This document shows, piece by piece, positions 1-28,926 of a DNA stretch of 28,926 nt. Both the position numbers and the translations under genes were made by a program. The notes below the pieces were generated by a model that ran no database searches, was not told the DNA's origin, and saw nothing but the letters and a program-made list of their open reading frames with translations. Numbering within the stretch: position 1 is the stretch's first letter; each line of letters opens with the position of its first letter. This DNA is from a virus, in the IMG/VR virus record IMGVR_UViG_3300044691_000255, positions 1-28,926 of that record. One strand, 5' to 3'.

Positions 1-410
1 ACGCCGACGCTGAGTTGGATGACGTCGCCGATCTTCAGCCCGTCCGAGAGCCACGAACCGGCGGCGCGGGCCAGCGGATAGACGCCCAGCGTGGCCGCGC
101 TGATCGTCAGGCTGGCGGCGGTGATGGCCGCAGTCGCTGCATAGTCCTTGCGGACCAGGGCGGCGATTTCGAGGTCATAGGACCCCGCCGAAATCTCGCC
201 CGCGAGCGTCCCCTCGACGTGATAGGGGCCCTCGATGGCGCCAGTCGACATCTGGTGGCTGGCGAGTTCGGCCGACGTGTAGGTCTGGCTGATCTTGTTG
301 AGGTCAAGGGTGACGCGGCGCATCAGCTTGGAGCCGGTCGAGCCGGCCGAGCCGAGGGCGGATTGCTTCACACGCTTGATTTGGGTCGAAATGCCCTGAG
401 CAACGGTCAT
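1..410 (-). CDS. Phage tail tube protein (partial, 3' end outside window)
   Basis: The reading frame starts with ATG at 410 and stays open to the left edge, giving about 136 residues that begin MTVAQGISTQIKRVKQSALG. The pattern of a short basic N-terminus, a GxxGS segment, then RRVTLDLNKISQTYTSAEL and an EGTLAGEISAGSYD strand region resembles the tail tube proteins of siphophages (Phage_tube_2-like), which polymerise into the rigid inner tube of the tail. It lies just downstream of the neck and tail-terminator genes, where the tail tube is expected in siphophage gene order. Family assignment is by eye. The C-terminal part cannot be seen. Confidence 0.65.
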   Translation of the reverse strand, partial: MTVAQGISTQIKRVKQSALGSAGSTGSKLMRRVTLDLNKISQTYTSAELASHQMSTGAIEGPYHVEGTLAGEISAGSYDLEIAALVRKDYAATAAITAASLTISAATLGVYPLARAAGSWLSDGLKIGDVIQLSVG

Positions 411-480
411 GGGGTGGTCTCCGATCTATGATGGGGGTGGGGTAGGCTGACGACCGGAGGGGCCGTCGGGCAGCGCCGAA

Positions 481-885
481 CTAGCCGACGATGTGGGCGA
501 AGAATCTGATCCGGACAGGAACCGCCCAGCGGTCGCCATCTACGGAGCCGGGCGTGATCTCCGGCGTGTCGCTGATCGTGGTGTTGATCCCGCCGGACGT
601 GAGGGTGCGCCCGCGGGGGAAGGCCGCCCGGATAAGCTCGGCGCGGGCCGCAGCGGCGGCGGGGCCGGTGTTCAGGGGGTAGCGCAGGGTCACCTGCACG
701 AACCCCTGCTCTAGGTGCGACGGGGCATTTTCGGTGTTCGATGGGCGGGCGAGGAGGATCGCCACGGCCTGATATGGCGTGCCGGCGACTGGCGTGAACG
801 TGACGTTCTCGTAGGCCGTGGAGAGCGCCGGGCTCATCGCCGCCAGCGCACCCTCCAACGCGGCGCGGATCGCGGTGACGCTCAC
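481..885 (-). CDS. Tail terminator-like protein (DUF4128-like)
   Basis: 134 residues. The protein starts with a helix (MSVTAIRAALEGALAAM) followed by beta-rich sequence containing GTPYQAVAILLARPSNTE and ending FFAHIVG. This layout, a helix then an edge-strand domain of about 130 residues, is typical of tail terminator / DUF4128 proteins that cap the tail tube and join it to the head. Its start overlaps the stop of the preceding gp10-like gene by four bases (ATGA, 882-885), and the tail tube gene follows after about 70 bases, which agrees with the role. Family call is moderate, role inferred from order. Confidence 0.6.
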   Translation of the reverse strand: MSVTAIRAALEGALAAMSPALSTAYENVTFTPVAGTPYQAVAILLARPSNTENAPSHLEQGFVQVTLRYPLNTGPAAAAARAELIRAAFPRGRTLTSGGINTTISDTPEITPGSVDGDRWAVPVRIRFFAHIVG

Positions 886-1313
886 GCCGCGACCTTCGCG
901 AAATCCGTGTGGGCGATGTCCACCATCTCGAAGGCGATCACGCCGAGGATGCCGACGGGGGCTTGGCTTGAATGCCCGTATTCGAGAGCCTGAGCGTATT
1001 CGACGGAATTGCTGATGTAGTGCTTAAGTCCGGCGGCCTTGGCGGGCATGTTCTCGATCCCGTTCAGGCTGGTGATGTCGGTTGCAAGTGTCGCGGTCTT
1101 GTCGGGCGCGCCGAGGCCATAATTCCAGTTCGACCTGAACGTCCCTGGTCTGTACGAGGCCGGTGGAGCGCGCATCCAGAGCGTCGGATCGCCCACGGGG
1201 GATAGTTCGTTGATCACCCGGCCCGCGACGTCCGTCACCGTCAGGCGCGTGCCGTCGTCCAGACGGGTCACGACCTTGGCCGTGAAGGCTTGGAGACCCG
1301 CAACCAAGGTCAT
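882..1313 (-). CDS. HK97 gp10-like neck / tail-completion protein
   Basis: 143 residues from the ATG at 1313, which touches the stop of the preceding gene in a TGATG overlap; a longer in-frame extension upstream is Arg/Pro-rich and overlaps two other genes, so it was discarded. The segment LKHYISNSVEYAQALEYGHS followed by QAPVGILGVIAFEM is the characteristic C-terminal signature of HK97 gp10-type proteins, in which an 'EYGxSxQAPxG' stretch follows the conserved 'N..YA..LE'. These proteins sit at the head-tail interface. Position between head-closure and tail-terminator genes fits. Confidence 0.75.
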   Translation of the reverse strand: MTLVAGLQAFTAKVVTRLDDGTRLTVTDVAGRVINELSPVGDPTLWMRAPPASYRPGTFRSNWNYGLGAPDKTATLATDITSLNGIENMPAKAAGLKHYISNSVEYAQALEYGHSSQAPVGILGVIAFEMVDIAHTDFAKVAA

Positions 1314-1579
1314 CAGATCACGCCCAGCCGTCGCGCCTCGGCCACGACCTCGACCATCTCGCGGGGAGCCGTGATGATGAAGTTCGCCTCGCCGAGATCG
1401 TGCCACTCCGTGTCGCTGACGGGAGCCTCGCCCTCTTGGATCGCGGACATCCGGCGGTCCAGGGCGCGGAACGCGGCGCCGTGTCGGCGGGGCAACTCCC
1501 GCCCGACACGCTCCCAATCCGCCAGGAAATCGTTGATCAGATCGCACTCTATGGAAACGGTGAGCATGGTCCGCGCCAT
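1313..1579 (-). CDS. Hypothetical head-tail region protein, 88 aa
   Basis: Starts MARTMLTVSIECDLINDFLADWERVGRELP. It is mostly helical in appearance with an acidic N-terminal half and a C-terminal segment FIITAPREMVEVVAEARRLGVI. I recognise no family. Both its ends join neighbours by one-base TGATG overlaps (1313 and 1579), so it is translationally coupled with the head-tail genes and is very likely expressed with them. A structural or assembly role is inferred only from position. Confidence 0.65.
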   Translation of the reverse strand: MARTMLTVSIECDLINDFLADWERVGRELPRRHGAAFRALDRRMSAIQEGEAPVSDTEWHDLGEANFIITAPREMVEVVAEARRLGVI

Positions 1580-1824
1580 CAGATCGGCCGGCGGATTTCG
1601 TAGCGGCCCTCAAGGCGCTCGCGGGCGATCTCGTCACCCTTCTCCGGGTCGATGTAGATCATGCCCCTGTCGTTCAGCTTGGCGCGGATCAGCCAGCCCT
1701 CGGCGGCGTTGACCTCTTCGGCCTGTGTAACCTCCTGGCCGGTGTCCAGATCGTAGATTTTGAGGCCGTGCCAGTCGTCCGGCGGGCCGCCAGCCTTTGC
1801 GTAGGTGATCGGTTCGCCGCCCAT
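1579..1824 (-). CDS. Hypothetical head-tail region protein, 81 aa
   Basis: The start chosen is the ATG at 1824 (MGGEPITYAKAGGPPDDW), since it overlaps the upstream stop as TGATG; an in-frame ATG seven codons upstream lies inside the previous gene. The sequence contains KIYDLDTGQEVTQAEEVNAA and RGMIYIDPEKGDEIARERLE, which suggests a small beta domain. Similar small proteins with 'D.DTG.ev..v.....eg.l' strands occur in phage head-tail operons, but I cannot name the family. Confidence 0.65.
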   Translation of the reverse strand: MGGEPITYAKAGGPPDDWHGLKIYDLDTGQEVTQAEEVNAAEGWLIRAKLNDRGMIYIDPEKGDEIARERLEGRYEIRRPI

Positions 1825-2264
1825 CACGCCCCCCGGATGTTGCATTCGAAGTACACCGCCACCCCGGCCGGCGAGAGCGGCGCAAGGGCTGTAATCGTCG
1901 CCGTCTTGGTCCCGATCACGTTGCCCGCTCCGTCCAGCACGTCGAACGTCACCGTGTCGTTGGTCTGGGGCGGATCGAGCGGCGTCCCGTCGGCCTTGAA
2001 CGGCGAGAGGAGGAGCTGCTTGTCACCGGCCAGGATCAGGGTGCCGGGCTCATTTCGAACGCCCGACCGGATGAAGGTGGTGTATTCGAACACCGCCCCT
2101 GATCCGGTCTGCGTCGTAGTGACCTGAGGAATGGTTCCGGTGGCCTCGTCATAGTCACCGTTGGTGACGCGGGTCAGGGTGATGGGCTGGCCCTTACCCC
2201 CGCTAGCGATGGGCGCGAGGGCGCGAGCCGCTGACGCTCTGGCGCGGACATCGTAGGCGGTCAC
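1824..2264 (-). CDS. Putative head closure / head-tail adaptor protein
   Basis: 146 residues. The C-terminal two thirds are beta-rich (GSGAVFEYTTFIRSG, TLILAGDKQLLLSPFKADG, DTVTFDVLDGAGNVIGTKTA), resembling head-closure or stopper proteins that seal the portal-adaptor complex, where a loop and small beta barrel follow a short helix. The motif of 'VTR.tnGdYDeatGti' near residue 30 is common in this group (phage protein reading like 'itR...g.yd..tg....'). The ATG overlaps the previous gene by four bases (2261-2264). Family not certain. Confidence 0.55.
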   Translation of the reverse strand: MTAYDVRARASAARALAPIASGGKGQPITLTRVTNGDYDEATGTIPQVTTTQTGSGAVFEYTTFIRSGVRNEPGTLILAGDKQLLLSPFKADGTPLDPPQTNDTVTFDVLDGAGNVIGTKTATITALAPLSPAGVAVYFECNIRGA

Positions 2265-2461
2265 GGCTTTCCGCTCAGATCATGGTGGCGGCGAATGATA
2301 TCGAGGCAGAGGCTCGGGAAGCGATATTCGCCAACTTGGCGGCCGTTCAGCCACGCGCAAGTAACGGCGGCGTCGGCCGGATGCATGTCCACCACCAGCA
2401 TGTCCGGGCCGCCGCTCGCCAGGCGCACGCGCGTTCCTATGGGGTAGCAGAACCCGGTCAT
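2261..2461 (-). CDS. DUF2158 (YodC-type) small protein
   Basis: 66 residues. The pattern 'GTRVRLASGGPDMLVVD' followed by 'VTCAWLNGRQVGEYRFP' matches DUF2158 / YodC proteins, whose hallmark is 'GD.V.LKSGGP.MTV' with a later 'V.C.W..G....F...L'. These are small SH3-like beta barrels of unknown function found in many bacteria and phages. Here it is coupled by ATGA overlaps to the connector gene upstream (2458) and the head-closure gene downstream (2264), an unusual address inside a structural operon. Confidence 0.75.
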   Translation of the reverse strand: MTGFCYPIGTRVRLASGGPDMLVVDMHPADAAVTCAWLNGRQVGEYRFPSLCLDIIRRHHDLSGKP

Positions 2462-2979
2462 GCCCGAACCAAGCCGACATTCGACCCGCCGGCCTTGAAC
2501 AGCGGCGAAAGCAGGTTGTCCACGGCCGGAAAGCGGGGCGATTGGCTGGAGTTGGTATCGTACTCGGTCTCAAGCTGGCCGACCTTCTCGCGCTTAATGC
2601 CGCGCTGGAGATCCGGCGCCAGATCGCCGAGCGTCGCGATCCTCGTCATCAACTCCGATTGGGCGTTCCCTACCTCGACCGGAACCGTGTCGCTCGGATA
2701 GAAGGCCGCGTATTGCTGGAAACCGCCAGGCGCATCGCGCTTGGCGACCTCGTAGCGCGGCCAGTCCAGGGCCTGTTCGGCGGTCTTCCGGAACCCGGCC
2801 CACTTGGTGCGGTAGGCCTGCCCGATGTAGTCGGTGGCCTTGCGGGCCTGCTGTTCCAGCACCGTGTCATCGGTCGAAAAGGCGATGCCGCGGGCGATGC
2901 AGTAGGTCTTGTGATCGGCGACGGAGCGGTAGGCCTCCGCGTCGGGCTTGCCGGTGCCGTCTTCAATGATCAGACTCAT
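2458..2979 (-). CDS. Head-tail connector, 'DnaT-like ssDNA-binding' phage family
   Basis: 173 residues from the ATG at 2979, which overlaps the upstream stop by four bases; a longer in-frame reading upstream lies over the previous gene. The N-terminus (SLIIEDGTGKPDAEAYRSVADHK) and the helical segment 'LEQQARKATDYIGQAYRTKW' with 'ALDWPRY' match the phage family labelled 'putative DnaT-like ssDNA binding protein' (DnaT_2), which in structural operons behaves as the head-tail adaptor of the gp6/gp15 kind. The location just after the capsid genes supports the structural reading over a replication role. Confidence 0.75.
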   Translation of the reverse strand: MSLIIEDGTGKPDAEAYRSVADHKTYCIARGIAFSTDDTVLEQQARKATDYIGQAYRTKWAGFRKTAEQALDWPRYEVAKRDAPGGFQQYAAFYPSDTVPVEVGNAQSELMTRIATLGDLAPDLQRGIKREKVGQLETEYDTNSSQSPRFPAVDNLLSPLFKAGGSNVGLVRA

Positions 2980-3203
2980 CGCGTCACCCGGTTGTTGACG
3001 ATGAAGTTCTGCGCCCACGCCAGCAGGATGAGCGTGTCGCCAGCACCGCCTGAGCCGCAAACCTCGATGTCGCCGCTGTCGGTCTCGCCCACCAGAACCA
3101 GGGCGCGATACTTGCCCGCCGCCTCTGTGAGAATCTGGTCCGGCTTGACGATGAAGCCGTCCCCGACCCCTGCTGGGTGCAGGGTGACGATGTTGTCGCT
3201 CAA
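2976..3203 (-). CDS. Hypothetical protein, 75 aa, TTG start
   Basis: The TTG at 3203 is preferred: it overlaps the upstream stop as TTGA, and a GTGAGGGT Shine-Dalgarno-like stretch lies about five bases upstream. An ATG at 3248 would overlap the previous gene by 49 bases. The protein (SDNIVTLHPAGVGDGFIVKP, then a 'GGAGDTLILLAWAQNF' segment) is probably a small beta-alpha domain. No family recognised. It is coupled to the connector gene by ATGA at 2976-2979. Confidence 0.6.
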   Translation of the reverse strand: MSDNIVTLHPAGVGDGFIVKPDQILTEAAGKYRALVLVGETDSGDIEVCGSGGAGDTLILLAWAQNFIVNNRVTR

Positions 3204-3397
3204 TGCACCCTCACCGTCTGATATTGGTCGAGCCGATCGCTGAACCACATACGCCCGGCGCCGCAGACGAAGCTGACCGCATCGGCGAGGTCGTCGGTCT
3301 CATCGCCCCACGCGTCGAACAGGTTGGTGATCGGCACGGTTGAGCCGTCTGTGAGGAAGGCCAGACGCTGCGGTACGCTGAGCGCCTGGATGTCCAT
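3200..3397 (-). CDS. Hypothetical protein, 65 aa
   Basis: Reads MDIQALSVPQRLAFLTDGST, then ITNLFDAWGDETDDLADAVS and FVCGAGRMWFSDRLDQY. A notable feature is the central acidic helix (DETDDLADA). Proteins with 'tnlfD..GdeTdD...A...v...g.w' occur in phage head operons just after the capsid gene, but I can assign no function. It begins five bases after the HeH gene stop and is coupled to the next gene. Confidence 0.6.
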   Translation of the reverse strand: MDIQALSVPQRLAFLTDGSTVPITNLFDAWGDETDDLADAVSFVCGAGRMWFSDRLDQYQTVRVH

Positions 3398-3402
3398 CGG
3401 AC

Positions 3403-3693
3403 CTACTCCGCAGCCGCCTCTTCGGCCGCCAGTTCCAGCGCCGCGACGATATCGGCCTTCTTCGCCGCATCGCCGAGATCGACGCCTCGCTCGGCCGCGA
3501 GGGCCTTCAGAGCGGCGACGGTCAGGTCAGCGAGCGCAGGCTCGCCCGCGGCTTCGGCCTGGCCGAGATCGTCGGCGCCGGGCGTCTGGTCAGCCGCGCG
3601 CGCCCAGCCGAGCTTGAGATGGCTCTCCAGGCAAGTGGGGTGAACGGAGATGTGCGCGCCATCTTTGGCGACGCGGATCAGGGTGTCGGACAT
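3403..3693 (-). CDS. HeH/LEM-domain phage protein
   Basis: 96 residues. The C-terminal half reads LADLTVAALKALAAERGVDL then 'DAAKKADIVAALE', a helix-extended loop-helix (HeH/LEM/SAP-like) domain in which 'lT..eLkalAeerGidl...kkkaelia.l' is the signature. Such domains sit in small phage proteins encoded next to the major capsid protein. The N-terminal part (MSDTLIRVAKDGAHISVHPT, LESHLKLGWARA) resembles the short head-protein module that often precedes it. A GGAG ribosome site lies about six bases before the ATG. Confidence 0.75.
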   Translation of the reverse strand: MSDTLIRVAKDGAHISVHPTCLESHLKLGWARAADQTPGADDLGQAEAAGEPALADLTVAALKALAAERGVDLGDAAKKADIVAALELAAEEAAAE

Positions 3694-3712
3694 GGGGACT
3701 CCGGGCTGTTGC

Positions 3713-3727
3713 GCCCGATGACCGGGC
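3713..3727. repeat. Short dyad between HNH and HeH genes
   Basis: GCCCG and CGGGC arms flank a five-base loop (ATGAC). It lies in the 39-base gap downstream of the HNH gene and just upstream of the HeH gene. No T-run follows in either direction, so it is not a convincing terminator. Confidence 0.3.
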
Positions 3728-3732
3728 TAGGA

Positions 3733-4395
3733 TTATGCGGCCTTCGCGCGCTTCGTTGCCCAGGCCTTGTGGGCTCTGGCGTTGCGCTCGGCTGATGTCT
3801 GGCTGGCCGCGAACTGGGTCAGTTTTTCGATGGTCTCTGGCGTGTGCTTTCGGGCGAGCGCGGCGGCGCGCATCTTCGCCTTGGTTTCCTCGGAGTGCTG
3901 GCGGCCAGTCATCGGGCTTGGGCGGCCCTTCAGTGCGGCGGAAGTGGCGGCGCGGTGCTCGGCGGACTTGGGCTTACCGCGAGTAGCGGCCGACATGTTG
4001 GCGCGATGCAGATCAGTCTGCGGACGCCCGGTGTTGGCGTTCCACATCTTCTGCATCACGGCGCGGTCACGCGGCACACCCTTGCGGGCCTCGCTTAGCG
4101 ACTTCGCCACCAAGCGGCGGCCCCAACCGAAGAGCTTGTTATTGGGCCGTCGTCCGCCGTGGTTCATCGACATGGCTTGCAGTGCGAAGACTAGGCCGTG
4201 GTTTCCTGGGTGCATTTTCACCAGCAGCTTGTGCGCGATGAAGTGCTCCTCGGCGGTGAGCCGCACGATATTCTCGTCGACGTCCAGACCACCCAGGGTC
4301 GTCGGGACGACGTGGTGACGCTCGGTGTAAACATCACCCAGGTCGCGATAGTAGGCTCGCGCCATGAGCGCGTCGTAATGTTTCTGGTAGTCCAT
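3733..4395 (-). CDS. HNH homing endonuclease with NUMOD3-type repeats
   Basis: 220 residues. An HNH core is visible at residues 24-56 (TERHHVVPTTLGGLDVDENI, then VRLTAEEHFIAHKLL), with the paired histidines at 27-28, an asparagine at 42 and H51/H55. The C-terminal half holds repeated helical 'S...R...S...kGR' units (GRPQTDLHRANMSAATRGKP, SAEHRAATSAALKGRPSP, SEETKAKMRAAA) typical of NUMOD3 DNA-binding motifs in homing endonucleases. It stands between the capsid gene and the HeH gene, which in related phages are normally adjacent, so it looks like an inserted selfish gene. Codon wobble is less GC-biased than in neighbouring structural genes. Confidence 0.85.
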   Translation of the reverse strand: MDYQKHYDALMARAYYRDLGDVYTERHHVVPTTLGGLDVDENIVRLTAEEHFIAHKLLVKMHPGNHGLVFALQAMSMNHGGRRPNNKLFGWGRRLVAKSLSEARKGVPRDRAVMQKMWNANTGRPQTDLHRANMSAATRGKPKSAEHRAATSAALKGRPSPMTGRQHSEETKAKMRAAALARKHTPETIEKLTQFAASQTSAERNARAHKAWATKRAKAA

Positions 4396-4403
4396 GCGGC
4401 GTC

Positions 4404-4433
4404 CTGGCGGTTGATTATGAAACCAACCGCCAG
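4404..4433. repeat. Perfect 10-bp inverted repeat between capsid and HNH genes
   Basis: CTGGCGGTTG (4404-4413) and CAACCGCCAG (4424-4433) are exact reverse complements around a 10-base loop. The hairpin lies 30 bases beyond the capsid stop and ends just before the HNH start codon. There is no T-run on either side, so a simple intrinsic terminator is unlikely. It could limit translation of the endonuclease, stabilise the capsid mRNA 3' end, or mark the insertion boundary. Confidence 0.6.
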
Positions 4434-4463
4434 TGTATCGCAGGTAATCAGGTTAGTCGAATA

Positions 4464-5627
4464 CTAACCCATCAGAGTGGCGATGTGGGAGTCTTTGATG
4501 GCTTGGTAGCCCCATGCAACTCTCACGTGGTAGACCAACTGCATAAATTGGCGATATACTGCAATCTCGTAAGTAATCCCAGTAACGGGATCAGTAACGA
4601 GCATGGTGTCGTCCGCCATGTCCATGGCCTTGCCGTCGGGACCGATCGGCATCTGCGGCGGGCGGGTGATCAGCATGATCGCCGAGCGGGAGAAGGCCAC
4701 GTTCGGCGTATAGGTGCCGCCCACGGTCATGGCGTTGGCGGTGGCGATGACCACGCGCGCGCCGGGGCTGTTCAGGGTGATCGTACCGGCCGCCGCGACG
4801 CCGGTTCCAACGACGTACTTGTTGTTGGCGTCGGCCGCGAACGTGACCACGCCGCCCGCAAGCACGGTGCCGGTGCCGGTGACCAACGCGATGTCCGTGA
4901 CGCCCATGGCGGTCGAGCCGGAGGTGACGTAGGACGCGCCCGTGCCTGCGGCGACGGCGGAGATCGCACCCGAATTGCGGATCGCGAAGCCTTCCAGGCG
5001 GTCGGTCATGCCGTTACGCAGCATGTCCGCGGAGCCCGCCTCGTTGACCTTGAACAGGCCGCTCTGCTTGCCGCGCAGCTTGGCGATGGCCGCCGAGCCG
5101 AGCACGATCTGCAGGTCGTCCTGCGGGGCGCCGTTGTCATCGAGGATGCGGCGGGTCTCGGCCAGGTCGGAGAGATCGACCGCGGTGCCGAACGGCGTGG
5201 TGCCGGCGGTCCCGTAGGCGCGAGAGCTGTTCTTGTAGGCGGTGTCGTGGAGGTCCGCCTCCATCTGGTTGCGCAGCGCGCGGAACGCCTGGGCGAACTG
5301 GCCGACCAGGATTCCGTTGTAGCTGCCCGCGTTGATCAGACCCTTCTGCTCCTCGCCGTTCCAGCGGATCGGAACGTGCTTGGACTTGGAGATGGTCATC
5401 GACACGTTGGTGATCGTCTGGTCGCCGGTGTCGGGCGCCGAGACGGCGGGGGTGTTGTCCGCCAGGGTCGCGGACGGCGTGATCGGAACCAGGATCGTCT
5501 GGTCCTTCGCCGCGCGTTCGGCGCTGGTGTTGCGCGTGACGGCGGAGATATAGCCGGTCTGTTCGACGGAGACGACGTCAAGCGCCTCGTAGATGGTCGG
5601 AGTCAGGGACGTGAGGGTGTTGGCCAC
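4464..5627 (-). CDS. Major capsid protein (P22 coat / gp5-like family)
   Basis: 387 residues with a GTG start at 5627, preceded by AAAGGA eight bases upstream. The order of motifs fits P22-type coat proteins with an HK97 fold: N-terminal 'VSVEQTGYISAVTRN', then 'ILVPITPSATLADNTPA', a helix 'ALRNQMEADLHDTAYKNSSR', the strand-helix 'LDDNGAPQDDLQIVLGSAAI', then 'MTDRLEGFAIRNSGAI', a variable insertion of about 90 Gly/Ala/Thr-rich residues, and the C-terminal 'MLVTDPVTGITYEIAVYRQF'. It follows scaffold and portal genes in the correct order. The last 45 codons or so (4464-4604) change abruptly to A/T-ending codons, unlike the rest of the gene. Confidence 0.85.
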   Translation of the reverse strand: MANTLTSLTPTIYEALDVVSVEQTGYISAVTRNTSAERAAKDQTILVPITPSATLADNTPAVSAPDTGDQTITNVSMTISKSKHVPIRWNGEEQKGLINAGSYNGILVGQFAQAFRALRNQMEADLHDTAYKNSSRAYGTAGTTPFGTAVDLSDLAETRRILDDNGAPQDDLQIVLGSAAIAKLRGKQSGLFKVNEAGSADMLRNGMTDRLEGFAIRNSGAISAVAAGTGASYVTSGSTAMGVTDIALVTGTGTVLAGGVVTFAADANNKYVVGTGVAAAGTITLNSPGARVVIATANAMTVGGTYTPNVAFSRSAIMLITRPPQMPIGPDGKAMDMADDTMLVTDPVTGITYEIAVYRQFMQLVYHVRVAWGYQAIKDSHIATLMG

Positions 5628-5677
5628 GGGAGTGGTCCTTTCAGGGCTGATGATGCTGCGGGAGGGGGATTTCTCAG

Positions 5678-5701
5678 GGGGTCATCCGACCCGTCGCACC
5701 G
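5678..5701. repeat. Intergenic repeat copy A, upstream of capsid gene
   Basis: On the plus strand it begins GGGGTCATCCGACCCG and continues with GC-rich sequence ending near a CATCCG. The GGGTC/GACCC arms form a small hairpin. A second copy lies upstream of the scaffold gene at 6560-6583. It sits in the 117-base leader between the scaffold stop and the capsid GTG start; nothing else is seen in that leader besides the capsid ribosome site. Confidence 0.5.
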
Positions 5702-5744
5702 TCAGCCCATCCGGGCCTTCGGCGGGTAGTTCTGGTGGTCGGGC

Positions 5745-6530
5745 CTACGCTTCGGTGAGCGTGAAGCCCTCTTTCATTTTCGCCATCTGGTCGGCCGGCG
5801 GGAGCTTCTCGAATTGGCTGCGCGGCAAGGTCTTGGCCCCGCCGGCTGCACCGCCGTTCGCCGCGCCACCGCCCGCGCCCATCTGACCCTTTAGGATGTG
5901 ATCCTTGTAGGGGTCAGCGGAGATCAGGATTTCCAGCGCCTCGTCGAAGCTGGCCGACTCGCCGGTGACGCGGCTGAAGATTTGCGTGCCGCTGGCGTCA
6001 TAGGCGACGACTTTGCCGTCCTCGATCTTGAAGTTGCCGCCGTAGGTCTTCTCCAGCATGGGCGGCGGAACCGCGACCTTCTCGGCGACGAACTTCGACC
6101 GGGCGAACGCGCCGCCGATCATCTCGCCGACGATCTGGGTTTGCAGCTTGCCGTTGTCGGTCGTCAGCGCCGCGATCTGGTCGTCGCGCGCCTTCAGGGC
6201 GGCGGCCGACGCCTCTTCCGCGGCCTTCTTGGCGCCGGCGCGGATCTCGTCGACCTTACCGGCCGCCACGAGTTCGCCGTCCTTGATGTTGGCGACGGTC
6301 TCCAGCGCCTTCAGGGCGACGGCGGGGTCGGCGATGCCCTCGAACGGCTTCAGCTTGGCCTCGGCTTCGTCCTTGGCCTTGCGGTGGCCGGCGTTCTCGG
6401 TCGTCAGGTCGCGGACGCGGCCATAGAGCTGACCGCCGTCGATGGGAAATTCCTTGCCGTCGTCGGCGACATAGACGGGCTTTCCGTCCACGAGCACGGC
6501 GTGGCCATCGTCATCCAGTTTCAGTTTCAT
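5745..6530 (-). CDS. Putative capsid scaffold protein (DUF6651-like)
   Basis: 261 residues from the ATG at 6530 (MKLKLDDDGHAVLVDGKPVY), which has AGGA eight bases upstream; an ATG six codons earlier has no clear ribosome site. Residues 1-45 form a beta-like 'D..G..v..dGKPVYV.ddG.E...D' module, followed by a long charged coiled coil (about 45-140, with AEAKLKPFEGI, KKAAEEASAAALKARDDQIA), then a C-terminal domain with FARSKFVAEKVAVPPPMLE, YGGNFKIEDGKVVAYDASG and a Gly/Ala-rich hinge before 'LPRSQFEKLPPADQMAKMKE'. This is the usual layout of phage scaffolds encoded between portal and capsid; the family label is from memory. Confidence 0.75.
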   Translation of the reverse strand: MKLKLDDDGHAVLVDGKPVYVADDGKEFPIDGGQLYGRVRDLTTENAGHRKAKDEAEAKLKPFEGIADPAVALKALETVANIKDGELVAAGKVDEIRAGAKKAAEEASAAALKARDDQIAALTTDNGKLQTQIVGEMIGGAFARSKFVAEKVAVPPPMLEKTYGGNFKIEDGKVVAYDASGTQIFSRVTGESASFDEALEILISADPYKDHILKGQMGAGGGAANGGAAGGAKTLPRSQFEKLPPADQMAKMKEGFTLTEA

Positions 6531-6559
6531 GGTGGTCTTCCTGGGCATCCGCCCGATTT

Positions 6560-6583
6560 GGGGTCATCAGACCCGATGCGCCG
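6560..6583. repeat. Intergenic repeat copy B, upstream of scaffold gene
   Basis: Begins GGGGTCATCAGACCCG and continues with GC(A/G)CCG, matching the copy at 5678-5701 at about 19 of 24 positions. It lies about 30 bases upstream of the scaffold ATG, with the same orientation relative to transcription as copy A has to the capsid gene. Confidence 0.5.
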
Positions 6584-6622
6584 GGCTGCATCCGCAGGGA
6601 CCGGCCGATCTTCTTGTGCTAC

Positions 6623-6636
6623 GCATTCGCGAATGC
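6623..6636. promoter_or_regulatory. 14-bp perfect palindrome in scaffold-portal gap
   Basis: GCATTCGCGAATGC is an exact 14-base palindrome. It covers the start codon (6633) of the small plus-strand ORF and lies in the 266-base gap between the portal stop and the scaffold start. This could be an operator or a protein-binding site. No protein partner is identifiable. Confidence 0.4.
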
Positions 6637-6800
6637 AGAACTCAGATCGCGTGCTGGCCGCCCTCACCGCCATTGAACAGCTCGTGGGGACGGCGCGAGA
6701 CGCCGTTACCGACGAAGACCTTGATGGTCTACTTCAGCCGCTCGCCGGCATTACCGATAAGGTCAACGTCGCAATCGACGCGCTCATGAGTGTCCACTAG
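6633..6800 (+). CDS. Small plus-strand ORF between scaffold and portal, 55 aa
   Basis: Reads MQNSDRVLAALTAIEQLVGT, then ARDAVTDEDLDGLLQPLAGI and TDKVNVAIDALMSVH, an amphipathic helical protein with sensible heptad-like hydrophobic spacing. It opposes all neighbouring late genes and ends inside the CTAG that also ends the portal gene. No good Shine-Dalgarno sequence is seen, and a palindrome covers the start. If real it would be a moron-like gene or antisense-strand regulator; a chance ORF is possible. Confidence 0.45.
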   Translation: MQNSDRVLAALTAIEQLVGTARDAVTDEDLDGLLQPLAGITDKVNVAIDALMSVH

Positions 6801-8206
6801 GCCGCGACGAGCGGCGGCGCGAGGGTTGACGCCATCACCGGCGCAACCGGCTTCGGCGGTTGGGCGGCGACCGCGACGGCCTCTTTCTCGGCGTCGACTT
6901 CGGCGCTCAGCTCGCCGCGGCGCTTCATCTCGTTGATCGCCGTGGGCTTGGAGATCAGCCCAGCCTCTTCCATCGAAAGAATGAGCTGGCCGGAGGCGTC
7001 GGAGAGGTTGCTGGCGCCGAAATCCTTGAACAGCGTGACGTTGCCGCCGCTCCCGAGCTTGGCGTAATCGGCCATGAACTGCAGGGCTTGATCGAGGCCG
7101 TCTTCAAAGCCTTCGGTGATCCGCTGCAGGTCCGACTTGTTGGCCTCAGCATCGTTGCTGGTTTCAGTCGCGGTGCGGGTTCCCGGCTTCTTCACCAGCA
7201 GTTCGGCGCCAGCCTGGATCATCTGGTCTTCGAGCGCGGCGAGCGAGGCAGAGCCCGCGCCGATGGCCTCGCCCGAGTGCTCGACCCACGCGAGCTTGGC
7301 GATGGCGCTCGTGGTCTTGATCGCCTGCGACGCCCCGACGGTAATCTGGTCCTTGTCCTCGAATCCGGTCGCCAGCAGGATCGGCACGCGGGCAACGTGC
7401 AAGATGGTGTCCTGGTCGCTCTGAGACTGCCAGTGCTTGACGTTGAGATAGGCCAAGTCCAGCAGCGGCGACATGCCCATCAGATAGGCGAGGCGCGAGC
7501 CGTAGAGCGGCACGAACGGGATCGTCAGAAGCCCGGAGAGGCCGCTTTCGACGCTGACCCAGGCATCACCCGCCTCTTCCTGCACATCCCATGAGCCGGG
7601 CCGCAGCACCCGCACGCGCTCGACGCAGGTTTCGCCGTATTCGCCGTCCTCGACGTTGGCGGCCTCCTTCAGCCGAAGCTGGGTGAGCGTCGCCTTGCCG
7701 TTGATCCGCGAAATACGCCCGCCGAGGATCTGGCCATGGCGGACCCGCACGAAATATGGCCGGATGCCCGCGGCGTCCTGTTCGGCCTTGGTCGGCGTTC
7801 CCGTCGCGCCCTGAATCGGCTTCGGTGCCTCCACCAGGATTCCACCAAGGCCATGGGCCAGAACCTCGGCCAGCATCTCGGCGGCGAAGGTGTCGAGGTT
7901 GACACCCTCGCGGTCGATGTCCTCGGCCCAGGTCTGAATCTCGGCTGGCGTCTCTTTCGAGAACGTCATCGGTTTGGAGAACGGCTTGCCGGCCATCACC
8001 GAGACAGTTCGGCGGAAGGCCGGGAACAGCGTAGCCGTGGCGATGCGCGCGCGGTGCGCGTCGGGCTCCTCGGCTGGGAACTTCGGCAGGAGCTTGTCGC
8101 CAGCATCCCGCATCTTGCGCGTGCCGCCCATCAACGCTTCGGTCAGCGGCCATTCGCAGGCGAGCTTGGCGATCTCCGCGGATTGTTCGTTCACGGCCAG
8201 GGGCAT
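6797..8206 (-). CDS. Phage portal protein (DUF4055 family)
   Basis: 469 residues with AAAGGAG six bases before the ATG at 8206. The N-terminus 'EWPLTEALMGGTRKMRDAGD' and 'LLPKFPAEEPDAHRARIATA' followed by 'FPAFRRTVSVMAGKPFSK' is the DUF4055 signature, a portal-like family found between large terminase and scaffold in P22-like coat phages. Later segments 'VRHGQILGGRISRINGKATL', 'GMSPLLDLAYLNVKHWQSQS' and 'KKPGTRTATETSNDAEANKS' match conserved portal wing and stem regions. The portal forms the dodecameric ring at the packaging vertex. Length is normal for the family. Confidence 0.88.
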   Translation of the reverse strand: MPLAVNEQSAEIAKLACEWPLTEALMGGTRKMRDAGDKLLPKFPAEEPDAHRARIATATLFPAFRRTVSVMAGKPFSKPMTFSKETPAEIQTWAEDIDREGVNLDTFAAEMLAEVLAHGLGGILVEAPKPIQGATGTPTKAEQDAAGIRPYFVRVRHGQILGGRISRINGKATLTQLRLKEAANVEDGEYGETCVERVRVLRPGSWDVQEEAGDAWVSVESGLSGLLTIPFVPLYGSRLAYLMGMSPLLDLAYLNVKHWQSQSDQDTILHVARVPILLATGFEDKDQITVGASQAIKTTSAIAKLAWVEHSGEAIGAGSASLAALEDQMIQAGAELLVKKPGTRTATETSNDAEANKSDLQRITEGFEDGLDQALQFMADYAKLGSGGNVTLFKDFGASNLSDASGQLILSMEEAGLISKPTAINEMKRRGELSAEVDAEKEAVAVAAQPPKPVAPVMASTLAPPLVAA

Positions 8207-8216
8207 GGATGCTCCT

Positions 8217-9851
8217 TTAGAGCCGGAGGGAGGTGATGGAGGTGGAGGGCGGCGTGAGCGGCCAGAAGGCCATCACCAGAGCGTCCGCCATGTTCGGTGA
8301 CTTCGTGCCTTCGGGCGTCTTGTTCACGACCAGCTTGAGCGCTCCGGTCTTGCTGCGCGTGGCCTGGCTCAGTTCCTTGCGGAGCGTGGCGAGGCCTGGA
8401 AGTTCAGCCGGCAGGCTGATCAGGGTCGCGGGATCGTGCTTCTCGCCTGCGGTGACGGCATTGTGCGTGCGCTCAAACCGCCTCCGAAGCTCCCACCAAG
8501 CCTGCGCCTTCAGGTTCTTGTAGAAGTCCCGGTTTAGTGGGCTCTCGCGGTCGCCGGGGATCACCCTGGCGTCTGGATTCAGCGGCGAAGCGCTGGCGCT
8601 CCACGGCACGAAGCTGAGGCCGGGCGGCAGGAGATTGTCGGCCTTGAGCCGGTTCGCCTCCGCCTTCACCCCGGCGCCGATCCCGATGCAGTCGTATTGC
8701 AGCTCGACCGTCTTGCCCCTCAGAACCTCGACGGCGCGCCTGGTCGCGTCCCCGGTATCGCCGTCACCCCAGGCCTCGACAGACTTGACCACGACGCCTT
8801 TGGCGAGCGCGAGGGCGTGAAGGTCGCCCCCCTCATCGAAGGGATCGAGCGCCGCGCGCCAGCCGCCGCTATCGTCAAACCCGAGCGTCAGGTGCGCGTC
8901 CATGGCCGAGGCGACCCAGTCGGCCGGGATGATTACGCCTTCCACCGAAGCGGAATAGTTCCGGTCAACCTCCTGAGCGAAGACATGGAGCAGGCCATCG
9001 GCCTCAGCCTTGGCCTTGCGGAGATCATACCAGTCCTGCGTCTTCGCCGGATGGTCGCGCCAGTCCATGACGAAAACGTTCGTGGCGCCCTTGAGCGCCG
9101 CCTGGCCGGGAGCCCACTCCACCCCGGATTCGCGCTTGCGGTGGAAGACGTTGCCCAGCCCGTTGACGGACGAGACGTCGATCTGGACGCGGGTGTTGTC
9201 GCCCAGCGCGGCTTCGATCTTCTCGGGCCGCTCGTAGTGGGCGCTCTCGTCCTTGAAGTAGATCAGCTTACGACCGCCGCGGCCGATGTTGTCGCCCGCC
9301 TCTCCGGTGATCGTCGCCCCGTTCTCCGGGTTGATCAGCTTCATGTAGGCCATGTGATCGAGCGGCCGGAACTCCGCCGGCAGCAGCTCGCGCGGCATGT
9401 GGCGGATGATCAGGCGCATCTTCTCAAAGATGCTGTCCGGGTCGCCGATCTTGTCGACCAGCTGTTCCTTGCGCGACCCCCAGCCAACCGCGGCGCCCGG
9501 CCAATAGAGCCAGAGCCACACCGAGAACGCGCAACACGTCCACGTCGCCCCAAGGTCGCGGCACTTCTCCGCCAGGCCGTCCGTCTCGGCGTCCATGCAG
9601 GCCAGCAGGAAATCGACCAGCTCGCGCTGACGCTTGAAGAGGATGAACGGCAGGGTGGCCGGTGTCTCAGACCCCGCATTCCGGGGGTCGTAGGTGATCG
9701 TCCAGTGGTCAACGAACTCGTGCGGCCGGGTCCGGTAGTATTCCTTGGCCCCCAGCAGCATCGCCGGGTTGCCCCGGATCTTCAGCAGGCGGGACTGGCG
9801 CTTGGCGAACTCCGCGACGTAGTCCGGCGGCCAGGTCTCAGCCGTCGCCAC
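8217..9851 (-). CDS. terL: Terminase large subunit
   Basis: 544 residues. The ATPase part shows a Walker-A-like segment around residues 98-105 (RDLGATWT, the variant common in phage terminases), and a Walker B at 196-202 (LIYFKDE) with the catalytic Asp-Glu. The nuclease part has conserved acidic residues at about D336 (AALDPFDEGG), D387 (LQYDCIGIG) and D523 (SPNMADALVMAFW), the usual RNase H-like triad. The enzyme powers DNA translocation into the prohead and cuts concatemers. It overlaps the small terminase gene by 14 bases and is followed by the portal gene. Confidence 0.92.
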   Translation of the reverse strand: MATAETWPPDYVAEFAKRQSRLLKIRGNPAMLLGAKEYYRTRPHEFVDHWTITYDPRNAGSETPATLPFILFKRQRELVDFLLACMDAETDGLAEKCRDLGATWTCCAFSVWLWLYWPGAAVGWGSRKEQLVDKIGDPDSIFEKMRLIIRHMPRELLPAEFRPLDHMAYMKLINPENGATITGEAGDNIGRGGRKLIYFKDESAHYERPEKIEAALGDNTRVQIDVSSVNGLGNVFHRKRESGVEWAPGQAALKGATNVFVMDWRDHPAKTQDWYDLRKAKAEADGLLHVFAQEVDRNYSASVEGVIIPADWVASAMDAHLTLGFDDSGGWRAALDPFDEGGDLHALALAKGVVVKSVEAWGDGDTGDATRRAVEVLRGKTVELQYDCIGIGAGVKAEANRLKADNLLPPGLSFVPWSASASPLNPDARVIPGDRESPLNRDFYKNLKAQAWWELRRRFERTHNAVTAGEKHDPATLISLPAELPGLATLRKELSQATRSKTGALKLVVNKTPEGTKSPNMADALVMAFWPLTPPSTSITSLRL

Positions 9852-10323
9852 GCAGAGCGTCCGCGTAGGCGTCAGCGGCCTCCTTCGGCGTCATCTGCGT
9901 GTTGATGATCTGGAACGCCGCACCGCCGCCCGGCGACGACAGCACGCGGGTATTGGTGAAGGCGTTGCCCATTTCCTTGGCGACCTGTTCCAACAGAGCG
10001 GCGGCGCCCGTCGTATTCCCCTGCGTCTCTGCCTTGTCCGCCATGCGCTGGAGCGCTCGCAGCCGAACGGCGCGATGGCTCACGGCGATGGTTGAAGTGT
10101 CCTCCAGGAAGGTCTTCCGGGTCGCGTCGAACAGCGTCTTCCACTTTGCGGCCAGGTTCTTCGCCGCCCGCTTGGTCGGATCATACGACTCGGCCAATTG
10201 GCGCGTAATGGTCAGACCGAACTCCTGCTTGACCGCCACCGCGACGATCGAGGGCGAATCGAAACAGGCGAGGGCCTGGACTATGAAGGCCTGCACCTCT
10301 GCGGAGAGCGTTTCCTTGGCCAT
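9838..10323 (-). CDS. Terminase small subunit-like protein (DUF2280)
   Basis: 161 residues. The N-terminus 'LSAEVQAFIVQALACFDSPS' then 'VAVAVKQEFGLTITRQLAES' and 'YDPTKRAAKNLAAKWKTLFD' is the unmistakable DUF2280 signature, a helix-turn-helix family encoded directly before large terminases and thought to be the DNA-recognition small subunit. The C-terminus ends in a helix 'TPKEAADAYADALRG'. It overlaps terL by 14 bases. Small-subunit role is established only by context and family habit. Confidence 0.85.
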   Translation of the reverse strand: MAKETLSAEVQAFIVQALACFDSPSIVAVAVKQEFGLTITRQLAESYDPTKRAAKNLAAKWKTLFDATRKTFLEDTSTIAVSHRAVRLRALQRMADKAETQGNTTGAAALLEQVAKEMGNAFTNTRVLSSPGGGAAFQIINTQMTPKEAADAYADALRGDG

Positions 10324-10348
10324 GGGTTTGTCTGGCGCCAGTCTGGCG

Positions 10349-10996
10349 CTACGCGGCTCTCAGCAGGCACGTTCCACACGCCCCTGAGATCGAGGCCGAC
10401 GCGACCTCAGGGCGACCCTTCGCGGCCTCCACCAGAGCGGAGACGCCTGCGGCTTGGGCGCCGTATCTGCGGACCACGCCGACGAACTGCTCGATGTCGT
10501 GGCCCTTCATCGCGAACATCGGGCGGCCTTCCTTGGTGAACTTCGGCTGGCCGAATCCGTCGAGGTCTTGGCCGGCGTGATAAAGTTCGTGTTCGGTCAA
10601 GGCGCAGAACTCGGCGTCGGTGCAGTTGGCCGCGTAGCTGGCGTCGAGGGTGAGGATGAAGTCCGGCACGTCGCCAAACCATCCGAGGATCTGTTGCTCG
10701 GCGCGGGCCTTGGCCCACTTGCCCTGCGTCGCGCGGGGCTGGCCGAGTTCGCATTGCCCGACGATGCGGCGCTTCTGGCGGGAGTTGCCGACGTTGGTCC
10801 ACAGCGCGCCGATGGTGGCGAACCTGAGATGGGCGTGGTCCTCGTTCAGCAGCTCGGCATCTTCGGCGACGAAGGTTTCCAGCAGCCAGGCGGTCAGGCC
10901 GTCGTCTGGAACGAACGTCGCGGGAGCCATCGGGTCGAACAGCTCAGCCGGCGGATACGGCCGCCCCACCGGGCGAGGCGTCGTCTTCTCGCTCAT
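10349..10996 (-). CDS. Putative phage metallopeptidase (HExxH)
   Basis: 215 residues from the ATG at 10996, which has GCGAGG just upstream; a GTG 27 bases earlier is possible. The motif LTEHELYHAGQ provides HELYH, a zinc-peptidase HExxH motif, preceded by 'DFILTLDASY' and followed by 'GKP..' like sequence 'EGRPMFAMKGHDIEQFVGVV', where KGHDIEQF supplies a possible third ligand. This matches the putative phage metallopeptidase family (PF18894-type) often encoded beside terminase genes. Substrate unknown. It is the first gene of the packaging block and diverges from a small regulator gene. Confidence 0.8.
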   Translation of the reverse strand: MSEKTTPRPVGRPYPPAELFDPMAPATFVPDDGLTAWLLETFVAEDAELLNEDHAHLRFATIGALWTNVGNSRQKRRIVGQCELGQPRATQGKWAKARAEQQILGWFGDVPDFILTLDASYAANCTDAEFCALTEHELYHAGQDLDGFGQPKFTKEGRPMFAMKGHDIEQFVGVVRRYGAQAAGVSALVEAAKGRPEVASASISGACGTCLLRAA

Positions 10997-11073
10997 GGGG
11001 CCTCGCGGTGTATTTTCCCGCACTCTGCGGTGTTTCGCTGGCTTTACCCGGCATTATGCGGCACACTTCGCGC
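10997..11073. promoter_or_regulatory. Divergent promoter/operator region
   Basis: The 77-base gap separates the leftward packaging genes from the rightward regulator operon. It contains a CCGCA-CTC-TGCGG dyad (11018-11030) and a GCAT-T-ATGC dyad (11051-11059), both part of a loose direct repeat of the form TTT(T/A)CCCG..CA...TGCGG separated by about 32 bases. This is the layout expected for operators of the adjacent small XRE protein controlling itself and perhaps late genes. No strong -35/-10 pair is obvious. Confidence 0.4.
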
Positions 11074-11256
11074 ATGACCGGATCAGAACTAAAGGCTTGG
11101 CGCCTGCGACTGCGACTAAAGGTTGGCGAGGCGGCCGAGAAGCTTGGCGTTTCCCCTGACACCTACGCGCGCCTTGAGCGCCGGAAGGTCGTTGATCAGC
11201 GTACCGCGCTTGCGTGCGCCGCGATCGGTCAGGGTCTTCCACCGGCGAAGGGATAG
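11074..11256 (+). CDS. Small XRE-family HTH regulator
   Basis: 60 residues from the ATG at 11074 (MTGSELKAWRLRLRLKVGEA). The helix-turn-helix is clear: 'EAAEKLGVSPDTYARLERRK' gives helices 2 and 3, and the following 'VDQRTALACAAIGQGLPP' closes the bundle. It is a minimal Cro/CI-type DNA-binding domain with no effector domain. It is the first gene of the plus-strand operon, four bases before the ribosome site of the GIY-YIG gene, and probably binds the dyads just upstream. An in-frame ATG six codons earlier is possible. Confidence 0.75.
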   Translation: MTGSELKAWRLRLRLKVGEAAEKLGVSPDTYARLERRKVVDQRTALACAAIGQGLPPAKG

Positions 11257-11258
11257 GA

Positions 11259-11756
11259 ATGTTCGTCTACGTAATCAGCGCGGGAGAGCGGCGTCACAAG
11301 ATCGGCGTGGCGACTGACCCCAAGAGCCGTCTAAGCACGCTCCAGACGGGATCTCCTGACGAGCTGCGCATCGTCCACCTCTTTGAGACCGATGCGGCCT
11401 ACGAGGTGGAAAGCCGCGCCCATTCCTATCTCAAAGACCAGCGCATTCGCGGAGAGTGGTTCGAAGCGACTGAAAACACCGCGATCAGCATGGTCGGCAA
11501 AGCCGTCGCCAACGGTGGGCCGTTTGACCAAGAGTTTGAGCAATTCGGCGGTTGGACTCATACAATCGGCGACGCTGTAGAATGCCGCACTTCCCGAGAG
11601 GAGTGGCTTCGGGGGCCGCTACCGGTCGTTGGCCGGCTCTACACCGTCTGCTGCGTCTATCCTGAGGGTCAGGTGGACGTTGCCGAAGTGATTAACGACG
11701 ACATCGCGTTCTGCCCGAGCATGTTCTGGCCCGCCCACGGACGGCGGTTTGCGTGA
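11259..11756 (+). CDS. GIY-YIG / T5orf172-like nuclease-fold protein
   Basis: 165 residues from the ATG at 11259 with AAGGGATAGGA upstream. The N-terminal 80 residues (FVYVISAGERRHKIGVATDP, then KSRLSTLQTGSPDELRIVHL and 'YEVESRAHSYLKDQRIRGEWF') match the GIY-YIG variant of T5orf172/MUG113 proteins, including YVI, KIG, the R of 'SRL..LQTG', the E of the 'VE...H..L' helix, and the GEWF end. The C-terminal half (about 85-165) is unassigned. Function in phages is unknown; nuclease activity is likely but not proven. Confidence 0.78.
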   Translation: MFVYVISAGERRHKIGVATDPKSRLSTLQTGSPDELRIVHLFETDAAYEVESRAHSYLKDQRIRGEWFEATENTAISMVGKAVANGGPFDQEFEQFGGWTHTIGDAVECRTSREEWLRGPLPVVGRLYTVCCVYPEGQVDVAEVINDDIAFCPSMFWPAHGRRFA

Positions 11757-11803
11757 CGGCCGTTCAACCCTCAACCGAAGACCGGGAAGGCGAAAGGCAA
11801 GTG

Positions 11804-12103
11804 ATGACCTTCGTAAATCTCGCCGACCTGACGGACCCGAGCGACCCAGCGGGCCGTTCGTATCGAGAGGTCAACGCGGAGCGGCCCCACAACATCGCGC
11901 TAGGCTCGCTGGTGGAGCTGGAGAGCGGCGTGCGGCTGTTCGTGGTCCACCAGGGCCGGGATTGCGATCAGACGCCGCTCTACTCGCTGGCCCCCGACCC
12001 CGAAGACGTGGTGCAGGCGGACCCGAGGTTCGGCAACCCGAAATGGATCAACGGCTATTCGGAGGATGGCCTGAAGGTTATTCGGCCGGGGAAAGCGCCA
12101 TGA
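11804..12103 (+). CDS. Conserved phage hypothetical protein, 99 aa
   Basis: The ATG at 11804 is preferred because GAAAGG lies seven bases upstream; a GTG at 11753 that overlaps the previous stop would add 17 residues. It reads MTFVNLADLTDPSDPAGRSY, REVNAERPHNIALGSLVELE, then SGVRLFVVHQGRDCDQTPLY and a short acidic tail. The central 'IPLGSLVEL..G.RLFVV..G.DCD.TPLY.L' region looks like a small beta-barrel repeated in many phage proteins, but no function is known. ATGA links it to the next gene. Confidence 0.7.
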   Translation: MTFVNLADLTDPSDPAGRSYREVNAERPHNIALGSLVELESGVRLFVVHQGRDCDQTPLYSLAPDPEDVVQADPRFGNPKWINGYSEDGLKVIRPGKAP

Positions 12104-12381
12104 CTGCCGCTCTCGACGCCATGGTGAAGGCGATGGCCGACGAACTGAAACGGCAGGACGACGACTGGGCCCGGTATCTCGACGAGCACCCGTGGATGAA
12201 GGACGAGCCGGCTCCAGGAAGCGAGGGCTACAACCTGAACCACGTCGCGCGGGCCGGGCTGATTGCGCTTCGTGCGCCGCGCATGGAGATCACGCTGGCG
12301 ATGGAGCAGCAGACTGGCATTGAAGCGCCCTTGCCGTGCGCGGCGATGGCGCGGGCGATGATCGACAAGATTCTCGAATAG
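12100..12381 (+). CDS. Hypothetical protein, 93 aa
   Basis: Starts at the ATG of an ATGA overlap (12100-12103). It is helical: MTAALDAMVKAMADELKRQD, an aromatic-acidic linker (WARYLDEHPWMKDEP), then 'GYNLNHVARAGLIALRAPRM' and 'AAMARAMIDKILE'. No family recognised. It ends the plus-strand operon. The same frame continues after the stop as 'RRSFSPADKVAMMRRG', which looks like the beginning of HNH proteins and may be a decayed remnant. Confidence 0.65.
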   Translation: MTAALDAMVKAMADELKRQDDDWARYLDEHPWMKDEPAPGSEGYNLNHVARAGLIALRAPRMEITLAMEQQTGIEAPLPCAAMARAMIDKILE

Positions 12382-12659
12382 GCTCCGCGCCGCAGCTTCA
12401 GTCCCGCTGACAAGGTGGCCATGATGCGACGAGGTGCGCTGGCCGGCTGGGAGGTTGAGGACTAGCTGGGCGCGGAAGGGGTGGCGGGCTGGGCCGCGAA
12501 TCAATTGGTCATAGCGGTGGCACTGGAGCTCGCGCGATCAGCGAGCCGGTCGGAGCGCGCGACAGCCCTGGTGGGCCTCGCTGTCTGTTCCCCCGACAGT
12601 TCCGACCCGCATATGGCGCGGGCGGCTGATTCCCCCAATCTCACAAGCTGGACCGCACG
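12382..12659. other. Convergent intergenic region, no gene seen
   Basis: 278 bases between the convergent operons. I see no credible gene. Bases 12382-12465 hold a short frame (RRSFSPADKVAMMRRGALAG and five more residues before TAG) that resembles the start of an HNH protein. No intrinsic terminator with a T-run is visible. Confidence 0.4.
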
Positions 12660-12677
12660 TCAACATCCGTGACGTGC
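12655..12677. repeat. 8-bp hairpin over a stop codon
   Basis: GCACGTCA and TGACGTGC are perfect 8-base arms around a 7-base loop, and they enclose the stop codon of the leftward gene at 12660. An overlapping alternative dyad GTGACG-TG-CGTCAC shares the right arm. No T-run follows, so it may be a factor-dependent terminator or an mRNA-end stabiliser at the end of the early operon. Confidence 0.5.
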
Positions 12678-12890
12678 GTCACCTTTCCCGACCTCGATCC
12701 ATCCGGCCCGCGTGTCTCGGTCAAGATCAGCCGACGCGCGGCAGATTTCGAGCCGACCCCAGGATACCGACCAGCCCCAGCCATCGTAGAACTGGAAGGA
12801 CGGGAGGCGCCACCATGCCTGGTCATAGCGGGCAAACCGCCACCCGCCGACATAGGTCACCCACTTGCCGAAGTCGCGCCGGGCCGTCAC
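12660..12890 (-). CDS. Small aromatic-rich phage protein, 76 aa, GTG start
   Basis: The GTG at 12890 overlaps the stop of the NusG-like gene (GTGA, 12887-12890); a longer upstream reading is an Arg-rich shadow over that gene and was cut. It reads TARRDFGKWVTYVGGWRFAR, YDQAWWRLPSFQFYDGWGWS, then VSWGRLEICRASADLDRDTR. It contains at least eight tryptophans in 76 residues and looks like a small beta protein. Its last codons lie in a hairpin. Function unknown; last gene of the early operon. Confidence 0.7.
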   Translation of the reverse strand: MTARRDFGKWVTYVGGWRFARYDQAWWRLPSFQFYDGWGWSVSWGRLEICRASADLDRDTRAGWIEVGKGDARHGC

Positions 12891-13561
12891 CGGGCACTCC
12901 CCTCTTGCGCCGCCTCGACTTCGTCTTCCCCGAGCTCGATGGTGGTTTGCCGACCGAAGATGGCCGTCACGACGTTGATCCGCAGGTCTCGCGGGGTCGC
13001 CATGACCGTTCCAAGGAAGCCGGCGAAGGGGCCATCGAGGATCCGCACCCGCTTGCCGTGCTCCCATTTGGTCTCGCGGTAGCTGCTGACCTTGCGCCCT
13101 CCCCGCTTCTGAGCCCGGAACGGCGGCGGTCTCCAGGTTCGGTCGAAGACGCGCCATGCCTCGAACAGGATCAGAGCGCCGATGACGTCTGCGGAGAGCC
13201 GGAAGGGGATGCCGTCGTCGTGGCACATGACGTCGCGCACGGCGTAGTTTTCTCTGGCGGTATCGAGCGAGTCGTCGTCGGGCAGGTCGGCGAAGACGTA
13301 GCCGGGGATCAGGGGCCGGGTTCTCGCCCGCCAGTGGTTCGCCGGCCGGTACTTCTCGATCGGGACGTAGACGGTCAACCCGGCGCCGTAGGGGTGTTCG
13401 TCAGTCTTCGGGCCCAACGCCGCGGCGACCTTGCGCTCCATCAGCGGGGTGACGCGTAGGATCGTCCAGGTGTCGCGCTGGTCGTCGTTGACTGCGGAGG
13501 GCTCGGGCATGGCCTGTTGATCCGGGTGCGCGGGGAACGGGATGTGGGCGAGAGCGGTCAT
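12887..13561 (-). CDS. NusG-like transcription factor (putative phage antiterminator)
   Basis: 224 residues. Residues 30-135 form a NusG N-terminal (NGN-like) domain: 'DTWTILRVTPLMERKVAAAL', 'VYVPIEKYRPANHWRARTRP' and 'LIPGYVFADLP' show the expected W-x-hydrophobic strand, the 'P....r.r.....plfPGYvFv' strand and the following helix. Residues about 168-215 form a KOW domain (WEHGKRVRILDGPFAGFLGT, then VMATPRDLRI). This is a specialised NusG/RfaH paralog. Placed at the distal end of the early operon, it may modify host RNA polymerase for late transcription, an inference from position. A second start at 13510 is possible. Confidence 0.85.
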   Translation of the reverse strand: MTALAHIPFPAHPDQQAMPEPSAVNDDQRDTWTILRVTPLMERKVAAALGPKTDEHPYGAGLTVYVPIEKYRPANHWRARTRPLIPGYVFADLPDDDSLDTARENYAVRDVMCHDDGIPFRLSADVIGALILFEAWRVFDRTWRPPPFRAQKRGGRKVSSYRETKWEHGKRVRILDGPFAGFLGTVMATPRDLRINVVTAIFGRQTTIELGEDEVEAAQEGSAR

Positions 13562-13571
13562 GGGGGTGGTT

Positions 13572-13637
13572 TCATTTGGATTCCCGGGGCCTACCGGACT
13601 GTTCAGCGGGGCTCTCGCGGATCGGGGAGCGGGTCAT
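13572..13637 (-). CDS. Tiny ORF, 21 aa, coupled to zinc-ribbon gene
   Basis: Starts with ATG overlapping the stop of the 59-residue zinc-ribbon gene (ATGA, 13634-13637) and reads MTRSPIRESPAEQSGRPRES then K. It stops 11 bases before the NusG-like start. The first five residues (MTRSP) and 14 bases around the start are the same as in another tiny ORF at 14640-14702. It may be a coupling peptide that carries ribosomes towards the next gene, or chance. Confidence 0.3.
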   Translation of the reverse strand: MTRSPIRESPAEQSGRPRESK

Positions 13638-13813
13638 TTGCGGTCCTGGCAGTTGGGGCAGAGGTGGGTCCATTCGGTCCCGACCTTCTCAGCCTGCCAG
13701 CCGTCACGCCGGAACATCCCGAGCGCGTCGTTGAACTCGCTTTCGCCGGTCGCCAGCGTCTCGTCGCAGGCGTCGCACTCGTAGGTGATCTCGCCGTACT
13801 GACGGTCGATCAT
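13634..13813 (-). CDS. Small zinc-ribbon protein, 59 aa
   Basis: The ATG at 13813 overlaps the previous stop (ATGA), with GAGGTGAT eight bases upstream. It reads MIDRQYGEITYECDACDETL, then ATGESEFNDALGMFRRDGWQ and a C-terminal HLCPNCQDRK. CxxC pairs at both ends (CDAC and CPNC) should bind one zinc in a rubredoxin-like knuckle fold, the usual form of phage 'zinc-ribbon' orphans that pair with 'ef.da...lr..GW'. Function unknown. Confidence 0.75.
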   Translation of the reverse strand: MIDRQYGEITYECDACDETLATGESEFNDALGMFRRDGWQAEKVGTEWTHLCPNCQDRK

Positions 13814-13983
13814 CGGATCACCTCGCGGATGGGCCTCTTGCCTTCGGGGCACGTCTCGACGGTTGGGCCGTGCGCGCCGCCGCACTTCGGGCAGAGCCAG
13901 CCGGGCCGAAGCCCGGCCAACTTCGCGCGCTTCTCTTGCCGCTCGCGAGACAGGCGGATCGGTTCGGGAAGCGACGGACTCAT
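13810..13983 (-). CDS. Small zinc-finger-like protein, 57 aa
   Basis: ATG at 13983 and stop at 13810 both join neighbours by ATGA overlaps, which makes this short gene convincing. It reads MSPSLPEPIRLSRERQEKRA, then KLAGLRPGWLCPKCGGAHGP and TVETCPEGKRPIREVIR. The CPKCGGAHG...C cluster is a knuckle that could bind zinc with three cysteines and a histidine. A basic helix precedes it, suggesting nucleic-acid binding. No family recognised. Confidence 0.7.
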   Translation of the reverse strand: MSPSLPEPIRLSRERQEKRAKLAGLRPGWLCPKCGGAHGPTVETCPEGKRPIREVIR

Positions 13984-14189
13984 TCGCCGTTGTCCTGCTC
14001 TTCGGGGCCGACGCTGACGGTGACCACGTTGCTCGGGTTGTCCCCGTGATAGTAGGAGATTTGCTTCACGAACGGGCCGTCATGGCCGCGACCAGTGATC
14101 ATTTCTGTCGTCGGTTCGTTCTCGCCATACTTGGTCGTCACCGGCACCTTGTAGTTGCCGTTCACGCTGACGTTGATGTTGATAGTCAT
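13980..14189 (-). CDS. Hypothetical protein, 69 aa
   Basis: Reads MTININVSVNGNYKVPVTTK, then 'PTTEMITGRGHDGPFVKQIS' and 'YYHGDNPSNVVTVSVGPEEQ'. It is a beta-rich small protein with alternating hydrophobic strands and an acidic C-terminus. Proteins of the type 'V.v.vnG.ykv.v' followed by 'GPfvk.i.yyHG' are found in several phages, but no function is known. Coupled by ATGA to the next gene. Confidence 0.7.
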   Translation of the reverse strand: MTININVSVNGNYKVPVTTKYGENEPTTEMITGRGHDGPFVKQISYYHGDNPSNVVTVSVGPEEQDNGE

Positions 14190-14203
14190 CTGCTTAGTCT
14201 CCG

Positions 14204-14440
14204 TTAGAATCTTGGGGGTTCGACGTATTGGGGCCGATAGTCATAAATCCACGCCTCGATACGACGCAGGCGCTCCTCGACCGACAGAGCGTCTAATTCG
14301 GCGAAGTGCCGATCTCTCTTTGATCCGAGTTCTTTCCCCCAGCAGACGCCGCAGACTTTCGGGGGCGCATTGGCTGGCGAATGACTGACGTGCGTCGTGG
14401 TCCCGCAACGCTCGCATGTGATCTGCGATATGACGGCCAT
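14204..14440 (-). CDS. Zinc-ribbon protein, 78 aa
   Basis: Residues 8-34 contain TCERCGTTTHVSHSPANAPP followed by CGVCW, two CxxC knuckles that make a zinc ribbon. The second half is helical and acidic-basic (FAELDALSVEERLRRIEAWI, then YDYRPQYVEPP). The C-terminal 'lsveeRlrriEawiYdy' helix is seen in other phage zinc-ribbon proteins. It touches the upstream stop as TGATG. Function unknown. Confidence 0.75.
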   Translation of the reverse strand: MAVISQITCERCGTTTHVSHSPANAPPKVCGVCWGKELGSKRDRHFAELDALSVEERLRRIEAWIYDYRPQYVEPPRF

Positions 14441-14640
14441 CAGCTGTCCCCCCGATTCATGCGCTCGTAGAAGTCGCCGATGGTCATCGACTCGTCCTCA
14501 GCGATCACGCAGTCTTCGCAGGGCTTCTTGGGCTTTGCCGCCGCCCGCATCCTCGTGCAGCCCTTGTTCTCGCCGCGACAGGCGGCCAACTTGAACTGGC
14601 CATTGCGGCGCTTGAATAGGATCATCTGCAGATCGCTCAT
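14440..14640 (-). CDS. Small cysteine-containing phage protein, 66 aa
   Basis: ATG at 14640 with AAAGGA eight bases upstream. It reads MSDLQMILFKRRNGQFKLAA, then CRGENKGCTRMRAAAKPKKP and CEDCVIAEDESMTIGDFYER. Cysteines at about 21, 28, 41 and 44 could bind a zinc ion. The basic middle suggests nucleic-acid contact. It has no recognised family. Confidence 0.65.
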   Translation of the reverse strand: MSDLQMILFKRRNGQFKLAACRGENKGCTRMRAAAKPKKPCEDCVIAEDESMTIGDFYERMNRGDS

Positions 14641-14702
14641 CAGCCGTTCCTTTCCAGATCGCAGGGTGATTGGTGATCGGCGCAGTTGGGGGAGCGGGTC
14701 AT
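14640..14702 (-). CDS. Tiny ORF, 20 aa, between methyltransferase and next gene
   Basis: ATG at 14702 overlaps the methyltransferase stop as ATGA, and its stop touches the next start as TGATG. It reads MTRSPNCADHQSPCDLERNG. The same MTRSP start with 14 matching bases recurs at 13637. Double overlap argues for translation, if only to keep ribosomes coupled. The two cysteines and a histidine are the only other notable features. Confidence 0.4.
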   Translation of the reverse strand: MTRSPNCADHQSPCDLERNG

Positions 14703-15682
14703 GCGGCGGCCCTCCGCGGCAGGTAGACTCTGGCAATGTGCGAACTGAGCGCGAGCGGGATCTTGGCGATCTTGGCGCTGGCGGCTTTGCGGGCGCTGGA
14801 CTTGCTGGACAGCTTGCAGAGGTTTTGATCGAACCATTCCGCGCCCGCGCCCGCGCCCTTGCGGCCCTCGGCGATCTCTGGCGGAAAATTCGCGATCCGA
14901 TCGTTGAACTTCGGCGCCCCGCGCGAGAGCGAACGGCCCGGGTTCTTTACGCCCTCTTTCGCAATCCGATGGACCGGGTTTTGGCCGGTCTCCTTTTGGC
15001 CCGGTGAGCCGATATTGAACCACGACCCGCCGCCGTTCTTGCGCCCCTCAAGGGCGTGTTGCTCGACAGAGGCCGTCTGGAAACTGCCGCCGCTTCCATC
15101 GAACCGGAAGCCTGGAACCTTTCGGCCCCCGACGACCGCCGGCATCAGCGCCGGCACGTCGCCCCAGAGGTAGTAGCTCCCATAGTTCCAAGCGGCCTGG
15201 CCGACCCAGGGCTGGGCGCCGCGGACGTTCTCCACCACCATCGGGACGGGTGGAAGACCCATCGCCGCGCGGATCGCGTTGGCCTCGCGCTGAATGCGGA
15301 AGCAGGCGTCAAACAGGGCGGTCAGCAGCTTGAGCGCTTCGCCCGTTTCGTCGGCCCGGATCGCGGCGGCCTTCGCCTTCGCCAGGCTCCACGGCATCGC
15401 CATGTAGCTGTACTCCTGGCACGGCGGCGAGGCGACGATCAGGTCAGCGTCGGCGACCTCGGAACCGTGAAGGTCAAGGATGCTTTTCAGGACCAATTCG
15501 GCGGGGTATTTCTCATCGCCATATTCGTGGGCCTCGATGTCGTAGCCGCGGACACGGTAGCCCTCGGCGAGCAAGCCTTCTGTCCAGCCGCCAAGCCCGC
15601 AGCAGAGGTCGACAGCCAAGGGCTCGCGGACACCACTGACCGCCGAAGAAATCCCTTGGGAAACCGACAAAGCCTCGCTCAC
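14699..15682 (-). CDS. DNA cytosine-5 methyltransferase (phage type)
   Basis: 327 residues from a GTG at 15682, which overlaps a 32-codon ORF (GTGA) and has GGGGAG six bases upstream. Motif I is DLCCGLGGWTEG (residues 25-36, a variant of DLFCGxGG), motif IV is SPPCQ with the catalytic cysteine at 88, and motif VI is VVENVRGA (ENV 151-153). The C-terminal 'FPPEIAEGR' region and 'ALSSHIARVYLP' close the fold. It transfers a methyl group from SAM to carbon 5 of cytosine. Without a partner restriction gene it most likely protects phage DNA or alters promoter marks. Confidence 0.85.
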   Translation of the reverse strand: MSEALSVSQGISSAVSGVREPLAVDLCCGLGGWTEGLLAEGYRVRGYDIEAHEYGDEKYPAELVLKSILDLHGSEVADADLIVASPPCQEYSYMAMPWSLAKAKAAAIRADETGEALKLLTALFDACFRIQREANAIRAAMGLPPVPMVVENVRGAQPWVGQAAWNYGSYYLWGDVPALMPAVVGGRKVPGFRFDGSGGSFQTASVEQHALEGRKNGGGSWFNIGSPGQKETGQNPVHRIAKEGVKNPGRSLSRGAPKFNDRIANFPPEIAEGRKGAGAGAEWFDQNLCKLSSKSSARKAASAKIAKIPLALSSHIARVYLPRRAAA

Positions 15683-15777
15683 GAACGACTCCCCACCGCC
15701 ATTGGCTTTGCGGGGTCGAGGGGATTCTGGTCTATCCCGGGACCACGCACGTCCAACCTGTTGATCACGCGGTTCAT
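15679..15777 (-). CDS. Tiny ORF, 32 aa, linking wHTH gene to methyltransferase
   Basis: ATG at 15777 overlaps the upstream stop (ATGA) and its stop overlaps the methyltransferase GTG (GTGA). It reads MNRVINRLDVRGPGIDQNPL, then DPAKPMAVGSRS. The two four-base overlaps suggest it is translated and couples the two genes. The peptide itself shows no motif. Confidence 0.4.
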   Translation of the reverse strand: MNRVINRLDVRGPGIDQNPLDPAKPMAVGSRS

Positions 15778-15995
15778 GCTCCGCGCTCCGCCTGAATCGC
15801 GACGTAATGGGCGATCTTCCCCTTGCCTGGCGTGAGGTTGCGGACAAAGCCGCGCTTGCGAAGACCGGCCATGGTCCTGGCGACCTCGGCGCTGTGCATC
15901 TCGAACGCGTCGCCAATTTCCGCGTTGGTCGCGGGGAGCGCCTCAAGGATCTTGCGAACCCTTGAACCAGCACGAGGATAAACAGGACCCCTCAT
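15774..15995 (-). CDS. Winged-helix DNA-binding protein, 73 aa
   Basis: Reads MRGPVYPRAGSRVRKILEAL, then PATNAEIGDAFEMHSAEVAR and TMAGLRKRGFVRNLTPGKGK. The pattern 'ilealp.tnaeIgd....s.aeVartma.LrkrGfV' is a winged helix of the MarR/wHTH kind, with the recognition helix around residues 37-50 and a wing at 'TPGKGKIAHY'. It stands alone, without an effector domain. ATGA links it to both neighbours. Confidence 0.75.
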   Translation of the reverse strand: MRGPVYPRAGSRVRKILEALPATNAEIGDAFEMHSAEVARTMAGLRKRGFVRNLTPGKGKIAHYVAIQAERGA

Positions 15996-16660
15996 GCCCG
16001 GCCCTCCGCCTGGCGACGGGCCATCAGATCCCGCATAGCCTGCGTAAGCCCGCCCTCATCGACCTTGCCCGCGATGCTCGGAAGCTCCGGCTTGGACTTC
16101 GCCACCGTGCGGGTTTCGAACTCCGCCAGCAGCGCCTTGACGGCTACCGGGTCGGCTCGTGGCGCTTCGATCTCGGGTGGCGCATCGGCGATTTGCAGCG
16201 TCCGCTTGGCCCGGTAGTATCGGCTGAGCGTCCGGCACGGCGCCGTAAACGCCAGTTCCCGAAGCTGCCCCGGCTTCGGCATGAACTCGCTACTCGGCAG
16301 GGCCACGTAAGCCCGCATCCCGGCCTCAAGGCTGGCCAGGGTCACGTCGGCCAGGGTGTCGTAGTAGTCGGCCCACCATGCGGCGGCCTCAGCGTCGGTG
16401 CGCTGCGGTTGCGGGTACAGCGCCAGCCGCCGGCCGATCACGGCCTTGACGCCATCGGTCCCGGCCTTGGCTTCAGCGACGGCCTTGAGCGCCGGCAGGG
16501 CCGACCTGACCTCGGCGAGCAAGCCTGGACTGCCGATGATCCCGCGAACCGCCGCATCAGGGCTTTCCGTGGAATCGAGCAGCAAGGTCAGCGCCTCGCT
16601 CAAGGGCGGCGAGATTGGCCTGGCGACGCTCGAATTTGGGGTCGTGGTAAGATCGTTCAT
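15992..16660 (-). CDS. Hypothetical replication protein, possible helicase-loader-like
   Basis: 222 residues. The segment AAAWWADYYDTLADVTLASL followed by 'EFMPKPGQLRELAF' resembles the conserved region of phage helicase loaders and P-like proteins ('W...l.dl..e.l..al...l...f.PkpgeLr'). C-terminal 'EEGGLTQAMRDLMARRQ'-type sequence is basic. It overlaps the 3' end of the DUF1376 gene by 104 bases, a very long overlap. Position next to an initiator-like gene and a DnaA-domain protein supports a replication role, but the family is not certain. Confidence 0.55.
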   Translation of the reverse strand: MNDLTTTPNSSVARPISPPLSEALTLLLDSTESPDAAVRGIIGSPGLLAEVRSALPALKAVAEAKAGTDGVKAVIGRRLALYPQPQRTDAEAAAWWADYYDTLADVTLASLEAGMRAYVALPSSEFMPKPGQLRELAFTAPCRTLSRYYRAKRTLQIADAPPEIEAPRADPVAVKALLAEFETRTVAKSKPELPSIAGKVDEGGLTQAMRDLMARRQAEGRA

Positions 16661-17315
16661 GGCGGGGCTTTCGGTCGGCGTCGTTGCGAACCCAGTTGCG
16701 GAATGCGGCGTCCCAATCGGAGTGGGGCTTGGCGTATTCGTGATCGCGCATCCGGGTCAGGGCGCGCTCAAGGTCGCCCGCCGTGTGGCCCTCGGCCGAG
16801 AGGCGAGCGACCGTAATTTCAGCCGGGGACCAGTCTTCCGGGGCGCGACGAGACGGGCGGCGCTTTGGCAGGCTCGTCGGTGAGGAAGCTTTAGCTTCCG
16901 ATACTTCTTCTGACTCTGGTTCTGACTCTGAAGAATGCTTGAGCAAATCACTAGCGTTTGCTAGGTTCGACTTGTGTGTTTTCAGTGCTTTAGCCTTGCC
17001 GCCCAGCGATCCCGCATCAGCACGTTTGATCGACTTTTCGACGGCTTTTTCGAGTTCAACCGTGATCCGGCCATGGGTCAGAACTCCGTCTCCAGCGTCG
17101 AAAAACTCCAGCACGTCGCCAGAAATCTTGGCCCAGCGAGACGGGGTGCAGCCGGTCATTCTGGCCAGCTTGGCGGGGTCGTTGATCAACTCGCCGCCGG
17201 CCCGCCACATGGACATAAGCAGCAGCAGGTAGGCGCCATGCTGCTCCGTCGTCAGGTGGCGCGTATCGCCCAGGTAGTCGGCGACGTAGAGCTGCATGAA
17301 GGGCGGAGCGCTCAA
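16557..17315 (-). CDS. DUF1376 protein, putative phage replication initiator
   Basis: 252 residues. The N-terminal domain 'PPFMQLYVADYLGDTRHLTT' then 'EQHGAYLLLLMSMWRAGGEL' is the DUF1376 (YdaU-like) signature, a winged-helix domain found in O-like replication initiators. Residues about 110-145 form a charged linker (KALKTHKSNLANASDLLKHS, then SESEPESEEVSE) coded with A/T-ending codons, and the C-terminal domain 'DWSPAEITVARLSAEGHTAG' then 'DWDAAFRNWVRND' matches the helicase-interaction half of such proteins. The linker DNA contains tandem repeats and dyads, as does the origin inside lambda gene O. Confidence 0.8.
   Translation of the reverse strand: MSAPPFMQLYVADYLGDTRHLTTEQHGAYLLLLMSMWRAGGELINDPAKLARMTGCTPSRWAKISGDVLEFFDAGDGVLTHGRITVELEKAVEKSIKRADAGSLGGKAKALKTHKSNLANASDLLKHSSESEPESEEVSEAKASSPTSLPKRRPSRRAPEDWSPAEITVARLSAEGHTAGDLERALTRMRDHEYAKPHSDWDAAFRNWVRNDADRKPRHERSYHDPKFERRQANLAALERGADLAARFHGKP
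16884..16995. other. Candidate phage replication origin inside DUF1376 gene
   Basis: A locally A/T-rich stretch in an otherwise GC-rich region. It holds a 7-base inverted repeat GGAAGCT-TT-AGCTTCC (16884-16899), two tandem 12-base repeats TTCTGACTCTGG and TTCTGACTCTGA (16908-16931), and a further dyad CTAGC-GTTT-GCTAG (16951-16964). Iterons plus an AT-rich segment within an initiator gene is the lambda-ori arrangement. No perfect DnaA box is seen. An alternative reading is that the repeats only reflect the Ser-Glu repeats in the linker protein. Confidence 0.4.
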
Positions 17316-17635
17316 GCCGCCCTCTCCTGCTCAGCAAGGCGGGCGGCTTCCACGCGCTCGGCGTGTCGTCGGCAGGCATGCAGGACCGTGGTATGATCCC
17401 GGTTGAAAAACCCGCCGATTTTGGGGAGGCTGTGGTCCGTCAGTTGGCGGATCAGGGCCATGGCCTCCTGGCGGGGCCGCGCGAAGGTGGGGCTTCTGGC
17501 GGGACCCTTCAGGTCGGCCAGAGTCAGGCCATGGCGCTCGGCCACCGACCGGGCGATCTCAAGCATCCTGGGGCGACCCGGCAGGTCAAGGTTCTCCACC
17601 CCTAAGCGGCGTAGGAAGAGGCAGGGGGAGTTCAT
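17312..17635 (-). CDS. Stand-alone DnaA domain IV-like protein
   Basis: 107 residues. The region 'MLEIARSVAERHGLTLADLK' then 'ARPRQEAMALIRQLTDHSLP', 'KIGGFFNRDHTTVLHACRRH' matches the DNA-binding domain IV of the chromosomal initiator DnaA, including the GG..(N/G)RDHTTVLHA signature at 78-87. The AAA+ ATPase and domains I and II are absent, so it can bind DnaA-box-like DNA but not form the initiator helix. It could compete with host DnaA or mark the phage origin. Both ends have ATGA overlaps with the DUF1376 gene and the methyltransferase. Confidence 0.88.
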   Translation of the reverse strand: MNSPCLFLRRLGVENLDLPGRPRMLEIARSVAERHGLTLADLKGPARSPTFARPRQEAMALIRQLTDHSLPKIGGFFNRDHTTVLHACRRHAERVEAARLAEQERAA

Positions 17636-18642
17636 GCGGCCCCCGCCAGGTCGAAGAAGTCAGCCGCCTTGGGCGCGGCCAACTGTGCGATGTTCCGCAC
17701 GGCCTGAGCGAAGTAGGACGGCTTGAGCTCGAACCCAACGCCGCGGCGGCCCATTTCCACCGCTGAATAGACCTCCGATCCGATCCCCAGGAACGGGGTC
17801 AACACGACCTCTCCGGGTGCGCTCCACAGGTCGATGCAGCGCTCGATCACGTCGAACTGCAGGGGCGAGATATGAACCTCGTCCTTCTCGTCGCGCCCGC
17901 CGCGATATTGCAGGGTCCGCGTCTGGTTGATGTCCGACCAGACCGGCGAGGCGTAGCGTTGCCAGACCAGGATTGAGACCCACTGCTCATAGGTCCAAGG
18001 CGCACGGCCAGATGCCCGTTCCGCCTTCAACTGCCGCTCATAGGCGTCCCGGCTGATGTCTAGGCTGTCGTCCCCGACCCATCGCGTAAAGCCGCCCGCC
18101 AGGGGGTCCTCATTGTCGCCGGGCTTGCGGAAGGTGATGACGTAATCGGCCAGCCCCTGCCCGCTCATGGCGCTGTCCTTCATGACCTGCTTGTGCAGGA
18201 GGCGAAGGCTCTTGGTCCGCTGCTGGGCGACGACAGGGTCTTTCCAGATGCAGACCTCGGAATGGAAATACCAGCCGGCGTCCTCGTAGGCTCGGACGAT
18301 CTCGCCACGGAAATCGCGCATGCCGACAAAGCCGTTGCGGCCCTTGTTGCGGGGCAACTGCATGCAGTGGACGGAGCAAAGTCGTCCCGGTTTCGTGACC
18401 CTCAGCAATTCCTGGATCAGGAAGGCGTAGTGCTCGAAAAAGCTGGCCGCGTCGCCGTTGTTGGAGATGTCACGGTCGTAGGCGCTGAACCTGTAGAGCC
18501 CTTCGAACGGCGGGGAATGGATTCCGAAGTGGATGCTGTCGCCAGGGATCGCCCGGATCAGCTCGCAGGCATCGCCTTGATAAATCGCGTACTGATCGGT
18601 GACGACCTGCTCGACGGCCTTGATGTGCTCGATCTGGTTCAT
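17632..18642 (-). CDS. DNA N6-adenine / N4-cytosine methyltransferase
   Basis: 336 residues. The catalytic motif is HSPPFEG (SPPF at 43-46, a variant of DPPY) and the SAM-binding motif is TPFLGIGSE (282-290) followed by 'VEMGRRGVGFELKPSYF'. Catalytic motif before SAM motif makes it a beta-class enzyme, the same order as CcrM. The Ser in SPPF is typical of N4-cytosine enzymes but is also seen in phage enzymes of unknown base. It overlaps the helicase gene by four bases. No restriction partner is nearby, so protection or regulation of phage DNA is likely. Confidence 0.88.
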   Translation of the reverse strand: MNQIEHIKAVEQVVTDQYAIYQGDACELIRAIPGDSIHFGIHSPPFEGLYRFSAYDRDISNNGDAASFFEHYAFLIQELLRVTKPGRLCSVHCMQLPRNKGRNGFVGMRDFRGEIVRAYEDAGWYFHSEVCIWKDPVVAQQRTKSLRLLHKQVMKDSAMSGQGLADYVITFRKPGDNEDPLAGGFTRWVGDDSLDISRDAYERQLKAERASGRAPWTYEQWVSILVWQRYASPVWSDINQTRTLQYRGGRDEKDEVHISPLQFDVIERCIDLWSAPGEVVLTPFLGIGSEVYSAVEMGRRGVGFELKPSYFAQAVRNIAQLAAPKAADFFDLAGAA

Positions 18643-20036
18643 GCGGCGGCCTCAAGCCACGCCGGGACGACGACCGGCTGCGTGGGGTTGTAATCAGGGG
18701 TGTCACGGATGGCGCCGCGCACGGCGAGGCTGGACAGGTCTGCCATGTGCAGGATCATCCCGGCCGCCATCCGATCGGCATCGGCTTCCTTGCGGGCGAG
18801 GTTCGCCATGACTGCGCCCTCGACCTCGGCGCTGATGAAGTGGGCGTTGACCGGCTGGGATTGTCCGAACCGCCAGAACCTGCGGACGGCCTGATAGACC
18901 TGCTCGAAACTGTCGTTGAGACCGACAAAGCCGGTGTCGGCGCAGTGCTGCCAATTCATGCCGAACCCGGCCACGGCGGGCTTGGTGACCAGCACGCGGG
19001 TCCGGCCCTCGCTGAAGTCGGTCAGCTTGCGTTCCTTGACCTCATCGCTGTCCGAGCCCTTGGTCTCCACGGCGCCGGGTATGGCCCTGGTCAGGGCCTC
19101 GCTCTCGGCGTTCAGGTTGCACCACCACACGAACGGGCGGTCTGTCGGGGTGGTGGCGATGGCTTTAGCCACCCGCTCGGCTACGGTGTCGCGCCGGGCG
19201 CTGATCCGCTCCTGCAGCGTCTCGGCCGGCAGGGCGAACAGCATCCCGCTTGGCGGCAACTCGCTGGCCACGACATGCAGGTGACGCTGCAGCGGCGGAA
19301 GGTCATAGCCGGCGTCGTCGTACCCGAGATCCGATGGCTTGCGCAGCATCACCGACCACGAGGCCATCCACTTCCAGAACTCATTCTCGGCATGGCCCTT
19401 CAGCCGCCACTTCTGCGTCTCGCCGCCGTCATGGGCGAAGAAGGTCGCGAGCATGTCGGTGTGCGACATGACCCCCAGGAACTCGGCCTGGTTGCCGAGC
19501 TCCATGAAGTCGTTCGGAGCCGGCGTCGCCGTGGCTGTCAGGCGGAACGGGACCTGCGCACACTCCGCGATGAGCATGGATTTGTAGTGACCGTCCGACG
19601 ATTTCAGGATCGACGCCTCGTCCAGCACAACGCCCAGAAAGAGGCTCAAGTCGAAGTGCTCAAGCTTCTGGTAGTTGGTGATGTTGACGCCGGGCCCGCA
19701 CTCGGCCTGCGACCTCACAAGCCGGGCCGGAAGGTCGAACTTGGCCGCCTCACGAAGCAGTTGGGCGGAGACAGCCAACGGGGCCAGCAGCAGCACCATG
19801 GCGCCCGGCGCCTGCGCCGCCACGGCGTTCCCCCATGCCAGTTCCATCAGGCTCTTGCCCAGGCCGGTGCCGGCGAAGATCGCGGCCCGGCCGCGGCGCA
19901 GCGCCCACGAGACCAGATCACGCTGGAATTGGAACAGCGCGCCCGATAGTGGCGGGACCTGCTTAAGCCCGGTTGCCGGATCAGTGATCGCCTTCCGGGC
20001 CAGGAAATTGGCGTAGGCGGCGCTCAAAACACCCAC
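18639..20036 (-). CDS. SF2 DEAD/SNF2-like helicase
   Basis: 465 residues. Motif I AGTGLGKS (55-62), motif II DEAS (139-142), motif III TATPAPND (168-175) and a C-terminal motif VI QAVRRFWRFGQ give a complete helicase. The 'R..R.GQ' signature points to SNF2-related helicases. N-terminal 'LFQFQRDLVSWALRRGRAAI' is a Q-motif-like start. It is coupled to the methyltransferase downstream; this helicase-methyltransferase pair occurs in many phage genomes, its purpose unknown. Partner genes of DISARM (DUF1998, PLD) are absent, so a defence island is not implied. Confidence 0.85.
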   Translation of the reverse strand: MGVLSAAYANFLARKAITDPATGLKQVPPLSGALFQFQRDLVSWALRRGRAAIFAGTGLGKSLMELAWGNAVAAQAPGAMVLLLAPLAVSAQLLREAAKFDLPARLVRSQAECGPGVNITNYQKLEHFDLSLFLGVVLDEASILKSSDGHYKSMLIAECAQVPFRLTATATPAPNDFMELGNQAEFLGVMSHTDMLATFFAHDGGETQKWRLKGHAENEFWKWMASWSVMLRKPSDLGYDDAGYDLPPLQRHLHVVASELPPSGMLFALPAETLQERISARRDTVAERVAKAIATTPTDRPFVWWCNLNAESEALTRAIPGAVETKGSDSDEVKERKLTDFSEGRTRVLVTKPAVAGFGMNWQHCADTGFVGLNDSFEQVYQAVRRFWRFGQSQPVNAHFISAEVEGAVMANLARKEADADRMAAGMILHMADLSSLAVRGAIRDTPDYNPTQPVVVPAWLEAAA

Positions 20037-20221
20037 CCCTCAAGCGACCCGCCGTCTTCCCGCACCTTCTCCACCAGAGCCCGCATGACGCCCTGGCTGG
20101 CCTCCACCGCGACTGAGAACCCGTCTCGCCGATAGATGCGGTCGATCAGCACGGCCATCTTGGCGCGGTCCATTTCAAGCTCTTGGGCGGGGGTGAGCGG
20201 TGCGGGGGAGAGCGCGTTCAT
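20024..20221 (-). CDS. Hypothetical protein, 65 aa
   Basis: Reads MNALSPAPLTPAQELEMDRA, then KMAVLIDRIYRRDGFSVAVE and ASQGVMRALVEKVREDGGSL. It is a small helical protein, overlapping the helicase start by 13 bases and the previous gene by four. No family recognised. A partner for the helicase is only a guess from adjacency. Confidence 0.6.
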   Translation of the reverse strand: MNALSPAPLTPAQELEMDRAKMAVLIDRIYRRDGFSVAVEASQGVMRALVEKVREDGGSLEGWVF

Positions 20222-20949
20222 AGGCAGCGCCGAAGGTCGGCCAGGGTCGGCATCACCGGATAGGCGCCGACGTTGGCCAGCGCGGCGATATGCCGATCAT
20301 GGTCCGCGAACTTCGGGCAGGAGTTGTCGCCAGAGTTGAACGAGGTGGTTTGCTGGCGGAAGGCTTCCTCAAAGTAGATGGCCGTCGTGGGCGCTAGGTC
20401 GAGCGCGTCGGCGGCTTCGGTCTTGGACCGCCCGGCCTTTCTGGCGCTGACGTAAGCCTCCTCGGCGCGGCGCGCCACGTCCCCACGGAACACCTTGGGG
20501 CTATCGTCACCTTCCGCCCGAAGCCCGTAGATCGCGAACCGGCGGCCGAAGTTGCGGCGCTCGATCTTGCCCATGTGCATCAGGCCGGCGACGGCGGTTG
20601 CGACAGCCTTTGCCGTCAAGCCCGCAGTCGGCGCCAGTTGCAGGACTGTCTTCGGCCCATCGGCCAGCGCCACGAGGATGCGGTCGGCTTGGGTCGGGAC
20701 CGCTTGGGCTCTCGGGAATGCTTTCGCGGCGTCACGAGAGGCCTGAAGCGCCGCGCCGTGGCCGGCGACCTTATGGGCCGCGACGCCGGGTGTGCTGGCG
20801 GCTTTCCGGGCGTGGCCCAGCCGCTGCATCTTCGACAGCACCCGGTTGCGGGTCAGGTCGAAACAGCGGGCGATTTCGCTTGGGCCGTCGCCGTCGAGGT
20901 AGCGCCTTACGACTTCCGCCGTGAATTGCTTGTCGGACCAGATGTTCAT
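20218..20949 (-). CDS. GcrA-like multi-HTH regulator
   Basis: 243 residues. Residues 1-48 (MNIWSDKQFTAEVVRRYLDG, DGPSEIARCFDLTRNRVLSK, then MQRLG) fit the N-terminal DNA-binding domain of GcrA, whose hallmark is 'W....v..l..lw..G.S...Ia..lg..tRnaVigK.hRLG'. A winged helix follows around 88-140 (DRILVALADGPKTVLQLAPT, then 'MGKIERRNFGRRFAIYGL'), and a third HTH-like segment around 165-195 (RRAEEAYVSARKAGRSKTEA, then ADALDLAPTTAIYFEEA). GcrA is a Caulobacter cell-cycle sigma70 cofactor. Whether this one binds sigma70 cannot be judged. Confidence 0.75.
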   Translation of the reverse strand: MNIWSDKQFTAEVVRRYLDGDGPSEIARCFDLTRNRVLSKMQRLGHARKAASTPGVAAHKVAGHGAALQASRDAAKAFPRAQAVPTQADRILVALADGPKTVLQLAPTAGLTAKAVATAVAGLMHMGKIERRNFGRRFAIYGLRAEGDDSPKVFRGDVARRAEEAYVSARKAGRSKTEAADALDLAPTTAIYFEEAFRQQTTSFNSGDNSCPKFADHDRHIAALANVGAYPVMPTLADLRRCL

Positions 20950-21305
20950 GCCGCGGCCTCATGCCGAACAGCTTCAAGGCCCCACTCCACCAGTTCGCGG
21001 ATGACCTGGACGCGATTGATCGTCCGGCCCTTCGTATGGGAAAGGATCTCGGCGTAGGTCTCATCATCGAAGGTGATGCAGACCTTGATGCTGGGCGACT
21101 TCCGGGCATAGCGGCGCCCATCCGCCGTCCGGGTCGCGGTGCGTTGGTCGGCTGTGCGCGGCTGGCCGAATGACCAGCCCAAGCGCCACGCCTTGCCCTG
21201 GATCGCGCCGTCCTTACGGTGCATCCGCCGGGCGATCTTGCGGGATGACAGGCCGGCGTCGATCAGCTCGCCGAGGCGTTCGATTTCGGGCTCGGCCCAC
21301 TTCAT
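20946..21305 (-). CDS. GcrA/Myb-like N-terminus fused to a ribbon-helix-helix
   Basis: 119 residues. Residues 1-47 (MKWAEPEIERLGELIDAGLS, SRKIARRMHRKDGAIQGKAW, RLG) are a second GcrA/Myb-type HTH. The C-terminus, about 73-112 (KVCITFDDETYAEILSHTKG, then RTINRVQVIRELVEWGLEAV), is a ribbon-helix-helix with its beta strand 'VCITFDDETY' and two helices. A basic linker joins them. This is a two-domain DNA-binding protein encoded in tandem with the previous regulator. Overlaps on both sides are ATGA. Confidence 0.72.
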   Translation of the reverse strand: MKWAEPEIERLGELIDAGLSSRKIARRMHRKDGAIQGKAWRLGWSFGQPRTADQRTATRTADGRRYARKSPSIKVCITFDDETYAEILSHTKGRTINRVQVIRELVEWGLEAVRHEAAA

Positions 21306-21484
21306 GCCGCAGCCCTCCGTGGCTTCCCGGTCAGGCGGTCAACGATGCGGCCTAGGGCCTCACCGATCCGCTCGCCGTTGTCGCCGTCGCGGTGGGCGTG
21401 GATGCCGGCCGCATGGGCGATCACCTGGCGAAGGTCTTCGTTGGGAAGCGCTGAGAGATGGCGGTGGAGTTCGGGGCTGATCAT
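21302..21484 (-). CDS. Hypothetical protein, 60 aa
   Basis: Reads MISPELHRHLSALPNEDLRQ, then VIAHAAGIHAHRDGDNGERI and GEALGRIVDRLTGKPRRAAA. A helical protein with a basic end. It starts and ends with ATGA overlaps, which supports expression. No family recognised. Confidence 0.6.
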   Translation of the reverse strand: MISPELHRHLSALPNEDLRQVIAHAAGIHAHRDGDNGERIGEALGRIVDRLTGKPRRAAA

Positions 21485-21789
21485 CTGCGCTCCTTCGCGT
21501 CCCGATGCGCCTTGGCGCAGTCGTCTCGGCCAATCTCGGTGATCCGGTGTGTCAGCCCATCCGTGGCCATCGCGCCGGGCTCCATGGCCTCGCGAAGGCG
21601 CACCAGGGCCGAGCGGACGGTGTCGAAGGCGAACCCGGTTGCGCGGCTAAGGCGTGGGACCGTCCGGCCCTGTGGCGGCCCGTTCAGAAGCGCGATCAGG
21701 ACCACGGCCGGGGTCAGGCCGATACCGAACCACTCCGCATAGATTTCGGCGTCGGATTGGGGCTCGAGTTGGGAGGGCGCCGGGATCAT
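21481..21789 (-). CDS. Winged-helix-like protein, 102 aa
   Basis: The ATG at 21789 overlaps the RusA stop by four bases; the long upstream reading in the same frame is a shadow of the RusA gene. Residues about 20-75 (EWFGIGLTPAVVLIALLNGP, PQGRTVPRLSRATGFAFDTV, then RSALVRLREAME) have a winged-helix form: helix, turn with recognition helix, and a C-terminal 'GLTHRITEIGRDDCAKA' wing. Function unknown; a regulator is inferred. Confidence 0.6.
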   Translation of the reverse strand: MIPAPSQLEPQSDAEIYAEWFGIGLTPAVVLIALLNGPPQGRTVPRLSRATGFAFDTVRSALVRLREAMEPGAMATDGLTHRITEIGRDDCAKAHRDAKERR

Positions 21790-22151
21790 TCGCCACCGCC
21801 CTGAGGCGCGAAGGCCTCGACGGTGACCTCGACGCGCCCCGGCTTCGTCGGCTCGGCGAACTCGTAGGAGGGCAGGAACCGCGCATCGTTCACGCCAAGA
21901 GCTTCGGCGATTCCATCGATCGAGCTTTTTAGGCGGTTCGGGAAGTTGGTCCGGTCGCCGCGCCGATCGGGCGGGACGAACTTGATATGGATGCGAATGT
22001 CGCCGGATGCCGGGACACTGGGCGCCGCGGCAAGGGTGGCGAGCCGAGCCCATTCCCGATGCTTCGCCGTGGGGCCGCTCTTGGCTCTCCAGTGGCCCTT
22101 TGCGTGGCCGGAAAGGCTGGCGGGCGGAAAGGGGAGCGTGATGGTGGTCAT
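21786..22151 (-). CDS. RusA-family Holliday junction resolvase
   Basis: 121 residues from the ATG at 22151, in an ATGA overlap. The N-terminal 'MTTITLPFPPASLSGHAKGH' and the core 'DRRGDRTNFPNRLKSSIDGI' then 'AEALGVNDARF' match RusA crossover junction endodeoxyribonucleases, including the DxxN..K..(S/I)D...GvnDa signature where aspartates bind metal. The enzyme is a dimer that cuts four-way DNA junctions, used by phages in recombination and in clearing branches before packaging. Length is right for the family. Confidence 0.88.
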   Translation of the reverse strand: MTTITLPFPPASLSGHAKGHWRAKSGPTAKHREWARLATLAAAPSVPASGDIRIHIKFVPPDRRGDRTNFPNRLKSSIDGIAEALGVNDARFLPSYEFAEPTKPGRVEVTVEAFAPQGGGE

Positions 22152-22333
22152 TTCCGCCGCCCCGCGATGTGGACGCATCCGACGATAGTTGTCGCGAGGG
22201 CAAAAACGGCGTCGTCCAGATATCGCCACCAGACGCTACCGGTCGGCCCGAACCGCAGAAGTCCGCAGGCATAGCCGCTGCAACTCACCGCCAGCATGAG
22301 CGCTAAGACGAGGACGAATACCGGACCCCTCAC
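22148..22333 (-). CDS. Small two-helix membrane protein, 61 aa, GTG start
   Basis: GTG at 22333 overlaps the previous stop (GTGA). It reads V then RGPVFVLVLALMLAVSCSGY, ACGLLRFGPTGSVWWRYLDD and AVFALATTIVGCVHIAGRRK. Two hydrophobic stretches (about 4-18 and 41-56) look like membrane helices, with a basic C-terminus. A 'LAVSC' sequence resembles a lipobox but the context is not a clean signal peptide. No family recognised. Confidence 0.6.
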   Translation of the reverse strand: MRGPVFVLVLALMLAVSCSGYACGLLRFGPTGSVWWRYLDDAVFALATTIVGCVHIAGRRK

Positions 22334-22587
22334 CGCCCGATCTCCGCGCTGATCTGGGCGCACCGAGCGTCGCGGAATTGACGCCAGGCCCGGTCGATAG
22401 CCTTGCGGTCGCGGGGCCAGAGCAGCTTGGCGGCTCGATAGTCGGCTTGGGCCTGGGCAAGCTCCATTTGGGCGCGGCCCATGCTGCGTTCTGGGGCAGC
22501 GCCATGAAGCGCAGTCGCAGAGGTGTTCGGGGCAAGTTCCCGGGCGGACCTGAAAGACTTCAGCCAAGCTCTCGCGCGTGCGAACAT
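22330..22587 (-). CDS. Hypothetical helical protein, 85 aa
   Basis: The ATG at 22587 has a strong GGGGAGGG site upstream, so it is preferred over the ATG 36 bases earlier. It reads MFARARAWLKSFRSARELAP, then 'MELAQAQADYRAAKLLWPRD' and 'AIDRAWRQFRDARCAQISAE'. Very helical, probably coiled coil. It is the first gene after the terminator at 22605-22639, and may need antitermination or its own promoter. Not recognised. Confidence 0.6.
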   Translation of the reverse strand: MFARARAWLKSFRSARELAPNTSATALHGAAPERSMGRAQMELAQAQADYRAAKLLWPRDRKAIDRAWRQFRDARCAQISAEIGR

Positions 22588-22604
22588 ATCGCCCTCCCCT
22601 TCCC

Positions 22605-22639
22605 TGAAAAATCGGCGGTCCATTTCGGGCGGGACCGCC
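22605..22639 (-). terminator. Rho-independent terminator after DUF2303 gene
   Basis: Perfect arms GGACCGCC and GGCGGTCC (plus-strand positions 22632-22639 and 22614-22621) flank a 10-base loop. On the minus strand the second arm is followed by GATTTTTC, a run of five T. It lies 12 bases after the DUF2303 stop (22651) and just before the next gene, so it can divide the early operon into two transcription units. Confidence 0.8.
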
Positions 22640-22650
22640 TCGCCCTTCAG

Positions 22651-23460
22651 CTAGGACAGACGCCCGAAGACGGACGGGCAGCCGGTGCGTTCGGCGGCGT
22701 CGGTGACGATCTGCTTGAACACCGCCTGGCGAACGTGTTCCGCCCGATGCAGGCGAACGCCGAGCTTCAGGCCCTCGCCCTCCACCAGACGCCAGCGCAG
22801 GAAGGCGAAGAGGTCGGTGACCGCGCCGCCGAAATAGACCGGGATCTGAAGCTGGAATTTGGAGGGGATTTCGACGTCGCCCTTCTTCGTGGTCGCGGTC
22901 GTTTCGTCGGTGTATTCGAAGCTCTCGTTATCGCTGGACGTGCGGACGGCCTTGGTGAAGTTGACCTTGCGCCGGGCCTGGAGGTCGCGGCAGGCGTCGA
23001 GCAGTTCGGCCCCGGTCGGCGCAACCACGTCGCCCGCGTTCTCCTCAAGGAAGCGCGCGAACTCGATCTGCTCCATCAGCTTGCCGTCGATGTCCGACCA
23101 CGTTTTCCACTCGACGGAGAACGGCAGGGTGAGCGTGGCCTTATGGCCGAGGTGTCCGGCGGCGGCCGGCGCGTGGTAGTCAATCGACGCGACGATGGTG
23201 TTCGCGGCGATGTCGGCGAACAGGACGGTGTTCTCGGTCTTGAAGCGGTTGCCGTAGTCGACCAAGGAGTCGACGGTCTGGAGGACCACGCTCTGCTTGA
23301 TATGATCCGGCAAGGTCGCCGGGATCGCGTTCGGCTCCGTCACATCCTGATGCGAGCCGTTCGGAAGCACGAGGTATTCGCGCCCGGCTTCGGTCTTCAG
23401 GATTTCGGCGCCGCCGTTGGCCTTCACGGCGAGGTCGGCGATGGTCTGGGCTTCGGACAT
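22651..23460 (-). CDS. DUF2303 family protein
   Basis: 269 residues. Hallmarks of DUF2303 (YfdQ-like) are clear: 'EAQTIADLAVKANGGAEILK', 'REYLVLPNGSHQDVTEPNA', 'SLVDYGNRFKTENTVLFADI', then 'ASIDYHAPAAAGHLGHKATL' and 'VEWKTWSDIDGKLMEQIEFA'. The family is common in prophages near recombination genes; its function is unknown. A terminator follows directly. Confidence 0.88.
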   Translation of the reverse strand: MSEAQTIADLAVKANGGAEILKTEAGREYLVLPNGSHQDVTEPNAIPATLPDHIKQSVVLQTVDSLVDYGNRFKTENTVLFADIAANTIVASIDYHAPAAAGHLGHKATLTLPFSVEWKTWSDIDGKLMEQIEFARFLEENAGDVVAPTGAELLDACRDLQARRKVNFTKAVRTSSDNESFEYTDETTATTKKGDVEIPSKFQLQIPVYFGGAVTDLFAFLRWRLVEGEGLKLGVRLHRAEHVRQAVFKQIVTDAAERTGCPSVFGRLS

Positions 23461-23463
23461 GGC

Positions 23464-23814
23464 CTAGGCTCCCTTCTTGGATTTGGTGGTGACTTCGCCG
23501 GTTTCCCCGTCGATAATCTCGACGTCGGCGAACATGCGGTTTTGGGTGGGGTCGTTGACCAGCAGGTCGCCGTCGAGATCGGCGAAGAACAGCGCGTCGG
23601 GAAGATCTGACTGCGGGACCTTGGCGGAGATTTTCGCGCCGACGATCACGGCGTTGTCGCCCTTGCCGTTCGGCTTGACGGACAGCTTCAGCGTGAACTC
23701 GCCGGCCTTGTTGGTGTCCAGAACCGCGCGGACCACTTCCGCCAGTTCCTCGCCGGCCGCTTCCACGACCCGGCCCTTTCGAATGTCCCGAAGGACGTCA
23801 GTGAATGGCCGCAT
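23464..23814 (-). CDS. Conserved phage hypothetical protein, 116 aa
   Basis: Start at ATG 23814 with GGAGGG eight bases upstream. It reads MRPFTDVLRDIRKGRVVEAA, then 'GEELAEVVRAVLDTNKAGEF' and 'TLKLSVKPNGKGDNAVIVGA'. This is a well-known companion of DUF2303 in prophages: helical N-terminus, then beta strands with 'KP.gkg....v..kv..K.P...l...lFF.d..G.L...dP.Q'. Function unknown. Its stop is three bases from the DUF2303 start. Confidence 0.78.
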   Translation of the reverse strand: MRPFTDVLRDIRKGRVVEAAGEELAEVVRAVLDTNKAGEFTLKLSVKPNGKGDNAVIVGAKISAKVPQSDLPDALFFADLDGDLLVNDPTQNRMFADVEIIDGETGEVTTKSKKGA

Positions 23815-23907
23815 CGCGGTCCCTCCCAATGCCTGGCCTCTCGGGCGGCCGGCTTGCCCCTAGTCTCGATGGCCGTCCGCGCCTCCCAACCGGGGCGCAG
23901 TTCGGCG

Positions 23908-24435
23908 TCAGGCGCGCGTCGGCGTGCCCGTGGTGGTGGTGGCGCTGCGCTCCCCGAAACGCGGGAAGTTGAAGCGCCCGTATTGTCCTTGGTGCTGGCG
24001 CGCGGCGGCGTCATACGCACGGGCCGCTTCCTCAGCCTCGGCGAAGGTGCCGAGATGTCGGTTGCGGTTCGCGACGCTGATTGTGGCCCGGTATTTCGGC
24101 CCGTGCGGCGATACGCCCTTGAAGCCCGAGGCCGACACGCTCAGCCGGTTGGCTTGGTTTTGTGCATGGCTGCTCTCGCGAAGATTCGAGCGCGTATTGT
24201 TGAGTCCATCGCGGTCTTCGTGATCGACCTCAGCCCCAGGAGCCGCCTCAAGGATTTCGCGGTGCATCAGGACGGTGCGGTGTCCATCTGCGCGTGATGT
24301 CGTGCGGTAGGCATAGCCCGTGGTCAGGCCACTCTTTGGCGGCGCGTAGAACCAGACCCAGCGGGTCAGCTCGGCAAAGTCGTCGTCGTCAACGACCGTG
24401 ACGCGGCCCTGAGTCAGAGGGATTTCACGCGTCAC
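23908..24435 (-). CDS. HNH endonuclease with AP2 DNA-binding domain (copy 1)
   Basis: 175 residues from a GTG at 24435 with AGGAG nine bases upstream. It has the layout of AP2-HNH homing endonucleases: N-terminal 'TREIPLTQGRVTVVDDDDFA', the HNH core 'VLMHREILEAAPGAEVDHED' with 'RDGLNNTRSNLRESSHAQNQ', and the AP2 domain 'GFKGVSPHGPKYRATISVAN' then 'RHLGTFAEAEEAARAYDAAA'. The HNH H-D-H-N pattern is intact. A second, related copy lies at 26436-26933. It is a mobile gene rather than a phage function gene. Confidence 0.88.
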   Translation of the reverse strand: MTREIPLTQGRVTVVDDDDFAELTRWVWFYAPPKSGLTTGYAYRTTSRADGHRTVLMHREILEAAPGAEVDHEDRDGLNNTRSNLRESSHAQNQANRLSVSASGFKGVSPHGPKYRATISVANRNRHLGTFAEAEEAARAYDAAARQHQGQYGRFNFPRFGERSATTTTGTPTRA

Positions 24436-24619
24436 TAGGGAGGCTCCTGCGCTTCTCGCGCGCCGAGGTTTCAAGGCGTTCGCCAGCGTCAAACACGTGC
24501 GCGCCGATCTTGGTCAGCAGCCACCCGACGCCGATCTCGACCGTCAGCAGCAGCTTGATAGTCAGCCGCACGGAGGCGTTCGAGACGTTCGCGCCGGGCG
24601 GCGAGTTCGACTCGTTCAC
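24425..24619 (-). CDS. Small membrane protein, 64 aa, overlapping gene
   Basis: GTG at 24619; reads NESNSPPGANVSNASVRLTI, then KLLLTVEIGVGWLLTKIGAH and VFDAGERLETSAREKRRSLP. A single hydrophobic stretch (about 20-38) suggests a membrane helix followed by a charged tail. It overlaps the 137-residue gene by 131 bases in another frame and the HNH gene by 11 bases. The protein looks well-formed but the long overlap lowers certainty. Confidence 0.5.
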   Translation of the reverse strand: MNESNSPPGANVSNASVRLTIKLLLTVEIGVGWLLTKIGAHVFDAGERLETSAREKRRSLPSDA

Positions 24620-24902
24620 GCTCCAGCTCCTTCTCTCGTTTGGATGGGCCACTACCCCAGAGATCGCCCCAGATCGCGTAGCCGAAGATCGGGCCGAAGT
24701 AGGCAGCCAGGGCGTCCTCGAGGTTTGGCCCGACACTGCGGTCACGGAGGAGCCGCTGCAGGTCGCGCTTTTCGGCTTTCAGCCGGAACGCCAGTTCACC
24801 CAGGGACAGGCCGGCGTGCTTCGAAAGATAGTCGTCGACGAACGCAGCAACGCGCTCGCCTCTCGGGGGTACGTTGCTGTTTCGGTCAATGCGTGCAGTC
24901 AT
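24489..24902 (-). CDS. Hypothetical phage protein with coiled coil, 137 aa
   Basis: Start at ATG 24902 with GAGG seven bases upstream; ATG 24914 is also possible. Residues about 20-90 (RVAAFVDDYLSKHAGLSLGE, LAFRLKAEKRDLQRLLRDRS, then 'GPNLEDALAAYFGPIFGYAI') resemble a DNA-binding CI-like helical domain with a C-terminal Trp-rich turn, followed by a coiled coil 'KREKELERERVELAARRERL'. The last 25 residues are Arg-rich. It is known from prophages as an unannotated protein. The distal third is overlapped by the 64-residue gene. Confidence 0.65.
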   Translation of the reverse strand: MTARIDRNSNVPPRGERVAAFVDDYLSKHAGLSLGELAFRLKAEKRDLQRLLRDRSVGPNLEDALAAYFGPIFGYAIWGDLWGSGPSKREKELERERVELAARRERLERLRAADYQAAADGRDRRRVAADQDRRARV

Positions 24903-24943
24903 CACTTGCCTCATGTTCTGCCTCGCAAACGGAGCGGGCGGAC

Positions 24944-25150
24944 ATGGGAGACGGACGGAAGATTGACGAACGAGGACTGAATGAAGCTGTCCGGCTCATG
25001 CAAACGGCGGGCAGCATCGGTGGATATTGGAGACGCGAGACGGAGCGCTTGGCGGCGCTGACGTTCTGGCGAGCGGTAGGTTTCGCGGGCGCTCACGGAC
25101 AGACTCAGAATCTGGCCGTGGTCGCCATGCCGAACCGGCAAGTCCGGTGA
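24944..25150 (+). CDS. Possible plus-strand small protein, 68 aa
   Basis: Reads MGDGRKIDERGLNEAVRLMQ, then TAGSIGGYWRRETERLAALT and FWRAVGFAGAHGQTQNLAVV. It is a helical protein with plausible composition and a GGAG about 10 bases before the ATG. It opposes the early operon. The competing minus frame 24911-25264 (117 residues) fits tightly between its neighbours but reads as low-quality Arg/Pro/Ser sequence. I cannot decide which strand is coding; only one is likely to be real. Confidence 0.4.
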   Translation: MGDGRKIDERGLNEAVRLMQTAGSIGGYWRRETERLAALTFWRAVGFAGAHGQTQNLAVVAMPNRQVR

Positions 25151-25266
25151 TCGGCGGAAAGCTCGGCCCTGACCGGCATCACGCTCGGCCAGGGCCACAC
25201 GCGCGCGGACTGGGGGGGCTCGTTCAGGCGGCGCGTGGATGGGATGAAATGCGGCCCCCGGCATGG

Positions 25267-25425
25267 TCAGGAATCCAGCCGTTGGGGCGTTGCGGGCGGG
25301 GCCCAGCCCATGTCGCGCACCGAGCGCTCCATCAGCAGATCAACCGTCGGGCCATGGAGATTGCACGCCAGGACAAGGGCCTGTGCGGCGAGATATTGGC
25401 GGAGGCGGTCGAGGAGCGCGGTCAT
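25267..25425 (-). CDS. Hypothetical protein, 52 aa
   Basis: ATG at 25425 directly follows the previous stop (TAGATG). It reads MTALLDRLRQYLAAQALVLA, then CNLHGPTVDLLMERSVRDMG and WAPPATPQRLDS. An amphipathic first helix is followed by a second short helix. Not recognised. Confidence 0.55.
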   Translation of the reverse strand: MTALLDRLRQYLAAQALVLACNLHGPTVDLLMERSVRDMGWAPPATPQRLDS

Positions 25426-25620
25426 CTAAGCCCCCCAACTCTTCGGCTTCACGACAACAGCCGAGCCGTCATCCATGCGAAGCCTGACCTTGAACGGGAG
25501 GATGCCGTCGACGCTCTCGCGCATGGACCGAAGCACGGCCTCGACGGATTGCGCCGTCGCCGGATGCTCCAGGCCCGCGTTGTCGCGGTAGATCCGTTGG
25601 AAGGTTGCCGGCTGGGCCAT
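25426..25620 (-). CDS. Hypothetical protein, 64 aa
   Basis: Reads MAQPATFQRIYRDNAGLEHP, then ATAQSVEAVLRSMRESVDGI and LPFKVRLRMDDGSAVVVKPK. A helix in the middle and beta strands at the end, likely a small alpha/beta protein. Its stop is directly before the next ATG (TAGATG). It is separated from the following micro-gene by only three bases. No family recognised. Confidence 0.6.
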   Translation of the reverse strand: MAQPATFQRIYRDNAGLEHPATAQSVEAVLRSMRESVDGILPFKVRLRMDDGSAVVVKPKSWGA

Positions 25621-25623
25621 CTC

Positions 25624-25716
25624 TCAGCGCCCATCCAACTGATGGAGCGCGGCGAACGCGCACGCAAAGCCGATGGCCAGCGCGACACACCCGATGATGG
25701 CGAGGGCGGCGAGCAT
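25624..25716 (-). CDS. Micro-membrane protein, 30 aa
   Basis: Reads MLAALAIIGCVALAIGFACA, then FAALHQLDGR: one membrane helix over most of its length. It starts at TAGATG directly after the previous gene and is four bases from the next. The bases around its start resemble those of the genes starting at 25860 and 26174. Expression cannot be shown, but the array context makes it credible. Confidence 0.5.
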   Translation of the reverse strand: MLAALAIIGCVALAIGFACAFAALHQLDGR

Positions 25717-25719
25717 CTA
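25701..25719. repeat. Gene-start repeat, copy 1
   Basis: On the plus strand CGAGGGCGGCGAGCATCTA, which holds the start codon (CAT at 25714-25716) of the 30-residue gene and the stop of the gene before it. Closely related sequences lie at 25842-25863 and 26153-26177. Confidence 0.5.
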
Positions 25720-25860
25720 GAACGCCCTCCGCCGCGCAGGCCGCCGACCCGGCTCATCCCGCCCGCGCCAACGCTTCGGCGCGCTGAGATTGCCCAGCAA
25801 CGGCCCAACAAGGATCACCAGGAAGAAGGCCGCGAAGCCGAGGGGGATGAGGGCGGGCAT
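25717..25860 (-). CDS. Small membrane protein with basic tail, 47 aa
   Basis: Reads MPALIPLGFAAFFLVILVGP, then LLGNLSAPKRWRGRDEPGRR and PARRRAF. One membrane helix (about 4-23) is followed by a very basic tail, so the C-terminus should face the cytoplasm. TAGATG junctions bound it on both sides. Similar to the neighbouring small proteins only in its start region. Confidence 0.6.
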   Translation of the reverse strand: MPALIPLGFAAFFLVILVGPLLGNLSAPKRWRGRDEPGRRPARRRAF

Positions 25861-25863
25861 CTA
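25842..25863. repeat. Gene-start repeat, copy 2
   Basis: On the plus strand it begins GGGGGATGAGGGCGG and ends GCATCTA, spanning the start codon of the 47-residue gene and the stop of the gene before it. It is the same as copy 3 except for a three-base insertion (AGA) in copy 3. Confidence 0.6.
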
Positions 25864-26046
25864 GGACCAAGCCCAGATAGCGAGGCGGTGGAGTCCCACC
25901 ACGCCACAGAACAGCCCGGCCGCGGTGAAAGCGCCAAACGCCATGGCGAGTTCGTGCAGGGCGTAGCCGGTATGCATCAGCACGCTGAGGCCCGACTGAA
26001 TCAGACACCAGAGCCCGGCATAGGCGACGTAGCCGACGAGCTTCAT
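25861..26046 (-). CDS. Small membrane protein, 61 aa
   Basis: Reads MKLVGYVAYAGLWCLIQSGL, then SVLMHTGYALHELAMAFGAF and TAAGLFCGVVGLHRLAIWAW. Two or three hydrophobic segments suggest a two-helix hairpin in the membrane. ATGA overlap at its start and TAGATG at its end. No family recognised; size and hydrophobicity are holin-like, but the location in the early operon argues against a lysis gene. Confidence 0.6.
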   Translation of the reverse strand: MKLVGYVAYAGLWCLIQSGLSVLMHTGYALHELAMAFGAFTAAGLFCGVVGLHRLAIWAWS

Positions 26047-26174
26047 GCCCGCCTCCCCAACGTCGCCACGATCAGCAGCGCGAACCCAGCGACCGAAAGG
26101 CAGAACTGGAGCATCGCGTGATCGATGTTCGCGCTATCGGCGGCGGACAGGTGGGGGATGAGGGCGGAGAGCAT
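26043..26174 (-). CDS. Small membrane protein, 43 aa
   Basis: Reads MLSALIPHLSAADSANIDHA, then MLQFCLSVAGFALLIVATLG and RRA: a short N-terminal segment and one C-terminal membrane helix. Its first nine codons resemble those of the 47-residue gene (MPALIPL), pointing to a shared origin. Begins directly after the previous stop (TAGATG) and overlaps the next start (ATGA). Confidence 0.55.
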   Translation of the reverse strand: MLSALIPHLSAADSANIDHAMLQFCLSVAGFALLIVATLGRRA

Positions 26175-26177
26175 CTA
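26153..26177. repeat. Gene-start repeat, copy 3
   Basis: Begins GGGGGATGAGGGCGG and continues AGAGCATCTA, so that it spans the start of the 43-residue gene and the stop of the gene before it. It is the longest of the three copies. Confidence 0.6.
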
Positions 26178-26357
26178 TGCCGCCTTCCGCACTTCGGGAT
26201 CGGACGGGGGCAACTCGGACAGCCGCGAGCGCATGAACCCCAGACAGTTGTCCAGCGAGCCCGCGAAGAGCATCGCACTGAAGCGGCCAGGATCGCCACT
26301 GGCGTCCCGCACGACGAAGCCGCCATGCTCAGCGGGGATGATGTTGAGGCCGTTCAT
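26175..26357 (-). CDS. Hypothetical protein, 60 aa
   Basis: Reads MNGLNIIPAEHGGFVVRDAS, then GDPGRFSAMLFAGSLDNCLG and FMRSRLSELPPSDPEVRKAA. A small soluble alpha/beta protein with 'GGFVV.d......f.aMLFAGsLd.cL.fmr..L', a pattern seen in small phage early proteins. Function unknown. Its stop is directly before the next start. Confidence 0.6.
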   Translation of the reverse strand: MNGLNIIPAEHGGFVVRDASGDPGRFSAMLFAGSLDNCLGFMRSRLSELPPSDPEVRKAA

Positions 26358-26434
26358 GTCCGCCTCATCGGCGTCACCGCGATCAGCAACGCCCCCCGAT
26401 GAGAGGAGAGACCCATGGCGAACGGGAACGGCAT
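26354..26434 (-). CDS. Possible tiny ORF, 26 aa, after HNH gene
   Basis: ATG at 26434 is one base beyond the HNH stop, and its stop overlaps the next start (ATGA). It reads MPFPFAMGLSSHRGALLIAV, then TPMRRT. The 'ALLIAV' and final RR resemble the end of the 43-residue membrane protein, so it may be the 3' remnant of another member cut by the HNH insertion. Weak evidence. Confidence 0.3.
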   Translation of the reverse strand: MPFPFAMGLSSHRGALLIAVTPMRRT

Positions 26435-26435
26435 C

Positions 26436-26933
26436 TCAGGCCGCCTCGGGGAAATTCAGCCGAGCGAACTCACCATGAAGTTCGCGGGCTTTCGCGTCGT
26501 AGGCGTGGGCGGCCTCAACAGGGCAGTCAAACCGGCCAATTACGATGTGGCGATAGTCGACGCCGATCGCCGCGATGAAGCGCCGCGGCCACCGCTTGTC
26601 GGTGAAGACACCCTTGTAGGGATTGGAGCCGCAACGTTTCTTGCCGTTCCGGGTGTTCTCGGCGCGAGTGCAGACTCGCATGTTGGCGCGCGTGTTGTTC
26701 AGGGGATCCCCGTCGATGTGATCGACCACGAACCCCGGCGCTGGCTGCATAAGGACGCGATGGAGGTAAGCGCTTCGGCGCCCCTTCGGCGTGTGCACAT
26801 TAGTGATCGCGCAGATGTGGCCGCGCCCGCCATCGAAGGTCCGCCACTTCCATTGCAGCAGGAAGTCGAAGTCAGCCGCGTCAACGAGCGTGACGTGGCC
26901 TTGGGTCAGCGGGATTTCGCGAACGTCGGTCAT
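26436..26933 (-). CDS. HNH endonuclease with AP2 DNA-binding domain (copy 2)
   Basis: 165 residues. N-terminal 'TDVREIPLTQGHVTLVDAAD' is similar to copy 1. The HNH core 'YLHRVLMQPAPGFVVDHIDG' then 'DPLNNTRANMRVCTRAENTR' carries H-DHIDG-N residues, and the AP2 domain 'NPYKGVFTDKRWPRRFIAAI' then 'RFDCPVEAAHAYDAKARELH' follows. It overlaps the Cro-like gene by four bases, so it is expressed as the second early gene. As a selfish element it probably cuts phages lacking it and spreads by repair. Confidence 0.88.
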   Translation of the reverse strand: MTDVREIPLTQGHVTLVDAADFDFLLQWKWRTFDGGRGHICAITNVHTPKGRRSAYLHRVLMQPAPGFVVDHIDGDPLNNTRANMRVCTRAENTRNGKKRCGSNPYKGVFTDKRWPRRFIAAIGVDYRHIVIGRFDCPVEAAHAYDAKARELHGEFARLNFPEAA

Positions 26934-27160
26934 GCCGCGTCTTGAGCCGGCTGCATTTCGGGGAAGAAGTCGTCCGGCGTGATCTCCACGCCCATGTCAG
27001 GCGCCGTCTTCAGGATCGTGCGCATCTGCTTGTGCGAGAGCGAGTTCCTCGCCCTGCGATCCGAGATCGTGCCCTGCGTTACGCCCGCGGCCTCAGCAAT
27101 CCGCTGTTGGTTGCCGAAGCGGCTTTTGAGGTGGTCGATGACGTTTGGAATATCGGACAT
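26930..27160 (-). CDS. Cro-like HTH protein
   Basis: 76 residues. Reads MSDIPNVIDHLKSRFGNQQR, then IAEAAGVTQGTISDRRARNS and LSHKQMRTILKTAPDMGVEI. The helix-turn-helix (QQRIAEAAGVTQGTISDRR) is typical of YdaS/Cro proteins that read 'g.q..iA...gvtqgtiS'. It is the first gene of the leftward early operon and diverges from the CI-like repressor across the operator region, exactly where Cro sits. Confidence 0.82.
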   Translation of the reverse strand: MSDIPNVIDHLKSRFGNQQRIAEAAGVTQGTISDRRARNSLSHKQMRTILKTAPDMGVEITPDDFFPEMQPAQDAA

Positions 27161-27190
27161 GACCCGATAATGCTGATAATATCGGATATT
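27151..27190. promoter_or_regulatory. Left operator region of the lysogeny switch
   Basis: Contains TATCGG...CCGATA (27151-27169) and a 22-base element from CCGATAA to ATATCGG (27164-27185), plus AATATC-G-GATATT (27178-27190), an exact 6-1-6 inverted repeat. The half-site CCGATAA/TTATCGG is the same as in the right operator at 28034-28092. A possible leftward promoter is TTGCAA (27194-27189) with CATTAT 16 bases on, overlapping the operators. Confidence 0.65.
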
Positions 27191-27219
27191 GCAAGACGCG
27201 ATTTATAGGGCGCCACCCT

Positions 27220-27969
27220 ATGACCGTTGTGATTAATCGCTCGCCCATGAGGGACCCTGAGTCGAAAGCGCGGGCGATTGAGGTCGGCCGGAAGCTTCGC
27301 GAAGCACGCAAACGTGTTCCGCTAAGCCAAGCAGACCTAGGTGAGAGAGTCGGGGTCGCCCAATCCGTTGTTTCCGATTGGGAACGTGGCGAGCTGGAAA
27401 GCTGGCGCGACTACATCGAGCCGCTTGCTCGCGCCCTTGGCGTGACTCCTGGCTTTTTTTCCGGGGCGACAACCATAGCGGGAGCGTTATCATTCGCTAA
27501 TGAGATCGAAGTCGTCGGGGAGGTGCAGGGCGGCACCTTCAAAGTGGCTATCGAGTACAGTCCCGAGGAGCGCCACTTCTTGCCCGCCATCCCTGTGCCC
27601 GCTTACGAGCGCGTCGCGCGCCGATACCTCAAGGTCGTAGGCGACTCCGTCAACGAGCTTTATCCCGATGGGACCTACGTCATGGTGGTCTCTACGGCGG
27701 ACACCGATGCGCGGCCAGGCGACCGGGTTGTGGTCTACGCCCGCAAGGGTGAACTGAGCGAAGCCACTATCAAGGAAGTCCGCGTTGAGGCGGATGGTCG
27801 CATCGCGCTTTGGCCGCGGTCCACCCACCCGGACCACAAGACGCCGATCTATCTGACCGATGAGGATCAGGACGGACCCGAGATCGCGTACGTGGTGGTT
27901 GGCAGCTACCGGCCTGAAAACCGCCCCCCGGCGCCCCTGCAGATCCCTCGCGGCCCTCGCCGCCGCTAA
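27220..27969 (+). CDS. CI/LexA-type phage repressor
   Basis: 249 residues. N-terminal HTH about 23-58 (RKLREARKRVPLSQADLGER, then VGVAQSVVSDWERGELE) and a C-terminal S24 peptidase domain 128-230. The catalytic serine is S143 in VVGDSVNELYPDG and the lysine is K185 in EATIKEV, so self-cleavage on DNA damage is likely. Candidate cleavage sites lie in the linker near 86-100 (IAGALSF). It would hold the lysogen by binding the CCGATAA sites on both sides. An ATG nine codons downstream is an alternative start. Confidence 0.88.
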   Translation: MTVVINRSPMRDPESKARAIEVGRKLREARKRVPLSQADLGERVGVAQSVVSDWERGELESWRDYIEPLARALGVTPGFFSGATTIAGALSFANEIEVVGEVQGGTFKVAIEYSPEERHFLPAIPVPAYERVARRYLKVVGDSVNELYPDGTYVMVVSTADTDARPGDRVVVYARKGELSEATIKEVRVEADGRIALWPRSTHPDHKTPIYLTDEDQDGPEIAYVVVGSYRPENRPPAPLQIPRGPRRR

Positions 27970-28033
27970 CGCTCCGCTCTTCGTAACACCGCTCGATAAT
28001 TCGCGCCCTCTGGCTCGGATAAGGAAAGCCACG

Positions 28034-28095
28034 CCGATAATTATCGGATATATCGACTTTAGCGCTTGACCGATTATCGGGTTGTCCGATAACTT
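28034..28095 (+). promoter_or_regulatory. Right operators and early rightward promoter
   Basis: Holds a perfect 14-base palindrome CCGATAATTATCGG (28034-28047), CCGAT-T-ATCGG (28070-28080) and CCGATAA (28086-28092). A promoter TTGACC (28066-28071), 16-base spacer, GATAAC (28088-28093) is overlapped by the last two. Repressor binding would therefore silence the rightward operon that begins at 28122. Nothing else is seen in the 152-base gap. Confidence 0.7.
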
Positions 28096-28121
28096 GCTTC
28101 TCAGACCTGAGGAGCCCGCCC

Positions 28122-28262
28122 GTGCAAACCGCCACCACCCATCCCCACCTCCACACCGCCGGCAAGGTCGGCCTGGCGCTGATCATCGCAAACGAACTCC
28201 GCGGCCTGATCGTGGTCTCTCTGATCGTGAAGGCTTGGGTTGCAGCGGGAGGGCACTTCTGA
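28122..28262 (+). CDS. Small early protein, 46 aa, GTG start
   Basis: GTG at 28122 with GAGGAG eight bases upstream. It reads V then QTATTHPHLHTAGKVGLALI, then IANELRGLIVVSLIVKAWVA and AGGHF. Middle is hydrophobic (about 17-40), possibly one membrane helix. It is the first gene after the operator-controlled promoter. TGATG joins it to the next gene. Not recognised. Confidence 0.6.
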   Translation: MQTATTHPHLHTAGKVGLALIIANELRGLIVVSLIVKAWVAAGGHF

Positions 28263-28513
28263 TGGCCCAAGCTGCCGCCGAAGCCACCCTCAAGGCTCCA
28301 ACCGCCGAGCAGAACGCGGCTTACCGCGAATGCCTCCAGTTCGACCGTCTCGCCTTCGAAGAGCGCCTCGCTGGGCGCTCTGGCCTGCTGACGGACGCCC
28401 AGCGCGCCCAGCACGGCGCGGCATGGTCCGTCGTAGCGGACGCGCTTGAGGCCGGTGTCGGCTTCGACCGCATGGCCTTCGACGGTGCCTCCCTCGCCAA
28501 GCAGGAGGGCTGA
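28262..28513 (+). CDS. Hypothetical early protein, 83 aa
   Basis: ATG at 28262 overlaps the previous stop. It reads MAQAAAEATLKAPTAEQNAA, then YRECLQFDRLAFEERLAGRS and GLLTDAQRAQHGAAWSVVAD. A helical, charged protein with no family recognised. First genes of the rightward early operon in such phages are often regulators or inhibitors of host functions; nothing here shows which. Confidence 0.6.
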   Translation: MAQAAAEATLKAPTAEQNAAYRECLQFDRLAFEERLAGRSGLLTDAQRAQHGAAWSVVADALEAGVGFDRMAFDGASLAKQEG

Positions 28514-28517
28514 GACG

Positions 28518-28892
28518 ATGGCCCGCAAGATCATCGACGTCTGGCCGGTCCTGAACGTGACGCCCGAGCAGTCCGGCAAGTGCTGGACCAAAGACGAGGC
28601 CCTGGCCGCCTACCGAGAAGTGAACGAGGCGCTCAAGCACCTCCAGACCCCATCGCGCTTCCGGCTGAACATCGGCTTCAAGTTCGAGGAAGACGCCCGA
28701 TGCGAGCATTGCAACGGCACATGGACCGAGGACAGCCACACCTACAACGGCGGGTGCTGCGAGGCCGATGAGCGCGCCGATCCGCTCGCGTCAGCGCCCG
28801 TAGAGCACCGATCCGACTGCGCCGTCCACAACGAGCCCGCGATGCCGAACGGCCCATGCGACTGCGACGTCAGCGACAAGCAGGAGGCCTGA
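28518..28892 (+). CDS. Cysteine-rich early protein, 124 aa
   Basis: GGAGGG lies ten bases before the ATG. The N-terminal half is 'ARKIIDVWPVLNVTPEQSGK' then 'CWTKDEALAAYREVNEALKH'. A zinc-like cluster follows with 'DARCEHCNGTW' (CxxC), 'YNGGCCEADE', and a C-terminal 'SDCAVHNEPAMPNGPCDCDV'. At least eight cysteines and several histidines suggest metal binding. No family recognised. Confidence 0.65.
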   Translation: MARKIIDVWPVLNVTPEQSGKCWTKDEALAAYREVNEALKHLQTPSRFRLNIGFKFEEDARCEHCNGTWTEDSHTYNGGCCEADERADPLASAPVEHRSDCAVHNEPAMPNGPCDCDVSDKQEA

Positions 28893-28895
28893 CCC

Positions 28896-28926
28896 ATGGC
28901 CCAACCCGCCCGCCAAAACTGGCTCG
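28896..28926 (+). CDS. Start of a further early gene (partial)
   Basis: ATG at 28896 with AGGAGG seven bases upstream, three bases after the previous stop. It reads MAQPARQNWL and runs off the edge. Function unknown. Confidence 0.5.
   Translation, partial: MAQPARQNWL

Follow-up and report, generated by a model that had tools for sequence, protein, structure and literature searches.

The closest known case to the locus described here is found in fungal mitochondria, where mobile endonuclease ORFs (mORFs) come with foreign C-terminal gene ends, at atp6 of Allomyces and at atp6, atp9, cox2 and nad3 of Glomus (PMC3630166). Homing with co-conversion is already known in phages. The free-standing endonucleases of phage T4 (the seg and mob genes) show intronless homing with co-conversion, and they typically cleave at sites hundreds to thousands of bases away; hairpins covering the ribosome-binding site have been described for I-TevI, segB and Aeh1 mobE (PMC2988022). 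Phage endonucleases are also found at the boundaries of genetic exchange, in HEG islands (PMC10448857), and exons beside the mobile introns of yeast mitochondria show raised variation (PMC5378118). In the general view of homing, a recipient becomes resistant once its target has been replaced by donor sequence (PMC12724721). In the literature examined, no account was found of T4 free-standing endonucleases with a neighbouring gene end recoded in a protein-preserving way, and no phage precedent for such recoding tied to a free-standing endonuclease was found in mainly open-access literature.

The locus analysed here lies in a 28,926-base stretch of viral DNA, hereafter the window. As in the fungal mORFs, the endonuclease gene lies immediately after the 3′ end of an essential gene, this end is spelled differently with the protein largely kept, and the pattern recurs, in the fungal case in several genes. 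The enzymes differ, being LAGLIDADG or GIY-YIG beside mitochondrial genes in the fungi and HNH beside a phage capsid gene here. With the T4 seg and mob genes the locus shares a free-standing gene of HNH type flanked by conserved phage genes, a hairpin before the start codon and an expected co-conversion of flanking DNA, but the target that we infer is adjacent rather than distant. In HEG islands, too, endonuclease genes adjoin essential structural genes, capsid genes among them, and mark the edge of exchanged DNA; the islands are large and of high identity, whereas the tract here is ~30–170 nt long and has raised divergence. The intron-flanking exons resemble it in their excess of largely protein-preserving coding variation beside an endonuclease element, and in that donors are missing there too, although that system involves mitochondrial introns and there is no intron here.

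Results

The capsid gene of the window (Table 1) matched the P22 coat protein family PF11651 (E = 8e-7) and the major head protein family PHROG 283 (E = 3e-94), and its relatives are 49–85% identical over the full length. Its GC3 is 0.93 (319/342) through codon 343 and falls to 0.55 (24/44) from codon 344. The maximum-likelihood changepoint was placed at 4599, with a log-likelihood gain of 20.3 that was equalled in none of 5000 permutations. This agrees with a preliminary description of the DNA, which had put the shift at about 4604 and had quoted A/T-ending codons that are indeed present (in GTT ACT GAT CCC GTT ACT GGG ATT ACT ... GCA GTA TAT). Its figure of ~45 shifted codons needs adjustment, as the shift itself stands but covers 44 codons and is strongest in codons 344–366; the final 22 codons have a GC3 of 0.68. 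Among the 13 minus-strand window genes checked, the capsid tail has the lowest 45-codon GC3 (0.56), the next lowest gene reaching 0.62.

Table 1. Features at the capsid–endonuclease junction, in window positions.
Feature	Position	Strand	Basis
Major capsid gene (P22-coat type), 387 codons	4464..5627	minus	PF11651, PHROG 283
Recoded tail, codons 344–387 and stop	4464..4598	minus	Changepoint test; excess synonymous change relative to endonuclease-free relatives
Codons 377–378 (ATC AAA), tentative core of lost target	4494..4499	minus	NTC AAG in most endonuclease-free relatives
Hairpin, 13 bp with 4-nt loop, between capsid stop and HNH start	4404..4433	minus	z −4.7; 0/200 shuffles fold as well
Free-standing HNH/NUMOD3 homing endonuclease gene, 220 aa	3733..4395	minus	PF07460, PHROG 655
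Next gene	3403..3693	minus	Directly behind the capsid gene in endonuclease-free L009

The HNH gene begins 68 bases past the capsid stop, as previously described. It matched NUMOD3 (PF07460, E = 2.9e-13) and the PHROG 655 family, annotated ‘homing endonuclease’ (E = 5e-53), and an HH...N...H region is conserved in the alignment of the family. By family membership, then, it is a free-standing homing endonuclease, and the window has one copy of it. No relative of it was found in the plasmid collection searched. Two further window genes of the HNH_3 type (23908–24492 and 26436–26933) have N-termini like each other (EIPLTQG.VT) and are possibly additional mobile endonucleases. The insertion is variable among relatives: the window has the order capsid gene, HNH gene, next gene, and L009 has the same two flanking genes without the HNH gene. 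Since these two genes adjoin in L009, the next gene bounds the insertion on its far side. It is not recoded (GC3 of 0.82 in the first 22 codons vs 0.81 in the rest). A group I intron or other self-splicing element was rejected, as no gene is interrupted, the capsid frame being complete with a conserved C-terminus ahead of the endonuclease gene, and no Rfam match at E ≤ 1 was obtained within 3300–5700.

A possible Shine–Dalgarno sequence (AGGA, 4402–4405) overlaps the 3′ end of the leader hairpin in the window. Among the relatives introduced below that carry an endonuclease gene behind the capsid gene, a strong hairpin lies just before the endonuclease start in nine of ten loci folded (z −3.9 to −7.3; L118, −1.5), with a sequence that differs between loci, and the spacers behind endonuclease-free capsid genes have a mean folding z of −2.3. 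By likeness to the known leader hairpins, these structures may act on expression of the endonuclease.

For the comparison, 151 distinct capsid genes were collected by scans of viral and genome contigs. An endonuclease gene lies directly behind the capsid gene in 11 of them. Nine of these carriers have PHROG 655 genes, namely the window, L209 (=L005/L006), L008, L091, L210 (=L177), L118 (=L206), L223, L287 and L317, with L209 and L008 representing one lineage. The other two, L175 (1411–2058) and L035 (4093–4776, minus strand), have a gene of an unrelated HNH family (PHROG 3377/374) at the same place, on the strand opposite to the capsid gene in L035, and their tail GC3 is lowered too. Part of the carriers were obtained by endonuclease-based searches, that is, they were selected on the gene and not on the tail. 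When 110 downstream ORFs were scanned for overlooked endonucleases with Pfam and with PHROG (the first 25 of 36 families), the only members found were five already counted; loci L284–L333 were screened by tblastn only. The AT-rich phages of the capsid set include no carriers.

The endonuclease and the tail shift go together. All 11 carriers are within the top 16 of the 151 genes when these are ranked by tail GC3 drop (p ~ 3e-8). The same codon change in relatives without the HNH gene would have spoken against the link drawn in the preliminary description, yet over the last 44 codons GC3 rises on average by 0.04 (sd 0.065) in the 132 endonuclease-free genes for which 700 nt or more of downstream sequence is available, as compared with a mean change of −0.18 in carriers. 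In most carriers the changepoint lies 10–57 codons from the gene end. Taken singly, several carriers (L210, L287, L317 and L175) show no significant changepoint, as might be expected if codon use had simply fluctuated by chance; this explanation is refuted by the permutations in the window and by replication across separate lineages, and we give it next to no weight.

On a tree of capsid bodies, from which the tail was left out, the endonuclease state changes ten times. Independent pairs drawn from this tree were concordant in 8–10 of 10 cases (median 9) and opposed in none (p 0.002–0.008, with the tail lengths and the low-tail cut-off of the test set after the data were seen). This suggests that the pairing of endonuclease and recoded tail arose about ten separate times, and the previously proposed link between codon shift and endonuclease gene is thus strongly supported. 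Purely vertical inheritance of the endonuclease was rejected, because capsid and endonuclease identities are only weakly correlated (rho 0.41, p 0.06); L287 pairs a close capsid gene with a distant endonuclease.

Only L176, L174 and, more weakly, L207 approach carrier values among the 132 endonuclease-free genes. In L174, whose tail is recoded, an apparent remnant of a PHROG 655 N-terminus (VDYQKTSDRLVQRA, p 0.002) lies ~110 nt past the capsid stop, which would fit a decayed cassette. L176 has a GC3 of 0.41 in the last 22 codons vs 0.76 in the body and has neither an endonuclease gene nor a visible remnant; it may represent a resistant allele or a loss without trace. The nearest relative of the window, L002, has a tail GC3 of 0.82, and its contig stops 41 bases past the capsid stop.

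The tail changes are largely synonymous. When each carrier was compared with its nearest endonuclease-free relative, synonymous change in the last 22 codons was above the level of the body in 11 of 11 cases, and the same tail-vs-body comparison averaged −0.04 for endonuclease-free pairs. The tails of L209 and L007, for example, differ by 20 synonymous and one non-synonymous changes over 44 codons. With outgroups used to polarise the changes, nine triples together give 99 GC>AT and 22 AT>GC in carrier-branch tails, as compared with 30:28 in sister-branch tails and 346:183 in carrier bodies. Carrier branches do not consistently have more tail changes than sister branches, so a bias in direction is better supported than a raised rate.

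The position of the junction is clearest in L206, a carrier, and L207, which has no endonuclease gene. Their capsid genes are 94% identical, with 61 differences in the first 1020 nt, none over the following ~70 nt, and then eight in the final 33 nt, all synonymous and located at the start of the insertion. The spacer of L207 is replaced in L206 by the leader and the endonuclease gene (apparently frameshifted in L118/L206), and high identity returns at the start of the next gene.

Codons 377–378 are the most consistently altered among carriers. The sequence NTCAAG is kept in 89 of 109 endonuclease-free genes with GC3 > 0.6 and in only 1 of 11 carriers, a difference partly confounded with the overall GC3 drop. 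We tentatively regard these codons as a candidate core of the target.

Discussion

We consider that the capsid tail, the hairpin leader and the HNH gene probably constitute one homing cassette, whose tail would be without the cleavage site. On co-infection with a related phage without the cassette, the endonuclease would cut or nick the conserved capsid 3′ end of that phage. Repair templated by the cassette-bearing genome would then copy the endonuclease together with the re-spelled capsid tail, which preserves the protein while the target is gone, so that the tail would be both copied flank and altered target. Such a target would lie within the last ~10–45 capsid codons, the recoded tail would be immune to the endonuclease, and tail and gene would move jointly by co-conversion. 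The finding of the same tail pattern with two unrelated endonuclease families favours the cassette, as do the remnant beside the recoded tail of L174 and the tail drop of the L334 capsid gene. Against it stand the recoded tail of L176 without an endonuclease, the lack of likeness among carrier tails beyond that of their bodies, the failure to find a donor, the number of tail changes, which is not consistently raised on carrier branches, and the fact that the last 22 codons of the window, the supposed core included, changed less than codons 344–366. Furthermore, T4 free-standing endonucleases usually cut far from their own gene, and the target therefore need not be in the capsid tail.

The main competitor is plain co-conversion from donors of lower GC, in which the tail is dragged-in foreign DNA, its A/T spelling is donor composition and no immunity is involved. 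The preliminary description had offered both origins, a tract from a donor phage or recoding against cleavage, and the data are compatible with either. We regard this as a real possibility, if not the one we would choose. The tails and the endonuclease genes of carriers are both lower in GC3 than the capsid bodies, and the junction of L206 and L207 looks like a conversion tract. In the window, however, the tail GC3 of 0.55 is far under that of the endonuclease gene (0.80). No near match for any carrier tail was found among the 151 capsid genes: best codon identities of carrier tails to other lineages are mostly 0.55–0.73, whereas the best matches of endonuclease-free tails average 0.87. A single shared donor tail is not supported, since carrier tails resemble each other no more than carrier bodies do and no common transferred tail is thus seen. 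The sole hint of a foreign origin is the tail of L317, whose identity to that of AT-rich L184 is 0.83 (0.64 in the body; 0.62 for the endonuclease-free sister L305), which is suggestive, but a likeness of this degree is only in the top 2.3% of pairs. The fungal mORFs differ in both respects, as their donors were inferred from trees and the displaced native end is in most cases retained downstream; a tblastn search with nine tails against 2.6 kb downstream of 13 phage loci gave nothing convincing for a displaced capsid end (best E 0.018).

Repeated cutting followed by error-prone repair could instead raise mutation nearby, with purifying selection sparing the synonymous changes. Such mutagenic repair is one proposed cause of the raised variation beside yeast mobile introns (PMC5378118) and would fit tails that are private to each lineage. 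We think it unlikely, as the changes run in one direction, from GC to AT, the total of tail changes is not consistently up on carrier branches, the gene beyond the window insertion is unaltered, and the changes between L206 and L207 keep to a 33-nt stretch, the gene matching elsewhere. Mutagenic repair, import from a donor and selection for escape are nevertheless mutually compatible. The association by itself gives no direction, and such a tail occurs in L176 with no endonuclease beside it, so the endonuclease might settle preferentially beside capsid ends that are already AT-rich; but vacant AT-shifted tails are nearly absent among the 132 endonuclease-free genes and outgroups place the AT changes on the carrier branch, which makes this order of events very improbable. 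Equally improbable is a tail that carries a promoter or unstructured RNA for expression of the endonuclease. Although the tail adjoins the leader, with its strong hairpin in most carriers, the recoded stretch varies in length from ~10 to 57 codons, and the L035 tail is recoded even though the endonuclease gene is on the opposite strand.

The homing cassette, if it operates as proposed, has a bolder extension, which is possible although we lean against it: a natural home-and-rescue drive, in which the endonuclease attacks the essential capsid 3′ end and brings with it a cleavage-immune, protein-preserving spelling, and which arose independently in about ten phage lineages, with endonucleases of two unrelated families. 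Recoded-rescue designs exist among synthetic gene drives, and the locus would, if this is true, be their natural counterpart. A recurrent recoded end of an essential gene would likewise be a sequence signature by which the targets of free-standing endonucleases could be read from genomes. The cassette model also predicts cutting of the capsid end as a means of mutual exclusion between co-infecting phages.

Related endonuclease genes occur behind other genes as well. A PHROG 655 gene lies behind an N4-gp56-like capsid gene (L135/L334) that has the largest tail drop among 45 relatives. More distant relatives of the endonuclease located behind other genes give a mixed picture, and little can be read from AT-rich genomes. 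In three AT-rich phages (L096, L097 and L098), PHROG 655-like genes were seen ~55 bases past a gene whose product ends in CDSCSI, an ending like the C-terminus of ribonucleotide reductase large subunits.
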